Both the position numbers and the translations under genes were made by a program. Source: Xanthomonas vesicatoria ATCC 35937 (GTDB lineage: Bacteria; Pseudomonadota; Gammaproteobacteria; Xanthomonadales; Xanthomonadaceae). From it: a stretch of 64,000 bases of DNA. The notes beneath the pieces are model-generated. The model worked only from the letters and a program-made list of their open reading frames with translations, had not been told where the DNA came from and searched no databases. Of this stretch, positions 1-64,000 are shown piece by piece; the first letter of the stretch is position 1; every line of letters starts with the position of its first letter. The DNA lies in assembly GCF_001908725.1 (NCBI RefSeq), contig NZ_CP018725.1, positions 3,410,001 through 3,474,000 of the forward strand. Direction: 5' to 3'.

Positions 1-1302
1 TTTCCAGGCACGCATAACTGGGGCTACGACGGCGTACTGCCGTATGCACCGGCGGAAGCCTACGGCACGCCGGACGAACTGAAGGCGTTGATCGACGCCG
101 CACACGGCCACGGCCTGATGGTGTTGCTGGACGTGGTCTACAACCACTTCGGCCCGGACGGCAATTACCTGCACAGCTACGCCGGCCCGTTCTTCAACGA
201 AGACAAGCCCACCCCGTGGGGTGCGGCGATCGACTTCCGCAAGCCGCCGGTACAGCGCTATTTTCTCGACAACGCACTGATGTGGCTGCATGAATACCGC
301 TTCGACGGGCTGCGCCTGGATGCGGTGCACGCCATCACGCCCAATGCCTTTCTGGACACCCTGCGCGAAACTGTGGAAACCAGCCTGCCGGCCGGACGCC
401 ACGTGCATCTGGTACTGGAAAACGAGGCCAATCAGGCCTCGCAACTGCAACGTGGCTACACCGCGCAGTGGGACGACGATTTCCACAACGCCTTGCATGT
501 GTTGCTGACCGGCGAAGAAGAGGGCTATTACGCCGCCTTCGCGGACAAGCCCACCGACCACCTGGCGCGCGTCCTTGGCGAAGGCTTCGCCTACCAGGGC
601 GAGCCGGACCCGCGTGGCCATGTGCGTGGCGAGCCCAGTGGCGGGCTGCCGCCGCACAAGTTTGTGGTGTTCGCACAGAACCACGACCAGATCGGCAACC
701 GTGCGCGTGGCGAGCGGTTGACCGTGCTGGTCTCGCAACCGCGCTTGCGCGCAGCGCTGGCGTTGACCGCATTGACGCCGATGATTCCGCTGTTTTTCAT
801 GGGCGAGCCATGGGGCGCGACGCAGCCGTTCCTGTTCTTCACCGACTTCGGCCCGCCGCTGGATGAGGCGGTGCGCGAAGGCCGCCGCAAGGAGTTCGCG
901 CACTTCGCCGCATTTGCCGACGAGGCACAGCGCGCCACCATTCCCGACCCCAACAGCCATGCCACCTTCGCCGCCTCGCGGGCGCCGATCGACGATGCGG
1001 CGCACGGCGACGGCGCGCAGTGGGCAGCGTGGTTTACCGCATTGCTGGGCGTGCGTCGGCAGTGGCTGGTGCCCGGCCTTGCCGAGGCGCGGGCTGTGCG
1101 AGCCAGCGTGCTGGCCGATGGCGCGCTCACCGCCACCTGGGAGCTGCCGGACGGCCTGTGGCATATCGCGTTCAACGTCGGCAGCGCGGCGGTGCCGTTG
1201 CCGCCACTGCGCGGGCGCGTGGCGTTTGCCGAAAACGTCGATGCAGCTGCGCAGCAGTTGCCGGTCGACGGTTTCATCGCCTGGCACGAGGACCGCACAT
1301 GA
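1..1302 (+). CDS. treZ: Malto-oligosyltrehalose trehalohydrolase, 3' part (start lies outside the window)
   Basis: This GH13 enzyme cleaves maltooligosyl-trehalose to release free trehalose, the second step of the TreY/TreZ route in the cytoplasm. The reading frame is open from base 1, so about 433 C-terminal residues are present and the N-terminal part is missing. Visible GH13 motifs, numbered from the first residue in the window, are DVVYNH at about 44-49, the nucleophile region DGLRLDAVH, the acid region LENEAN and the NHDQ region (AQNHDQIGNRARGER). The stop codon overlaps the malQ start (ATGA), which indicates translational coupling. Its partner treY lies two genes downstream, which makes treZ secure over other GH13 enzymes such as GlgB. 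Confidence 0.95.
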   Translation, partial: FPGTHNWGYDGVLPYAPAEAYGTPDELKALIDAAHGHGLMVLLDVVYNHFGPDGNYLHSYAGPFFNEDKPTPWGAAIDFRKPPVQRYFLDNALMWLHEYRFDGLRLDAVHAITPNAFLDTLRETVETSLPAGRHVHLVLENEANQASQLQRGYTAQWDDDFHNALHVLLTGEEEGYYAAFADKPTDHLARVLGEGFAYQGEPDPRGHVRGEPSGGLPPHKFVVFAQNHDQIGNRARGERLTVLVSQPRLRAALALTALTPMIPLFFMGEPWGATQPFLFFTDFGPPLDEAVREGRRKEFAHFAAFADEAQRATIPDPNSHATFAASRAPIDDAAHGDGAQWAAWFTALLGVRRQWLVPGLAEARAVRASVLADGALTATWELPDGLWHIAFNVGSAAVPLPPLRGRVAFAENVDAAAQQLPVDGFIAWHEDRT

Positions 1303-3230
1303 GGACGAACACCTTGCACACCTTGGCCGCCGCGGCCGGGGTGATGGTGGAGTGGGTGGATGCCAGCGACCAACCGCGGCAGGTGTTCGAGCAGTCGGTG
1401 CAGGCGGTACTGACCGCGCTCGAACTGCCATCGGCCACGGCTGCACAGCGCGAAGACAGCCTGCGGCGCTGCAAGGCGCAGGCAGACGAACCGGCAGCGC
1501 TGCTCACCGTGCAGGTAGGCGCGGCATTGCCGTTGCGGGTTGCCGCCAATGCAAGCGGCCGCTGGACCGATGACAGCGGCAACGGCGAAGAAGCACGCGC
1601 GGATGCGCAGGGGCAAATACTTGCACCGTTGCGTTACGGCTACTGGACGCTGGAGATCGGTACGCTGACCCAGCAGGTAGCGGTCGCCCCGCAACGCTGC
1701 TTTAGCGTGGCCGATGCTTGCGGCCAGCCAGCGCCGCGTGCATGGGGCATGGCGCTGCAGGTGTATTCGGCCTGCAGCCTCGACGATGGCGGTATCGGCG
1801 ATGCTGCCGGCACTGTCGAATGGCTGCGGCACGCGGCGCTGGCCGGGGCCGATGCGCTGGCATTGAGCCCGGTGCACGCCTCGCGCCCGGTCACCGGTGG
1901 TTACAGCCCGTATTCGCCCAGCGACCGACGATTCTTCGATCCGCTGCATGCCGCACCGGTGCGCGTACTTGGTGAACTGGCGCTGGAGGCGATCGACGAG
2001 GTCGCAGGCCTGCGCCATCGCTTCGATACGCTGCACACCAATGCATTGATCGATTGGCCGGCCTCTGCGCAGGCCAAGTGGGAGCTCTTGCGCCAATTGC
2101 ACACACGCGTGGCGCCGGACCATGCCGATCTGCTCGCCTTCCGTAATGCAGGTGGCGCGGCGCTGGACGGGTTCGCACGCTTCGCCGCGCAGGATTTTGG
2201 CGATCACGATCCGCAGCTGCATGTGTTCACCCAGTGGCTGGCGGCGCGCAGCTGGTCCGACGCGCAGCGCGAAGCGCACGAGCGCGGCATGAAGATCGGG
2301 CTGATCGCCGATCTGGCGGTGGGCTTCGACCCCAATGGCGCCGAAGCCGCTGCCGCTGCCGATACCGTCTTGCGTGGGCTGGTGCTGGGCGCGCCGCCGG
2401 ATGCCTTCAATGCCGATGGTCAGCATTGGGGCATCGGTGCGTATTCGCCCACCGCACTGCGGCGCAGCGGCTTTGCGCCGTACATCGCGCTGCTGCGCGC
2501 GGTGCTGCGCGATCGCGGCGGGATTCGCATCGATCATATTCTTGGCCTGATGCGGCTGTGGGTGGTGCCCGAGGGCGCCGGCTCCAACGAAGGCGCGTAT
2601 CTGGCGTACCCGTTGCACGATCTGCTCAATCTGCTGGCGCTGGAATCCTGGCGCCATCGCGCCATCGTGATCGGCGAGGACCTGGGCGTGGTGCCGCCGG
2701 GCATCCGCGAAGAACTCTCGCGTCGTGGCGTGATGGGCATCGATGTGCTGATGTTCACCCGCGACGAAGCCGGCGCATTTGTCGCCCCGACGTTGTGGCG
2801 TCCGGATGCGATCGCCACCACCACCACGCACGATCTACCTACCCTCACCGGCTGGCGCGCAGGCCGCGACATCGCCTGGCGGCGCAAGCTTGCGTTGATC
2901 GAGCCTGCCCAGGCAGACGGCGACGCCAAAGACCGCACCAAGGATGTCGCGCGGCTGGATGCGGCGGTCGAGCAGGCTGGCCTGTCCGGCGACGACGCGC
3001 TATTAGGCGCGCTGCGTTTCACTGCCACCAGCGTGTCGCCGCTGGCCCTGTTGCCGGTGGAAGACGCACTGGCGCTGGACGAACAACCCAATCTGCCGGG
3101 CACCGTCGAAGTCCATCCCAACTGGCGTCGACGCCTGCCCGATCCCTTGCCGCATGCGCGCCTGACCACGGCGCTGCAGGGCTTTGCCGAGGCGCGTCGC
3201 GTCGCGGCCGTCTCGGAACCACAGCCATGA
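1299..3230 (+). CDS. malQ: 4-alpha-glucanotransferase (amylomaltase, GH77)
   Basis: This enzyme transfers glucan segments between maltodextrins, here probably rebuilding chains long enough for TreY. The start is the ATG overlapping the treZ stop; earlier in-frame starts would run far into treZ. The product is 643 residues. An N-terminal region of about 140 residues of low complexity precedes the catalytic barrel. GH77 landmarks are GGYSPYSPSDRRFFDP near the barrel start, GIRIDHILGLMRLWVVP (nucleophile Asp region), IGEDLGVVPPGIRE (acid Glu region) and TTTTHDLPTLTGWRAG. The gene sits between treZ and treY with ATGA overlaps on both sides, so the three are one translationally coupled unit. Confidence 0.95.
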   Translation: MRTNTLHTLAAAAGVMVEWVDASDQPRQVFEQSVQAVLTALELPSATAAQREDSLRRCKAQADEPAALLTVQVGAALPLRVAANASGRWTDDSGNGEEARADAQGQILAPLRYGYWTLEIGTLTQQVAVAPQRCFSVADACGQPAPRAWGMALQVYSACSLDDGGIGDAAGTVEWLRHAALAGADALALSPVHASRPVTGGYSPYSPSDRRFFDPLHAAPVRVLGELALEAIDEVAGLRHRFDTLHTNALIDWPASAQAKWELLRQLHTRVAPDHADLLAFRNAGGAALDGFARFAAQDFGDHDPQLHVFTQWLAARSWSDAQREAHERGMKIGLIADLAVGFDPNGAEAAAAADTVLRGLVLGAPPDAFNADGQHWGIGAYSPTALRRSGFAPYIALLRAVLRDRGGIRIDHILGLMRLWVVPEGAGSNEGAYLAYPLHDLLNLLALESWRHRAIVIGEDLGVVPPGIREELSRRGVMGIDVLMFTRDEAGAFVAPTLWRPDAIATTTTHDLPTLTGWRAGRDIAWRRKLALIEPAQADGDAKDRTKDVARLDAAVEQAGLSGDDALLGALRFTATSVSPLALLPVEDALALDEQPNLPGTVEVHPNWRRRLPDPLPHARLTTALQGFAEARRVAAVSEPQP

Positions 3231-5830
3231 TCGATCTTCGCGCCACCGCCCGCCTGCAGCTGCATGCGGACTTCACCCTGCACGATGCGCTCGCGCAGGT
3301 GCCGTACTACGCCGGCCTTGGCATCAGCCATCTGTATCTGTCGCCGATCGGCACTGCGGTGCCAGGCTCCACGCATGGCTACGACAATATCGACCCGACC
3401 GTGGTCAACCCCGAACTGGGTGGCGAAGCGGCGTTGATCGCGTTGTCGCAGGCTGCGCGCGAACACGGCATGGGGTTGATCGCCGACATCGTGCCCAACC
3501 ACATGGCCACCCACGCGCAAAACGCCTGGTGGTGGGATGTGTTGCGCAACGGCCGAAGCGCCAAGCATGCCGACTGGTTCGACATCGATTGGCGCGCGCC
3601 GGGCCGCGACGGCAAGTTGTGGCTGGCGGTGCTGGACCGCCCCTATGCCACCGCACTGGCCGAAGGCCTGATCACCCTGGTGATCGAAGACGACGGCAGT
3701 GCCGCACTGGCGCATTACGACCAGCGCTATCCGATCCGTCCGCAGACGCTGGACATCCCAGAAAAATCCGCGCAGGCGCAGTGGTTACGCGACTATAACG
3801 ACGGCGCCAAGCGTGGCGATGGCCGCCTGCACAAGTTGATCGAACGCCAACCGTATCGGTTGAACTGGTGGCGCGTGGGCAACGACATGCTCAATTACCG
3901 CCGCTTCTTCGACATCACCTCGCTGGTGGCGTTGCGGGTGGAACTGCCGGCGGTGTTCGACGCGGTGCATGCGCTGCCGCTGCGATTGGTCGCCGAGGGC
4001 CATCTGGATGGCCTGCGCATCGACCATGTGGACGGGCTCACCGACCCCACCGGCTATGTGCGCAAGCTGCGCAGCCGGCTGGATGCAGCCGGGCGCACGC
4101 GCGGGCTCAAGCCCGGCGCGTTGGGGTTGTATCTGGAAAAGATCCTGGCGCCCGGCGAAGCCTTGCCCGCCGACTGGCCCTGCGATGGCACCACCGGCTA
4201 CGACTTCATGGACCAGGTCGGCGGCGTGCTGCATGACCCGGCCGGCTTCAAGCCATTGGCGCGTGCCTGGCAAAAGGTGAGCGGGCGCAGTGGCGATTTC
4301 GCACAGGAAGAGCGCAGCGCACGCGACGAGATCCTGCGCGGCCCGCTGCAGACCGAATTCAATCGCGCCGTGGGTGCGTTGTCGGCACTGGCGCGACTGG
4401 ACCCGCCCACGCGCGAGTTCAGCCCGCAGATGCTGGCGCGCGGCCTGTGCGTATTGCTGCGCTGGTTTCCCGTATACCGCACCTACGCCGGTGCCAAGGG
4501 CGTGACCGGCAGCGAAGCCGAGCGCCTGCGCGCCACTGCCGCGTGCGCGCGCGAGGGCATGCCGGAGTCGATCGTTGCGGCGGTCGACGCGATCGAGCGC
4601 TGGCTGCTCGACGATGCCGGCGCCGACCGCGCGCAGGTCGCCTTGCGGCGCATCCTGCGTCGTCGCGTGGAGCAGCTGTCCGCACCGCTCAATGCCAAGT
4701 CGGTGGAAGACACCGCGTTCTACCGGCATGGCGTGCTGCTGTCGCGCAACGAGGTCGGCAGCCATCCGACCCACTTCGCCAACGACGCGGCCGAGTTCCA
4801 CGCGCAGAATCTCGAACGCGCCAAGCACTCCCCGCGCGCGTTGCTGGCCACCGCCACGCACGACCACAAGCGCGGCGAAGACCTGCGCATGCGGCTGGCG
4901 GTGTTGTCCGAGCAACCGCGCTGGTGGATCGAGCAGAGCAGCCAGTTCGATGCCTTGACCGAGACGCTGGACTCGCCGGCCTTGGCCGGTGGCGACCAGC
5001 AGATGCTCTGGCAGACCCTGGTGGCCGCCTGGCCGATCGGACTGGGCGCCGACCAGACCGAGCCGCTGGCCGAGTACGCCGAGCGCATTGCGCAGTGGCT
5101 GCTCAAGGCGGTGCGCGAAGCCAAGCTGCACACCAGCTGGACCGATGGCTCGCCGGCCTACGAACAGGCCGTGCAGGCCACCGTGGAACAGGTGCTGTGC
5201 AGCCGCGCCGGGTTGCCGCTGCGGCGGGCGCTGCTGCGCGCCAGCAACCACATCGCCGCCGCCGGTGCGCGCAACGCGCTGGTGCAGACCACGTTGCGCC
5301 TGACCGTGCCGGGCGTGCCCGACCTGTATCAGGGCACCGAAGGCTGGGATCTGTCGCTGGTGGACCCGGACAACCGCCGCCCGGTCGACTACGCGCAGCG
5401 CCAGCAATGGCTGGCGCAGGCGCGCGACTGGAACACGCTGCTGCGCAGCTGGCGCGATGGCGCGGTCAAGGCACGTCTCACCGCATTGCTGTTGCAGCTG
5501 CGTGCCGACCATCCGTCGCTGTTTGCGAAGGGCGACTATCAGCCCTTGACCGTGGCGGTCAGCGGCGATGCGCAGGTGCTGGCGTTCCGCCGCCAGTACC
5601 GCGGCCAGTCGCTGGTGGTGGCGGTGACGCGGCTGGGGGCCGGCAACCAGGGCGATGGCGATCTGCCGCTGCTGGTGCCGCCGGCCAACTGGGGTCAGGC
5701 GTCGTTGGCATTGCCGCCTGCCACGTATCGTAATGTGCTCGATGGCAGCACGCTGCAGCCGCAAGGCGGCCGCGTGGCGATATCCACGCTGTTTGCACGT
5801 GCGCCAGTGGCAGTGTTGTTGACCCCCTAA
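3227..5830 (+). CDS. treY: Maltooligosyl trehalose synthase (GH13)
   Basis: TreY isomerises the reducing-end alpha-1,4 bond of maltodextrin to an alpha-1,1 bond, giving the substrate for TreZ. The chosen ATG overlaps the malQ stop and gives 867 residues, in the usual size range for the family. The N-terminus reads RATARLQLHADFTLHDA, typical of TreY. Catalytic regions are DIVPNHMA, GLRIDHVDGLTDPTGYV (nucleophile), LEKILAPGEALP (general acid) and ATATHDHKRGEDLRMRL near residue 545. The long insertion between these motifs is characteristic of TreY. It closes the treZ-malQ-treY overlap series. Confidence 0.95.
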   Translation: MIDLRATARLQLHADFTLHDALAQVPYYAGLGISHLYLSPIGTAVPGSTHGYDNIDPTVVNPELGGEAALIALSQAAREHGMGLIADIVPNHMATHAQNAWWWDVLRNGRSAKHADWFDIDWRAPGRDGKLWLAVLDRPYATALAEGLITLVIEDDGSAALAHYDQRYPIRPQTLDIPEKSAQAQWLRDYNDGAKRGDGRLHKLIERQPYRLNWWRVGNDMLNYRRFFDITSLVALRVELPAVFDAVHALPLRLVAEGHLDGLRIDHVDGLTDPTGYVRKLRSRLDAAGRTRGLKPGALGLYLEKILAPGEALPADWPCDGTTGYDFMDQVGGVLHDPAGFKPLARAWQKVSGRSGDFAQEERSARDEILRGPLQTEFNRAVGALSALARLDPPTREFSPQMLARGLCVLLRWFPVYRTYAGAKGVTGSEAERLRATAACAREGMPESIVAAVDAIERWLLDDAGADRAQVALRRILRRRVEQLSAPLNAKSVEDTAFYRHGVLLSRNEVGSHPTHFANDAAEFHAQNLERAKHSPRALLATATHDHKRGEDLRMRLAVLSEQPRWWIEQSSQFDALTETLDSPALAGGDQQMLWQTLVAAWPIGLGADQTEPLAEYAERIAQWLLKAVREAKLHTSWTDGSPAYEQAVQATVEQVLCSRAGLPLRRALLRASNHIAAAGARNALVQTTLRLTVPGVPDLYQGTEGWDLSLVDPDNRRPVDYAQRQQWLAQARDWNTLLRSWRDGAVKARLTALLLQLRADHPSLFAKGDYQPLTVAVSGDAQVLAFRRQYRGQSLVVAVTRLGAGNQGDGDLPLLVPPANWGQASLALPPATYRNVLDGSTLQPQGGRVAISTLFARAPVAVLLTP

Positions 5831-5843
5831 GAGAACGTAAGCA

Positions 5844-6017
5844 ATGAACGACACGGAACGGCAAGCGCGGCTTCGCCAGTTGGCACAGGAAATTTGGGAG
5901 GCCGAAGGCCGCCCGGACGGCCACGCAGATCGGCATTGGGCCATGGCCGAGCGGCTGGTGGACGCCGAAGAGCGCGCCGCCGAACAGGCTGGCCCGCCGG
6001 TGACTGCACGCCAGTAA
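5844..6017 (+). CDS. Small DUF2934-like protein
   Basis: This 57-residue protein begins 13 bases after treY behind a weak purine-rich site (AAGAGAACGTAAGC). It is highly charged and helical: MNDTERQARLRQLAQEIWEA opens it, followed by EGRPDGHADRHWAMAERLVDAEE. The pattern QxLAxxIWExEGxPxGxxxxHWxxAE is the DUF2934 signature, often found in short proteins beside glycogen or trehalose genes. The function is unknown. Its position inside the cluster suggests co-expression with treY and perhaps glgX. Confidence 0.8.
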   Translation: MNDTERQARLRQLAQEIWEAEGRPDGHADRHWAMAERLVDAEERAAEQAGPPVTARQ

Positions 6018-6141
6018 CGGTGCCTCTGTCACCTTGCATGGTTCACCCTGCAGGCTGTGCCGTGCCAGGGTGAGCGTGCCCAGGCACACAGGCACCCGCA
6101 TTCGCTCAGCGTTTTGAGTTCACCGTTCTCAGGAGTTACCG

Positions 6142-8304
<2,163 letters not shown>

Positions 8305-8320
8305 TGGCAGGGGCGGTCTG

Positions 8321-8953
8321 ATGGACGTGCTGCTGGCAGGGGCCACCGGTCTGGTCGGCGGACATGTTTTGCAACAGCTGCTGGCCGACGCGCGCTGTAC
8401 CGGCGTGGTGGCGATCACGCGCCGGCCGCTGTCGCAGATCCATCCCAAGCTGCGCAACCAGGTGATCGATTTCGAGCGCCTGGACCACTGGACCGCGCCG
8501 CGCATGGAAGCGGCCATCTGCGCCCTGGGCAGCACGATGAAACAGGCCGGCTCGCGCGAGGCGTTCTACCGCATCGACCACGATTACCCGCTGGCCTTGG
8601 CACGCGCTGTCTGCGCGCAGGGCACTTCGGTGTTCGTGTTGAACTCGGCAGCTGGCGCAGATGCGCAGGCGCGCATCTTCTACAGTTGCGTCAAGGGCGA
8701 ACTGGAGCGCGACCTGCGCACGATCGGCTTTCCGTCGCTGACCTTGGTGCGACCGGGGCTGATCGGCGGCGAGCGCGAAGAACGCCGCACCGGTGAACAC
8801 CTCGGCCGCCTAGTGCTGGGTGCACTCGGCCCCGTCCTGCCACGGCGCTTTCGTATCAACCCGGCAGAGCGGATTGCCGCGGCGATGGTGGGCGCTGCGT
8901 TAGCACCGGCGCGTGGCGAGCACCGTGTTGAGGCGGCGGAGTTGGTTGGGTAG
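8321..8953 (+). CDS. NAD(P)-binding oxidoreductase, HTATIP2/NmrA-like
   Basis: This 210-residue protein has an N-terminal Rossmann fold (LLAGATGLVGGHVLQQLL, the GxxGxxG pattern at residues 6-12) and a YSCVKGE motif that matches the YxxxK of extended SDR proteins. The pattern NSAAGADAQARIFYSCVKGE with LVRPGLIGGER is typical of the HTATIP2-like group. It starts 16 bases after glgX and may share its transcript, although no metabolic link is evident. The substrate is unknown. Confidence 0.8.
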   Translation: MDVLLAGATGLVGGHVLQQLLADARCTGVVAITRRPLSQIHPKLRNQVIDFERLDHWTAPRMEAAICALGSTMKQAGSREAFYRIDHDYPLALARAVCAQGTSVFVLNSAAGADAQARIFYSCVKGELERDLRTIGFPSLTLVRPGLIGGEREERRTGEHLGRLVLGALGPVLPRRFRINPAERIAAAMVGAALAPARGEHRVEAAELVG

Positions 8954-9205
8954 CCCCTAAGCCAAGGGAGCGCTGGTACGAAGATTGGCGTGCTAGATGA
9001 GTGATGCGACAGGGCCTCAATGTGGCGCCCAACTTGGATCTTTTTGCCGAGATGCAGGAGAGGTCCGGTTCTTGAAAGCCATTATTACCCGGCGCAGGTT
9101 TGCCAGAAGGAATGGCGATGCAAGATCTGGTCAGACGAACGCCGGCTTTGCTGGCGGGCAAATTGCTTAGCTGTAGCGCGCCACTGCCAACGGTGGCGAA
9201 AAGTA

Positions 9206-9409
9206 ATGACGATTAAAGTGATTGCCAGGATCTTGTTTGCGGCAAGTGCCATGGCATTCGCCTGTCTTATCGTGTGCTTCCTTGTCGTTCTCGTCGCATT
9301 TGGCCTCGATCATGCGGATAAAGTTTGGAGCGGAATGTATCCAATACTTGCTTGGTTGGTTGCCCTGCTGATTTGCAGCAAATTCATGCGTGAATCAAAG
9401 GCGCCTTAG
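9206..9409 (+). CDS. Small hypothetical membrane protein
   Basis: The 67-residue reading frame starts with ATG and encodes MTIKVIARILFAASAMAFAC followed by a continuous hydrophobic stretch (LIVCFLVVLVAF), a short loop (GLDHADKVWSG) and a second hydrophobic segment (YPILAWLVALLICS). Two transmembrane helices are therefore likely. The frame is A+T-richer than its neighbours. No family is recognised, and the gene call rests on the membrane-protein pattern and the plausible start. Confidence 0.5.
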   Translation: MTIKVIARILFAASAMAFACLIVCFLVVLVAFGLDHADKVWSGMYPILAWLVALLICSKFMRESKAP

Positions 9410-9480
9410 GACATCGGAATGTTGCTGAGTACGTCGTGATGGCCGTTAGCTCTTGCATTCCCAGTGAGTGAGTCCGCATC

Positions 9481-10251
9481 TCACACGCCCAACGACTGCC
9501 CACCATCCACGGCCAGCACCTGCCCGGTGATCCACCGCGCCTGTGGCGATGCCAGGAACAGCGCCGCATCGGCGATGTCTTGCACCTGCCCGAAGCCGCC
9601 GAATGGGATGCTGTCGCGAATGCGTGCGTATAGCTCAGGCGCGTTGCTACGGCGCCTGTCCCAGAGTCCATCCGGGAACTCGATGGAGCCCGGTGCGATC
9701 GCGTTGACGCGGATGCGTTCGCGCGCCAGCTCGGCGGCCAGGGTGGTCGTGTAGTAATTCAGCGCGGCCTTTGCGGTGGAATAGGCGATCGCGCGCGGTG
9801 TGGGGCGCTGCGCGTTGATCGAACTGATGTTGAGGATCACCGCTGCTTCGCTGGTGCGCAGATGCGGCAGGGCGGCGCGATTGCAACGCACTGCCGCCAT
9901 CAGGTCGACATCCAGCCCCGCCTGCCAACTGGCATCGTCGTTGCCATGGCCGTAGCCGGATGCATTATTGATGACCACGTCCAGGCCGCCCAGCGCCTGC
10001 GCTGCGGCCTGCACATAAGTTTCGATCTGTGTCGCGTCGGCGAGGTCGCAGGGCAGGGTGTGTACCGGTGCGCCGTGGGCTGCCAAGGTCTGCGCGGCCT
10101 GCGCCAGTCCATCTGCGTTGCGCGCGCAGATCGACACCTGCGCGCCGCTGCGCACGAACGCTTCGGCGATCGCCAGGCCGATGCCACGGCTACCACCGGC
10201 AATCAGCACGCGTTGCTCACGGTGTGCGGAAAGAGACATGGCGGAACTCAT
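9481..10251 (-). CDS. SDR family oxidoreductase
   Basis: This classical short-chain dehydrogenase of about 256 residues has the cofactor motif GGSRGIGLAIAE near the N-terminus, the NNASG motif (NNAG equivalent), the catalytic serine region LNISSINAQRP and YSTAKAAL (YxxxK). The sequence RINAIAPGSIEFPDG and the C-terminal ITGQVLAVDGGQ confirm the family. Two starts are possible, ATG at 10251 (MSSAMSLSAHRE) or the internal ATG at 10239; neither has a strong ribosome site. The substrate cannot be inferred. It is transcribed away from the FAD protein gene, with a repeat-bearing gap between them. Confidence 0.9.
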   Translation of the reverse strand: MSSAMSLSAHREQRVLIAGGSRGIGLAIAEAFVRSGAQVSICARNADGLAQAAQTLAAHGAPVHTLPCDLADATQIETYVQAAAQALGGLDVVINNASGYGHGNDDASWQAGLDVDLMAAVRCNRAALPHLRTSEAAVILNISSINAQRPTPRAIAYSTAKAALNYYTTTLAAELARERIRVNAIAPGSIEFPDGLWDRRRSNAPELYARIRDSIPFGGFGQVQDIADAALFLASPQARWITGQVLAVDGGQSLGV

Positions 10252-10517
10252 TTCGGAAACCCCGATTATCGAACAGCTTGGCGCCGACATGGTCGTTCGC
10301 ATCGGGAGATCCGTGTGCATAGGTGCCATCGGATCAGCACCGCAGCGTGCTGCGAGGCGCTACGCGGGGATTTAGACAGTCCCGCAGCAGGCACCACAAG
10401 GCGCTACTGGTCTTGCTGACCCCACACCCAACAACAACGGGCGCCTGCGCGATATCAGCATCGGCACGAATCGTCACCTTCTCAAATCATCCCGGTAAAA
10501 GCCCAACGCCAGTTCTT

Positions 10518-10669
10518 ACAGCGACTAAGAAAACGTAGAGAGCGATCGTCAGGTGGCTGTGGACGGCACACAGGAATCGCAGTGGAGTGGTACACCGAGC
10601 ACCGAGCACCGAGCACCGAGCACCGACCGCGCGCCTGGCGGTGAGCACAGTCGTTTTGTTAGCTGCTCT
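10518..10669 (+). repeat. MITE-like element, copy A
   Basis: This is a non-coding 152-bp element with imperfect 18-bp terminal inverted repeats. The left end ACAGCGACTAAGAAAACG matches 14 of 18 bases of the reverse complement of the right end (AGAGCAGCTAACAAAACG). The internal sequence shares CAGGTGGCTGTGGACGGC and GCCTGGCGGTGAGCACAGTC with copies at 21497, 58917 and, more weakly, 25493 and 61180. A heptamer array lies within it. The element fills part of the 736-base gap between the divergent SDR and FAD-protein genes; nothing else is recognised in that gap. Confidence 0.75.
10593..10626. repeat. Heptamer tandem array (CACCGAG, about five units)
   Basis: Four exact copies of CACCGAG followed by a partial fifth lie inside MITE-like copy A. 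In the sister copies B and C the same point carries only a single AGCACCG, so the array is an expansion specific to this copy. It is not in a coding frame. Confidence 0.85.
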
Positions 10670-10987
10670 CCATCCGAACACGCCCGGCCCACGACATCCA
10701 TCTCGGGCAGCTGCACCTCAAGAGGCATCGCCAATCGCGCTGACGACCCAATGCGCACTGCGCAGCACCGGCTAAATCCATCGCCTGCACCTCGCATCGG
10801 CAGCGTCGATTGTAGTGGCGGCCGCTGTCATCCCACTGCCATCTGCAACACGCGCGGCCTGCGCCACAAGCCTCATCACCGCTGGCGATCAGCTCATGCT
10901 TTTCCGGTCGCCCGTCGCTAACCATTTGTTTACACAACCGCGCCGCACTGCGGGCACAACGTGCGGGTCATTCAGTGGGAGTTGCAC

Positions 10988-12397
10988 ATGGAAACCCATA
11001 TCACCGTCATCGGTGCCGGCTTTTGCGGCACCTCGCTGGTTCGTGCGCTGGCGCAGGCGGCAGACGCGCAGGTGCGTATCACATTGGTCGGTGTTGCCGA
11101 CACATTCGGCAGCGGCATCGCCTATGGCGCTGCGCGGCCGGAGCATCTGCTCAACGTACGTGCCAAGGATCTGGGCATCGATGCACAGGCGCCTGGCGCC
11201 TTTGCCGATACCTTGCATCTGGGCGAGAGCGGGCGACTGGAATTCCTGCCGCGCCTGGCCTACGGCGATTATCTGCGCAGCGAGCTGGATACGGCCGTGA
11301 CCGGCGCGCAGGCCTCGGTGATGCGCTTGTCGCAGGAAGCGGTGGCGGTGGAGCGCGCCCGTAGCGGTTTTCGGGTGTTTCTTGCCAATGGCGATGCCTT
11401 CCACAGTGACCGCGTGGTGCTGGCGGTCGGTGCGCTGCAGCCGCAGGCACTGGCCGGCATCGGCCCGCGGTTGAGTGTGCATGCGCGCTACATCGGCTGG
11501 CCATGGCAGGGCGATGCATTGTCGCGGCTGGGGCCGGACGATGACGTGCTGATCGTGGGCACCGGGCTGACCATGGTGGATGTGGCGTTGACCCTGCACG
11601 CACGTGGGCACCGGGGCCGCATGCTGGCGATCTCGCGCCGCGGATTGGCCCCGCAGGCGCATCTGCGTCAGCCCGGCGCACCATTGGAGCTGCCGCCGCA
11701 TCTGCAACGTGCGCTCAAGGATGCGGATCTGCGCGGACTACTGCGCGGTGTGCGTCAGCTCAGCGCGGTAGTGGATGATTGGCGCCGTGTAGTGGACGCA
11801 TTGCGCCCGCATCTGCAACCGCTGTGGCAGCGGCTGGCGTTGCCGCAGCGTGCGCGGTTCCTGCGCCATCTGCGCCCGTATTGGGAAGTAGCGCGGCATC
11901 GGGTTGCGCCGGGCGCCGCAGAGCACTTGCAGCAGTTGCAGGCGTCGGGCCAGTTGCAGATCGTCGCGGCGCGGCTGCTGCGTGCGCGTTGGGTGCCCGA
12001 TGGTGTGGAAGCAGTGATCCGCCCGCGTGCGGCTGCCGATGCGCAGACGCAGCACTTCGATGCAGTGATCCGCGCCACCGGCCTGGATACCGATATCGAC
12101 CGCACCAGCGACCCGCTGATTGCCGGTATGCGCGAGGCCGGTCTGTTGCGCGCCGATCCGCTCGGCCTGGGTGTGGACACCGATGCGCAACTGCGCGTAC
12201 GCGATGGCGCCGGGCAGATCGTGCAGGGGCTGTATTGCGTGGGGCCGCTGCTACGCGGGCGCTACTGGGAAATCACCGCCGTGCCCGAATTGCGCGTGGC
12301 GACCCGTGCGTTGGCCGAGCGCTTGCTGCTGGGTGCGACGCCGGCGTTACAGCCGGAGCGTGAGGCGGTGTCGCGCGAGGTCAGTGCGCGTTCGTAG
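10988..12397 (+). CDS. FAD/NAD(P)-binding protein (COG4529-like)
   Basis: This 469-residue protein has an N-terminal dinucleotide fold (ITVIGAGFCGTSLVRALAQ, GxGxxG at about residues 7-12) and a second nucleotide-binding motif VLIVGTGLTMVDVALTLHAR near residue 185. The segment ATGLDTDIDRTSDPLI and the closing LYCVGPLLRGRYWEITAVPE resemble uncharacterised FAD-dependent pyridine-nucleotide proteins. The start was set at the ATG at 10988 because GGGAG lies six bases upstream; an in-frame GTG at 10961 is a weaker alternative. The substrate and electron partner are unknown, and it stands alone. Confidence 0.85.
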   Translation: METHITVIGAGFCGTSLVRALAQAADAQVRITLVGVADTFGSGIAYGAARPEHLLNVRAKDLGIDAQAPGAFADTLHLGESGRLEFLPRLAYGDYLRSELDTAVTGAQASVMRLSQEAVAVERARSGFRVFLANGDAFHSDRVVLAVGALQPQALAGIGPRLSVHARYIGWPWQGDALSRLGPDDDVLIVGTGLTMVDVALTLHARGHRGRMLAISRRGLAPQAHLRQPGAPLELPPHLQRALKDADLRGLLRGVRQLSAVVDDWRRVVDALRPHLQPLWQRLALPQRARFLRHLRPYWEVARHRVAPGAAEHLQQLQASGQLQIVAARLLRARWVPDGVEAVIRPRAAADAQTQHFDAVIRATGLDTDIDRTSDPLIAGMREAGLLRADPLGLGVDTDAQLRVRDGAGQIVQGLYCVGPLLRGRYWEITAVPELRVATRALAERLLLGATPALQPEREAVSREVSARS

Positions 12398-12729
12398 ATG
12401 TAGCTATGTGATGCGCTCAGTGCATGAGGCGTTTGATCTGTTTTGCTCGTGATCGAGTTGATGCGAAGCAATGTGCGTGCGACGTTCGGGTTGAACGCGA
12501 TGGGTCGCTTTGCTTCTTGCCCTTACCCCAACCCCTACTTCGCGCCTTGGCCCGCGCTTGCGGCGCGGGCGCATCAATGCGCGCGCTCTAATGGCGCGCC
12601 AGCGGTGCCTTGGCGCCCCGACGAGAGGGGCTCTACTCGTTGCTGTCATGTGGGCTGCGTTGCCCTTGCGCGACCATGCTAGTGGCGCATGGTTGGTTGT
12701 TGTTTCGTGCGGGCGATGCTGCGCTTCTT

Positions 12730-12749
12730 CGATCGTGACATCACGATCG
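12730..12749. promoter_or_regulatory. Perfect 9-bp dyad, possible operator
   Basis: CGATCGTGA and TCACGATCG are exact reverse complements separated by two bases. The dyad lies about 200 bases before virK in an otherwise featureless 553-base gap (12398-12950). There is no U-tract beside it, so an operator is more likely than a terminator. The binding protein is unknown. Confidence 0.4.
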
Positions 12750-12950
12750 TTCTATCGCGTTTTTACCGGTCTCTGCGCGCACAGGCATAGCCCAAAACGG
12801 TGCGCACGCGCGCCGGTGCGCCATACAGCGCAAACATGCAGCGTGATGCGTAGCGCAGTGCGCGCATGCGGACAGGAATGGGTCATGTTGTGCGCCCTGG
12901 GCTCTCTACAGTCCAGGTCGCCACATTCCCTTGCCTGCCTGGAGTTCGCC

Positions 12951-13382
12951 ATGCCTCGTCTTGCTCCCACTGTTATCGCCGCGGCGCTGTGCGCGTCCGC
13001 GCTACCTGCCATCGCCAGCGAATCACTCAATACGCGTGCCGATGTCATTGCCGCGCTGGATGCCGGTTACGACGTCAGCCTGTCCACCGATCTCAGTCGT
13101 TGTCCACCCGAAGAAGGCACACCGGTCAGTCGCACCCGTGGCGGCCGCCATATCGATGCCTACCGCATCACCGAAGACGGCACGGTCGCGTTTTCGGGGT
13201 CGCATTTCACCGTCGCCAACGACGGCAAGCCGATCCAGCAGTTCATGCGCTATCAGCTGCGCCCGGATGGCAGCGTGCGGTTCACCACCTACATGTACGA
13301 CCTGCCGGCGCTGCAGCAGCGCGGGCCCGTACTGGCATATCAGTGCACGATCAATCAGGGCATCCGTTTCCACGCTGATTGA
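12951..13382 (+). CDS. VirK family exported protein
   Basis: This 143-residue protein begins with a signal peptide (MPRLAPTVIAAALCASALPA, likely cleaved after AIA), followed by a mature domain of about 120 residues. The layout SLNTRADVIAALDAGYDVSL, DLSRCPPEEGTPVSRTRGGR and FSGSHFTVANDGKPIQQFMR matches the VirK family of plant-associated bacteria. Two mature cysteines (in SRCPP and YQCTI) could form a disulfide. The start is favoured by GGAG six bases upstream. VirK proteins are often secreted in Xanthomonas, but no molecular activity is established. No perfect PIP box was found upstream. Confidence 0.8.
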   Translation: MPRLAPTVIAAALCASALPAIASESLNTRADVIAALDAGYDVSLSTDLSRCPPEEGTPVSRTRGGRHIDAYRITEDGTVAFSGSHFTVANDGKPIQQFMRYQLRPDGSVRFTTYMYDLPALQQRGPVLAYQCTINQGIRFHAD

Positions 13383-13537
13383 TTGCGGTCAACGCTCTAC
13401 GCGCGTTGAAAGCTCGTAGTTGCGCGTCGAATTTGCACGCGTCGACGTTGTACGTTCGGACTTGCGATGTTGTAGCGAGACGTGGCATCGCAACGCTCGT
13501 GAGGTAATAAGGTGCGCAAGCAATCGAGGCTGCGCTC

Positions 13538-13665
13538 GTACCCTCATCCGCAACTGCGGGGCACCTTCTCCCAGCGGGAGAAGGGATGTTTCTTCACTGT
13601 GCGGGAGTAGTGCGCGCAGCCGTAGCCCCTCTCCTGCGGGAGAGGGGTTGGGGTGAGGGTACGGG
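13538..13665. repeat. REP pair in inverted orientation (BIME-like)
   Basis: Two REP-type units face each other: 13538-13585, with the hairpin CTTCTCCCAGCGGGAGAAG, and 13624-13665, with the hairpin CCTCTCCTGCGGGAGAGG followed by the tail GGTTGGGGTGAGGGTAC. The same unit recurs at 35949, 36061, 40800 and 41198. The pair occupies the gap between virK and the minus-strand outer membrane factor gene and could act as a transcription barrier between these convergent genes. No gene is seen in the rest of 13383-13781. Confidence 0.85.
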
Positions 13666-13781
13666 GCGCAGCCAAGCGTGGCGTCTCGTGAGCAGCACAG
13701 AAGCATGCAAGCATCACCTGCACGAACGCTGGCAATCGGCGGCGTTGTACGTCATGGCGTTAGCGGCTACGGCTACTGCGA

Positions 13782-15242
13782 TTACTGCACCGCCACCCCT
13801 TCATCGCCGCCAGTCTGCCAACCACCACCCAAGGCCCTGAACGTGGCGACCGCGCTGCGTGCCGCTTCGGTGCGTGCCTGCACCTGCGCATTGGAGGCGC
13901 GCAGCAGGCTGTCGTCGGCATTGAGCACTTCGATCAGGCTCACGGTGCCCTTTTCATACGCCAGCGCCGAGGCGCCACGCGCCTTGCCCAACGCGTCCAC
14001 GCCTTGCGTCAGCACAGCAGCTTGTTGCTCGCGTTTGACCAGGGCGGTGAAGGCGTTTTCGACATCTTCGGTGGCGCGCAGGACAGCCAGGCGGTACGCA
14101 GCCAGCTGCTCGGCTTCCTGCCCCTTGGCCTGCGCGATCTGCGCATTGATGCGGCCGAAATCGAACAGCCGCCAGCGCAACCCCAGCACGCCGGACGATT
14201 GCGCGGCACCGCCGGTGAACAGGTTGCCGCCGGAGAGGGCGGTGGCGCTGCCCAGCAGGCCGCTCAGCGAAAACTTGGGGTAGTACTCGGCCATCGCCAC
14301 GCCGATGCGTGCGTTGGATGCGGCCAGCCGGCATTCGGCGGCGATCAGGTCGGGCCGGCGTCGCAACAGCTCGGCCGGGGAGCCGCTGTCGGCGATCTGC
14401 GGGGCAAGCGGGATGGGTTTGCTGGCGGCCAGTTCGGCGCGGTGGGTGCCGGGAGCCACGCCCAGCATCACGTCCAGTGCGTCCATTGCCGCGACCAGGC
14501 CTGCTTCCAGGCCGGGCACGGTCGCCTGTGCCTGGGACAGCGCGCCCTGGGCCTGCTGCAATTGCAGCTCGGCCGCCAGGCCCTTGCCGTGCAGCAGCGT
14601 CACCATCGCCACCAGCCCTTGCTGGGCGGCGACCTGACGCTGTGCCACGTCCAGCCGCGCCTGCAGGCCGCGGACGCTGATGTAGATATCGGCGGTCTGC
14701 GCGGCCACCGCCAGGCGGGTGGCCGCAGCGCCGGCTTCGGTGGCCTGGTAGTCGGCCAATGCGGCCTGGCGCCCACGACGCAGCCCGCCGAACAGATCCA
14801 GCTCCCAGCTTGCGCCCAGGTTGGCCTCGTAGACGCTGGCGTAGCGGTCGAGGTTGGGGGTGCTGTCGAGCACCTGGCCCAATGGCGTTTCCAGCGACTG
14901 GTAGGCGCGCGTCGCACTGCCGCTAATGGTGCCGGACGGCAGCAGTGCGGCAGTGGCGGCGGTCAGCCCGGCGCGGGCTTGGGTGACCCGCGCGGTGGCC
15001 TGGGCCAGGTCCAGGTTCTGTGCCAGCGCGGCGGTGACGTAGCGGCTCAGGTCCGGGTCGTTGAAGCCGGCCCACCAGGTTGTCAGCTCGGCCTGCGTGG
15101 TGGCTTGGCGCGCAGCAACGTCTGCCTGCCCGAGATAGCGGTCGGGGAGCGGCATGTCCGGGCGGGCGTAGTTGGGACCCACCGCACAGCCTGCGGCGAG
15201 GCTGGCGACAGTAAGCGCGGCAAGAGTGCGGAGTGACGGCAT
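13782..15242 (-). CDS. RND efflux outer-membrane factor lipoprotein (NodT/OprM-like)
   Basis: This 486-residue outer-membrane channel protein would connect with the adaptor and permease encoded by the operon at 16023-20260. It begins with a lipoprotein signal (SLAAGC, Cys19) and then GPNYARPDMPLPDRYLG, typical of NodT-family proteins. The two repeated helical-barrel halves are visible, including TWWAGFNDPDLSRYV, ASWELDLFGGLRRGRQAAL, LLRRRPDLIAAECRLAASNA and LRWRLFDFGRINAQI. It is transcribed divergently from the TetR gene, with a candidate operator between them, so co-regulation with the pump is likely. The ribosome site before ATG 15242 is weak. Confidence 0.93.
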   Translation of the reverse strand: MPSLRTLAALTVASLAAGCAVGPNYARPDMPLPDRYLGQADVAARQATTQAELTTWWAGFNDPDLSRYVTAALAQNLDLAQATARVTQARAGLTAATAALLPSGTISGSATRAYQSLETPLGQVLDSTPNLDRYASVYEANLGASWELDLFGGLRRGRQAALADYQATEAGAAATRLAVAAQTADIYISVRGLQARLDVAQRQVAAQQGLVAMVTLLHGKGLAAELQLQQAQGALSQAQATVPGLEAGLVAAMDALDVMLGVAPGTHRAELAASKPIPLAPQIADSGSPAELLRRRPDLIAAECRLAASNARIGVAMAEYYPKFSLSGLLGSATALSGGNLFTGGAAQSSGVLGLRWRLFDFGRINAQIAQAKGQEAEQLAAYRLAVLRATEDVENAFTALVKREQQAAVLTQGVDALGKARGASALAYEKGTVSLIEVLNADDSLLRASNAQVQARTEAARSAVATFRALGGGWQTGGDEGVAVQ

Positions 15243-15268
15243 GACGAGACCAGAGGGTGGGATGGTGA

Positions 15269-15292
15269 GTGACTTTAATACGAAATGGTCAC
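15269..15292. promoter_or_regulatory. Candidate TetR operator O1
   Basis: This 24-bp site reads GTGACT, ten variable bases, then ATGGTCAC. The outer GTGAC/GTCAC are inverted repeats. It lies between the divergent outer membrane factor and tetR genes, 27 and 38 bases from their starts, well placed to repress both. An identical layout recurs as O2 before the adaptor gene. Confidence 0.65.
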
Positions 15293-15329
15293 TTTTGTAA
15301 GTCGAGTGCTGCGACGCTAAGCTGTCGAC

Positions 15330-15947
15330 ATGACCAACGCATCCAGTTACCCCGTTTCGGGCCGCGGGCCGGCCGACCACGAAGTACGCGACCAGATCGT
15401 GATCGCCGCCACCGAACATTTCAGCCGCTATGGCTACGAGAAGACTGCCGTGTCCGACCTGGCCAAGGCGGTCGGTTTTTCCAAGGCGTATATCTACAAG
15501 TTCTTCGAGTCCAAGCAGGCCATCGGCGAGATGATCTGCACGCACTGCCTGCGCGAGATCGAGACCGACGTACTGGCGGCGGTGGCTGCCGCGGCGTCGC
15601 CGCCGGAGAAATTACGTAGTCTTTTCAAGGCGATTATCGAGGCCAGCTTGCGGCTGTACTCGCGCGAGCGCAAGTTGTACGAGATCGCCACCTCGGCCGC
15701 GATCGAGCGCTGGCCGCCGGTGATCGCCTACGAAACGCATGTCCAGGCGCTGTTGCAGGAGATCCTGCTGCAGGGGCGGCAGAACGGGGATTTCGAGCGC
15801 AAGACGCCGCTGGACGAGCTGGTGCAGGCGGTTTACCTGGTCATGCGGCCCTATATCAATCCGGTGCTGCTGCAGCACAGCCTGGAGCACGCCAGCGAGG
15901 TTCCAGCGCTGCTATCGGCATTGGTGCTCCGGAGTCTTGCTCCATAA
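15330..15947 (+). CDS. TetR/AcrR family transcriptional regulator
   Basis: This 205-residue regulator has an N-terminal helix-turn-helix at about residues 39-60 (TAVSDLAKAVGFSKAYIYKF) preceded by the usual AATEHFSRYGYEKT helix. The C-terminal ligand-binding part is helical with no recognised specificity. It is embedded between the outer membrane factor gene and the adaptor-permease operon, and matched operators lie on both sides of it, so local autoregulation and control of the pump are the simplest reading. The effector molecule is unknown. Confidence 0.93.
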   Translation: MTNASSYPVSGRGPADHEVRDQIVIAATEHFSRYGYEKTAVSDLAKAVGFSKAYIYKFFESKQAIGEMICTHCLREIETDVLAAVAAAASPPEKLRSLFKAIIEASLRLYSRERKLYEIATSAAIERWPPVIAYETHVQALLQEILLQGRQNGDFERKTPLDELVQAVYLVMRPYINPVLLQHSLEHASEVPALLSALVLRSLAP

Positions 15948-15954
15948 TTTGCCT

Positions 15955-15978
15955 GTGACTATTGACTGATATGGTCAC
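15955..15978. promoter_or_regulatory. Candidate TetR operator O2
   Basis: This site reads GTGACT, ten bases, ATGGTCAC, the same half-sites and spacing as O1 at 15269. It starts eight bases after the tetR stop and ends 44 bases before the adaptor start. Only the ten central bases differ between O1 and O2. Confidence 0.65.
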
Positions 15979-16022
15979 AAGTCTCAGGATGCGAGCCTTC
16001 ATCAGCTTGCTCTGGGATTCCC

Positions 16023-17171
16023 ATGCTTCGGCGCCGCCTTGTGACCTCTACCGTTCTGTGTGTCCTGCCGCTGGCACTGATTGCGTGCGGCGGCAAGGCG
16101 CAGCCCGATCCACGCACTGCCACGCCGCTGGTCCGGGTGGCCACGGTGGGCGAGGCCGGTCGTGCGGCGCGCAGCTTCTCCGGCACGGTCGCGGCACGGG
16201 TTCAGAGCGATCTGGGCTTCCGGGTCGCCGGCAAGGTGTCCGAGCGGCTGGTCGACGCCGGCCAGCGCGTCAAGCGCGGGCAAGCGTTGCTGCGGATCGA
16301 CCCGGTGGATCTGCAGCTGGCCGCACGCGCGCAGCAGGATGCCGTGGCCGCCGCGCGGGCCCTTGCGCAGCAGACTGCCGACGATGAGGCGCGTTACCAC
16401 GATCTGCGCGGTACCGGCGCCATCTCGGCCTCTGCGTACGATCAGATCAAGGCCGCCGCCGATGCGGCCAAGGCGCAACTGAGCGCCGCCCAGGCCCAGG
16501 CCGATGTCGCCCGCAATGCCAACCGCTACACCGATCTGCTGGCCGATGCCGACGGCGTGGTGATGGAGACCCTGGTCGAGCCGGGCCAGGTGGTCGCCGC
16601 CGGCCAGCCGGTGGTGCGGTTGGCGCATGCCGGCGCCCGCGAGGCGGTGATCCAGTTGCCGGAAACCCTGCGCCCGCCGGTCGGCTCGGTCGCGCAGGCC
16701 ACCTTGTTCGGCAATGCCGCCGTCAGCGTGCCAGCCACCTTGCGCCAGTTGTCCGAGAGCGCCGACCGGCTGACGCGCACCTTCGAGGCACGCTACGTGC
16801 TCGACGGCGCGCTGGCACAGGCGCCGCTGGGTACCACGGTCAGCGTGCGCGTCCCCGGCGCCACCGCGCCCGGCACCCAGGCCGGCCTGCAGGTTCCGTT
16901 GGCCGCGCTGTTCGATGCCGGCAAGGGTCCGGGCGTGTGGGTGATTGCCGGCAACCCGGCCAAGGTGCGCTGGCGGCCGGTGACGGTGCTGGGCCTGGAC
17001 GATGACCATGCCAACGTCGCCGGCACGCTGGCGCGCGGCGAGCGCATCGTGGCGCTGGGCGCGCACCTGTTGCGCGAGGGCGAGCAGGTGCGCATTGCCG
17101 GCGCCAGCGCTGCCGGCAGCACCGCCACCACCGCCGGCAACACCGCCACGGCGGCAGGAGCGCAGCCGTGA
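16023..17171 (+). CDS. RND efflux periplasmic adaptor lipoprotein (membrane fusion protein)
   Basis: This 382-residue HlyD-like adaptor bridges the inner-membrane permease and the outer-membrane channel. It starts with a lipoprotein signal (LPLALIAC, Cys22). The biotinyl-lipoyl-like halves are visible as DLGFRVAGKVSERLVDAGQ and ADGVVMETLVEPGQVVAAGQ, flanking an alpha-helical hairpin rich in Ala and Gln (about residues 99-165). A beta-barrel and membrane-proximal region follow. The C-terminal tail is a low-complexity Ala/Thr/Gly stretch. Its stop overlaps the permease start (GTGA). Operator O2 lies just upstream. Confidence 0.93.
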   Translation: MLRRRLVTSTVLCVLPLALIACGGKAQPDPRTATPLVRVATVGEAGRAARSFSGTVAARVQSDLGFRVAGKVSERLVDAGQRVKRGQALLRIDPVDLQLAARAQQDAVAAARALAQQTADDEARYHDLRGTGAISASAYDQIKAAADAAKAQLSAAQAQADVARNANRYTDLLADADGVVMETLVEPGQVVAAGQPVVRLAHAGAREAVIQLPETLRPPVGSVAQATLFGNAAVSVPATLRQLSESADRLTRTFEARYVLDGALAQAPLGTTVSVRVPGATAPGTQAGLQVPLAALFDAGKGPGVWVIAGNPAKVRWRPVTVLGLDDDHANVAGTLARGERIVALGAHLLREGEQVRIAGASAAGSTATTAGNTATAAGAQP

Positions 17172-20100
17172 GCGAGGGCCGATTCAATCTGTCGGCGCTT
17201 GCAGTCCGAGAGCGCTCGATCACGCTGTTTTTGATCTTCTTGATTTCGCTGGCCGGCCTGGTCGCGTTTCTCAAGCTCGGTCGTGCCGAAGATCCGGCAT
17301 TCACCATCAAGGTGATGACGATCGTGACTGCCTGGCCGGGCGCCACACCGCAGGAAATGCAGGACCAGGTTGCCGAAAAACTCGAAAAGCGCATGCAGGA
17401 ACTGCGCTGGTACGACCGCACCGACACCTATACGCGCCCCGGTCTTGCGTTCACCACCTTGACCTTGCTGGACAGCACGCCGCCCGACCAGGTGCAGGAG
17501 CAGTTCTATCAGGCACGCAAGAAGGCTGGCGATGAAGTGGGCAATCTGCCGGCCGGTGTGATCGGGCCGATGATCAACGACGAATATGCCGACGTCACCT
17601 TTGCGCTGTTCGCCCTCAAGGCCCAGGGCGAGCCGCAACGGCTGCTGGCACGCGATGCGGAAACCTTGCGCCAGCGCATCCTGCACGTGCCGGGCGTCAA
17701 GAAGGTCAACATCATCGGCGAGCAGCCCGAGCGCATTTTTGTCGAGTTCTCGCACGAGCGTCTGGCCACGCTGGGCGTCAGCCCGCAGGACGTGTTCGCC
17801 GCGCTCAATGCGCAGAACGCCTTGAATGCCGCCGGCTCGGTGGAAACGCGCGGCCCGCAGGTGTTCATTCGCCTGGATGGCGCGCTCGACAGCTTGCAGA
17901 AGATTCGCGATACCCCGCTGGTGGTCCAGGGCCGCACGCTCAAACTGTCCGATATCGCCACCGTCAAACGTGGCTACGAAGATCCGTCCACCTTCATGAT
18001 CCGCAGTGGCGGCGAACCGGCGTTGTTGCTCGGCATCATCATGCGCGATGGCTGGAACGGGCTGGATCTGGGCAAATCGCTGGACAGCGAAGTGAGCGCG
18101 ATCAATGCCGAGTTGCCGCTGGGCATGACCCTGAGCAAGGTCACCGACCAGGCGGTCAACATCGACGCATCGGTCGGCGAGTTCATGACCAAGTTCTTCG
18201 TCGCGCTGCTGGTGGTGATGCTGGTGTGCTTCGTCAGCATGGGCTGGCGCGTGGGCATCGTGGTGGCGGCAGCGGTGCCGCTGACGCTGGCGGCGGTGTT
18301 TGTGGTGATGCTGGCCACCGGCAAGAATTTCGACCGCATTACGCTGGGCTCGCTGATCCTGGCGCTGGGCTTGCTGGTGGACGACGCCATCATCGCGATC
18401 GAGATGATGGTGGTGAAGATGGAGGAAGGCTATAGCCGCGTCGCCGCATCGGCGTATGCGTGGAGCCATACCGCCGCGCCGATGCTGTCCGGCACGTTGG
18501 TCACTGCAGTCGGTTTCATGCCGAACGGGTTTGCTGCCTCCACGGCCGGCGAATACACCAGCAACATGTTCTGGATCGTGGGCATCGCGCTGATCGTGTC
18601 GTGGGTGGTGGCGGTGGTGTTTACGCCTTACCTCGGCGTCAAGATGCTCCCCGAGTTGAAGAAGGTCGAAGGCGGCCACGCGGCGATGTACGACACGCCG
18701 CGCTATAACCGCTTCCGCGATGCGCTGGGCCGGGTGATTGCCCGCAAGTGGTTGGTCGCAGGTTCCGTCGTGGGGTTGTTCGTGCTGGCGATCCTCGGCA
18801 TGGGAATCGTCAAGAAGCAGTTCTTCCCGATCTCCGACCGACCGGAAGTCCTGGTTGAAGTGCAACTGCCGTACGGCACCTCGATCACCCAGACCAGTGC
18901 GGCCGCTGCCAAGCTCGAAGCCTGGCTCGCCAGGCAGGAGGAAGCGAAGATCGTGACCGCGTATATCGGGCAGGGTGCGCCGCGCTTCTTCCTGGCGATG
19001 GGCCCGGAATTGCCGGACCCGTCCTTCGCCAAGATCGTGATCCGCACCGACGACCAGCGGCAACGCGATGCATTGAAGCTGCGCTTGCGTCAGGCCGTTG
19101 CGCAAGGATTGGCGCCGGAAGCGCGGGTGCGCGTGACGCAACTGACCTTCGGCCCGTACTCGCAGTTTCCGGTGGCCTATCGGGTGAGCGGTCCCGACCC
19201 GGAGGTGTTGCGCGGCATTGCCGCCCAGGTCAAGCAGGTCATGCAGGACAGCCCGATGCTGCGCACCGTCAACACCGACTGGGGCACGCGCACGCCAACG
19301 CTGCATTTCACTCTGGATCAGGACCGGCTGCAGGCGGTGGGGCTGACTTCCACCGCGGTGGCCCAGCAGTTGCAGTTCCTGCTCAGTGGCGTGCCCATCA
19401 CGCTGGTGCGCGAGGATATCCGCAGCGTGCAGGTGGTGGCTCGCTCGGCCGGCGACACGCGCTTTGACCCGGCACGTATTGCCGACTTCACCCTGGCCGG
19501 TACCAACGGCCAGCGCGTGCCGCTGTCGCAGGTGGGCAAGGTGGAGGTGCGCATGGAAGAGCCGATCATGCGCCGCCGCGATCGCGTGCCGACGATCACC
19601 GTCGGCGGCGATGTCGACGACCAACTGCAGCCGCCGGATGTCTCGGCTGCGATCACCAAGCAGTTGCAGCCGCTCATCGAAAAACTGCCGGGCGGGTATC
19701 AGATCAAGGAGGCGGGCTCCATCGAGGAATCCGGCAAGGCCACCGCGGCGATGCTGCCGCTGTTCCCGATCATGCTGGCGGCCACCTTGCTCATCATCAT
19801 CCTGCAGGTGCGTTCGATCTCGGCGATGGTGATGGTGTTTTTGACCAGCCCGCTCGGCCTGATCGGCGTGGTGCCGACCTTGATGCTGTTCCAGCAACCG
19901 TTCGGTATCAATGCGCTGGTGGGGTTGATTGCGCTGTCGGGCATCTTGATGCGGAACACGCTGATCCTGATCGGGCAGATCCACCACAACGAAGCCGAAG
20001 GGCTGGACCCGTTCCATGCGCTGGTGGAAGCCACCGTGCAACGTGCGCGCCCGGTGATCCTGACAGCGTTGGCCGCGATCCTGGCGTTCATTCCGCTTAC

Positions 20101-20260
20101 CCATTCGGTGTTCTGGGGCACGCTGGCGTACACGCTGATCGGCGGAACCCTGGCCGGCACCATCCTGACCCTGGTGTTCCTGCCGGCGATGTATTCGATC
20201 TGGTTCAAGATCCGGCCCGACACCGGCAACGACACGCCTGCGGTGGCACAGCACGCGTAA
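17168..20260 (+). CDS. RND family efflux permease
   Basis: This 1030-residue inner-membrane proton-driven transporter has the standard RND layout: a first helix at about residues 18-35, a large periplasmic loop, helices 2-6 starting near residue 335, a second loop and helices 8-12 at the end. The motif LGLLVDDAIIAIEMMVVKME is the helix-4 proton-relay region with the conserved Asp pair. The N-terminus (ALAVRERSITLFLIFLIS, then LGRAEDPAFTIKVM) is typical of the divergent permease group paired with NodT channels rather than AcrB itself. It uses GTG as start, overlapping the adaptor stop. Substrates cannot be inferred. Confidence 0.95.
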   Translation: MSEGRFNLSALAVRERSITLFLIFLISLAGLVAFLKLGRAEDPAFTIKVMTIVTAWPGATPQEMQDQVAEKLEKRMQELRWYDRTDTYTRPGLAFTTLTLLDSTPPDQVQEQFYQARKKAGDEVGNLPAGVIGPMINDEYADVTFALFALKAQGEPQRLLARDAETLRQRILHVPGVKKVNIIGEQPERIFVEFSHERLATLGVSPQDVFAALNAQNALNAAGSVETRGPQVFIRLDGALDSLQKIRDTPLVVQGRTLKLSDIATVKRGYEDPSTFMIRSGGEPALLLGIIMRDGWNGLDLGKSLDSEVSAINAELPLGMTLSKVTDQAVNIDASVGEFMTKFFVALLVVMLVCFVSMGWRVGIVVAAAVPLTLAAVFVVMLATGKNFDRITLGSLILALGLLVDDAIIAIEMMVVKMEEGYSRVAASAYAWSHTAAPMLSGTLVTAVGFMPNGFAASTAGEYTSNMFWIVGIALIVSWVVAVVFTPYLGVKMLPELKKVEGGHAAMYDTPRYNRFRDALGRVIARKWLVAGSVVGLFVLAILGMGIVKKQFFPISDRPEVLVEVQLPYGTSITQTSAAAAKLEAWLARQEEAKIVTAYIGQGAPRFFLAMGPELPDPSFAKIVIRTDDQRQRDALKLRLRQAVAQGLAPEARVRVTQLTFGPYSQFPVAYRVSGPDPEVLRGIAAQVKQVMQDSPMLRTVNTDWGTRTPTLHFTLDQDRLQAVGLTSTAVAQQLQFLLSGVPITLVREDIRSVQVVARSAGDTRFDPARIADFTLAGTNGQRVPLSQVGKVEVRMEEPIMRRRDRVPTITVGGDVDDQLQPPDVSAAITKQLQPLIEKLPGGYQIKEAGSIEESGKATAAMLPLFPIMLAATLLIIILQVRSISAMVMVFLTSPLGLIGVVPTLMLFQQPFGINALVGLIALSGILMRNTLILIGQIHHNEAEGLDPFHALVEATVQRARPVILTALAAILAFIPLTHSVFWGTLAYTLIGGTLAGTILTLVFLPAMYSIWFKIRPDTGNDTPAVAQHA

Positions 20261-20395
20261 GCCGCCTCGGCGGCGGCGGCAGCGATGCCGACGCCGAGGT
20301 GGTGGCATCGCTTCCTCTATTCCACCGATCCGCAGTGCCGGCTCCGGCCAACGCGCGAGATCGCACGCCGTTCTCTTTCATTCAAGGAACCTGCA

Positions 20396-21202
20396 ATGCA
20401 ACAGCAGACTGTGGTGCTGATCACCGGTGTCTCGTCCGGCATCGGCCGCGTTGCCGCCGCGCTATTTGCCCAGCGTGGCTGCATCGTCTACGGCAGCGTG
20501 CGCAATCGCGCCAGCGCACCACCGCTGCCCAATGTGGAACTGGTCGAGATGGATCTGCGCGATGCCGCATCGGTGCAACGGGCCGTCGATGGCATCGTTG
20601 GCCGTAGCGGCCGCATCGATGTGCTGGTCAACAATGCCGGTGCGAACCTGGTCGGCGCGGTGGAGGAAACCAGCATCGAAGAGGCCGCTGCGCTGTTGGA
20701 TACCAACGTGCTCGGCATCCTGCGCACCATCCAGGCGGTGTTGCCGCACATGCGTGCCAAACGCGCAGGACGCATCGTCAATGTCAGCTCGGTGCTGGGA
20801 TTTCTCCCGGCACCGTACATGGGCGTGTATGCCGCAACCAAACACGCGGTGGAAGGCCTGTCCGAATCGCTCGATCACGAGCTGCGCCAGTTCGGTATCC
20901 GGGTAACGCTGGTGGAACCTGCCTATACCAGGACCAGCCTGGGCAGCAATTCGCCGGTGGCGCAGACCCCCATCGCCGAGTACGACCGCGAACGTGGCGT
21001 GGTCAGCCGTGCAGTCACCGGTCATATCGACAACGCGCCGGAGCCGCTGGGCGTGGCGACCACCGTGGTGGAAGCCGCGCTGGGTCGATGGCGCATGCGT
21101 CGCACCCCGTCCGGGCAGGAAGCGTTGCTGAGCAAGTTGCGCCGCTTCATGCCCGCCGGTGCGGTGGATGGCAGCCTGCGCAAGCAGCTCGGGTTGGGCT
21201 GA
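20396..21202 (+). CDS. SDR family oxidoreductase (retinol-dehydrogenase-like group)
   Basis: This classical SDR of 268 residues shows TGVSSGIGRVAAALFAQRG as cofactor motif, NNAGANLVGAVEE, the catalytic serine in VNVSSVLGFLPAP and YAATKHAVEGLSESL as YxxxK. The C-terminal half (LVEPAYTRTSLGSN) fits the group acting on larger hydrophobic substrates. The start ATG at 20396 is preceded by AAGGAACCTGCA. It follows the RND operon by 135 bases and could be read through from it, but a separate promoter is equally possible. Confidence 0.9.
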   Translation: MQQQTVVLITGVSSGIGRVAAALFAQRGCIVYGSVRNRASAPPLPNVELVEMDLRDAASVQRAVDGIVGRSGRIDVLVNNAGANLVGAVEETSIEEAAALLDTNVLGILRTIQAVLPHMRAKRAGRIVNVSSVLGFLPAPYMGVYAATKHAVEGLSESLDHELRQFGIRVTLVEPAYTRTSLGSNSPVAQTPIAEYDRERGVVSRAVTGHIDNAPEPLGVATTVVEAALGRWRMRRTPSGQEALLSKLRRFMPAGAVDGSLRKQLGLG

Positions 21203-21496
21203 CGCAGCAAGCGCGCCGGCGCGCGGATGCGTCGACGCTTGCGTATCCATAGACGCTGCGCCTGGCCAGGCAGATGCGGGCAGTGCAGGTAGCGACGTGC
21301 ACTGCCTGTCCATCACGGCCTATCCAACGCGGGTCTGCGGGTGTTGCCTATCCACGTGCAGCGACCGGTCGCCGCATATCAGCGGCTCCCGCGGCAACCG
21401 TGTGCCGAGCGGATGCCGACACACACACCACTGCCAGCCGGCCAGCCCGTGCGCGTAACACGCGTTGGTCATCGATCGCCAACGACCGATGCAGTC

Positions 21497-21632
21497 AGGG
21501 CGACCAACCGAACGTGGCGAGCGTTCGGCAGGTGAGTGTGGGCGGCGCGCGCATGACCGCCATCCGCGAGGGCTGCATGCCGATTCCCAGCACCGACCGA
21601 ACCCGCCGAGCAGTCGTTTTGTTGGCCGCTCT
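21497..21632 (+). repeat. MITE-like element, copy B
   Basis: This 136-bp copy has left end AGGGCGACCAACCGAACG, matching 14 of 18 bases of the reverse-complemented right end (AGAGCGGCCAACAAAACG). It shares with copy A the right part GCAGTCGTTTTGTTGGCCGC and with copy C the middle CTGC(A)TGCCGATTCC. It sits in the 488-base gap between two SDR genes (21203-21690); no gene is seen there. Confidence 0.75.
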
Positions 21633-21690
21633 AAAGCGTCGTGTACCCCATGCAGCCAGGATCGGGCTGCATGGTATGGCCTGGCAGCCG

Positions 21691-22446
21691 TTACACCTGG
21701 TCGGTCGGCACCACATACACTTCGGCAATGTTGACGTTCGCCGGTGCCTGCGCTGCGAACAGGATGGTGTCGGCAATGTCCATCGGATCCAGCATCCGAA
21801 CCGTGCCGGCATAACCGGCCATCATGGCCTGATATTCCGCGCTGGTGGTCTGTGCCGGAAGCTCGGTTGCGACAATGCCCGGTTGAATGCTGGTGACGCG
21901 GATGTTGTGCTTCTTGCCCACTTCCATCCGCAGGCCTTCGGTGAAGGCGGTCACTGCGAATTTGCTTGCCGAGTACACCGCAAATCCCTGGCCAAACACC
22001 TTGCGCCCGGCGATCGAGGAGGTATTGAACACATGCCCGGAGTGCTGCTTGATCATCTGCGGCAGCACCGCTGCGGCCACGTTGAGCACGCCTTTGACGT
22101 TGACATCGATCATCTGTTCCCACTCGTCGGTATGGAAGTCGTCGATGCTGGACAGCGGCATGATGCCGGCGTTGTTGACCAGCACATCGATTGCGCCATA
22201 CGCCGCGATCAGCGCTGCGACGCCGGCAGCGACCGAGTCTTTGTCGGCGACATCCACCTGCAGCACGATGGCCTGGCCGCCCGCCTGCTCGATGTCGGCT
22301 TTCAATGCTTCCAGCCGGTCGATGCGACGTGCGGCAAGCCCGACCTTCATTCCCGCCGCTGCGAGTTTCTTTGCCGTTGCGCTACCGATGCCGCTGGAGG
22401 CACCGGTAATCAAGGCCACTTTTCCCTGAAGCTCATTCGTTGACAT
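21691..22446 (-). CDS. SDR family oxidoreductase
   Basis: This 251-residue SDR has KVALITGASSGIGSATAKKL, the NNAGIMPLSSIDDFHTDEW region, FNTSSIAGRKVF (catalytic Ser) and YSASKFAVTAFTEGL (YxxxK). These features match the YdfG/clavulanate-dehydrogenase-like SDR group often placed beside HxlR regulators. The start was set at ATG 22446 because GAGAGA lies six bases before it; the earlier ATG 22452 has the same purine run directly abutting. It is divergent from an HxlR regulator, which suggests inducible expression by reactive or quinone-like compounds (inference). Confidence 0.92.
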   Translation of the reverse strand: MSTNELQGKVALITGASSGIGSATAKKLAAAGMKVGLAARRIDRLEALKADIEQAGGQAIVLQVDVADKDSVAAGVAALIAAYGAIDVLVNNAGIMPLSSIDDFHTDEWEQMIDVNVKGVLNVAAAVLPQMIKQHSGHVFNTSSIAGRKVFGQGFAVYSASKFAVTAFTEGLRMEVGKKHNIRVTSIQPGIVATELPAQTTSAEYQAMMAGYAGTVRMLDPMDIADTILFAAQAPANVNIAEVYVVPTDQV

Positions 22447-22575
22447 GGACATTCTCTCGTTGGGTGTCGATCCGGGATTGGACGCGGCGCTGCCCCGTCG
22501 AATCGGTTTTCAGTGCCAGCGAGATGATATCCATCCTATACTTAGTTTCAATTACGCACCTGGAGGTAACTAGAT

Positions 22576-22980
22576 ATGGCAGAGGAAACCGAGGCGCCCT
22601 GCGATCTCTATCGCATTTCGGATATCCGCACCGTGCTGGAGCCGATCGCCAACAAGTGGTCGATCATGATCATGACGGTGCTGTGCAACGGGCCGACGCG
22701 CTTCAACCAGATCAAGCGCCAGCTGGACGGCGTGACGCACAAATCGCTGACCGAAGCGCTGCGGCGGCTGGAGCGGGTCGGATTGATCAGCAGGGAAGTG
22801 ATTTCCTCGTCTCCGGTGGCCGTGCAATACCGACGCACCCCCTTGGGCGACACCCTGGAAGCGCCGCTGATCGCGCTGCTGCACTGGTGCCAGGACCATG
22901 CGGACGAGGTGATTGCCGCCGAGCAGGCGTTCGTCGTGGGCACCCCGATGGTGGTGCCAACAGCGGCAACGGTGGGATGA
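22576..22980 (+). CDS. HxlR family transcriptional regulator
   Basis: This 134-residue winged-helix regulator carries the family's N-terminal cysteine (APCDLYRISDI), which in related proteins senses thiol-reactive compounds. The DNA-binding core is KWSIMIMTVLCNGPTRFNQI, then THKSLTEALRRLERVGLISR, followed by YRRTPLGDTLEAPL in the wing. GGAGG lies 10 bases upstream of the start. It faces an SDR gene across about 130 bases, the usual HxlR arrangement for local control. Confidence 0.92.
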   Translation: MAEETEAPCDLYRISDIRTVLEPIANKWSIMIMTVLCNGPTRFNQIKRQLDGVTHKSLTEALRRLERVGLISREVISSSPVAVQYRRTPLGDTLEAPLIALLHWCQDHADEVIAAEQAFVVGTPMVVPTAATVG

Positions 22981-23362
22981 GGCGCTGCGAGGCTGCACGG
23001 ATGCGCCTCACCGAGCAGACCCGGCAGAGGCTTGCACGGGGCGCTGCATGGCCTTAGCCCGCAGGGAATCGCGATGGCACGTCGAGGATGACGGCGGATC
23101 GCTCACGGCTACGCACCTCGGCAGCCGAGGCCGTGGCGGTGTGCGCGTAATGCGCAACGCTGGCGCTGCGTTGTCGCCGATCGCGGCACGCTCGTCGCGA
23201 TGCGCGCGCTGGCAGCGGGGTGCCCTTCCGGCGCGAATGCGGCCACGCAATCGCGCGCAGGCCTACGCAGGTGCTGTTCCACTCAGGCCAATGGCCGGCG
23301 ATTCACCCAGATCGGCCGCATGGCCTCACAATAGGCGGCCAGCTCTCACAACCGATGTCGCC
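22981..23362. other. Intergenic stretch without recognised feature
   Basis: This 382-base GC-rich gap lies between the HxlR regulator and the DUF6172-like gene. Open frames run through it only as extensions of neighbouring genes without coding character. No terminator, repeat copy or operator was found. Confidence 0.5.
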
Positions 23363-23695
23363 ATGCGCAAGACCTACCAGCTCAACCTCGAAGGCAAGAA
23401 CCGCGACCGTCTGCTGGAGTCCAGCAAGAACGACATCCGCAAATATATCCGCCGCGAGCGCCGCAAGGACTTGCCGGAAGGGGCGGATTACTGGGACTTC
23501 GACATGCGCTTCGGCGTAGATGAAGCCAGTGCCCAGCCGTTGCCGCCGGCCGAGCTGATCCGCTCGATCACCGCGCTCACCAGCGAAGGCGGCGAGCAGT
23601 TTTTCGTGGAAATCCTGCGCAAGCCCGGCAAGCGTATGCCGCGTGCCGATGGCGATGCGTTGGCCGGTGGCGAGCTGGATTTCGAGCAGGACTGA
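23363..23695 (+). CDS. DUF6172-like conserved protein
   Basis: This 110-residue acidic/basic mixed protein starts MRKTYQLNLEGKNRDRLLES and continues with KNDIRKYIRRERRKDLPEG, then YWDFDMRFGVDE. It resembles a small family in which a KYxxRERRK-type helix precedes a WDF-D motif. It has no signal peptide and no membrane segment. The ATG at 23363 is chosen over an upstream in-frame extension that has no coding character. The function is unknown; it stands alone and is followed by a hairpin. Confidence 0.75.
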   Translation: MRKTYQLNLEGKNRDRLLESSKNDIRKYIRRERRKDLPEGADYWDFDMRFGVDEASAQPLPPAELIRSITALTSEGGEQFFVEILRKPGKRMPRADGDALAGGELDFEQD

Positions 23696-23707
23696 GCCTT
23701 GGCCGCA

Positions 23708-23738
23708 CCAACGTGGCGGTTGATCGCCGCTACGTTGG
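23708..23738. terminator. Hairpin after the DUF6172-like gene
   Basis: CCAACGTGGCGG and CCGCTACGTTGG pair over 12 bases with one mismatch around a seven-base loop, 12 bases beyond the stop codon. No T-run follows on either strand, so it may be a weak terminator or an mRNA 3'-end stabiliser. Confidence 0.35.
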
Positions 23739-24000
23739 CCTGCGTGTGCGTCGGTGCCATCCGCCACGCGCGTGCCCCATCCTCGCGTGTTGTCTCAGCG
23801 CAATCTCAGCGCAGAGAGCCTGGCCTGTACACGCGCCGTTCGTTGATGGATGTCGGCCACGTGCGAAGCGCGTAACGCGGCAGCGGTGCGCAAGATCGGC
23901 ATCGTGCGGGCTGAATACTGCACGTGCTGCATGTTCGAGCGGGATTGCGGGGCTTCGCTGATGCGCGTGAAAACGGCACGTTATGCGTGGTGGATCGCTT

Positions 24001-25290
24001 TCACTGCGGCTTACCTCCCGGTGCTGCCGCTGCGCGTAATTTGTCTTTCTTGCTCGGCCGCTTGCCCTTGATACCGCCGTTGTCGTCCGCTGTGCGCGTG
24101 CCGGCCTTAGGCGTTTCCGCTGCGGGCGCACTCGTCGCCAGGGCCGGTTCGAAGCCGTCGATCACGCGGGTCGGCACGCGCAGCCCCTGACGTTTTTCGA
24201 TCAGGCGCCATTGCTGGGCGTTATCGGCAGTGATGAAGCTGATCGCCACGCCGCTGGCGCCGGCACGCGCGGTGCGGCCGATCCGGTGGGTGTAGTCCAC
24301 GGTGGAGCGCGGCAGGTCGTAATTGATCACCGCCGGCAGCGCGTCGATGTCGATACCGCGCCCGGCCAGATCGGTGGCCACCAGCACCTGCACCTCATGC
24401 TGTTTGAATGACTGCAATGTGCGCGCGCGGCGTCCCTGACTCAACTCGCCATGCAGCGGCTGGGCATTGATGCCGGCCTTGCCGAGTTTTTCGGCGACCT
24501 TGTCGGCAGTGTGGCGGCTGGCCACGAATACCAGCACGTGCGACCAGCCGTGCTCGGTCAGCAGGTGCCGCAACAATTGCGTGCGTTGGCCGGCGTCCAC
24601 CGCAAGCGCCCGCTGCTCGATCGCCGGGGCCTGCTCGGGCGTGGCGTCGATGGTGATGCGCAGCGGGTCGCGCAGACGGCGTTTGGCCAGCGCGGCGATG
24701 GCCGGCGGATAGGTCGCCGAAAACAGCACGCTCTGCCGTTGCGTCGGCAACAACGCCAGGATCCGATCGAGCTCGGCGCCGAAGCCCAGCTCCAGCAAGC
24801 GGTCGGCCTCGTCCAGCACCAGCGTGGCGACCTCGCCCAGGCGCAGCGCGTTGTGATCCACCAGATCCAGCAACCGGCCGGGCGTGGCCACCACGATGTC
24901 GGCACCGCCGCGCAGCGCCAACAGCTGCGGGTTGATCGAACTGCCGCCGATGGCGACCACCGTCTTCAGGCGTCGCGGCAGATGCGCGGCCAGCTGGCGC
25001 AGTGTCTCGTCCACCTGCACGGCCAGCTCGCGCGTGGGTACCAGCACCACGGCACCGAGCACGCGTGGCGCGGTCTCCGGCGCCAGCATGCGTTGCTGCA
25101 GCAGGGGCAATGCATAGGCCAGGGTCTTGCCGGACCCGGTCTGCGCCATCGCAATCAGATCGCGCCCGGCCAGCATCGGCGGGATGGCCTGCTGCTGGAT
25201 CGGCGTGGGCGTGCGATGACCGGCCTTGCTCAGCGCGGTATCGAAGAATGGCTGCAGCTGTGGCGACAGCGAAAGATGGGTAAATGACAT
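24001..25290 (-). CDS. rhlE: DEAD-box ATP-dependent RNA helicase, RhlE type
   Basis: This 429-residue RNA helicase carries all core motifs in order: the Q motif (GHRTPTPIQQQAIPPML), AMAQTGSGKT (motif I), PTRELAVQ (Ia), TPGRLLDL (Ib), DEAD (II), SAT (III), VFVASRHTADKVAEKL (IV), ATDLAGRGIDIDALP (V) and HRIGRTARAG (VI). The C-terminus is a short basic tail (GKRPSKKDKLRAAAAPGGK). This short tail fits RhlE better than DbpA or CsdA. It likely acts in ribosome assembly or RNA turnover. The start at 25290 precedes the Q motif by 28 residues. Confidence 0.93.
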   Translation of the reverse strand: MSFTHLSLSPQLQPFFDTALSKAGHRTPTPIQQQAIPPMLAGRDLIAMAQTGSGKTLAYALPLLQQRMLAPETAPRVLGAVVLVPTRELAVQVDETLRQLAAHLPRRLKTVVAIGGSSINPQLLALRGGADIVVATPGRLLDLVDHNALRLGEVATLVLDEADRLLELGFGAELDRILALLPTQRQSVLFSATYPPAIAALAKRRLRDPLRITIDATPEQAPAIEQRALAVDAGQRTQLLRHLLTEHGWSHVLVFVASRHTADKVAEKLGKAGINAQPLHGELSQGRRARTLQSFKQHEVQVLVATDLAGRGIDIDALPAVINYDLPRSTVDYTHRIGRTARAGASGVAISFITADNAQQWRLIEKRQGLRVPTRVIDGFEPALATSAPAAETPKAGTRTADDNGGIKGKRPSKKDKLRAAAAPGGKPQ

Positions 25291-25492
25291 TGGCCGATTA
25301 TCCAGGCATTTGCGCTGCAGCGGGCGTTGGCGCGCATGCAGCGCTGCACCTGCGGTCGAGATGGCCAACCGTGCTATTCCGCTTGTGGCAGACGCACCCA
25401 TGCAATGGTCGCGCCCCTGCAGGCACGCCTTCTGTACGACATCTGGTGTTGCGCGTGGTTGGCATTCACCTGACCAAAACCACCCAGGATTC

Positions 25493-25633
25493 AGCGCGGC
25501 TGCCAAAACGGAGCGAGCGGCTGGCAGGTGGGTGTGGACGGTGCACAAACCGGGTGCATGCTGTCCGGAGCAGCGGCCGCGCCTGTCCAGTGCTCGCGCC
25601 CCCGTCCTGTGCGTCGCTTTTCGTATTGGACAC
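25493..25633 (+). repeat. MITE-like element, decayed copy D
   Basis: The left end AGCGCGGCTGCCAAAACG matches 14 of 18 positions of the family left terminus, and the next block, GGCAGGTGGGTGTGGACGGT, closely follows copy A. The right half is poorly conserved, with GTCGCTTTTCGTATTGGAC in place of the usual right end. It lies in the 408-base gap between rhlE and the SMI1-like gene, in which no gene is seen. Confidence 0.5.
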
Positions 25634-25698
25634 CCTTGGCCGCGAGCATGCTCCTGCAGGGTACGTGTGCATTGGAAGGGATGCAGAACGCACGCGCG

Positions 25699-26304
25699 TC
25701 AGTAACGCCACTTGCGGATGGCTGCCGCGCCAAAACGCGCTTTCAACAAGGCTTCTGCGCTGTCGTCATCGTCGTAGACCTCGCCCAGGCACAGCAGCAT
25801 CAGGGCATCCAGATACGCTGCGACCGAGTCGAACATGCGGGTCAACATGGCGCCGTCGTCGTGGTCGAAGTAATACACCGCACCGGTGACGCGATGGAAG
25901 CACCAGAGGTTGCCGTTACCCAGGTAGTTGCCGAACACGAGCAGGTCGGTCGCCAACGCATGCTCCGCGGCGCTGGCGTCGATTTCGTCGAGGCTTGGAT
26001 ACGCATCCTGCAACGGTTCGATGCGTGGGGCGAGGTCGCCCGGGCAGCACAGCGTTTCTGCCAGCGAGAGCCTGCCGATAGCGCAGTGGTAGCGTGCAAA
26101 CAGCGGCGGCAAGGCGTAGCCCAAGCGGGCTTCGCATGCCTGCACCGCAAGCGCCCCGGTCCCCGGTTGTGGGGCATCGTCTTCGCCGAGCAATGCGGCA
26201 TATGCGCTGCAGACCTGGCGATACCAATGCAGGCGTGCGTTGTCGTCGGCGAGAGCTGGCCATGCCAGCGGCGGGCAGTCGGCGGGGCGCCAGCTGGTAT
26301 CCAT
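25699..26304 (-). CDS. SMI1/KNR4-like (SUKH) protein
   Basis: This soluble 201-residue protein has a SUKH-like layout: an N-terminal LAVQACEARLGYALPPLFAR (helix then LPxxF), LLVFGNYLGNGNLWCFHRVT in the central sheet, YYFDHDDGAMLTRMFDSVAA and a C-terminal helical region. SUKH proteins are commonly immunity factors against toxins or regulators. No toxin gene is adjacent, so it may be an orphan immunity gene (inference). The ATG at 26304 has GGAACACCC upstream; in-frame starts further upstream lack a ribosome site. Confidence 0.65.
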   Translation of the reverse strand: MDTSWRPADCPPLAWPALADDNARLHWYRQVCSAYAALLGEDDAPQPGTGALAVQACEARLGYALPPLFARYHCAIGRLSLAETLCCPGDLAPRIEPLQDAYPSLDEIDASAAEHALATDLLVFGNYLGNGNLWCFHRVTGAVYYFDHDDGAMLTRMFDSVAAYLDALMLLCLGEVYDDDDSAEALLKARFGAAAIRKWRY

Positions 26305-26450
26305 GGTGGGTGTTCCATCAGTGCAGTGCGCGGTGCCTGCACGATGACAGGCGACGTAGCGGGTCGTCATGCTACCGCAGCGCGTCGACATGCCATCGCG
26401 TGGATTGCGCCAGCGGCCGCGCGCAGTCGCGCGCGTTGGCAATCTGGCCG

Positions 26451-26482
26451 TCGAACAGTCGAACAGTCGAACAGTCGAACAA
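26451..26482. repeat. Octamer tandem repeat (TCGAACAG, four units)
   Basis: Three exact and one nearly exact TCGAACAG units stand directly beside the terminator of the dehydrogenase operon. The array is intergenic and too short to be a recognised VNTR, but it is a likely length-variable site. Confidence 0.8.
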
Positions 26483-26517
26483 AAAACTGCGCCATCGCAT
26501 GCTGGATGCGATGGCGC
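26481..26517 (-). terminator. Rho-independent terminator of the dehydrogenase operon
   Basis: GCGCCATCGCAT and ATGCGATGGCGC form a perfect 12-bp stem around a five-base loop (GCTGG), followed on the minus strand by AGTTTTTT. It lies 75 bases after the E2 stop, the expected position for the last gene of the operon. Confidence 0.9.
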
Positions 26518-26591
26518 GAACGGGTTGTACATGTCACGGCCGTCGCAGTGGCGAACGAGCCACCGCGACACTGGACTTGCTGGCGATCAGA

Positions 26592-28085
26592 TCACTGCGC
26601 CAGCGCCAGGTCGTCCAGCATCGCGCGCAGGAAGCGCGCGGCTTCCCCGCCGGTGGCGGCGCGGTGATCGAAGGTCAGCGACAGCGGCATGACCTTGTGC
26701 GTTTCCACCCCGCCCATCACCGGGGTCAGCTGGTAACGCGCACGGCCGGCAGCCGCGATGGCCACGCACGGCGGCACCACCACCGGGGTGGCGTAGCGGC
26801 CGGCGAACATGCCGAAGTTGGACAGCGAGATGGTGTAGCCGCTCAATTCGGAGGCGGCGATGCTGCGGGTTTCCACCTGCTGGCGCAGCCGGTTGACGCC
26901 TTCGCGGATGCCGTGCGCATCCAGCATGTCGGCATTGCGCAGCGCCGGCACGAACAGGCCTTCTTCGGTATCCACTGCAATGCCGATATCGACCTGGTGG
27001 TGCAGGGTGCGGCTGAGCGCGTCGCCGTCGAACCAGGCATTGAGCGCGGGCACGGCCTGGCAGGCACGTACGATGGCGCGCACCAGGCGCACGGTGACGT
27101 CGTTGCCGGGCTGCCAGGCATGCAGGTCGGCATCGTCGTTGAGCGTGGTCGGCACCACCTTGCTGTGCGCATCGGCCATGACGCGCGCCATGTTGCGACG
27201 CACGCCCTTGAGCTGTTCGGGTTGGCCCTTGACGCTGGTGCCGGGCGCTTGGGTGCGCATCGGCTTGCCGCTGGCCGACAGCGTAGAGCGTGCCTGTTCG
27301 GAAGTGCGCGTCGTGTTGCTCGCCTGCATGGGTGACCTATTGCCGGCCGGGGCCGGGCGCTGCCCATGATCGCCGCCGATGCTCATCGCAGCTGCGCCGC
27401 CGGCCGGCGCGAGCACTGCACCGCGCACTGCCTGCGCAGTCCCTGCCGCAGCTGCCTGCTTCACGTCCGCTAGCGTCACCGTGCCGTCCGGGCCGGTGGC
27501 GCGCACCTGGGCCAGATCCACGCGCAACTTGCGTGCGAGCGCGCGCACCACCGGCATGGTGCGGACGCCACCGACCGCGATGGCCTGCTCGCTCTGCACG
27601 GTGTTGGAGCTCTGCATCGCACCGACCACGGTGCCGGCGTCATCGCGCTCACCTGCCGCATCGGCAGCTGCATGTGCGTGCGCATCCGCATCGGCAATTT
27701 CGCCGCCGTTATCGGAGGCCACCACGCGTTCGGTGGGGCCGGCCGCGCTCTGTCCGGTGCTCGGCGTTGCCGCCTGTGCGCTGCCGCCGTGGCCATGCCC
27801 ATGGCCGGTGTCCTGGCCGTCGGCGCGCTGCGGCTGCGATGCATCCAGTGCGAACTGCGCCAGCATCGCGCCGGTGACGATCACATCACCGGCCGCACCG
27901 GCCAGCTTGACCACGGTGCCGGAAAACGGCGAAGGCACTTCAACCACCGCCTTGGCGGTTTCCATCGACACCAGCGGGTCGTCCAGGCGCACGCTGTCGC
28001 CTTCCTTGACGAACCACTCGACGATGGTGGCATCGGGCAGGCCTTCGCCCAGGTCGGGCAGATGAAAATTCTTTGCTTCGCTCAT
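26592..28085 (-). CDS. Dihydrolipoyl acyltransferase (E2) of 2-oxoacid dehydrogenase
   Basis: E2 accepts the acyl group from E1 on its lipoyl arm and passes it to CoA. The 497-residue chain has one lipoyl domain (residues 1-80; lipoyl Lys45 in SMETAKAVVEV), a long Ala/Gln/Gly-rich linker, a peripheral-subunit-binding domain (VRALARKLRVDLAQVRATGP at about 170-190), a second flexible linker and the acyltransferase domain ending LTFDHRAATGGEAARFLRA (catalytic His). The linkers vary in length in this family and carry HGHGHGG, unusual here. It is the last gene of the operon, overlapping the SH3-like gene (ATGA). With E1a and E1b, a branched-chain substrate is more likely than pyruvate, but this rests on family pattern only. 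Confidence 0.92.
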   Translation of the reverse strand: MSEAKNFHLPDLGEGLPDATIVEWFVKEGDSVRLDDPLVSMETAKAVVEVPSPFSGTVVKLAGAAGDVIVTGAMLAQFALDASQPQRADGQDTGHGHGHGGSAQAATPSTGQSAAGPTERVVASDNGGEIADADAHAHAAADAAGERDDAGTVVGAMQSSNTVQSEQAIAVGGVRTMPVVRALARKLRVDLAQVRATGPDGTVTLADVKQAAAAGTAQAVRGAVLAPAGGAAAMSIGGDHGQRPAPAGNRSPMQASNTTRTSEQARSTLSASGKPMRTQAPGTSVKGQPEQLKGVRRNMARVMADAHSKVVPTTLNDDADLHAWQPGNDVTVRLVRAIVRACQAVPALNAWFDGDALSRTLHHQVDIGIAVDTEEGLFVPALRNADMLDAHGIREGVNRLRQQVETRSIAASELSGYTISLSNFGMFAGRYATPVVVPPCVAIAAAGRARYQLTPVMGGVETHKVMPLSLTFDHRAATGGEAARFLRAMLDDLALAQ

Positions 28086-28465
28086 GGCAGATTCTCTTGC
28101 ACCGCAGGCAACTGCGGTGTGGTGTCGTCGAGGAGTTCCAGGTCGGCCGCCGGTAGCCAGCCCTGCGCGCCATCGGCACGCTCGGACCACCACCAGCCAC
28201 CGTGTTCGTAATGCAGCAACACGTCCTCGCCCTGGCGGGCATCGAGTTCGCGTGCGTCGTAGTCGCGCAGCGCTTCGGCCACGCCATCACCCAACGGGCG
28301 CAGCCAGGCCAGTGGCGCCCAGCCGGCACGGCCGTCGTCGGCGGTAACCCAGGCAAACGCCGGCCATTCTTCATCGCGCACGCCCACGCTCACCTGCTGG
28401 CCGGCCTCGAAGCGGACCGGGTTGGCGTAGGCGGCGCGATGTTCGCACAGCAGGCGGGCGCGCAT
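28082..28465 (-). CDS. SH3-like domain protein inside the dehydrogenase operon
   Basis: This 127-residue protein lies between E1b and E2, overlapping the E2 start and beginning one base after the E1b stop, so it is co-translated with them. It contains two SH3b-like repeats: YANPVRFEAGQQVSVGVRDE, AFAWVTADDGRAGWAPLAWL, then the second copy around LHYEHGGWWWSERADGAQGW and LPAADLELLDD. It has no signal peptide, so it should act in the cytoplasm. SH3-like proteins at this position recur in some bacteria; a scaffold or enzyme-complex role is inference. Confidence 0.75.
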   Translation of the reverse strand: MRARLLCEHRAAYANPVRFEAGQQVSVGVRDEEWPAFAWVTADDGRAGWAPLAWLRPLGDGVAEALRDYDARELDARQGEDVLLHYEHGGWWWSERADGAQGWLPAADLELLDDTTPQLPAVQENLP

Positions 28466-28466
28466 G

Positions 28467-29450
28467 TCAGCCGGCAGCCACCGCACGGCGCGCGGCCGTG
28501 ACAATGCGCTCCACGCTCGGCAGATACTTCATTTCCAGCCGGAATAGCGGGATATGCGTGTCGTACCCGGTGACGCGCTCGACCGGCGCGAGCAGGTCGT
28601 ACATGGATTTTTCCGCCAGCTGCGCGGCGATCTCCGCACCGAAGCCGGCGGTGCGCGGCGCCTCTTGCACGATCACGCAGCGCCCGGTCTTGGCCACCGA
28701 TTCGGCAATGGTGTCGAAGTCCAGCGGGCGCAGCGTGGCCACGTCGATGACTTCGGCGCTGATGCCCTCGCCGGCGAGTTTGTCGGCCGCTTCCAGCGCT
28801 TCCTTGACCTGCGCGCCCCAGGTGACCAGGGTGACGTCGGTGCCGTCGCGCAGCACGAAGCACACGTCCAGCGGCAGCGCTTCGCCGTCGTTGGCGACCA
28901 CTTCCTTGTACTGGCGATAGATGCGCTTGGGCTCCATGTAGATCACCGGATCCGGGTCGCGGATCGCGGCCAGCAACAGGCCATAGGCGCGCTGCGGCGA
29001 GGATGGCAGCACCACGCGCAAACCGGGCACGTTGGTGAAGATTGCCTCGTTGGCTTCGCTGTGATGTTCCGGCGCGCGGATGCCGCCGCCCCACGGCACC
29101 CGCAGCACCATCGGGCAATGCAGGCGACCACGGGTACGATTGCGCAGGCGTGCGGCGTGGCAGATCAGGTGATCGACCATGGGATACACGAAGCCATCGA
29201 ACTGCGCTTCGGCCACCGGCTTCATGCCCTGTGCGGCCAGACCCACGCTCAGGCCTGCGATGGTGGTTTCGTCCAGCGGGGTGTCGAGCACCCGCTCGCT
29301 GCCGAAGCGCTGCTGCAGGCCGGCGGTGGCGCGGAACACGCCGCCGTTGACGCCGACGTCCTCGCCCAGCACCAGCACCGCGGGGTCGTGCTCCAGCTCC
29401 CAGGCCAGCGCCTGGGTGATGGCTTCGATCAGGGTGATGGGCGAACTCAT
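28467..29450 (-). CDS. 2-oxoacid dehydrogenase E1 component, beta subunit
   Basis: E1b pairs with E1a to decarboxylate the 2-oxoacid with thiamine diphosphate. The 327-residue chain reads ITLIEAITQALAWELEHDP then VLVLGEDVGVNGGVFRATAG, and continues DTPLDETTIAGLSVGLAAQG, all conserved in transketolase-like E1b subunits. The C-terminal transketolase-C domain begins near DVCFVLRDGTDVTLVTWGAQ. Two starts are possible: ATG 29450 with a strong GGAGAGA site, used here, or ATG 29537, which overlaps the E1a stop and would couple translation. Family length supports 29450. Confidence 0.92.
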   Translation of the reverse strand: MSSPITLIEAITQALAWELEHDPAVLVLGEDVGVNGGVFRATAGLQQRFGSERVLDTPLDETTIAGLSVGLAAQGMKPVAEAQFDGFVYPMVDHLICHAARLRNRTRGRLHCPMVLRVPWGGGIRAPEHHSEANEAIFTNVPGLRVVLPSSPQRAYGLLLAAIRDPDPVIYMEPKRIYRQYKEVVANDGEALPLDVCFVLRDGTDVTLVTWGAQVKEALEAADKLAGEGISAEVIDVATLRPLDFDTIAESVAKTGRCVIVQEAPRTAGFGAEIAAQLAEKSMYDLLAPVERVTGYDTHIPLFRLEMKYLPSVERIVTAARRAVAAG

Positions 29451-29529
29451 GGCGATCTCTCCGCGCGTGGCTGCGGCGTTGTAGGGGGCACTGGACTGCT
29501 GCGAGGTGTCCGCATGCACGTGCTTGAGC

Positions 29530-30618
29530 TCATCCATGACGCGCCTCCAGGGCCATGACTTCGGCACGCTGGGCCAGCAACTGGGCCGGCGGGTCGCCGT
29601 AGAGGTAATCGAACATGGCTTCCACCGGCTGCACCGGGGTATTGAGATACGCGTTGACCTCTTCGTCGATCCGCGCGCCGCATTCGGCCTTCCACGCGTC
29701 TTCCTGCGCCTGGTCCCACAGGCCTTGCGCGGTGAGATAGGTGCGCAGCCGCAGCAGCGGCTCGCGCGTCCAGGCCTGTTTGACCTCCTCTTCGCCGCGG
29801 TACCGGCGCGCATCGTCGGCGGTGGTGTGGTCGGTGAGGCGGTAGGTCATGAACTCGATCACCGTGCCGCCGTCGCCTGCCAGTGCCCGCTCGCGCGCCT
29901 GGCGCATCGCTTCGAGCACGGCGATCAGGTCGTTGCCATCTACCTGCAGGCAATGCAGACCGCCGGCCAGACCCTTTTGCGCGAGCGTCTGCGCGCCGGT
30001 CTGCGCCGAACGCGGCACCGAGATCGCCCAGCCGTTGTTGATCACGCACAGGATCAGCGGCAACTTGTAGGCGCCGGCCGAATTGAGCGCGGCGTAGAAG
30101 TCGGTCTTGGAACTGCCGCCATCGCCGCAGCAGGCCACCGCCACCTGCGGCTTGTTCTGCAGCTTGAACGACAGCGCCGAGCCGGCTGCATGCAGGCACT
30201 GGGTGGAGATCGGCACGCAGATCGGGAAGTCGATGGCCGCGTCGGCATCGCGCGGATAGTCGCTGCCGCGCTCGTCGCCGCCCCAGTACAGCAGCACGTC
30301 GCGCGGGCGCACGCCGCGTTCGAACATGGTGCCGTACTCGCGGTAGCTAGGCGCGAACACATCGCCGCTGCGCATCGACGCCCCGATGCCGACATGCGTG
30401 GCCTCGTGGCCCAGGCAGGCGGCGTAGGTGCCGAGCTTGCCGGTGCGCTGCAGGGCCACCGACTTGCTGTCGAAAGTGCGCACGAACAGCATGCGCTTGA
30501 ACAGGGCGAGCAGGGTTTGCGGGTTGGCGGCGTCGGCCGGCAGGTCATCGCGGACGAAGTTGCCGTCGGCGTCCATGTATTGCAGATAGTCGATCTGGAA
30601 CTGCGCGGCTACGCTCAT
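29530..30618 (-). CDS. 2-oxoacid dehydrogenase E1 component, alpha subunit
   Basis: E1a carries the thiamine diphosphate site. The 362-residue sequence has CCGDGGSSKTDFYAALNSAG followed by ILCVINNGWAIS, the GDGx(n)NN binding motif of the family, and RTGKLGTYAACLGHEATHVG near residue 60. SYREYGTMFERGV and YRLTDHTTADDARRYR contain the phosphorylatable-loop equivalents of eukaryotic E1a. The ATG at 30618 follows GAAGGTGTCGCCGCA. It is the first gene of the operon E1a-E1b-SH3-E2; the E3 lipoamide dehydrogenase is not in the window. Confidence 0.92.
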   Translation of the reverse strand: MSVAAQFQIDYLQYMDADGNFVRDDLPADAANPQTLLALFKRMLFVRTFDSKSVALQRTGKLGTYAACLGHEATHVGIGASMRSGDVFAPSYREYGTMFERGVRPRDVLLYWGGDERGSDYPRDADAAIDFPICVPISTQCLHAAGSALSFKLQNKPQVAVACCGDGGSSKTDFYAALNSAGAYKLPLILCVINNGWAISVPRSAQTGAQTLAQKGLAGGLHCLQVDGNDLIAVLEAMRQARERALAGDGGTVIEFMTYRLTDHTTADDARRYRGEEEVKQAWTREPLLRLRTYLTAQGLWDQAQEDAWKAECGARIDEEVNAYLNTPVQPVEAMFDYLYGDPPAQLLAQRAEVMALEARHG

Positions 30619-30727
30619 TGCGGCGACACCTTCATCAAGAAGTTTCAAATGATATGAGTTGCCATGTTAAGGACGGCGGAGCAAAACGCTGTCCTGCACC
30701 GCAGCACACAATGATGCTGGCTTGCAC

Positions 30728-30760
30728 AAAAAAAAGGGCGCGGACCAGGCCGCGCCCTTT
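30728..30760 (-). terminator. Rho-independent terminator of the secreted nuclease gene
   Basis: AAAGGGCGCGG pairs with CCGCGCCCTTT over 11 bases around a six-base loop (ACCAGG); on the minus strand the hairpin is followed by eight Ts. It lies 36 bases after the nuclease stop, and separates that gene from the dehydrogenase operon promoter region. Confidence 0.92.
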
Positions 30761-30795
30761 GTCGCAGTAAAGAACTGCGACGTGGTGCACTGCGA

Positions 30796-33700
30796 TCAGC
30801 GGCGCCCGGCGCCTCCGCCGATCGGGGTGACGATCAGCGCCGAATCGTTGGACGGGTTCGCGTCCGGCGATGCCGATGTCGCAGTCGCCTGTACGCGGAT
30901 GGCGCCGTCGGCCGGGATCGGCTTGGCGGCCACGCTCAACTGGAAGGCCAGCTGCGCGCCGGGCAGCACGACTGCCGCACTGCTGCACACAAAGCGCGCA
31001 CTGCGCAGCGATTGCACCTGCTTGTCGCAGTGCCAGCCCTGCGGTGGCACCAGCTGCGACAACGCCGATACCGTATTGCCTTCGATCACCAGGCTGGGCC
31101 GTTGCGCCGGTGCGGCGCCGACGTTGTCCAGCAGCACGCGGTAGCTGGCATTGAAGGCGGTGGTCGGCAGGCTGGTCGGTCCATCGAAGCGCACCGCCAG
31201 GTCGCTGCGGGGTTGCGGACGTGCTTGTACCGTGACCGTTGCGGTGTCGGTGTTGTTATCGGGTTGCGGATCGGGCGATTGCGAGGCGACCGACCCAGCC
31301 AGCATCAAGGTGCGTCCAGCCAGTTCCGGGCTGGCATCGAGGTGCACCGTAAAGCTTTGCTTGGCGCCGGGGTTCAGCGCCGGCAGATTGCAGGTGAACG
31401 TGGTCTGCGTGGCGTTGGTCAGGTTTTGGCAGAACCAACCCACCGGCGCTGTGATACGCGCCCGTACCGGGAGATCGAACACCAGTGCCAGGGCTGTGAA
31501 CGGTGCCCGATCCGGCCCACGGTTTTCCACATCCACGGTGTAGTCGATAGGCTCATCTTCCCTGACCTGATCACGCGCGGCAGTGACCGCCACGCCCAGG
31601 TCCGCGTTGACCTGCTTGCTCATGCGTAACAACACCACGGTGGGATCGTGGTCGGACAAGCGCGTGGGCGTATTGGCATCGTTGCGCGCGGTGCCGGGGA
31701 AGTCGGCATTGATGCGCGCATGGCCTACCAACAACGAGGCGATCTGCGGCGCGCGCATCAGCGCATCGCTGGCCAGGATGTGATCCAGCGATTGCACGTT
31801 GCCGTCAAAGGCGTACGAGTAGCTCTGGTTGGGCGTGTTGAACCAGGTCAGGTCGGTGTAGTCCGGGTCGACCAGATCGGCGCCATCGCCGCCCACTACC
31901 GTCTGCGCATCCGGCGCCGGTTTGCCGGTGACCGTGCCCATCGCGTCCACATAGCCGTCGTTGAACTCGAAGGCGTTGAAGTCGCCCATCACCAGTACTT
32001 TTTCGTCAGGGTTCACTTGCTGACGCGTCTGCAGCAGGCGCGCCAGGTACTCGGCCTGGGCCTGGCGCTTGGCGCGGATGCGGGTACCGGCCGCGTCGTC
32101 GGTCTCGGCGCCGTTGAGCGAGCGCTGATGCACCACGATGGCGGTCAGCGGCAGCGTGCGGCCGTCGGCCTGGTGCACGTTGGCAGTGAGCACCAGGGGC
32201 GGGCGGTCATTGAGCAGGCTGACACCACCGGCCGGCTCGGTCCAGGTAGTGGTCTTGCCTTCCTGGGCGATGGAGAGCACCTCCACCCGCTGCACGCCAC
32301 CGGCAACCTCGGCAGTCTTGACCAGGAAGCCGACGTCGATGCCGCCAACGTCGTTGCCTTCCTGCAGATACGCCACGTACCTCGGATCCTGCTGGCCGGC
32401 GGCCACCGCGTCGGCATTGATGCGCGCGGCCAGGGTCTGCAGCACGCTGAGGTTTTCCACTTCCACCGTGCCCAGCACGTCGGGCGCATGCAGGTAGTTG
32501 CGGATCGCCAGCGAGGCCTTGTTGAGGCGGGCCTGGAACGCGGCCGGGGTGAGCACCGGTTCGCCGATCGCCGGGTCGTTCTGGTCGTCGAAGAAGCGTT
32601 CCATGTTGTAGGTGGCCACGGCCACGTCGTCGGCCTGTGGCAACGGCGCCGGGCGCGGTTGGTCGGCACCGTTGCAGCTCACCTGCGGGGTGCGTTCCGG
32701 ATACAGCGTGTAGCGGCGGAAGCTGTAATCCAGCGGGCCGACCACATTGAGCACCAGGCAGCCGGAGGCCAGATCCAGCCGCTCGGCGCCGACGCCGGCA
32801 CTGCCGACGGCGATCACTTCCGGGTTGGTGTTCCAGCGCGGCACCCCCGCAGGCGTACCGGCCGGCAGCGGGTCGGGCAACTGCACGCCCGGCTCGCGGA
32901 AGGCGCGCGGCACGCCGGTGACCACGGCATGGAACACGCCATTGCTGCTCGCCGTCGCATTGGTCTCGTTGACGCTGCCGCCGGTGGGCGCATTGACAGT
33001 GAGGCTGGCGGCGGCCACGCGCATGCCTTCCAGCGCTTCGAGCTGATCATAGGCACCGTTGGGGTTGGGGAAGTTCGCGCTTAACGCCACTGGCATCGGC
33101 AAGGGGTTGCCGGTGGAATCGGCCAGCACGGTGACGCTGCCGCCGATTTCGGTCAGTGGTGGCTGGGTCGGGTCGGCGGTGGGCACGTATTCGATCACCG
33201 TGCCCTGCACGCGCACCCGGTTGCCGATAGCGGCCGCTTCCGGCGGTGCGCTGCCGGTGTAGACGTAGACGCCTTCGGAGGTGGCCGGGTCGCCGTCGGC
33301 TTCGGTATCCGGGGCCTGCAGGAAGAACCCGGCGCTGCGGCGTGCGGTGACGATGCCCGAGGTGGCGACGACCTGGCCGTCCAGCGGCGAGCGGGCGCCC
33401 TTGCCCTGGATGGCGTGGATCGGCAGCAGGCTGAAGTCGTCGTTGACGATGGTGCCGGTGGCGCTGAGCGAGGCCGGCAGCGCGCCGGTGAGGCCGCTGA
33501 TCTGCAGGCTGAAGCGTTCGTCCGGCTCGGAGACGGTGTCGCCCAGCACATCCACCGCAATGCTGGCCGTGCGCTCGCCCGCGGCAATGCGCAGGCTAGT
33601 GGCGGGTAGGGCGACGTAGTCGCTGCCGGCGGTGGCGGTGCCATCGACGGTAGCGGCAGTGAATCTCACCCCGCCGGCACCGGCCGGCTGGCTCAGGCTC

Positions 33701-34383
33701 AGCGTGAACACGACGCTGCGGGTGCCGCTATTGCCTTCGGCCTGGCTGACATCGGCCAGCGTGGCGATCGGCTGGTCACCGCCGCTGCACAAGCGCGCGG
33801 CGCTGGCGCTATTGCGCGGCGCGGGCGCGCCGGTGGCGAAATCGGCGGCGTTGTTGTCGGTATCGGTGCAACCGTCGTTGCCGCGCAGCACCGCCAGCGT
33901 ATTGCTGGGGGCCGGTGTGGGTGCGTTGCCTTCGGCGCAGCTGGCATTGCTGCCGTAGCCCACCAAATCGGCGTTACCGGTGGGGCAAGCGCCGCTTAAC
34001 GCGGAGGCGCCAGTGCTCAGCGCCACCTTGCCGGCGGTGCCGCTCATGGCCAGCGTGCCTGTGGCGTCCGGCGTGGGCAGCGCCACGCTGCCACCGCTGC
34101 CATCGGCCTGCTTGACCAGGTAATAGCCGCCGGCCGGCACGCTGCCTGCCAACGGGGTGAGCTGCCAGCTGCTGCCGGCGGCCGAGGCGTACTGCACCGA
34201 CCAGCCGTCCAGGCTGACCGGGGTACTGCCGATGTTGTGCAGCTCGATGAAATCGCTGCGGAGGGTGGCGCCGCTATTGCCGCCACCGCCGTAGACCTGG
34301 CTGATGACGACCTGGGCATTGGCGTGGCCGGCAACGGCCAGCGCACAGAAAAATACGGCTGCACGACGCTGCAACACATGCAT
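30796..34383 (-). CDS. Large secreted nuclease, ExeM/NucH family
   Basis: This 1195-residue protein has a cleavable signal peptide (residues 1-23, ending GHANA), a lamin-tail domain (QVVISQVYGGGGNSG, RSDFIELHNIG), a Calx-beta-like domain (around EGNSGTRSVVFTLSL to DEPDERFSLQ), an OB-fold-like segment (HAIQGKGARSPLDGQVVATS), then an endonuclease/exonuclease/phosphatase domain with VATYNMERFFDDQNDPA, VMGDFNAFEF and LSDHDPTVVLL, whose Asp/His residues are catalytic. Two DUF11-like repeats close it. This is the ExeM/NucH arrangement of extracellular DNA-degrading enzymes. It ends in PIGGGAGRR with no C-terminal membrane anchor, unlike rhombosortase substrates. It likely works in DNA scavenging or biofilm turnover outside the cell. 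Confidence 0.9.
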   Translation of the reverse strand: MHVLQRRAAVFFCALAVAGHANAQVVISQVYGGGGNSGATLRSDFIELHNIGSTPVSLDGWSVQYASAAGSSWQLTPLAGSVPAGGYYLVKQADGSGGSVALPTPDATGTLAMSGTAGKVALSTGASALSGACPTGNADLVGYGSNASCAEGNAPTPAPSNTLAVLRGNDGCTDTDNNAADFATGAPAPRNSASAARLCSGGDQPIATLADVSQAEGNSGTRSVVFTLSLSQPAGAGGVRFTAATVDGTATAGSDYVALPATSLRIAAGERTASIAVDVLGDTVSEPDERFSLQISGLTGALPASLSATGTIVNDDFSLLPIHAIQGKGARSPLDGQVVATSGIVTARRSAGFFLQAPDTEADGDPATSEGVYVYTGSAPPEAAAIGNRVRVQGTVIEYVPTADPTQPPLTEIGGSVTVLADSTGNPLPMPVALSANFPNPNGAYDQLEALEGMRVAAASLTVNAPTGGSVNETNATASSNGVFHAVVTGVPRAFREPGVQLPDPLPAGTPAGVPRWNTNPEVIAVGSAGVGAERLDLASGCLVLNVVGPLDYSFRRYTLYPERTPQVSCNGADQPRPAPLPQADDVAVATYNMERFFDDQNDPAIGEPVLTPAAFQARLNKASLAIRNYLHAPDVLGTVEVENLSVLQTLAARINADAVAAGQQDPRYVAYLQEGNDVGGIDVGFLVKTAEVAGGVQRVEVLSIAQEGKTTTWTEPAGGVSLLNDRPPLVLTANVHQADGRTLPLTAIVVHQRSLNGAETDDAAGTRIRAKRQAQAEYLARLLQTRQQVNPDEKVLVMGDFNAFEFNDGYVDAMGTVTGKPAPDAQTVVGGDGADLVDPDYTDLTWFNTPNQSYSYAFDGNVQSLDHILASDALMRAPQIASLLVGHARINADFPGTARNDANTPTRLSDHDPTVVLLRMSKQVNADLGVAVTAARDQVREDEPIDYTVDVENRGPDRAPFTALALVFDLPVRARITAPVGWFCQNLTNATQTTFTCNLPALNPGAKQSFTVHLDASPELAGRTLMLAGSVASQSPDPQPDNNTDTATVTVQARPQPRSDLAVRFDGPTSLPTTAFNASYRVLLDNVGAAPAQRPSLVIEGNTVSALSQLVPPQGWHCDKQVQSLRSARFVCSSAAVVLPGAQLAFQLSVAAKPIPADGAIRVQATATSASPDANPSNDSALIVTPIGGGAGRR

Positions 34384-34967
34384 GAGATGAGAGTCCCCTG
34401 ATCCTTGAGACGTGAAACGCTCCCCTGGTCCGGCCACGTCCCTGGCCGGCAGTGCCGTTCGATTCTGCATGAATTTGCAGACCTTGGTTGACGATATGGT
34501 GACAGCGGCGCAGTGGCTGCGACTGCGTCGGCGACTGGCTCGGTGGTTCAGAAGCGAAATAAGTCCTGACGTCGTCCACCGCCAGACGCGGGGCGTCCGG
34601 TGCGTTGCCGGATCTGCGCGGCATTCTGTGCAGACGACGGCTGGCCCAAACCGGTCGGCCTGGCGCTTCAAGCAGCCAGGCAGCCTGGCAAGGCGCACCG
34701 TGCCCGATCTCAGCCCCGAACCAGACGCAACAGAGGGCTGCCGACATCCGTCCTTTTGTCAGGGGTGCGGGGCAACGGATGCCCGTTTCATCCACCCAAC
34801 CCGCGTGGACATGGCAGCACTGGGCCGCCCCCCGAATCGCCGGCCGACCTCGCTTGCGGATTTTCGGCGCCACTTTGGTAGCAACGCCTATTCCATTGCC
34901 ACCCGCCAATCAATCCCCAATCCCCGCCGCTGAGCTACCCTGACCGGCCCGATCCATCTGCACTGCC
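34384..34967. other. Divergent intergenic region without recognised feature
   Basis: This 584-base gap separates the nuclease gene and kynA, which are transcribed away from each other, so promoters for both should lie here. Open frames crossing it have no family resemblance or ribosome site. No repeat or obvious dyad was seen. Confidence 0.5.
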
Positions 34968-35864
34968 ATGCCCGTCGACAAGAACCTGCGTGACCTGGAA
35001 CCCGGCATCCACACCGATCTGGAAGGCCGACTGACCTACGGCGGCTATCTGCGTCTGGATCAGTTGCTGTCCGCGCAGCAGCCGCTGTCCGAGCCGGCGC
35101 ATCACGACGAGATGCTGTTCATCATCCAGCACCAGACGTCCGAGCTATGGCTGAAGCTGCTGGCCCACGAATTGCGCGCGGCCATCGTGCATCTGCAGCG
35201 CGATGAGGTCTGGCAGTGCCGCAAGGTGCTGGCGCGCAGCAAACAGGTGTTGCGCCAACTGACCGAGCAATGGTCGGTGCTGGAGACGCTGACGCCCAGC
35301 GAGTACATGGGCTTTCGCGATGTGCTCGGCCCGTCGTCGGGTTTTCAGTCGCTGCAATACCGCTACATCGAGTTTCTGTTGGGCAACAAGAACCCGCAGA
35401 TGCTGCAGGTGTTCGCTTACGACCCGCAGGGCCAGGAGCGTCTGCGCGACGTGCTGGAAGCGCCCAGTCTGTACGAAGAATTCCTGCGCTACCTGGCGCG
35501 CTTCGGCCATGCGATTCCGCCGCAGTACCAGGCGCGCGATTGGACAGCGGCGCATGTGGCCGACGACAGCTTGCGTCCGGTCTTCGAGCGCATCTACGAA
35601 AACACCGACCGCTACTGGCGCGAATATGCGCTATGCGAGGACCTGGTGGATGTGGAAACCCAATTCCAGCTCTGGCGCTTCCGCCACATGCGCACGGTGA
35701 TGCGCGTGATCGGCTTCAAGCGCGGCACCGGCGGTTCCAGTGGCGTCGGGTTTTTGCAGCAGGCGTTGGCGCTGACGTTCTTCCCGGAGCTGTTCGACGT
35801 GCGCACTTCGGTAGGTGTGGAGAGCCGGGCGCCGCAGGGCAATGCGGACGCTGGGAAGCGCTGA
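34968..35864 (+). CDS. kynA: Tryptophan 2,3-dioxygenase
   Basis: This 298-residue heme enzyme oxidises L-tryptophan to N-formylkynurenine. It matches the structurally known X. campestris enzyme closely, including length, the distal His55 in [16 protein letters not shown] and the heme-ligand histidine in [16 protein letters not shown] near residue 240. [15 protein letters not shown] is the conserved C-terminal substrate loop. The rest of the kynurenine pathway is not in the window. It is monocistronic here: a REP pair follows before the next gene. Confidence 0.97.
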
Positions 35865-35948
35865 GCGAGGCAAAAAAGGCTCAGCAACGCAGGGGGTGTC
35901 GCGCGCTGAAACCCGGGAGAGCACTTACTCGGGAAAGCAGGCGCTTGA

Positions 35949-36105
35949 AGCCCCTCTGCCGCCGGGAGAGGGGTTGGGGTGAGGGTACGGGCCTCCTCCC
36001 CGGGATCAGCCGCTTGCTGATGCTCTTATTTCGGCGATCGGCACCACCCAGCGGCATCGCACCCTCATCCGCCCTACGGGCACCTTCTCCCGGCGGGAGA
36101 AGGGG
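35949..36105. repeat. REP pair in inverted orientation (BIME-like)
   Basis: The first unit (35949-35990) has CCTCTGCCGCCGGGAGAGG and the tail GGTTGGGGTGAGGGTACGG. The second, inverted unit (36061-36105) ends CTTCTCCCGGCGGGAGAAG. Their order is the reverse of the pair at 13538 and the same as the cassette at 40800. The pair sits in the 549-base gap 35865-36413, where no gene is seen. Confidence 0.85.
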
Positions 36106-36413
36106 ACGCGGGCATGGGGCGGTGGGAGATGTGGGCATTGGGTACGGCTGACCGGCAGCGCTTGGCCGCCTGCCGACCAACCCACTGATCACCCAAGGGC
36201 CGTCAAAAGAACATCACAGATGTGGAAATGGTTTCGCGCACGCTGGTGGAGGATGCACAGCAAACCCAACAACGCCCGCCACTCCACCCATCCCCATCAG
36301 GCTGCCGACTCCTGCGAATTTGACGCGTACATGACGTCTAAGTGATCCTCGCGCGTCGCCCAGGGTTCCGCCCTGGTGCACCCAGCCATTACTGAATACG
36401 CAAGGGACACCAC

Positions 36414-37934
36414 ATGAGCGTTGACGCAACTGCGCCGACATCCGCTTCCACTCCGCCGCAGCCGCCTGCGCCTCCCGAGTTCCCCACGCTGCTGGGCCAT
36501 CCCCGGCCGCTGTGGATGCTGTTCATGACCGAGTTCTGGGAACGCTTCGCGTTCTACGGCATTCGCTGGGCGCTGGTGCTGTACATCGTGGCGCAGTTCT
36601 TCGGCGGCGACGCCACCGGCCAGGCGCCGGCGGGGCGCACCTATGGCGCATATCTGGCGCTGGTGTATGCGGCGGCGATCTTCGGCGGTTACGTGGCCGA
36701 CCGGGTGCTCGGTTACCAGCGCTCGATCCTGGTGGGCGCGGCAGTGATGGCCACCGGCCTGTTCCTGATCGCCATCCCCGACCACACCATGTTCGAGATC
36801 GGCCTGGCCACGGTGGTGGTGGGCAACGGGCTGTTCAAGCCGAACATCTCCACCATGGTCGGCAAGCTGTACTCGGTGGCCGATCCGCGCCGCGACAGCG
36901 GCTTCACCATCTTCTATATGGGCATCAACCTGGGCGCAATGATCTCGCCGGTATTGACCCAACTACTGGCCGAAAAGGTGTTCGGCACCCAGGCCATGCC
37001 GGCCTACAAGATGGTGTTCATGGCCTCCGGCGCTGGCATGCTGATCAGCCTGGTGTGGTTCTGGATCGGCCGTGCCCAGCTCAAGGGCATCGGCGCGCCC
37101 GCATCGAACGCGCAGGGCATCGGCCGCGTGTTGATGGTGCTGGCCGGCTGCGTGCTGGCGATTCCGGTGGTGTACTTCCTGCTGGCCGTTGGGGCCGACG
37201 TGCTGCAAATCGTGCTGACGGTGCTGTTCATCGGCCTGTCGGTGATGCTGCTGGTCGAAGGCATCCGCGAGGGCAAGGTGCAGCGCGACAAGGTGATCGC
37301 GATGCTGATCATCTTCGCGTTCAACGTGCTGTTCTGGATGTTCTTCGAACAGGCCGGCAGCTCGTTCACCTTCCTGGCCGACAACATCGTCAACCGCAAC
37401 TTCGGCGAGTGGACCTTCCCGACCGCGTGGTTCCAGTCGGTCAACTCGATCGCCATCATTGCGCTGGCGCCGGTCATCGCCTGGATCTGGGTCAAGTCCG
37501 GTCGCTTCAATCCGTCGATTCCGCGCAAGTTCGGCCTGGGCCTGCTGTTCAACGGCCTGGCCTTCCTGCTGCTGATGTTTGCGCTGTCCAGCCTGGTCAA
37601 CGATGCCGGCAAGATCCCCTTCTGGACCTTGTTCATGGTCTACGTCATCCAGTCGGTAGGCGAGCTGTGCCTGTCGCCGATCGGCTTGTCGATGGTGACC
37701 AAACTGGCGCCGGTGCGCCTAGTCGGGTTCGGCATGGGCGGCTGGTTTTTGTCCACCGGCATCGGTAACAACCTGTCGGGTATCTTTGCCGGCCATGTCA
37801 GCGGAAGCGAAGGCATGAGCGTGTCCTCTGCGCTGGGCGGGTATACCTTCGGGTTTTGGGCGCTGGTGGGCGCCGGCGCGCTGCTGTTCCTGATCGCGCC
37901 GCTGATCAACAAACTGATGCATGGTGTGAAGTGA
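36414..37934 (+). CDS. POT family proton-dependent oligopeptide transporter
   Basis: This inner-membrane di/tripeptide importer has 506 residues. The N-terminal region contains MTEFWERFAFYGIRWALVLY, the ExxER motif that couples proton binding, and the PTR2 signature GINLGAMIS follows near residue 170. About 12-14 hydrophobic helices are visible. It sits 11 bases before a thioredoxin-like lipoprotein gene and probably shares its transcript, which ends at the terminator 38556. Confidence 0.93.
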   Translation: MSVDATAPTSASTPPQPPAPPEFPTLLGHPRPLWMLFMTEFWERFAFYGIRWALVLYIVAQFFGGDATGQAPAGRTYGAYLALVYAAAIFGGYVADRVLGYQRSILVGAAVMATGLFLIAIPDHTMFEIGLATVVVGNGLFKPNISTMVGKLYSVADPRRDSGFTIFYMGINLGAMISPVLTQLLAEKVFGTQAMPAYKMVFMASGAGMLISLVWFWIGRAQLKGIGAPASNAQGIGRVLMVLAGCVLAIPVVYFLLAVGADVLQIVLTVLFIGLSVMLLVEGIREGKVQRDKVIAMLIIFAFNVLFWMFFEQAGSSFTFLADNIVNRNFGEWTFPTAWFQSVNSIAIIALAPVIAWIWVKSGRFNPSIPRKFGLGLLFNGLAFLLLMFALSSLVNDAGKIPFWTLFMVYVIQSVGELCLSPIGLSMVTKLAPVRLVGFGMGGWFLSTGIGNNLSGIFAGHVSGSEGMSVSSALGGYTFGFWALVGAGALLFLIAPLINKLMHGVK

Positions 37935-37945
37935 GGAGAAAAACA

Positions 37946-38536
37946 ATGCCGATCAAACCCATTGTCTGTGGCCTACTGCTGGCCGGCCTGTTGAGCGCCT
38001 GCGGGCAACACGCCGAGCAACAGGAAGCGCCACGGCCGCTGGATACGTCGATGCAGAAGCCACCCAGCGCCGACCCCAGCCAGCCGGTGTCCTCGGGCAA
38101 CACGCCCACCGCTGCCGATATCGCGGCGGCCGCAGCGCTCAACGCGCAATACGACCCCTCGCGCGATCCGGCCGCCGATCTGGAAACGGCCAAGGTCGAG
38201 GCCAAACGCGGTGGCAAGCGCATCGTGCTCAACGTGGGCAATGCCGCCTGCGAGCCGTGCAAGGCGCTGGACGAGCTGATGGGTGGCGACGCCGAACTAC
38301 GCAGCTTCCGCGATGCGCACTTCGTGGTGGTCAAGGTCAATCGCGATGCGGCCAACGAAAACGCCGCGTTCCTGTCGCAATTCGCCCAGCTCAACGACTA
38401 CCCGTCGCTGCTGGTGCTGGACAACGATGGCAAGCTGCTGACCACGCAGGCCGGCCCGGAGCTGCGCAAGGGCGAGGGCTTCGATCGCAAGAAGCTGTTC
38501 GATTTCCTCAAGCAGTGGGCGCCGCCGGAAGCCTGA
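37946..38536 (+). CDS. Thioredoxin-like lipoprotein
   Basis: This 196-residue protein has a lipoprotein signal (GLLLAGLLSAC, Cys18), a Pro/Gln-rich linker, then a thioredoxin fold with the active site ACEPCK and the cis-proline loop NDYPSLLVLDNDG. The active CxxC is CEPC. It should act in the periplasm or at a membrane face, perhaps reducing a partner thiol. The ATG at 37946 has GAGGAGA seven bases upstream. It follows the peptide transporter closely; a functional link is unproven. Confidence 0.88.
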   Translation: MPIKPIVCGLLLAGLLSACGQHAEQQEAPRPLDTSMQKPPSADPSQPVSSGNTPTAADIAAAAALNAQYDPSRDPAADLETAKVEAKRGGKRIVLNVGNAACEPCKALDELMGGDAELRSFRDAHFVVVKVNRDAANENAAFLSQFAQLNDYPSLLVLDNDGKLLTTQAGPELRKGEGFDRKKLFDFLKQWAPPEA

Positions 38537-38555
38537 TCTGCTGCGAGCGCGTCAT

Positions 38556-38585
38556 AAAAAACCCCGCACTGCTGCGGGGTTTTTT
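38556..38585 (+). terminator. Rho-independent terminator after the thioredoxin-like gene
   Basis: AAAAAACCCCGCA pairs with TGCGGGGTTTTTT over 13 bases around the four-base loop CTGC. The plus strand ends in six Ts, 20 bases past the stop codon. It is nearly symmetric and may also work from the other strand. Confidence 0.92.
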
Positions 38586-38821
38586 ATGGGATCTGTCAGG
38601 TGCGATGTCTGATGACCACGCAGATGCACGGGGGCACTTGCATGCGGTGCAGGGTGATGCGAGCCGGTGGGCTCACTGCCTGCAACGACACGCGGCCAGC
38701 AGCTACAACCGACGCTCTCTGCGTTGGCGTCAGCCACGTGACTAGCAGTGCGACAACCCCACGTCCAACTCGATCAACGCAGCGCTGCCCGAACGCCATC
38801 TGCCGTCCTGCAAAGCGAAGC

Positions 38822-39310
38822 TCAGTCCTTGCCCGCCATGCGCGGTAGCCCATCCTTGGCCAACCGGTCGATCAGCCGTTCCAGCAACTGCTGTTCTTCG
38901 TCACTGAACACCGACATCAGCCGTTGTTCCATTTCGTTGACCAGCGGTGCGACGGTTTCGTACACCTGGCGCCCGGCTGGCGACAGCGCCAGCATCGAGC
39001 GGCGGCGATCGTCGCCGTGGGTCTCGCGGCGGATGAAGCCACGTTCCAGCAACCGCGCCACCGCGCGACTCACTGCAACCTTGTCCATCGCCGTACGGTC
39101 GGAGACCTCGCTGGCCGAGGAACCCGGATACAGCGCCAGGATGGTGATCACCCGCCACTCGGGAATGGCCATGCCGTAGCGGTCGCCGTACACCTTGGCG
39201 ATGTTGGCGCTGATGCGGTTGGACAGCACGCTGAGGCGATACGGCAGGAACTGCTCGAGGTTGAGCAGTACGGGATGTTGCGGCGCGTTGGAGGTGTCGT
39301 GATCGCTCAT
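38822..39310 (-). CDS. MarR family transcriptional regulator
   Basis: This 162-residue winged-helix protein has the MarR layout: an N-terminal dimer helix (LEQFLPYRLSVLSNRISANI), the recognition region SSASEVSDRTAMDKVAVSRA, the wing RRETHGDDRRRSMLALSPAG and a C-terminal dimer helix. It is divergent from hppD across 122 bases, so it is the probable repressor of tyrosine catabolism, comparable to HmgR-like control. The effector is unknown; homogentisate or 4-hydroxyphenylpyruvate are natural candidates (inference). Confidence 0.92.
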   Translation of the reverse strand: MSDHDTSNAPQHPVLLNLEQFLPYRLSVLSNRISANIAKVYGDRYGMAIPEWRVITILALYPGSSASEVSDRTAMDKVAVSRAVARLLERGFIRRETHGDDRRRSMLALSPAGRQVYETVAPLVNEMEQRLMSVFSDEEQQLLERLIDRLAKDGLPRMAGKD

Positions 39311-39346
39311 GTTGCACTGTGTCTTGATTTTGGTTTCATTTGCAAC
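39311..39346. promoter_or_regulatory. Possible MarR binding region before hppD
   Basis: GTTGCA at 39311 and TGCAAC at 39341 are inverted hexamers 24 bases apart, immediately beyond the MarR start. The spacing is wider than in a typical MarR site, so this is a weak candidate. Confidence 0.25.
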
Positions 39347-39432
39347 TACAAACGAGGGGTGGCCTGCGCATTCTCGCGGGTCTTCTGCCACCCCGCATAG
39401 CCCCGCGGGCCGCCTAGCGTGGAGAAACGACG

Positions 39433-40548
39433 ATGAGCGCACAACCGAACAGCACTGTAGCCCGCCCTAATTTGGGGATGCAGGTCACCACCTTCGAAAA
39501 TCCGCTGGGAATCGACGGGTTCGAATTCGTCGAATTCGCCGCCCCTGCCGGACAGGCTGCGCAACTGCACGACTATTTCCGCAACATGGGCTTCAGCGCG
39601 GTGCTGCGTCACCGTAGCCGCGCCATTACCGTCTATCGCCAGGGCGGGGTCAATTTCCTGCTCAACGAAGATCCCGATTCGTTCGCTGCCGACTTTGCCG
39701 CCGCGCACGGCCCCTGCGCCTGCGGCTTTGCCATCCGCTTCCGCACCGCGGCCGACACCGTGCTGCAGACGGTGCTGGGCAATGGCGGCGAAGCGGTGCA
39801 AAACAAACCCGAGACGCGCGCGGTGCCGGCACCGGTGGTCAAGGGCATCGGCGATTGCATGCTGTATCTGGTGGATCGCTACGGCGATGCCGGCAGCATC
39901 TACGATGCCGACTTCGAGCCGATCGAAGGCGCCGATCAACACCCGGCCGGCTTCGGCCTGACCTTTATCGACCACCTCACGCACAACCTGTACTTCGGCA
40001 ACATGCAGCGTTGGTCGGACTACTACGAGCGCTTGTTCAACTTCCGCGAGATCCGCTACTTCGACATCAAGGGCGCCAAGACCGGCCTGGTGTCCAAGGC
40101 AATGACCGCCCCGGACGGCATCGTGCGCATTCCGCTCAACGAATCGTCCGACCCCAAGAGCCAGATCAACGAATATCTGGACGCCTACCAGGGCGAAGGC
40201 ATCCAGCACATCGCCTGCTTCACCGACGACATCTACACCAGCGTGGGGAAGATGCGCGCCGCTGGCGTCAGCTTCCTGGATACGCCGGACACCTATTTCG
40301 ACGTGGTGGACCTGCGCATTCCCGACCACGGCGAAGATGTCGAACGCCTGCGCCGCAACAAGATCCTGATCGATGCCGATGTGGACACCAAGCAGCGCAA
40401 GTTGCTGCAGATCTTCACCACCAATTGCATCGGCCCGATCTTCTTCGAGATCATCCAGCGCAAGGGCAATGAGGGATTTGGCGAAGGCAATTTCCAGGCA
40501 CTGTTCGAAAGCATCGAGCGCGATCAGATCAAGCGCGGGGTGCTTTGA
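39433..40548 (+). CDS. hppD: 4-hydroxyphenylpyruvate dioxygenase
   Basis: HppD converts 4-hydroxyphenylpyruvate to homogentisate in tyrosine degradation. The 371-residue chain has two VOC-like halves and the iron ligands in FIDHLTHN (His), GIQHIACFTDDI (His) and GPIFFEIIQRKGNEGFGEGN (Glu), with the C-terminal gate helix LFESIERDQIKRG. The downstream enzyme HmgA lies about 750 bases further on, with a REP-bounded nuclease cassette between. The MarR gene upstream is the likely regulator. Confidence 0.96.
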   Translation: MSAQPNSTVARPNLGMQVTTFENPLGIDGFEFVEFAAPAGQAAQLHDYFRNMGFSAVLRHRSRAITVYRQGGVNFLLNEDPDSFAADFAAAHGPCACGFAIRFRTAADTVLQTVLGNGGEAVQNKPETRAVPAPVVKGIGDCMLYLVDRYGDAGSIYDADFEPIEGADQHPAGFGLTFIDHLTHNLYFGNMQRWSDYYERLFNFREIRYFDIKGAKTGLVSKAMTAPDGIVRIPLNESSDPKSQINEYLDAYQGEGIQHIACFTDDIYTSVGKMRAAGVSFLDTPDTYFDVVDLRIPDHGEDVERLRRNKILIDADVDTKQRKLLQIFTTNCIGPIFFEIIQRKGNEGFGEGNFQALFESIERDQIKRGVL

Positions 40549-40799
40549 GGGCTGGGAGTGGTGATTGGTGAGTCGGGATTGGTTTCAGGCGCCGGTTGAC
40601 ACGTAGTGGCGTGGTATTGCGTGTGATGCCGAACGTCGCAGCCAGAATGCTAGATGTCGCTCGGGATAGATCAGGCAACGACGCAAAAGCAGATGGATCA
40701 CGTATCGATGTAGATCAGGTCGCAGCTCGTAGTCAATCGCCGACGCACTTAGTAACGCAGTTGCCTGACATTACCAAGCAATAAAAACGCACATGCTTA

Positions 40800-40842
40800 A
40801 AGCCCCTCTCCCCACGGGAGAGGGGTTGGGGTGAGGGTACGG
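40800..40842 (+). repeat. REP unit, left border of the DUF559 cassette
   Basis: This 43-bp unit has the hairpin CCTCTCCCCACGGGAGAGG and the tail GGTTGGGGTGAGGGTACGG. It matches the reverse complement of the right unit at 41198-41240 at 42 of 43 positions. It ends seven bases before the DUF559 start codon. Confidence 0.9.
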
Positions 40843-40849
40843 TGGAGCG

Positions 40850-41242
40850 ATGAAGATCAAACCGCCATTGCCCACGGTTGCACTAGCCCACGCACGCGCA
40901 TTGCGTCGCGAGATGACCCACTCAGAGCGCGCACTCTGGCGCTGTCTGCGAAGCAATCAGCTAGAAGGAGTCAAGTTCAGACGTCAGCATCCGATTCCGC
41001 CGTACATCGCAGATTTTTGTTGCATTGAAGCTAAGTTGATTGTTGAACTGGACGGATCGCAGCATCAGGCATCCATCGATCAGGCAAGAACGCGTTGGCT
41101 TCAATCGAAAGGCTGGATCGTGCTGCGCTTCTGGAATAACGATGTGTTGCTTTCGCTGGATGCTGTGGTTGAGGCGATCTTCACGATAGCCGCACCGCCG
41201 TACCCTCACCCCAACCCCTCTCCCGAGGGGAGAGGGGCTTAG
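40850..41242 (+). CDS. DUF559 domain nuclease-like protein within a REP-bounded cassette
   Basis: This 130-residue protein has a Vsr/PD-(D/E)xK-like DUF559 fold: EMTHSERALWRCLRS (Glu26), FRRQHPIPPYIADFCC (Asp55), KLIVELDGSQHQ (Glu67-Asp69 region) and VLRFWNNDVLLSLDAVVEAI. The last 15 residues (PPYPHPNPSPEGRGA) are read from the right-hand REP unit, whose end also supplies the TAG. The start codon follows the left REP by seven bases. The insert thus depends on the REP borders for its ends. DUF559 proteins are assumed nucleases; no activity is shown for this one. Confidence 0.85.
   Translation: MKIKPPLPTVALAHARALRREMTHSERALWRCLRSNQLEGVKFRRQHPIPPYIADFCCIEAKLIVELDGSQHQASIDQARTRWLQSKGWIVLRFWNNDVLLSLDAVVEAIFTIAAPPYPHPNPSPEGRGA
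41198..41240 (-). repeat. REP unit, right border of the DUF559 cassette
   Basis: This 43-bp unit is the inverted partner of the left border, with one mismatch in the hairpin loop region. It encodes the C-terminal tail of the DUF559 protein and its last base is the first base of the TAG stop. In the opposite orientation it resembles the units at 13624 and 35949. Confidence 0.9.
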
Positions 41243-41296
41243 CACCGGCCGTCCTGCGCTCGCTAAGGCGGGACCAAACTTTAAGAGCCCACGTCC

Positions 41297-42610
41297 ATGC
41301 AAGACCAATTTTCCTACATGACCGGTTTCGGCAACGAGTTCGCAACCGAAGCGGTGCCAGGCAGCCTGCCGGTCGGGCAGAACTCGCCGCAGCGCGTCGC
41401 GCACGGGCTGTATGCCGAGCAGTTGTCGGGTACCGCGTTTACCGCACCGCGCGGCGAAAATCGGCGCAGTTGGCTGTACCGCATTCGCCCGGCGGCCGTG
41501 CATGGCAGCTTCTGCTTGATCGAGCAGAAGCAGTTCCACAACGATTTTGGCAGCGGACCGGTGCCGCCGGATCAACTGCGCTGGAGTCCGTTGCCGCTTC
41601 CATCCACCTCCACCGATTTTGTCGATGGCCTGTACACCATGGCCGGCAATGGCGGGCCCGAGGCAATGACCGGGGTGGCGGTGCATCTGTATGCGGCCAA
41701 CGCCTCCATGCACGATCGCTTTTTCTACGATGCCGATGGTGAGTTGTTGCTGGTGCCGCAGCTGGGCCGGCTGCGGGTGCATACCGAGCTCGGCGTGCTG
41801 GAGCTGGAGCCGCAGCAGATCGGGGTGATTCCGCGTGGCGTGCGCTTTCGCGTCGAGTTGCTCGACGGCACCGCGCGCGGCTATGTCTGCGAAAACTTCG
41901 GCGGGTTGCTGCGCCTGCCGGACCTGGGCCCGATCGGTGCGAATGGCCTGGCCAATCCGCGCGACTTCCAGACCCCATGCGCCGCCTTCGAGCAGCGCGA
42001 AGGCGCGTTCGAACTGGTCGCCAAATTTCAGGGGCATCTCTGGCGTGCGGACATCGGTCATTCGCCCTTGGATGTGGTGGCCTGGCACGGCAATTACGCG
42101 CCGTATCGCTACGACCTGCGCCACTTCAACACCATTGGCTCGATCAGTTTCGATCACCCCGATCCGAGCATCTTCACGGTGCTGACCTCGCCCAGCGATA
42201 CGCACGGCACGGCCAATATGGATTTTGCGATCTTCCCGCCCCGCTGGCTGGTGGCGCAGCACACATTTCGCCCGCCGTGGTTTCACCGCAATGTGGCCAG
42301 CGAGTTCATGGGGTTGGTGCATGGCGTATACGACGCCAAGGCCGAAGGCTTCGCGCCGGGCGGTGCGTCACTGCATAACTGCATGAGTGGGCACGGCCCG
42401 GATGCGGCGACCTTCGACAAGGCCTCGCAGGCGGATCTGTCGCGCCCGGATGTCATCGCCGACACCATGGCCTTCATGTTCGAGACCCGTGCGGTGTTGC
42501 GGCCCACCCAGCAGGCGTTACAGGCAACCCATCGACAAGGCGATTACCAGCAGTGCTGGTCCGGCCTACGCGCAGGATTCAAGGCGCCGACGTCTGGCCC
42601 GGCGGATTGA
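41297..42610 (+). CDS. hmgA: Homogentisate 1,2-dioxygenase
   Basis: HmgA opens the ring of homogentisate to maleylacetoacetate. The 437-residue protein begins [20 protein letters not shown], characteristic of the family. The iron ligands are in [16 protein letters not shown] (His, Glu) and [15 protein letters not shown] (His). It completes the first two steps with hppD. The gene starts 54 bases after the DUF559 stop, so the cassette sits in the space between the two catabolic genes. Confidence 0.96.
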
Positions 42611-42973
42611 GCGCGGGTCGCAAAACCGCTGTGCTCGCCATCAGACGAGTGCAGCTGTTGCTCAATGCGGCATGCACCACGCATCGCCCGCACAGCCGGG
42701 TTCTTAGGGTGCAGCCCACACACTCGACCGCTGCTCGCTAAGGGCTAATAGCCGCCACAAGCAAGCTGATCAAACCGGTGTGTGCTACCGGGCAATGGCG
42801 CGCAATCGATGCGTGAGGTCGGCATGTTGCAAGCGGGCAATGCCGTTCCGTCGCTTCACCGGCACTGACTACTGCTAGCGTGCAATCAACGCAATGGGGG
42901 AGTGGCGTGCTCCCAGCGTGCGGCGACACATCATCGCAGCGACGGACCTGTTGTCGACGCACACCCGCCGGCA
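42611..42973. other. Convergent intergenic region without recognised feature
   Basis: This 363-base gap lies between convergent hmgA and the minus-strand gene at 42974. No hairpin with a T-run, repeat copy or gene was found. Confidence 0.5.
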
Positions 42974-43531
42974 TTACGCAGCCTGCAATGCATCCGGAAG
43001 CAGCTCTTCGATCCGGCTGCGCACCCGCTGCGCATACGACGCCGAGGTGAACTGCGGTAGCTCACGCAGCGCCGCAGTGATGGCGATGCCGATCTCTTCT
43101 TCTGCACGCGCGGCCTGCAACTGCCGGTGCAACACCACCGCCACCGGGTTGCGCTGCAACTGCAGGATGTCGAGCAGGTACAGGCGCGCATTGGTGACAG
43201 CGCGCCGGCGCATGCGTTGCAGATCTTCCTCGGTGGACTCAGCGACTTGCGGTGCCTGGACGGTCGAAGGTGCCGCAGCAATCGGCGCCACCACGCCCAT
43301 GGACGCGGCCGGGCGCGACGCGCCGGCCGCTGCCTCTTCAACATCGGTCAGATATCCCATCGTGCACAGCGTCTGCACCAAGGCGGCTCCGTTCTCCCCC
43401 AGCAGTAGCGCCAGCGCTGCCAGATCGCGCTGCCCATCGGCCAGGATCAACGCACGGCGCTGCAATAACGTCAGTGGACTGCGGTGCGATTGCAGCGCGG
43501 TCAGGGCGAGCTCGGTCTTGCGTGGGGTCAT
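42974..43531 (-). CDS. Hypothetical protein
   Basis: This 185-residue soluble protein is not assigned to a family. It begins MTPRKTELALTALQSHRSPL and continues TLLQRRALILADGQRDLAAL, a helical N-terminal region like a small regulatory domain. A Pro/Ala-rich linker follows, then a helical domain with RMRRRAVTNARLYLLDILQL and YAQRVRSRIEELLPDALQAA. No signal peptide or membrane segment is present. Coding bias is normal for the genus, which supports a real gene. It is divergent from the lipoprotein gene at 43670. Confidence 0.7.
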   Translation of the reverse strand: MTPRKTELALTALQSHRSPLTLLQRRALILADGQRDLAALALLLGENGAALVQTLCTMGYLTDVEEAAAGASRPAASMGVVAPIAAAPSTVQAPQVAESTEEDLQRMRRRAVTNARLYLLDILQLQRNPVAVVLHRQLQAARAEEEIGIAITAALRELPQFTSASYAQRVRSRIEELLPDALQAA

Positions 43532-43669
43532 GGCGGCAGTCCTGCGAAGCCGACAGCGTGACCGCTGCCAATGAAGCGCCGATGACACCAGTGCGACGGC
43601 AGCTGGGCGCCTGCACATCGCCGCGATGCCGGCTGTGTAGGCTGGGCCACGGCATAACGGAGTGCATCG

Positions 43670-44317
43670 ATGACACGCAGACTGCTTGGTTGGACAGGTG
43701 TGGTGCTGGTGCTGGCCGGCTGCCACCGCGGCGACGACGCGCCGGCGGCGCAAGCGCCGGCCGATGCCGCGCATGCCCCGGTGGCGTCTGCCAACGATCA
43801 GCCCGCAGACGCAGTGCCGCCGGCGACCGCCCCGGCCGGCACATTTCCGCCGCATCTGCGTCAGGAGCCCACCACGCTAGCGCGGATGGATGGCTACGGC
43901 GACGTGCGGTTGGGCATGGGCGCCGCACAGGCACGCAAGGCGTGGAGTGGCGATTTGCGTGGCGACGCCGCCAGCGACGGCGGCTGTTACGTGTTGCGGC
44001 CGCAGTGGGCCGGTGACGCGCGTCGATTCGGTTTCATGTTCGAAGGCGATCACCTGGTGCGTTATCAGACCAACGAGCCGAAGGAAATCGCGCCCGGCGG
44101 CGGCAAGGTCGGCATGACGCTGGCGCAGCTGCGCGCGCTGTATCCGGGTGGGTTGGATGCACAACCGCACAAATACCTGCCCGGTGCGCAGACACTGCGC
44201 CATGCCGATGCCGCGGCGCAGTCTGCGCTGGTCTTCGAGACCGATGCCGGCGGCACGGTCAGCAGCTGGCGGGTAGGGCAGCCGCCGCAGGTCGATTATG
44301 TGGAAGGCTGCGGTTGA
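43670..44317 (+). CDS. Hypothetical lipoprotein
   Basis: This 215-residue protein has a lipoprotein signal (VVLVLAGC, Cys18) and an Ala/Pro-rich spacer of about 45 residues. The mature domain from about residue 60 contains GYGDVRLGMGAAQARKAWSG and GGKVGMTLAQLRALYPGGLD, a pattern of repeated 'LGM-x-AQ-xRA' segments seen in small periplasmic lectin-like or inhibitor-like proteins. A C-terminal disulfide may form between CYVLRP and VEGCG. The function is unknown. Confidence 0.75.
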   Translation: MTRRLLGWTGVVLVLAGCHRGDDAPAAQAPADAAHAPVASANDQPADAVPPATAPAGTFPPHLRQEPTTLARMDGYGDVRLGMGAAQARKAWSGDLRGDAASDGGCYVLRPQWAGDARRFGFMFEGDHLVRYQTNEPKEIAPGGGKVGMTLAQLRALYPGGLDAQPHKYLPGAQTLRHADAAAQSALVFETDAGGTVSSWRVGQPPQVDYVEGCG

Positions 44318-44430
44318 GCTAAGCGTCACGTTGAAATGGTGCAAGCATGCCGCCGGAGACGCAGCCGCTGCAGCGCTCCGCGGTGGGATTACGCTGGCGT
44401 CGATTGCGCTGTTGGCATCAGCGTCGCTGC

Positions 44431-44457
44431 AGCAGTGCAGCAGTGCAGCAGTGCAGC
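44431..44457. repeat. Octamer tandem repeat (AGCAGTGC, three units)
   Basis: Three exact AGCAGTGC units and a partial fourth stand in the 389-base gap 44318-44706, before the convergent phaG gene. No gene, terminator or operator was recognised elsewhere in this gap. Confidence 0.75.
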
Positions 44458-44706
44458 CCGTCGCTTGGCGGTGACTTGCGGGGTAAGCCGCCGCCAGGTG
44501 CGGTGGATGAGCGATGTAACCACACGTGGTTGAAATCTAAAGGCGTGCTATCGGCGCAGACGTGCGGACGATTTTTGCGACCGCAGAGGCGCCGCATCGG
44601 ATCCCGACGTAACGCTGTATCCATCGCGGCGCAAGCATCGGTACTACAGCGCTGCGCTGTAGGGTCACCAGATCGGGTGACGCACGTGAATCGGCGCCGC
44701 TTGGAA

Positions 44707-45132
44707 TCAGCGCGGCTGCGATGCAGGTCGCTCATGCTGCTTGGCAGTCTCTGCATTCTCGCCAACATCGCCTTCGGTGGATGGCGAGGGCAGGCCTTCC
44801 TTTTCCATGTTGCCGTGGTTGGGGACTTCCGGGCGGTCTTCCATCATCAGCGACAGCGCGGCCTTGGCCATCATGTGGGCGCTGATCGGCGCGGTGATGA
44901 ACAAGAACACCGTGATCAGTAGCTCGCGCGGCTGCGGATCCACCCCCAGGAACAGGTGATACCCCACCGAGCCCAGCAATACGCAGCCCACTCCCAGCGT
45001 GCTGGCCTTGGTCGGCGCATGCAGCCGCTTGAAGAAGTCCGACAGTTTCACCAGCCCCAACGCACCGATCAGGATGAAAAAGGTGCCGACCAGCAACAAC
45101 GCGCTGAGCAGGTATTCGGTGAGCGCGATCAT
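44707..45132 (-). CDS. phaG: Cation/proton antiporter subunit G
   Basis: This 141-residue subunit has three transmembrane helices (ALLLVGTFFILIGALGLV, LGVGCVLLGSVGYHLFLG and a third near ELLITVFLFITAPISAHMMA) typical of MnhG/PhaG. The C-terminal tail of about 40 residues is charged and longer than usual. The gene overlaps phaF (ATGA) and is the last of the operon phaAB-C-D-E-F-G. Confidence 0.92.
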   Translation of the reverse strand: MIALTEYLLSALLLVGTFFILIGALGLVKLSDFFKRLHAPTKASTLGVGCVLLGSVGYHLFLGVDPQPRELLITVFLFITAPISAHMMAKAALSLMMEDRPEVPNHGNMEKEGLPSPSTEGDVGENAETAKQHERPASQPR

Positions 45133-45413
45133 TCGACGATATCCCGGCGCAGCACGTACTTGCTGAGCACCACGGTGCTACCAAAGCCCAGCATGGCGAT
45201 GACCAGGGCAGCCTCGAAGTAGATCGGCGAATCCAGATACATGCCTAGCAGCATCAGCTCGGCGATGGCGGTGATGGAGAGCGTGTCCAGCGCCAGGATG
45301 CGATCCGGCACGGTGGGCCCGCGCAGCAATCGCCACAGTGACAGCAGCATGGCCAGCGCCACCGCATGCATGCACACCACGATGGTCGTCTCGATGAAGG
45401 TGTGGCCGGTCAT
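45129..45413 (-). CDS. phaF: Cation/proton antiporter subunit F
   Basis: This 94-residue membrane subunit reads MHAVALAMLLSLWRLLRGPT, VPDRILALDTLSITAIAELM and PIYFEAALVIAMLGFGSTVV, the usual three-helix MnhF/PhaF arrangement with the conserved GPxVPDRILALD. It overlaps the genes on both sides by four bases. Confidence 0.92.
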   Translation of the reverse strand: MTGHTFIETTIVVCMHAVALAMLLSLWRLLRGPTVPDRILALDTLSITAIAELMLLGMYLDSPIYFEAALVIAMLGFGSTVVLSKYVLRRDIVE

Positions 45414-45916
45414 GGAAAGATCTCCATCAGTGGCTTCTCATAGCGTGACTTGATCTCGGCGATCAGCGCATCCGGGTCGTCCAGATGCAGCACATGCACG
45501 AGCAGGTACTTGCGGTCGTCCGACAGGGCTGCCGACACGGTGCCTGGGGTCAGCGTGATCATGCTGGTGAGCGCGGCGATCCCGTGGATGTTGGCGATGT
45601 CCAGGGGCACCCAGATGAAGCCTGGATGGATGCGCGATTCCGGGCCAAGCACCTGGATGGCCACCTTGATGTTGGAGCGCACGATATCGCCGGCCGCCAC
45701 CAGCAACATGCGCGGTACCGAGCGTAGCGAGCCGATGCGGGCGAATTCGCGGTCCAGACGCGCGGCGAAGATCGGCACCACCACGCCCAGCAGCGCGCCC
45801 AGCACCCATTGCTGCGGCCCGAAGCTGTCGCTGAGCAGCAGCCAGAACAGAAACACCATCACGCTCAACGGACGTGAGGGAAACAGCCGGCGTTGCCAGG
45901 ACACCTGCGCACTCAT
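45410..45916 (-). CDS. phaE: Cation/proton antiporter subunit E
   Basis: This 168-residue protein has two or three N-terminal helices (FLFWLLLSDSFGPQQWVLGA) and the conserved cytoplasmic half with GFIWVPLDIANIHGIAAL, TSMITLTPGTVSAALSD and LLVHVLHLDDPDALIAEIKS. It matches the MnhE/PhaE family. The gene overlaps phaD and phaF. Confidence 0.92.
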   Translation of the reverse strand: MSAQVSWQRRLFPSRPLSVMVFLFWLLLSDSFGPQQWVLGALLGVVVPIFAARLDREFARIGSLRSVPRMLLVAAGDIVRSNIKVAIQVLGPESRIHPGFIWVPLDIANIHGIAALTSMITLTPGTVSAALSDDRKYLLVHVLHLDDPDALIAEIKSRYEKPLMEIFP

Positions 45917-47472
45917 GGCAGCCTCCGTTGCGGCGTGGTCCCGCGGACCTGGTCCAGATATGCGCCAGGATCGCGCAGCTGCGCGCCGGCTGCATCGGTG
46001 TAGCGCATCAACGGGCCGGCGCCGAGGGTCATCCCCGCCAGGCCGCCCAGCAGGATGACGGTGGCGGCGGTTTCTACCGGACGCATACGCGCGCGCCGCT
46101 GCGGCAGGCGTGCCGGTGCGGCGTCCTCGACTGCGTCTTCCACCGCATCGGGCACCCGCCAGAACAGGCGCACGCCTGCACGCGTCAGGCCGATCACCAC
46201 CAGCAGGCTGCTGCCCAGCACCGCGCTCCATACTGGCGCCACCAGAGCGTCCGGCACATGCTGCAGCAGCGCGGCCTTGGCCAGAAACCCGGATAGCGGC
46301 GGCAGGCCGGCCACGGCGACGGCCGCGATCATGAACATCGTGCCGGGAATTGCGCGCCCGGGCAGCGGGGCGACCACTTCCTTGCGATCGCTGGCGCGAC
46401 CACGGCGGCGACGGATCAAATCCGACACCATGAACAACGCTGCCGCCACGAAGCAGCTATGCGGCAGGTAATACAGGCCAGCGCCCAGTGCGCGCGCATC
46501 GTCGAGCGAAAACGCGATGAACAACGTCGCTGCCGAGAACACCACCAGGTACGAGACCATCACCCGCAGCCGCGAGGCCGCCATTACGCCGAAGGCCGCC
46601 ATCACCAGCGTGCCGATGCCCAACCACAACAATGCATGCCGGCCGAAGCCGTGCAGCATGCCTGCGCCAGCACCGAACCACAGCGAAGACACCCGCAACA
46701 CCGCGTACAGGCCGACCTTGGTCATGATGGCGAACAAGGCCGCCACCGATGCCGGCGCGCGCGAATAGGTCTCCGGCAGCCACAGGTAGAGCGGTAGCAG
46801 CGCGGCCTTGCTGCAGAACACCAGCAGCAACAGACCCAGGGTGGCCTTTGCCAGCGGTACGTCCTGCGCGGGCAATACGGCAATGCGCTGCGAGATCTCG
46901 GCCATGTTGAGTGTGCCGAACAACCCGAACAACAGCCCCAGCGCAATCAAGAATAGCGTCGATGCGCAGACGTTGAACACCACGTAGTGCAGACCGATAC
47001 GCATCTGCAAACCGCGCCCACCACTGAGCAGCAGCCCGTAGGACGCGATCAGCATCACCTCGAAGAATACGAACAGGTTGAAGATGTCGCCGGTCAGGAA
47101 TGCGCCGTTCAACCCCATCAGCTGGAACTGGAACAACGCATGGAAATGCGGCGCGCGCCGATCCCAGCCGGCGCAGGCATGCAGCAGGCAGGCCGCGCCC
47201 AGCACCAGCGTGGTCACCAGCATCCATGCGGCCAGCCGGTCGCCCATCAGCACGATGCCCAGCCGCGACGGCCAGTCGCCGAGCAGATACACCAGCACCT
47301 GGCCGTGCGCGGCACGCGCGAACAGCGCGATCACCGCCACTGCGAGCAGGGCCATGCTGGCCCAGGCCACGGTGCGCTGCACGCGTGGGCCATAACGGCG
47401 ATGTTCCACAAACAACGATGCCGATGCGCCGAGCATCGGAATCAGGATCGGCAGGATCAGCAGATGGGTCAT
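45913..47472 (-). CDS. phaD: Cation/proton antiporter subunit D
   Basis: This 519-residue subunit is related to NuoN/NuoM proton channels. It has about 14 helices, with KATLGLLLLVFCSKAALLPL then WLPETYSRAPASVAALFAIM carrying the conserved Lys of the channel, and YLPHSCFVAAALFMVSDLIR. Within the Pha/Mnh complex it probably moves protons together with subunit A. Confidence 0.93.
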   Translation of the reverse strand: MTHLLILPILIPMLGASASLFVEHRRYGPRVQRTVAWASMALLAVAVIALFARAAHGQVLVYLLGDWPSRLGIVLMGDRLAAWMLVTTLVLGAACLLHACAGWDRRAPHFHALFQFQLMGLNGAFLTGDIFNLFVFFEVMLIASYGLLLSGGRGLQMRIGLHYVVFNVCASTLFLIALGLLFGLFGTLNMAEISQRIAVLPAQDVPLAKATLGLLLLVFCSKAALLPLYLWLPETYSRAPASVAALFAIMTKVGLYAVLRVSSLWFGAGAGMLHGFGRHALLWLGIGTLVMAAFGVMAASRLRVMVSYLVVFSAATLFIAFSLDDARALGAGLYYLPHSCFVAAALFMVSDLIRRRRGRASDRKEVVAPLPGRAIPGTMFMIAAVAVAGLPPLSGFLAKAALLQHVPDALVAPVWSAVLGSSLLVVIGLTRAGVRLFWRVPDAVEDAVEDAAPARLPQRRARMRPVETAATVILLGGLAGMTLGAGPLMRYTDAAGAQLRDPGAYLDQVRGTTPQRRLP

Positions 47473-47843
47473 CGGCGCGCCTCGCGGGTGTCTTCGCCGG
47501 TATCCGCGTCTTCGTGCGCATCCACATGGTCGCTGCCGTTGTCGCTACGGCTGCGGATTGCCAGTACCAGGCTTACCGCGGTCATCGCAAACGCGATCAC
47601 GATCGCGGTCAACACCAACGCCTGTGGCAGCGGGTCGGTGTGCTGGCTCAGGTCTGCGGCGATGCCGTCGCGCAGCACGGGTGGTTGCCCGCTGCGCAGG
47701 CGCCCGCCGGCGAAGATCAGCAGGTTGGTCGCGTACGACAGGAAGGTGAGACCCAGGATCACATCGAAACTGCGCGCACGCAGCAGCAAGTAGATCGCCA
47801 GGGCGGTGAGTACGCCGATCGCGCTTGCCAGTGCCAGTTCCAT
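47469..47843 (-). CDS. phaC: Cation/proton antiporter subunit C
   Basis: This 124-residue protein is NuoK-like with three helices, including AIYLLLRARSFDVILGLTFL then SYATNLLIFAGG, and the conserved Glu/Lys-free pattern of MnhC. The ATG at 47843 shares one base with the phaAB stop (TGATG). A TTG just upstream is not needed. The tail after helix three is charged. Confidence 0.9.
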   Translation of the reverse strand: MELALASAIGVLTALAIYLLLRARSFDVILGLTFLSYATNLLIFAGGRLRSGQPPVLRDGIAADLSQHTDPLPQALVLTAIVIAFAMTAVSLVLAIRSRSDNGSDHVDAHEDADTGEDTREARR

Positions 47844-50671
47844 CAATGCTGCTCCGCGGTGCGTGTCGAACGTTGGCTAGGGTCGATCTCGCCGCGATGG
47901 GAGTCGCGCGTGCGCGAGGGTTTGATCGTGCCCATCATCGAGAGCATCAACATCGCCGCGCCGAACACCACCAGATACACGCCGGTGTCGAAGCCCAGCG
48001 CACTGGCCAGCTCCAGCTCGCCCAGCCAGCCCAGCGGAATTTCCGCATGCCCGCTGGTCAGGAACGGCCTACCGAACAGTAGTGAGCCGGCGCCGCTCAC
48101 CAGGGCACACAACAGGCCGATGCCGATCAAGCGGATGTAGTCGAAGCCGAAGCGCGACTCCACCGACGCCGCGCCCTGGATCACGTACTGCATCAGCAGG
48201 GGGACCACCAGCACCAGACCGGCAATGAAACCGCCGCCGGGCGCGTTGTGGCCGCGCAGGAACAGGAACAAGGACACCGTGAGCGTCAGCGGGAACATGA
48301 TCTGCGCCAGATCCGCCGGCACCGGCAGCTTGATGGCCGGGCCGGGCATGGTGCGCTCCGGCGCCATGCGCGAGCGCCGCAACAGGGCGTGCACCACCAG
48401 TCCGGCGATGGCGAAGACGGTGATTTCCCCAAACGTATCGAAGCCGCGGAAGTCCACCAGGATCACGTTGACCACGTTGCGCCCGTACGCCTCCGGCAAG
48501 GCGCGCTGCAGCATCTCGCCGGCAATGGTCGGGCTAGGCTGTGTCATCAGGGTGTAGGCCAGTGCGGCCAGGCCACCGCCGGCCACGGTGGCGATGCAGG
48601 CATCGCGGAACTTGCGCAGCGGCGCGCGCTCCGGGCGTGAGGTTTCCGGCAGGTAATTCATCGCCAGCAGCATCAGCACCAGCGTCACCATCTCCACCAG
48701 CAACTGGGTCAATGCCAGGTCCGGTGCAGACAGGAAAACGAAGGTCAGGCTTACCGCCAACCCGGTGCCACCGAGCACCAGCACGGCCAACAGCCGCTGG
48801 CGATACAGGAACAGGCTACCCAGTGCGCAGGCCAGCATCAGCAGCCACAGCGCCCAGCCCAGCAGTGGCATCGGTGCAGTTGCGGGCCAGGCCGGTAACG
48901 TGCCGCCCTGCAGGAAGGGAACCCACGCCACCACCACCGCGCTGAGCACCAGCAGCATCAGCATGCGCTGCAGGTTGCCGTTGGTGATCGCGTCGGTGGC
49001 GCGCGTGGACGCAGCAAACAGCGCACGCAGGTTCCAGTTGAATGCGGCCTTGCCGGGCGAGCGGTTTTCCACCGCATACAGATCCAGCAGCTTGCGCAGC
49101 GCGATGTACAGCAACGCTCCACCCACCACCCCGGCGATGCTCATCGCCAGGGGCCAGTTCAGTCCGTGCCACAGCGCAAGGCTGTAGTCGGGCAGGCGAT
49201 CGCCAAGGATGGCGCTGGCACCGGCACGCAACACCGGTGCCACCGTCCATGCCGGCACGATGCCCACCGCCACGCAGGTCAGCACCAGCACTTCGACGGG
49301 AATCTTCATCCAGCGCGGCGGCTCGTGCGGGGTGCGGTCCAACCCGCGCGGCCCTTGCCCGAAGAAGGTGTCATGCACGAAACGCAGGCTGTAGGCCACG
49401 CCCAGCAGCCCGGCCATCAACGCCGCGCCGCTGGCGAGCAGGCGCAGCAACTGCGGGCCCTCGGCTTCCAACGCCACGGCAAAGAACATTTCCTTGGACA
49501 AGAAGCCGTTGAGTAACGGGATGCCGGCCATGGCCAGCGAAGCGGTGATCGCCAGCGCGCTGGTAAACGGCATCAACCGGCGCAGGTTGCCCAGCTTGCG
49601 CATGTCGCGGGTACCGGTTTCATGGTCGATGATGCCGGCGGCCATGAACAGTGATGCCTTGAACACCGCATGGTTGAGGATATGGAACACGCCTGCCACC
49701 ACTGCCATCGGGGTCGACAAGCCGAACAGCATCGTGATCAGGCCCAGGTGGGAGATGGTCGAATACGCCAGCACGCCCTTGAGATCGTGCTGAAAGATCG
49801 CATGCCACGCACCCAGCAGCACGGTGATCGCGCCGATACTGGTGACCGTGTACAGAAACAGGTCTGTGCCTGCCAACGCCGGGTGCAGGCGCGCCAGCAG
49901 GAACACGCCGGCTTTGACCATTGTGGCCGAATGCAGATACGCCGATACCGGTGTCGGTGCAGCCATCGCGTGCGGCAACCAGAAGTGGAACGGAAACTGC
50001 GCGCTCTTGGTAAAGATGCCCAGCAGCACCAGCACCAGCGCATACGGATACAGCGCGCTGGCCCGGATGAGATCACCCGAGGCCAGCACCGCATCCAGCT
50101 GGAAACTGCCGACGATGCGGCCGATCAACAGCACGCCGCCCAGCAACGCCAGTCCGCCGCCTGCGGTGAGCACCAAGGCCATGCGGGCGCCTTCGCGCGC
50201 GTCCTTTCGGTGTGACCAGAAGCCGATCAGCAGGAAGGAACTGAGGCTGGTGAGTTCCCAGAACACCATCAACAGCAGCAGGTTGCCCGAGAGCACCATG
50301 CCCAGCATCGCGCCCATGAACAACAGCAAATAGGCGAAGAAGCGCGACGCGCTATCGCGTGCGCTCAGGTAGTAGTGCGCGTACATCACCACCAGGGCGC
50401 CGATCGCCAGCACCAGCAGCGTGAACATCCACGCCAGTCCGTCCATGCGCAGCGAGAACAGCAGTCCGATCTGCGGCAACCAGGCATGTTCGCTGCGGAT
50501 GATTTCCCCGCGCAGCACCGCCGGTGTCAGCAGCGCCAGGATGCCCAGGCCGGCCAACGGCGCGGCCGCCGCCAACCACGCAGTGATCGAACGGGAGGTG
50601 CGCCACGACAGCGCCACGGCGGCCGCCATCAGGAACGGCAGCGCGAGCAGGATTTCCAACGGTGCAGGCAT
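47843..50671 (-). CDS. phaAB: Cation/proton antiporter fused subunits A and B
   Basis: This 942-residue protein joins subunit A (a NuoL-like channel, residues 1 to about 780) and subunit B (the last 150 residues, from about FPLTLTVSLFLFLRGHNAPG). The NuoL-like core shows SLSSFLLIGFWSHRKDAREG, KSAQFPFHFWLPHAMAAPTP, VSAYLHSATMVKAGVFLLAR and GILAYSTISHLGLITMLFGL. The A-B fusion marks the Pha/PhaAB (group 2 Mrp) type, as opposed to the split MnhA/MnhB. The complex exports K+ or Na+ in exchange for protons. It heads the operon. Confidence 0.93.
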   Translation of the reverse strand: MPAPLEILLALPFLMAAAVALSWRTSRSITAWLAAAAPLAGLGILALLTPAVLRGEIIRSEHAWLPQIGLLFSLRMDGLAWMFTLLVLAIGALVVMYAHYYLSARDSASRFFAYLLLFMGAMLGMVLSGNLLLLMVFWELTSLSSFLLIGFWSHRKDAREGARMALVLTAGGGLALLGGVLLIGRIVGSFQLDAVLASGDLIRASALYPYALVLVLLGIFTKSAQFPFHFWLPHAMAAPTPVSAYLHSATMVKAGVFLLARLHPALAGTDLFLYTVTSIGAITVLLGAWHAIFQHDLKGVLAYSTISHLGLITMLFGLSTPMAVVAGVFHILNHAVFKASLFMAAGIIDHETGTRDMRKLGNLRRLMPFTSALAITASLAMAGIPLLNGFLSKEMFFAVALEAEGPQLLRLLASGAALMAGLLGVAYSLRFVHDTFFGQGPRGLDRTPHEPPRWMKIPVEVLVLTCVAVGIVPAWTVAPVLRAGASAILGDRLPDYSLALWHGLNWPLAMSIAGVVGGALLYIALRKLLDLYAVENRSPGKAAFNWNLRALFAASTRATDAITNGNLQRMLMLLVLSAVVVAWVPFLQGGTLPAWPATAPMPLLGWALWLLMLACALGSLFLYRQRLLAVLVLGGTGLAVSLTFVFLSAPDLALTQLLVEMVTLVLMLLAMNYLPETSRPERAPLRKFRDACIATVAGGGLAALAYTLMTQPSPTIAGEMLQRALPEAYGRNVVNVILVDFRGFDTFGEITVFAIAGLVVHALLRRSRMAPERTMPGPAIKLPVPADLAQIMFPLTLTVSLFLFLRGHNAPGGGFIAGLVLVVPLLMQYVIQGAASVESRFGFDYIRLIGIGLLCALVSGAGSLLFGRPFLTSGHAEIPLGWLGELELASALGFDTGVYLVVFGAAMLMLSMMGTIKPSRTRDSHRGEIDPSQRSTRTAEQH

Positions 50672-50840
50672 GCAGGGAACACGAGATTCGCGAGCAGGCC
50701 AGAGAGCTTAACAAACCGTTGACTGACGTCCGCGTCAACGCCGGTGTCGTGTCGGTGCGCAATTCCCTGCCAAACCGCGCGCGCATCGGCATGAGGGACT
50801 GGGTATGCTGCTGTCATCCATGACCACGTAGCTGCCCCCC

Positions 50841-51743
50841 GTGACCGCCGCCCATCCCGCTCCGTCCACCGCTGTGTCTGCGCCGCGCGCCCTGGTTTTC
50901 GGCGGCAGCGGGCAGATTGGTGAGCGCCTGTTGACCCGGCTGTTGAGCCGCGGCTGGCAGGTCACGGCATGGTCGCGGCAGCCGCGTGCGGCGCGCTCCG
51001 GGTTGATCTGGCGGCAAGGCGATCTGGCCGTGCCGGCCGCTGCAGGCGATGCCTTTGAGGGGATCTTCAGCTGCGGACCGCTGGATCACTTCGCCCGCTG
51101 GTATGCCGAAAACCCGGTGGCTGCGCCGCGCATCGTAGCGTTCGGCTCTACCAGCGTGGAGGTCAAGGAGCATTCGATCGATGCGGCCGAGCGCGACGTG
51201 GCGCAACGGTTGGCGCATGCCGAACTGGCGCTGTTTTCCGCGGCCATGGCGCGCGGCGCGACCGCCACCGTGCTGCGCCCGACGCTGGTTTACGGTGCCG
51301 GGCGCGATAAGACGCTCACCCAGATTGCTGGCCTGGCGCAGCGCACCGGTGCCTTCGTGCTGCCGGCCAATGCCATCGGTTTGCGTCAGCCGGTGCACGT
51401 GGACGACCTGGCCAGCGCGGCGTTGGCGGTGATCGGCCAGCCGGCGACCCAGCAACGCAGCTACGCGGTGGGCGGCGGCGAAGTGCTGGCATATACGCAG
51501 ATGGTGGAACGGGTGCTGGCAGCGCTGCCACGGCCGGCGCGGCTGTACCAGGTGCCGCCGAGCCTGTTCGGGCTTGCGCTCACTGCAGCGCAGCGCCTGG
51601 GCCGCCTACGTGGCATGAATGCCGCGGCGCTGCAACGCATGCGCGACGACCTGGTGTTCGACCTGGAGCCGGCACGTCGCGATTTCGGCTATGCCCCGCG
51701 CGCGTTTCGCCCGCTGCCGGAAGAGCTCGGTATTGGCGAGTAA
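50841..51743 (+). CDS. NAD(P)-dependent epimerase/reductase-like protein
   Basis: This 300-residue protein has an extended SDR-like Rossmann fold (LVFGGSGQIGERLLTRLL, GxxGxxG) and a catalytic-type region with FGSTSVEVKEH followed by TVLRPTLVYGAGRDKTLTQI and QPVHVDDLASAALAVIGQ. The usual YxxxK is not obvious, so it may be a non-catalytic or divergent member. The start is GTG at 50841, in a gene otherwise rich in Ala at the N-terminus. It is divergent from the phaAB operon. The substrate is unknown. Confidence 0.85.
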   Translation: MTAAHPAPSTAVSAPRALVFGGSGQIGERLLTRLLSRGWQVTAWSRQPRAARSGLIWRQGDLAVPAAAGDAFEGIFSCGPLDHFARWYAENPVAAPRIVAFGSTSVEVKEHSIDAAERDVAQRLAHAELALFSAAMARGATATVLRPTLVYGAGRDKTLTQIAGLAQRTGAFVLPANAIGLRQPVHVDDLASAALAVIGQPATQQRSYAVGGGEVLAYTQMVERVLAALPRPARLYQVPPSLFGLALTAAQRLGRLRGMNAAALQRMRDDLVFDLEPARRDFGYAPRAFRPLPEELGIGE

Positions 51744-51875
51744 GGCAGTGCATGCGGTGTGGGACAAGCGCAGCAACGTCGACGTGCACACAGTCGTTAT
51801 GCTGGCAGGTGGCTCAGTAAGAACACGCCTGCGCCCAGGTGAGATGCGCCAAGTGCGCCGTCGCCGTCGCCGGAC

Positions 51876-52361
51876 TTAATAGCGCCAACCCAATTGCCGA
51901 TACACCTTGGCCAGCACCCAGATTGGCCCGATCAGCAGATAGGTCAGGTCGGTCAGAAAGCTCGGCTTGCGGCCTTCGATCTTGTGGCCCACAAATTGCG
52001 CGATCCACGCCAGCACGAAGACCGACAGCGCGGTGGCGAACAGTCCGGCCAGCCCGATCCGGCCTTCGATCAACCGGCACAGGCAGCCGAAGAAAAAGAA
52101 GATGCCCAGCATGCCCAGCCCCAGCGGACGCGACAGCCGGTTGTAATACGACCATGCCGCAAACATCGACAGCGCCGCCCACACACCGCTGCTGAACCAG
52201 GTGCCGCCGACCGGGATGCACCACAGCAGCCCCACTACTGACCACAGGATTGCCGGCACCGCGACCACATGGATCAGCTGATTGGTGTCGTTGCGGTGAT
52301 CGTCGGAATAGCTGGCGAAATAGCGCTCGATCGGTCGCGCGGTCGTGGTGCGTTCGGTCAT
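51876..52361 (-). CDS. Mpo1-like (DUF962) membrane protein
   Basis: This 161-residue protein has a Mpo1/YagU-like layout: RPIERYFASYSDDHRNDTNQ, then LIHVVAVPAILWSVVGLLWC and three further membrane helices, ending with the conserved GHKIEGRKPSFLTDLTYLLI. In yeast, Mpo1 acts as a dioxygenase in fatty-acid alpha-oxidation; that function is not shown for bacterial members. The start has GGGAGGGAAC immediately upstream. Confidence 0.88.
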   Translation of the reverse strand: MTERTTTARPIERYFASYSDDHRNDTNQLIHVVAVPAILWSVVGLLWCIPVGGTWFSSGVWAALSMFAAWSYYNRLSRPLGLGMLGIFFFFGCLCRLIEGRIGLAGLFATALSVFVLAWIAQFVGHKIEGRKPSFLTDLTYLLIGPIWVLAKVYRQLGWRY

Positions 52362-52428
52362 GTTCCCTCCCAGGAATGACCCAAGCATACGCGTGCAAAC
52401 GGCCGCAGTGGCGCTACGCCGGTGACCA

Positions 52429-52461
52429 GGCCCCACCACGCAACACTGGCGTGGGGAGGCC
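52429..52461 (-). terminator. Imperfect hairpin after the M4 protease gene
   Basis: GGCCCCACCACGC and GCGTGGGGAGGCC pair with two mismatches around a seven-base loop, ten bases past the protease stop. No T-run follows, so it is a weak terminator candidate. Confidence 0.35.
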
Positions 52462-52470
52462 CGGACCGCA

Positions 52471-54066
52471 TCAGTTGACCGACACCGCACTCCATGCGGC
52501 TGCCACCGCGCGATATTGGGTGGAGGTGCTGCCATACAGATCGGTGGCTGCGCTCAACGTGGCGCGGCGTGCGGCCGCGTAGTTGGTCGAGGAGGTCATG
52601 TAGACCGTGAGCGCGCGATACCAGATGCGGCTGGCTGCGGCCCGGCCGATCGCCGTCAACGCGGTATTGCCGTTACAGACCAGCCCTGCCGGGGTCACGT
52701 TGTAGCTAGTGCCCGCGCCAAAACCGCTCGGCACCACAGCACCTTCGGCCAACAGGTAGTAGAAGTGGTTGGCAACACCGGAGCTGTAATGCACGTCGAG
52801 CGAACCCAGCGTGCTGCGATAGCAATCCGGCGAATCGCCATCCAGGCTCGGCTTGAACATGTAGCGCAAAGCCAGCGTGCCGCCGCTGTTGCCAGCGATG
52901 AGCTTCTCGCCGATCAGATAATTGCCGGGTTGCGCGCTGTTGTTGGCCGAGAATTCCACCATCGCGCCCATGATGTCGGAGGTAGCTTCGTTCAATCCGC
53001 CGGACTCGCCCGAATACACCAGCCGCGCAGAGCGGCTGGTCACCCCGTGGGTCATCTCGTGCCCGGCCACGTCCACCGAGACCAGGGGGGTGAACGTGCT
53101 GCCGTCGCCATCGCCAAAGGTCATGCAAAAACAGCTATCGGACCAGAAGGCGTTGTTGTATCGGCTGCCGTAGTGCACGCGGCTGCGTGCACCCTTGCCA
53201 TCGTTGGCAATGCCACTGCGTGCATGGGTGTTCTTGAAATAATCCCATGTCAGCGCCACGCCGTAGTGCGCATCCACCGCGACCGTTGCCGCATCGCTGT
53301 TGGCACCGCTGCCCCACGCGTTGTCGGTATCGGTCAGCAGCGTCCCGTTACCCGAGGTCGCATTGCGCATGGTGTAGGTGGCGCCACCGCCGCGACCGAG
53401 ATCGGTCATCTCGAAGCCACTACTGCAGCGCGTGGTGGCTAGCGTCACGCTGCCCGCATACAGCGAGCGCCCGGTACCGGCGGCACTGGTGCCGCCTGCG
53501 CACGCGGTATGGACAGCGTCCCAGGCCTCCAGGAGGCGTTGATCCACTGCATCGACGATGTAATGCATCTCGGTCGGGGTCTGGTCCGGCTTGATGCCGC
53601 TGTAGATCACCTCGTATGCAAGGCGTGGCGTTCCCTGACGCGCGTAGAGCGCAAGGCTGGCGCGCGGTGCGGCATCTTGCGGCACATCGAACTGTGCGCC
53701 TGCCACGCGCACTGCAGTGGTGGCATCGATGCCCGGCACCAGGCTGGGCCGTACGCTGGTGTCCATGGTCTGACTCAACTGCCGCATCACGCCGCGACGC
53801 GAATGCACCACCACGTCGCCTCCGATCACCGGCAATCCCTGATACGTGCGGTCAAAACGCACATGCTCGGTGCCATCGGCATCGACGATGCTGTCGCGCG
53901 CGATGAAGGCATCGGCCGGCGCACGATTGGCCAGCGCTGCGGCGTTGTTTCCCAACAGGGACTGCGCGCGCGATACCGCTGCAGTGGTCGACAAATCAGC
54001 CGCGGTAGCCACAGTAGAAAACGATAGCGCGCAGCAAATTGCCGCGCCCAGTACATGGAATTGCAT
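52471..54066 (-). CDS. M4 family secreted metalloprotease (thermolysin-like)
   Basis: This 531-residue zinc protease is made with a signal peptide (residues 1 to about 22, ending VATAA), a propeptide of about 170 residues and a mature M4 catalytic domain from about residue 190. The zinc site is GHEMTH at residues 335-340 with the third ligand in SGGLNEATSD (Glu360). The second-half histidine HYSSGVANHFYYLLAEGAVV is the M4 transition-state residue. Disulfides are plausible in the mature part. It should act in the periplasm or outside the cell. GGAGAGAGTCGTC precedes the ATG. Confidence 0.95.
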   Translation of the reverse strand: MQFHVLGAAICCALSFSTVATAADLSTTAAVSRAQSLLGNNAAALANRAPADAFIARDSIVDADGTEHVRFDRTYQGLPVIGGDVVVHSRRGVMRQLSQTMDTSVRPSLVPGIDATTAVRVAGAQFDVPQDAAPRASLALYARQGTPRLAYEVIYSGIKPDQTPTEMHYIVDAVDQRLLEAWDAVHTACAGGTSAAGTGRSLYAGSVTLATTRCSSGFEMTDLGRGGGATYTMRNATSGNGTLLTDTDNAWGSGANSDAATVAVDAHYGVALTWDYFKNTHARSGIANDGKGARSRVHYGSRYNNAFWSDSCFCMTFGDGDGSTFTPLVSVDVAGHEMTHGVTSRSARLVYSGESGGLNEATSDIMGAMVEFSANNSAQPGNYLIGEKLIAGNSGGTLALRYMFKPSLDGDSPDCYRSTLGSLDVHYSSGVANHFYYLLAEGAVVPSGFGAGTSYNVTPAGLVCNGNTALTAIGRAAASRIWYRALTVYMTSSTNYAAARRATLSAATDLYGSTSTQYRAVAAAWSAVSVN

Positions 54067-54455
54067 GACGACTCTCTCCAGAAAACGTGCAATGCAAAGA
54101 CCGGTCGCCCCCGACAGCCGGTCGCCGATGGCACCCATGGTGCCGGTAGCTACGCTTGCACAGTCCCGAACGGGACAGTAGTAAAAGTTACAGAGGTATT
54201 GCGTTCTGTGCGGTGGGCCGCTTTGCGCTGCGGACCGCATCGCAGAGACGTGCCTGCCTCATTGCGCGTAAGGCTCTCGCACGACCGCATCCGCGCAGCC
54301 TCTTTCGCGTTCAGCGGGTCTAGTAGGGCGCGCCGACGTGCGCGTCGTGCGGCAGACAATCACGGTCAATGACGCGGCGCCGCGGATTCACTATTCAAAT
54401 GTGATGTCTCGCTTCCACCTGAGTGCATAAAGCTGCGGCAGGGAAGGCAGATACG

Positions 54456-54486
54456 AAAAAGCCGGCCATACAGGCCGGCCGGCTTT
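54456..54486 (-). terminator. Terminator after the T4SS effector gene
   Basis: AAAGCCGGCC and GGCCGGCTTT pair around a nine-base loop; on the minus strand the stem is followed by the T-run CTTTTTC. It lies 17 bases after the effector stop codon in the 436-base gap 54067-54502, where no gene is seen. Confidence 0.8.
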
Positions 54487-54502
54487 CTCGTGCATCGCGA
54501 AC

Positions 54503-56365
54503 TCAGCGGCCGCCGATGGCGACCCTTTGTTGCTCGTCGTGCGCCTGTTGCTGCGGCGACTGGCCAGCCAGCAACTGCGCGCTGGTCTGCTCCAATGACG
54601 GGGCAGGCTGGTTCAGGTCCACTGCTGCACGGAACCCTGGCGTGGTTCCCATCACGAATGCCTTGCCGTCTTGCACCGTCACGTTCTGAAGTTTATCCGC
54701 GCTGTCGATGCCATTCTGCTTGGCCTGCAAAGTGACGTTGGCAGCAGCCTCATTAGAGATCATGCTCGGCAGCTTGCTGCGGATCGCATTGTGCAACGCA
54801 TGGTCCGGATGCGAAGCATCGTTGAGCGACGGGCCCTTGGGCGCCGCGGCTGGGTCATCGGCCGCTTTGGCCATGGGCGCAGACAACGCCGCCCGCGTAT
54901 CACGGCCGACGACACCGTCCTGCTGCAGGCCATGCTGCTTCTGGAACGCCATCACCGCCTCGCGCGTGTTGTCGCCAAAGCGCCCGTCCTCGGCAAGCCG
55001 ATTGCCCTGTGTATCGCGCACGCCGAGGCGGTTGAGATCCTGCTGCAGCGACTGTACCTCGTCCCCACGGATCCCGCGCTTGAGCATGTGATGAGAGGCG
55101 GTATCACTCGATCCCTGATGAATTGGCGACACATTTGCAGGTGTCTGAGTGCGCGCAGCGCTGGGTTCAGTCGCGCCATGTAGCGGTGCACGCACTTGGA
55201 ATTCGGGCTTTGGCGTCAACGCACCAACGATACGCGTACCGCTGCCATCCCAGTAACCGCCGGGAGTGATCGTGACCTCGGCCGGCCCCGTACTGCCCTG
55301 GGAGCCGATGAACTGAATATTCCCCTTTGAGTCGTAGCCCTTGAATATGCCGACATGCTGGCCCTGCGACGAGGAGAACATCAAAATGTCGCCCTGATGC
55401 AACGATCCATTCGGCTTGCGCGCCTCAGCGGCCGACGTGACTTCGAAATGTTCGCGCGCATAGGGCGTAATGTTGGTACCGCTGAACAACTTGGCGGTCG
55501 TGAAGGCGGCAGCATTCTCGCCGGGCACATCGTACCCAGCATTTTTTAGCCCCCGCCACACGAAAGCTGAGCAATCTACTCCCCGCCGTCCATCTCCGTC
55601 GGCATCGCGCTCCAGCCGGCTGCTGTCTCGGCCCGGGCGCGGGTGATCTGGACGCCCATACTCATATTTCTGACTTCCGCCAAGGAAGTGCTGATAGGCC
55701 TCGTTATAAACGGCGGCGCCACTGGCAGCTGCTGCGGACTGGCCGGCCACGGGCGTGCTCCCAGGCTGCGCGCTGGGTGATTGTGTCTGTACTGGCACCG
55801 TTGTTGGCGTGTGCGAGGGTTGCTGGATGGTCTCTACCTCTCCTGCTCGCCAGCCCTCGAAACGCCGAATGCCATCTGCAAGCACCTCGCGTTCGCGCAC
55901 ACTCATCTGTCCAACGGTTTTCTCGCGCAAATCCACGCCATGTCGGTCGCCTTCGGCGAATATCGCAGCCGCCTGTTCCTTATGGTGGGTCTTGCCACTG
56001 TAGTCAGCGGTTGAATAACTGGGCAGCATTTCTTCGACGGTCTTTTCCGCGAAGCGGCGCTCCAGGAGTTGATTTTTGGCTGCGCGGCCGGCCTCGTAGC
56101 TTTCGAAAACCGCGTTGCCCCATTGGTCCAGGCCAACCACACCCTGATAACGGTTCTGCGCAGCATCGAGTGCCTGCTCACGGGTGCGTGGATTGTGGAC
56201 GGTCGTATCTGCACTGCCGGCGAATTCAAACTTGAGGTTGCCTGGATTGTTATTACGCCACGATACGGTGCCGCCGGAGCGCGCGACGATACTGCCGTCG
56301 TCCATTTCCAGCGTGCGCGTCGTGCCTACGCTACTCACTACACGGGTAATTTTTGGATCCGACAT
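54503..56365 (-). CDS. T4SS-type antibacterial effector (X-Tfe) with peptidoglycan hydrolase domains
   Basis: This 620-residue protein has no signal peptide and a modular layout. Residues 30-170: a phage/LysM-style region (WRNNNPGNLKFEF with ERRFAEKTVEEMLPSYS), plausibly a muramidase-like domain. About 220-390: an NlpC/P60-like peptidase with catalytic Cys265 (RRGVDCSAFVWRGL) and His337 (GQHVGIFKG). About 427-495: a peptidoglycan-binding domain (GIRGDEVQSLQQDLNRLG, FGDNTREAVMAFQKQHG). About 513-620: a XVIPCD-like tail (LNDASHPDHALHNAIRS then the Gln-rich AHDEQQRVAIGGR), the signal that delivers Xanthomonas effectors to the type IV secretion system. It would attack the cell wall of rival bacteria. 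The next gene upstream is a lipoprotein, its probable immunity partner. Confidence 0.85.
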   Translation of the reverse strand: MSDPKITRVVSSVGTTRTLEMDDGSIVARSGGTVSWRNNNPGNLKFEFAGSADTTVHNPRTREQALDAAQNRYQGVVGLDQWGNAVFESYEAGRAAKNQLLERRFAEKTVEEMLPSYSTADYSGKTHHKEQAAAIFAEGDRHGVDLREKTVGQMSVREREVLADGIRRFEGWRAGEVETIQQPSHTPTTVPVQTQSPSAQPGSTPVAGQSAAAASGAAVYNEAYQHFLGGSQKYEYGRPDHPRPGRDSSRLERDADGDGRRGVDCSAFVWRGLKNAGYDVPGENAAAFTTAKLFSGTNITPYAREHFEVTSAAEARKPNGSLHQGDILMFSSSQGQHVGIFKGYDSKGNIQFIGSQGSTGPAEVTITPGGYWDGSGTRIVGALTPKPEFQVRAPLHGATEPSAARTQTPANVSPIHQGSSDTASHHMLKRGIRGDEVQSLQQDLNRLGVRDTQGNRLAEDGRFGDNTREAVMAFQKQHGLQQDGVVGRDTRAALSAPMAKAADDPAAAPKGPSLNDASHPDHALHNAIRSKLPSMISNEAAANVTLQAKQNGIDSADKLQNVTVQDGKAFVMGTTPGFRAAVDLNQPAPSLEQTSAQLLAGQSPQQQAHDEQQRVAIGGR

Positions 56366-56416
56366 GAGCTGTTCCTTTGCTGGTTGGTTGGTCGAACCTG
56401 ATGAGGATGAGATGGC

Positions 56417-57088
56417 TCATAATCCGTTCGAAAATACATCGAGTGCATCCGCACTCACCCATCCTTGCGCGCAATTGCCAACGTACTGTCCTGGTGCTGC
56501 TGCGTGGCAGCTTTCGCCACTTGCAGGCTTCATCTGCTTGATGGGCCTGTCGCCATAGGTCTTGCACAATGCGTTGTTCTTGCACTTTGCAATGGTGTCC
56601 GCAGGAATTGCGGCAACGTAGTAATAAAGCGGGTTCTGTCCTGCGCGGCCGATCGCCTGGATGCAGACGAGCTGGCCTTGCGCCAAGCTTGCATTAGTCG
56701 TTGCTCTGCTACCGGTGGTAGGCACGACATTCAATACATCAACTCCCTTCGCCTGGGCCACGCCGGCGAAGAATCCCTCATCGCCACAATCCGGTGAAAG
56801 CTCCACATCGTAAAAATCACCGCTATCGACGTTGCCCGCTGTGCATCCGTTTGCAGCCTTTGCATCCGTGCAGGTTATGCCTGTTGCCTGTATCAACGCA
56901 CCAAGTCTGTCGTTGACCGTCGGCGCTGCAGGTGTCGTAGTTTTCGCGGGTGCAACTGGCGTTGCGGCGCGAGCAGCAGGGGCTGCAGATTCGCCGGGTG
57001 TACAGGCGCTCAGTGCGAACAATAAACTGGGAAATACCGCACTGCGGAAGGCAGGCAAAATACGGAAGAGGTGATTTGACCGAGCCAT
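56417..57088 (-). CDS. Lipoprotein, probable immunity protein (X-Tfi) of the effector
   Basis: This 223-residue lipoprotein lies 51 bases upstream of the effector gene on the same strand, the usual X-Tfi/X-Tfe order. It has a lipoprotein signal (SLLFALSAC, Cys29), a Thr/Ala/Pro-rich spacer and a mature domain with several cysteines (TCTDAKAANGCTAGN, SPDCGDEGFF, CKNNALCKTYGD) likely forming disulfides. It would sit in the periplasm and block the effector's peptidoglycan domain. ATG 57088 has GAGG six bases before it; ATG 57172 gives a longer N-terminus that lacks the signal pattern. The specific partner is inferred from position. Confidence 0.7.
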   Translation of the reverse strand: MARSNHLFRILPAFRSAVFPSLLFALSACTPGESAAPAARAATPVAPAKTTTPAAPTVNDRLGALIQATGITCTDAKAANGCTAGNVDSGDFYDVELSPDCGDEGFFAGVAQAKGVDVLNVVPTTGSRATTNASLAQGQLVCIQAIGRAGQNPLYYYVAAIPADTIAKCKNNALCKTYGDRPIKQMKPASGESCHAAAPGQYVGNCAQGWVSADALDVFSNGL

Positions 57089-57260
57089 TGCGACCTCGTT
57101 GGGCAAAAGAGCACGCCATCGCGGCGAACGTAGTGGAAATAATTGGATGCGATTATGTGCAGTGGCTGACATGAGGTTTCACGCGCAACTTACTAGTTTG
57201 GCCTCAGCTGGCAGTCACTGGACTCGGGCGCACCGAGTGTGTCAGCGCTTTAGTCATAAC

Positions 57261-57282
57261 GGCGTCAGCGTGATGTGACGCC
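57261..57282 (-). terminator. Hairpin after purC
   Basis: GGCGTCA and TGACGCC form a perfect seven-bp stem with an eight-base loop, 28 bases past the purC stop on the minus strand. No long T-run follows, so the terminator role is uncertain. Confidence 0.35.
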
Positions 57283-57309
57283 TTACCTCCTTAAATCGGG
57301 GGCAAGCCA

Positions 57310-58236
57310 TCAATCAATCGAAATATTAGCCAGCCGCTGCAGCGCTTCTGCATATTTGGCGCGTGTGCGGTCGATGACATCGTCCGGCAGACTCGGGCCG
57401 GGTGCGGTCTTGCCCCAGTCCAGGGTCTCCAGATAATCGCGCACGAACTGCTTGTCGTAGCTGGGCGGGCTGGTGCCCACTTCGTACTGGTCGGCCGGCC
57501 AATAACGCGACGAATCCGGGGTCAGCATCTCGTCCATGATGTACAGCCGGCCATCGGCGTCGGTGCCGAATTCGAACTTGGTGTCGGCCAGTAAAATGCC
57601 GCGTTCGGCGGCAAAATCGGCAGCGAAGCGGTAGATGCGCAAGGTGGCATCGCGCACGCGCTCGGCCAGCTCGGCGCCGACGGTCTTGACCATCGCGTCG
57701 AAGTCGATGTTTTCGTCATGGTCGCCAACGGCGGCCTTGGTCGATGGGGTAAAGATCGGCTCGGGCAGTTTCTCGGCCTGGCGCAGGCCATCGGGCAGTT
57801 CGATGCCGCTGACCTTGCCGGTGCGTTGATAATCCTTCCAGCCGCTGCCGATCAGATAACCGCGTGCAATCGCTTCCACCGGCACCGGCTTGAGCTTGCG
57901 CGTGACCACTGCACGTTTGGCGTACAGCGCCGGGTCCACGCCCTCGGGCAGCACCTGCTCGACGCGGATGTCCACCAGATGATTGGGCATCAGGTGTTCG
58001 GTCTTGTGGAACCAGAAATTGGAAACCTGGCACAGCATCTCGCCCTTGCCGGGGATCGGATCCGGCAACACGACGTCGAACGCGGACAGGCGGTCGGTTG
58101 CCACCATCAACAGGTAGTCGCCGGGCGGTGCGTCGGCGGGCAGGCGATCGCGGGGAAGTTCGAAGACATCGCGGACCTTGCCACGATGACGCAACGGCAG
58201 GCCGGGCAGATCGGATTGCAACAGCGTGGTCGACAC
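57310..58236 (-). CDS. purC: SAICAR synthetase
   Basis: PurC condenses CAIR with aspartate to SAICAR in purine synthesis. The 308-residue protein contains [13 protein letters not shown] (the ATP/phosphate region near the N-terminus), [54 protein letters not shown] and [20 protein letters not shown], then LTPDSSRYW, all family landmarks. The start is GTG 58236, with GGAG five bases upstream; a second GTG 58242 is less well placed. No PurR-like box was identified. Confidence 0.96.
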
Positions 58237-58442
58237 AGGCACTCCTAAGGACGTCGCTATGACGCTGTCCCCGGGACCCGGCGGGCCCGCGGGTGGGCAG
58301 CGGGCCGCGTAGTGTACGGCGCTTCGGCGCGTCCCGCTGGATTTATTGGCAGCCACCGTGCCCCGGCTGTGGAGGGCGCGTCAGCCAGGTGGGGCGGGCG
58401 TTCGGGTAAGATCGCCAGCCCGCCTTGCCGCCCCGATTGCCC

Positions 58443-58772
58443 ATGTCCTGGTACGGAAAACTGCTCGGCGCATTGGCCGGCGCCTTGCTGTTCCGCGGCG
58501 CGCCATTTGTGGGGCTGATGATCGGCCTGGCCATCGGTCACGCGGTAGACGCCGGCTGGTTCAAGCGGCGCGCGGAAAATCCCTACGAAGCCCTGGGACT
58601 GGAGCCGGATGCCACCACGGCCGAGATCGATCTGGCTTACCGCCGACTGATGTCGCGCTATCACCCGGACAAGGTGGCCAATGCCGAGCCGGAAGCGCGC
58701 CGTCAGGCAGAGAAAAAAGCCAGCCAGATCAACGCCGCGTACGACCGCATCCAGCGGCTGCGCAAGCGCTGA
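58443..58772 (+). CDS. Membrane-anchored J-domain protein
   Basis: This 109-residue protein has an N-terminal glycine-rich membrane segment (LLGALAGALLFRGAPFVG then MIGLAIGHAVDAG) and a C-terminal J-domain (NPYEALGLEPDATTAEIDLA, then RYHPDKVANA with the HPD motif). It resembles the J-domain part of DjlA but lacks its central region. It probably recruits DnaK at the membrane. It is followed on the opposite strand by a terminator for the outer-membrane protein gene. Confidence 0.85.
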   Translation: MSWYGKLLGALAGALLFRGAPFVGLMIGLAIGHAVDAGWFKRRAENPYEALGLEPDATTAEIDLAYRRLMSRYHPDKVANAEPEARRQAEKKASQINAAYDRIQRLRKR

Positions 58773-58836
58773 TTGGATCGCGCCTGCGCGTTGTGCATCC
58801 AAAAGTCCGCAGCACCCAAGGCCGCCGCGCATCCCC

Positions 58837-58875
58837 AAAAAGAAACAACGCCACCCGGGCCTAGCCCAGGCGGCG
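58837..58875 (-). terminator. Terminator of the outer-membrane protein gene
   Basis: CGCCACCCGGGC and GCCCAGGCGGCG pair with two mismatches around a three-base loop. On the minus strand it is followed by TTGTTTCTTTTT. It stands about 180 bases beyond the protein's stop codon, with MITE copy C between the two, as if the element had been inserted in the 3' region. Confidence 0.55.
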
Positions 58876-58894
58876 CTGCCGTCAGCCCGGCATG

Positions 58895-59053
58895 AGAGCA
58901 GCTAACAGCCGGCATGAGAGCAGCTAACAGAACGTTGCGGGCGGTCGTCAGGTCGGTGCGGACGGCGCGGAGGAACCGGAGTCTACGACTGCCGATTCCG
59001 AGCACCGGCCGCGCCCGCCCTGGCGGTGAGCGCAGTCCTTCGTTAGCTGCTCT
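58895..59053 (+). repeat. MITE-like element, copy C, with duplicated left end
   Basis: The full element (58917-59053, 137 bp) has left end AGAGCAGCTAACAGAACG and right end CTTCGTTAGCTGCTCT. Its left 14 bases occur a second time 22 bases before (58895-58908) within the tandem repeat (GCCGGCATGAGAGCAGCTAA). The right end's last base is the first base of the TAA stop of the outer-membrane protein gene on the other strand. The middle (GACTGCCGATTCCGAGCACC) matches copy B. Confidence 0.75.
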
Positions 59054-59891
59054 TAGAAGCGATACGTCGCCGTCAGCCGCACCGCATTGGTGGAAAAGTC
59101 GGTATCGGTGCGCCGCAGGTCGGTGCCGGCCGGGTTGACCCGCAGGAACGGGTTGGTGGCCGGCGCGGTGCCCAGTCCGACGCGCACGCGGGTGTCTTCG
59201 TCCTGCAGGCGGGTGAACAGATATTCCACGCCCACCGAGACATGGTCGCTCAAACGACGCTGCAGGCCGACGCCGGCCTGGTAGCCGTCGGCGCTGTCGC
59301 CGCCGCTGCCGGTGAAGCTGTTGGCGGTGTTGCTGCTGGCAAAGCTGTGGTCGAACTCACCGCGCGCCACGCCTGCGGTGAAGTACGCCAAGTAATTGCC
59401 TTGCTGGCCGAACGCATAGCCGATCCGGCCACGCAACGCCGCGGTGCGGTTGAGCTGGCGGGTGAAGGTGTACAGCGCCGGCGTGGTGCTGAAGGCGCTG
59501 ACGCTGTCGCGGATATCGTTGCGGGTGTACTCGGCTACCACGCCATAGACCCAGTTACCGGCCTGCCAGTCGTAGCCCAGCCGTGCGCCGTATTCGGCGC
59601 CGCCCTTGTCCTTGCTGCAGCCGCTGGCCGGCGTGCGCCCGGCCGCTGCACCACCGCAAAATCCGGGCGAGAACGCATCGGCGCCGGTGGCGGTGCTGAC
59701 CTGGTCGCCGTCGCGGCCATCCAGATCGGTATCGAAGCCGAAACGGCCGCCGGACACGCCGGCAGGATCGGCGCCGCCCACGTTGGCGCCAATGGAGAAG
59801 CCGGACCAGTCGGCCGGGCCGGTTTGTGCCCAGGCGGGGGGGCGAGGGCCAGTAACACGATGGCGGCGGAGGCGAGCGGGGTGGTTTTCAT
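59053..59891 (-). CDS. Outer-membrane beta-barrel protein, frameshifted in its signal peptide
   Basis: The C-terminal 255 residues form an OmpA/porin-like eight-strand barrel starting near [20 protein letters not shown], with alternating aromatic strands ([35 protein letters not shown]) and a typical final strand ending LTATYRF. The first 18 residues ([18 protein letters not shown]) are a signal peptide in another frame. A C7 tract at 59842-59836 separates the two frames: five or eight Cs would join them and give a normal ALAPAWAQ cleavage site. As written, the protein is disrupted. This could be a phase-variable switch, an inactivated gene or a sequencing error. Annotated here as one gene. 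Confidence 0.75.
59836..59842 (-). repeat. C7 homopolymer tract at the frameshift
   Basis: Seven consecutive Cs on the coding (minus) strand stand at the junction of signal peptide and mature protein of the barrel gene. Tracts of this type are prone to slipped-strand gain or loss of bases. Confidence 0.9.
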
Positions 59892-60020
59892 GGAGTCTTC
59901 TCAAGGCGGGCGCAGTGCGCCGGTCAAGGGCATACGCAGCTGAGCCCGCTACGGATGCACGCCTTTCCTCGTCGGGCAGGGGTTGCGACAATGGGGTTTC
60001 CGTCTTCCTACGAGCTGCCC

Positions 60021-60692
60021 ATGCAATCGACGGCGATCGCCCCGTCCATCCTGTCCGCCGATTTCGCCCGTCTTGGCGAAGAGGTGAACAACGTCCTCAA
60101 GGCCGGCGCCGACTGGGTGCACTTCGACGTGATGGACAACCATTACGTGCCCAATCTGACCATCGGCCCGATGGTGTGCCAGGCGCTGCGCAAGCACGGC
60201 ATCACCGCGCCGATCGACGTGCACCTGATGGTTGAGCCGGTGGACCGCATCGTGCCGGACTTCGCCGACGCCGGCGCCACCACCATCAGCTTCCACCCCG
60301 AAGCCAGCCGCCACGTGCACCGCACCATCCAGCTGATTAAATCGCACGGCTGCCAGGCCGGGCTGGTGCTCAATCCGGCCACCCCGGTGGATATTCTCGA
60401 CTGGGTGCTGCCGGAGTTGGATCTGGTGCTGGTGATGTCGGTCAATCCCGGCTTCGGCGGGCAGGCGTTCATTCCCTCGGCGCTGGATAAACTGCGCGCC
60501 ATCCGCAAGAAGATCGATGCGCTGGGCAAGCCGATCCGGCTGGAGATCGATGGCGGGGTCAAGGCGGACAATATCGGCGCCATTGCCGCCGCCGGCGCCG
60601 ACACCTTCGTGGCCGGCTCGGCGATCTTCAACGCGCCCGACTATGCGCAGGTGATCGCGCAGATGCGCGCGGCGGTGGATGCGGTGCGATGA
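60021..60692 (+). CDS. rpe: Ribulose-phosphate 3-epimerase
   Basis: Rpe interconverts ribulose 5-phosphate and xylulose 5-phosphate in the pentose phosphate pathway. The 223-residue TIM barrel has [35 protein letters not shown] (metal/substrate His, Asp), [25 protein letters not shown] (phosphate loop) and RLEIDGGV (catalytic Asp). The start was set at ATG 60021, matching the family length; earlier in-frame starts would add about 20 residues with no family support. It overlaps the GNAT gene start (ATGA). Confidence 0.95.
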
Positions 60693-61180
60693 GTGGGCAG
60701 GCAGTGCAGATCCGCAGCGCCACGCCCGATGATGTGCCGCTGCTGCATGAGTTGATCACCGCGCTGGCGGTGTACGAGCGCGAACCGGACGCGGTGAAAG
60801 CCACGCCCGATGCATTGCGCGTCAGCCTGTTCGGCGAGGGCGCCACCGCGCATGCGCTGATCTGCGAGCACGACGGTCAGGCACTGGGATTTGCCGTGTA
60901 TTTCTTCAATTACTCGACCTGGCTCGGCCGCAACGGCCTGTATCTGGAAGATCTGTTCGTGCGCCCGGAAGCGCGCGGCAAGGGCGCCGGCCTGGCGCTG
61001 CTGCGTCACCTGGCGCAGCTGGCGGTGCAGCGCGGCTGCGGGCGTTTCGAATGGTCGGTGCTGGACTGGAATCAGCCGGCAATCGATTTTTACCAGGCCG
61101 TCGGTGCCCGACCGATGGAAGGTTGGACGGTGTACCGGCTCGATGGCGAGCGCCTGGCCGCATTTGCTGCGGGCGGTTAA
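60689..61180 (+). CDS. GNAT family N-acetyltransferase
   Basis: This 163-residue acetyltransferase has the acetyl-CoA motif [20 protein letters not shown] and the pattern [19 protein letters not shown], followed by [20 protein letters not shown] and [20 protein letters not shown]. This arrangement matches the diamine/SAT1-like N-acetyltransferases. The substrate is not defined. It overlaps rpe by four bases, so the two are co-translated. A decayed MITE-like copy begins at its stop codon. Confidence 0.9.
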
Positions 61181-61319
61181 GCGCAGCTCGCAGACGTCGC
61201 GAGCAGTCGAGAAGGAAATGTGGGCGACGCGCTCAGCGTCGGAATGTGTGCGTGGTCCATGCCGTTCCGAGCAATGCCCGCTCCGCCCGATGCGGAGCCC
61301 AGGGGTTGGTGGTCGCTTG
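61180..61319 (+). repeat. MITE-like element, decayed copy E
   Basis: The left end AGCGCAGCTCGCAGACG matches copy C's left end at 14 of 17 positions with one gap, starting at the last base of the GNAT stop codon. The middle has GTCCATGCCGTTCCGAGCAA, close to copies B and C. The right end is weak (GGTGGTCGCTT). It is a probable relic. Confidence 0.45.
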
Positions 61320-61337
61320 GGGCCTCGCATCGCACAC

Positions 61338-61440
61338 AAAAAGAAGGCCGCTCCACCCGGAGCGGCCTTCAAGAAAATTGGAGGCTGATCCTGCCTCCGC
61401 CCGTCGTCCCTGCTATGGCCTTCTACTCTCCGGGCTATCG
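61338..61440 (-). ncRNA. Candidate small RNA with intrinsic terminator
   Basis: On the minus strand, GGAGGC and GCCTCC form a small hairpin at 61380-61398, and this is followed by GAAGGCCGCTCC paired perfectly with GGAGCGGCCTTC (12 bp, loop of four) and then TTTTT. Both neighbouring protein genes are on the plus strand, so this terminator serves no known gene. A short independent transcript starting near 61440 would explain it. The start is a guess; no promoter was identified. Confidence 0.4.
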
Positions 61441-61541
61441 ATGACATGGCAATGACAGCCTGGTGGCATTACGTATTCACGATCCGCCCATTGGCGCACT
61501 GCTAGCCTGCGGACACCCATCTCACAGCATCGGCAGCGCGC

Positions 61542-62471
61542 ATGGCCCCGTCCCACTGGCGTCTGATCCTCAACGGCAAGTCCACCGATAATCTGGACGT
61601 GCGTGAGGCGGTGGCAGAGTTACGCAACCGCGGCGTACAGCTCGAGGTGCGCGCCACCTGGGAGGAGGGCGACGCCGAGCGCTACGTCGCCGAAGCGGTC
61701 GCCGACGGCGTGCACACCGTGGTGGCTGCCGGTGGCGATGGCACCTTGAGCGAGGTGGCTGCCGCGCTTGCGCACCACGACGACGATGCCGCCAGCCTGC
61801 CATCGCTTGGTCTGGTCCCATTAGGCACCGCCAATGATTTCGCCACAGCTGCCAACGTTCCGATCGAACCGCTTGAGGCGCTGAACCTGATTGCCGACCG
61901 CCCTGCGCAAGCGATCGACCTGCTGCGCATCGATACCCCGCACGGCCCCCATTGGTGCGCCAATGTCGCCAGCGGCGGCTTCGGGACCCAGGTCACCGTG
62001 GAAACCGACGAAGGCCTGAAAAAAATGCTCGGTGGCCTTGCCTACTTGATTACCGGCATGTCGCGGCTAGGCCGGATCGACCCAATCAGTGCCCGTTTTT
62101 CAGGCCCGGATTTCAGCTGGGAAGGCGAATTCATCGCATTGGGTTTAGGTAACGGGCGCCAGGCCGGCGGCGGTCAGGCGCTGTGCCCAGAGGCCGTGAT
62201 CGACGATGGTCTGCTCGATGTCACCATCGTGCCTGCACTCAACGGCGAGGTGGCCGCAACGCTCGGCACCCTGGTCACCGGCGGCAAGCAGGCGGCGTTG
62301 GAGCGCGTCGCCGTGCGCGCGCGGCTGCCCTGGCTGGAAATCGTCTCGCATCAGCCGCTTACGCTGAACCTGGATGGCGAACCGGAAACCTCGCTGCATT
62401 TCCATGTCGACTGCGTGCCTGCACGGCTGCGGATGCATTTACCGATGGAGTGCCCGTTGCTCAGCGCGTGA
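61542..62471 (+). CDS. YegS/DgkB-like lipid kinase
   Basis: This 309-residue protein belongs to the diacylglycerol-kinase-like family. It contains [20 protein letters not shown] (GGDGT nucleotide motif), [20 protein letters not shown] and VTPALNG-type C-terminal elements: [20 protein letters not shown]. The family phosphorylates lipids such as phosphatidylglycerol (YegS); the exact substrate here is unknown. It stands between a candidate small RNA gene and the trpE leader. Confidence 0.92.
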
Positions 62472-62898
62472 GCGCTAGGGTTGGGAAGCCGTGATCGGGG
62501 AGGTGGAAGTCGAATTTGGGATTTGGAAAACCTGATCCTGCAGTGCGCCCCGCTTAAAGGCCCGCTCCGCTAGTGGGGAGTGAGGGTCGGTGCGGCAACA
62601 CCCACACCCGAGGCACGCACCTCGCCCTGCACAGGCGCACGACGAGGAGCGCACTGCCCGGAACGTGATACCAGCCCGCGCGCTGCCCTGCCCGACAACA
62701 CCCTACCGACCCAACGCACCTTCGCAATCAGCACCGCATCCGCCCGCGTGCCTGCTGCCCCGAAGCGACACTTGCGCTACAGTAGTCACGTGTCCCGCCT
62801 GACGACCCCACGCTCCTTCTCTTCCGCTCGCCGCTGGTGGCGATGGTGGCCCGTTGCCGTCGTCCGCCCCGCCACAGAGTCCCGGAAGGAAAGTCGTC

Positions 62899-64000
<1,102 letters not shown>

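Follow-up and report, generated by a model that had tools for sequence, protein, structure and literature searches.

A DUF559 nuclease gene framed by inverted hairpin repeats in Xanthomonas vesicatoria: the probable resident copy of a nuclease-repeat system

Between hppD and hmgA of X. vesicatoria, a gene encoding a DUF559 nuclease is framed by two inverted palindromic repeats that belong to a multicopy class, the arrangement by which REP-RAYT systems are recognized. This segment is probably the genome's own copy of a system with two components, a DUF559 nuclease gene and matching repeats built of a hairpin and a purine tail, and would resemble the RAYT systems while employing an unrelated nuclease. 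REP-RAYT systems, as outlined in the relevant passages of PMC2817692, comprise a nuclease gene framed by two inverted palindromes, gene-less copies elsewhere in the genome, and co-variation of repeat and protein.

The features of the cassette are given in Table 1. Each repeat unit consists of AAG, a 10-bp hairpin (CCCCTCTCCC-NNN-GGGAGAGGGG) and the tail TTGGGGTGAGGGTACGG, which faces the cassette interior. The inverted 43-nt units described in the initial annotation are confirmed, with a mismatch at one position only (42 of 43). Widened to 50 nt, the left and right units are 94% complementary. The same annotation placed the ORF start seven bases inside the left unit; the distance of seven bases is right, and the ATG is located past the inner end of the unit. 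It also had the ORF ending in the right unit, which is the case, with 14 codons and the first base of the stop, rather than 15 codons, read from the repeat.

Table 1. The DUF559 cassette and its surroundings in the window, the whole 64,000-nucleotide stretch of X. vesicatoria DNA that was analysed
Feature	Position	Strand	Remarks
hppD, left neighbour	39433..40548	+	ORF; gene name as in the initial annotation
Left repeat unit	40800..40842	+	AAG, hairpin core 40803-40825, purine-rich tail TTGGGGTGAGGGTACGG toward the gene
Spacer TGGAGCG, 7 bases	40843..40849	+	From left unit to start codon; resembles a ribosome-binding site by eye
DUF559 (Vsr-like, PD-(D/E)XK) nuclease gene	40850..41242	+	130 aa; PF04480 E 1.2e-40
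Right repeat unit	41198..41240	-	Inverted copy of the left unit (42/43); encodes the last 14 codons
hmgA, right neighbour	41297..42610	+	ORF; gene name as in the initial annotation
Further hairpin core of the same class	35951..35973	.	One mismatch

The DUF559 identity of the ORF was confirmed by the PF04480 profile, against which the protein scored 138.2 bits compared with a cut-off of 20.6. The best protein match came from X. vesicatoria, at 97%. Residues E26, D55, E66, D68 and H72 are invariant in 33 sequences and are putative active-site residues of a fold of the PD-(D/E)XK/Vsr type. By sequence, the nearest solved protein is 3hrl (E 8.5e-35), followed by 3r3p (E 0.05) and Vsr 1cw0 (E 0.3); a Foldseek search with an AlphaFold2 model of the protein (mean pLDDT 75) returned 3hrl and the catalytic domain of I-Bth0305I (3r3p) at E <=1e-3, and Vsr at 0.04. 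The score against the Vsr family TIGR00632 was 16.5 bits, below the curated cut-off of 97.85. A role as a defence gene was considered and discarded, PADLOC having returned 0 families.

The dN/dS ratio of the nuclease core was 0.14, compared with 0.08 for hppD and 0.07 for hmgA (22, 22 and 23 sequences, respectively); judged by these ratios, purifying selection acts on the nuclease core in Xanthomonas. Synonymous divergence was lower in the REP-encoded tail (dS 0.25) than in the core (0.66), indicating that it is the DNA, not the peptide, that is constrained there. The repeat-encoded tail is used in two reading frames among homologues: in the best 120 of 4,905, to which the frame survey was confined, the tail was PHPNPSP-like in 110, TLTPTPLP-like in 3 and of other types in 7, which by eye were mostly truncated or near variants.

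The X. vesicatoria genome contains 33 hairpin cores (allowing up to one mismatch), compared with 0 matches to a reversed control pattern, so the repeat class cannot be attributed to chance. Three pairs of cores are spaced by less than 1 kb, and the pair that frames the DUF559 gene is the only one that is inverted with its tails inward, the remaining two being direct repeats. No second full-length DUF559 gene of the cassette type was found in this genome. A second, related repeat class, with a CCTTCTCCC-type hairpin and a GGATGAGGGT-type tail, often lies close to or is paired with the CCCCTCTCCC class; examples in this genome (G000) are found at L015, L061 and L068, and at positions 13563 and 36082 of the window.

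One rival explanation is that a RAYT (Y1 tyrosine transposase) moves the CCCCTCTCCC repeats, with the DUF559 gene as cargo. In its favour, a Y1 match was present in 31 of 35 Xanthomonas genomes. The RAYT repeats of Xanthomonas are, however, GTAGGAGCGC-type, according to the passages of PMC2817692 that deal with them, and the CCCCTCTCCC class was found within 600 bp of the Y1 gene at 0 of 10 loci (a set to which the Y1 locus of X. vesicatoria itself does not belong), although a GTAGGAGCGC-like site, too, was present within that distance at no more than 4 of these loci. Furthermore, the genome with the most cores of the 35 (G010, 68 cores) has no Y1 match. By these distributions RAYTs do not explain the CCCCTCTCCC repeat class, and transport by a RAYT is extremely improbable. 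The suggestion in the initial annotation of an alternative to RAYT is thus upheld, in that the CCCCTCTCCC class is distinct from the RAYT class, while its remark that the window holds no transposase is beside the point, as Y1 genes occur in most of the genomes and the examined ones do not adjoin the CCCCTCTCCC class. CGTC-type REPs, according to the pertinent part of PMC3733652, have no dedicated transposase.

In the same 35 Xanthomonas genomes, which include that of X. vesicatoria, a DUF559 gene of the cassette type, intact or broken, occupies the hppD-hmgA site in 25. It is next to hmgA at 25 of 25 loci and next to hppD at 24, the missing hppD coinciding with a contig end. Judged from stops and split matches, 21 of the genes are intact and 4 are broken (G008, G023, G026 and G029). 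Most of the cassette flanks examined have repeat units at both ends, with outer hairpins that are sometimes altered or replaced (e.g. L027-L029). In seven of the 10 cassette-less genomes, hppD and hmgA are separated by one symmetric hairpin, which is exact or shows minor changes; of the other three, G020 retains one unit and a decayed remnant of the DUF559 end, G025 lacks any unit, and the contig of G009 stops at the core. By eye, the hairpin-only state occurs at about six separate places on an hmgA tree, which represents one gene and may be affected by recombination.

The hairpin-only sites are best read as scars of precise, repeated loss. Owing to their palindromic cores, the units are also direct repeats of each other over 23 bp, and recombination or slippage between the cores would remove the cassette and leave one hairpin. 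Inverted pairs in E. coli, as treated in part of PMC4666352, have mostly had small parts deleted, with a hairpin still formable. The initial annotation envisaged a mobile cassette, and named a fixed site shared by all strains, with no empty site, as the observation that would speak against it. Within Xanthomonas the mobile cassette was not supported: all 25 loci are at hppD-hmgA, and the sites that might have been empty are apparent loss scars, so that the contrary observation was made in part. Present-day mobility in Xanthomonas was accordingly rejected, and the cassette, from its distribution, is old, fixed and now immobile in this genus, which counts against reading it as a spreading system.

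These observations would fit a reading of DUF559 as a housekeeping nuclease that cuts extruded hairpins or triplexes and so rescues replication, with the flanking repeats regulating or insulating their own gene and no spreading taking place. In Xanthomonas there is one full-length copy of the cassette type, at a fixed place and under selection, and nuclease and repeat are associated without visible movement. We nevertheless regard the housekeeping explanation as unlikely, because of the behaviour of the arms and cassettes in other lineages described below.

Genomes with an intact cassette (n=21) had more cores than nine genomes without one (p 5e-4, and p 0.008 when the low-copy genomes G019, G020 and G025 were removed), in comparisons that ignore kinship and leave out the four broken-cassette genomes and G009. 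With its cassette broken, G023 still has 59 cores. A second Xanthomonas DUF559 paralogue, about 50-57% identical, showed no inverted arms at 6 of 6 loci (L002 and L043-L047), and on this evidence is a repeat-free branch of the family.

Beyond Xanthomonas, a DUF559 match at E 1e-8 was present in 78 of 299 genomes of the phylum. At 80 of the DUF559 loci listed among these matches, we scored the best flanking inverted arms and compared them with 3,006 control windows of the same length from the same stretches. An arm score of at least 20 was reached at 52 of the 80 loci and in 1 of the 3,006 controls, and a score of at least 16 at 59 loci and in 9 controls; by coordinate arithmetic, the sole control window scoring at least 20 coincides with a neighbouring DUF559 match (L156@11401). 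A perfect stem of at least 6 was present in an arm at 57 of the 59 loci scoring at least 16, and the longer non-hairpin part of the left arm lay on the gene side at 41 of 52 loci. The DUF559-repeat arrangement pointed out in the initial annotation is far above background across the phylum.

The arms also co-vary with the nuclease (Mantel test of arm against protein likeness: r 0.31, n 52, p 5e-4). Among 20 pairs of DUF559 loci within the same genome, the arms were less than 0.5 similar in 15 (for instance in G205, G275 and G317) and 0.5 or more in five; that arm classes differ for most paralogues within a genome is not what a housekeeping nuclease would predict. Some unlike nucleases nevertheless have similar arms, for example L111 and L143, where similarity is 0.93 for the arms and 0.47 for the proteins, and such cases count against the two-part reading. 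In a set of named loci, the best 80 of 563, in which close relatives are over-represented for that reason, 47 of the 77 that were long enough scored at least 20 (the threshold being carried over from the phylum survey, which alone had controls; some genomes possibly also belong to the 80-locus set). The named loci include Xanthomonas, Pseudoxanthomonas, Luteimonas, Dyella, Variovorax, Mesorhizobium and Sphingopyxis.

A further explanation is that the protein is a mismatch repair enzyme of the very-short-patch (VSP) type, alongside which repeats collect as hitch-hikers or terminators. For the Caulobacter protein VsrA, itself a DUF559 protein, the sections of PMC12907096 concerned with it propose a role as a VSP enzyme and state that it is required for the SOS response in cells without the cytosine methyltransferase ScmA, and the sequence and fold similarity of the cassette protein to Vsr, albeit weak, points the same way. 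Mismatch repair leaves unexplained why the arms are inverted, lineage-specific and co-varying with the nuclease, and so strongly enriched at DUF559 loci (52/80 versus 1/3,006 windows); as for terminators, the portion of PMC4666352 (Holder et al.) on this point cites an earlier study in which the E. coli motif had no terminator activity. We therefore consider the mismatch repair explanation improbable, more so than the housekeeping one, and retain the two-part system as the preferred reading.

Not all DUF559 loci conform. An arm score below 16 was found at 21 of the 80 loci, none of four motif words occurred in 8 of 18 loci (17 low-scoring phylum loci and E. coli), and 8 of 8 Chloroflexi (Anaerolineae-type) DUF559 loci scored at most 10.5. 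These arm-poor loci, like the arm-less second paralogue of Xanthomonas, weigh against the two-part system. Spread by plasmids or phages was examined as a separate possibility and dismissed, DUF559 matches being present in 45 of 72,556 plasmid and 2 of 50,697 phage records. In Legionella, the recombination hotspots treated in part of PMC12308824 include three segments in which a transposase occurs together with a DUF559 gene.

Possible movement is indicated by G231, a genome that falls into one genus group with G089 and G205, two genomes with arms like those of the named Mesorhizobium locus L322. G231 carries two cassettes that are 86% identical over 589 bp, have arms of about 100 nt and lie in unrelated flanks, their similarity stopping within about 20 bp of the arms. 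The occurrence of the cassette at two unrelated places in another lineage is in line with the spread proposed in the initial annotation. At the first of these, 30 loci were examined out of 59 matched genomes, G231 itself included, and no cassette match was found in the 29 relatives, where the gap measured 32-84 bp in 17 and was longer in 12. By eye, the gap contains other repeat-like sequences in the relatives L231, L249 and L256, and so may be a hotspot. Target-site duplications, which the initial annotation had suggested seeking, were not recognized by eye at either G231 copy.

Gene-less pairs of arms, with starts about 160-220 bp apart, were also detected, at least three in G231 and at least seven in its relative G337, in arm searches that scored 9 of 44-45 candidates in each genome. 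In such pairs (L338-L357 of G337; contig C31 of G231), one arm matched the query more closely, its partner having diverged further. In G337, 17 arm copies were present in the 400 kb around the orthologous site, a region picked because an earlier arm search had matched there, compared with 0 in 400 kb of spread windows, so that arms have accumulated locally. No DUF559 protein match was found in either 400-kb sample, and the arms were possibly built up around a cassette that has since been lost. A housekeeping nuclease does not account for a cassette at two unrelated sites in G231, or for gene-less arm pairs and their local build-up.

The repeats recall TMECO, an intrastrand triplex motif that, in the sections of PMC4666352 devoted to it, occurs in more than 260 genomes, with 23 copies in E. 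coli K-12, could be connected neither with a specific function nor with transposons, phages or plasmids, and forms triplexes in vitro as E. coli oligonucleotides. By eye, the second loop has 4 bases in the Xanthomonas unit versus 3 in TMECO, and for this reason the exact TMECO pattern (CCCTCNCCC N3-6 GGGNGAGGG N3 GGGNGAGGG) has only 1 match in the X. vesicatoria genome, the cassette unit itself not conforming. The exact pattern was present in 57 of the 299 phylum genomes, and a DUF559 match in 42 of these 57 versus 36 of the 242 without the motif (p 1.5e-17, uncorrected for phylogeny and genome size). The other 15 motif-bearing genomes, including G174 (121 copies) and G088 (36), have no DUF559 match at E 1e-8, and a Pfam search found one in only 3 of them; such genomes would count against a cognate nuclease. 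A tail pattern of our own design was present in 19 of the 299 genomes, of which 14 have a DUF559 match, including all 10 with three or more occurrences, while the reversed control of this pattern matched in G124 (39 times) and G289 (once).

In E. coli K-12, the DUF559 gene ycjD (minus strand) ends at 1,351,407, and TMECO no. 9 is located at 1,351,204-1,351,239, 167 bp away. By eye, the last codons of K-12 ycjD run into an apparent decayed unit, and in E. coli 2021CK-01784 the final codons and the stop of ycjD fall within a TM-like repeat that is almost intact. The 5' side of ycjD bears a different palindrome, so the gene is not framed by two triplex motifs and does not form a full cassette. 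Motif words on the 3' side only were also found in G200 and G313, at two loci of one family; at the G200 locus (L112), many triplex-type motif words are arrayed 3' of the DUF559 gene at about 790-1530. At least 80% of the ycjD query was covered in 3,362 of 5,426 E. coli genomes. Candidate ycjD-less empty sites were rejected: L192 and L195 keep only the fabI side and have other genes there, and so are not clean empty sites, and the match of L193 sits elsewhere in the genome.

From the fold of the protein, and by analogy, we infer that the DUF559 protein would cut or nick the repeat and thereby cause it to be copied. In this model the protein, which is related to Vsr and to a homing endonuclease, would recognize the repeat once it has extruded into a hairpin or triplex, as might happen on single-stranded template during replication, and would nick at or near it; repair would then copy the repeat, or the cassette in full, into DNA close by. 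The cassette locus of Xanthomonas would have turned into a stably inherited gene. More tentatively, and with somewhat less than even confidence, DUF559 nucleases could be the missing mobilizers of a large hairpin/triplex class of repeats in Pseudomonadota, including TMECO and the Mesorhizobium-like repeats, and hence a second, chemically unrelated counterpart of RAYT.

It would thus seem that DUF559 nucleases spread or maintain a widespread class of repeats in bacteria, a role that has escaped notice until now. We found no report in PubMed Central that ties DUF559 to REP or inverted repeats, which does not establish absence from print; co-mentions of DUF559 and 'palindromic' were judged unrelated from titles and the starts of abstracts, and DUF559 is not mentioned in the relevant passages of PMC1913061. 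If the model is correct, there would be autonomous bacterial mobile elements whose sole gene is a Vsr-like PD-(D/E)XK nuclease, and repeats that spread by structure-directed nicking and copying, preferentially close to the nuclease gene. A cognate nuclease would supply triplex-type repeats with an origin and a mechanism, and would bring a second chemistry to REP biology. It would also provide a working hypothesis for a common, uncharacterized family, one that lends itself to study in E. coli K-12, which has both ycjD and 23 copies of the motif.

Among known systems, I-Bth0305I (3r3p), listed as a 'mobile intron protein' in the PDB, shares a related fold and a weak sequence match. I-Bth0305I serves in intron homing, and differs from the cassette protein in that it is not known to be framed by multicopy palindromic repeats. 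Vsr and Caulobacter VsrA also have a related fold, VsrA belonging to DUF559, whereas their proposed role is in mismatch repair, and the sections of PMC12907096 on VsrA make no link to repeats. A MITE and its parent insertion sequence offer a parallel to the framed cassette and the gene-less arm pairs (in G231, and in the sampled stretches of G337, which lack the gene). The cassette has no transposase of known type and no target-site duplication was seen; as to movement, which defines such elements, none was seen in Xanthomonas, and G231 has two non-allelic cassettes. TMECO/PIT (Holder 2015, PMC4666352, and Hoyne 2000 cited therein) is like the Xanthomonas repeat, as far as the relevant sections go, in its hairpin and purine third strand, its intergenic location, its occasional inverted pairs and a mode of loss that leaves a hairpin, and differs in the length of its second loop; no link to transposons, phages or plasmids is reported for it, and the word endonuclease is absent from the main text. 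The closest parallel in organization is with the REP-RAYT systems (REPtrons, REPINs), which likewise have one framed nuclease gene, gene-less copies and repeat-protein co-variation. The nuclease of those systems is a Y1/HUH tyrosine transposase, whereas the cassette gene encodes a Vsr-like DUF559 protein, and the Xanthomonas unit lacks the GT(A/G)G head of REP-RAYT repeats and carries instead a purine-rich tail, a potential third strand.
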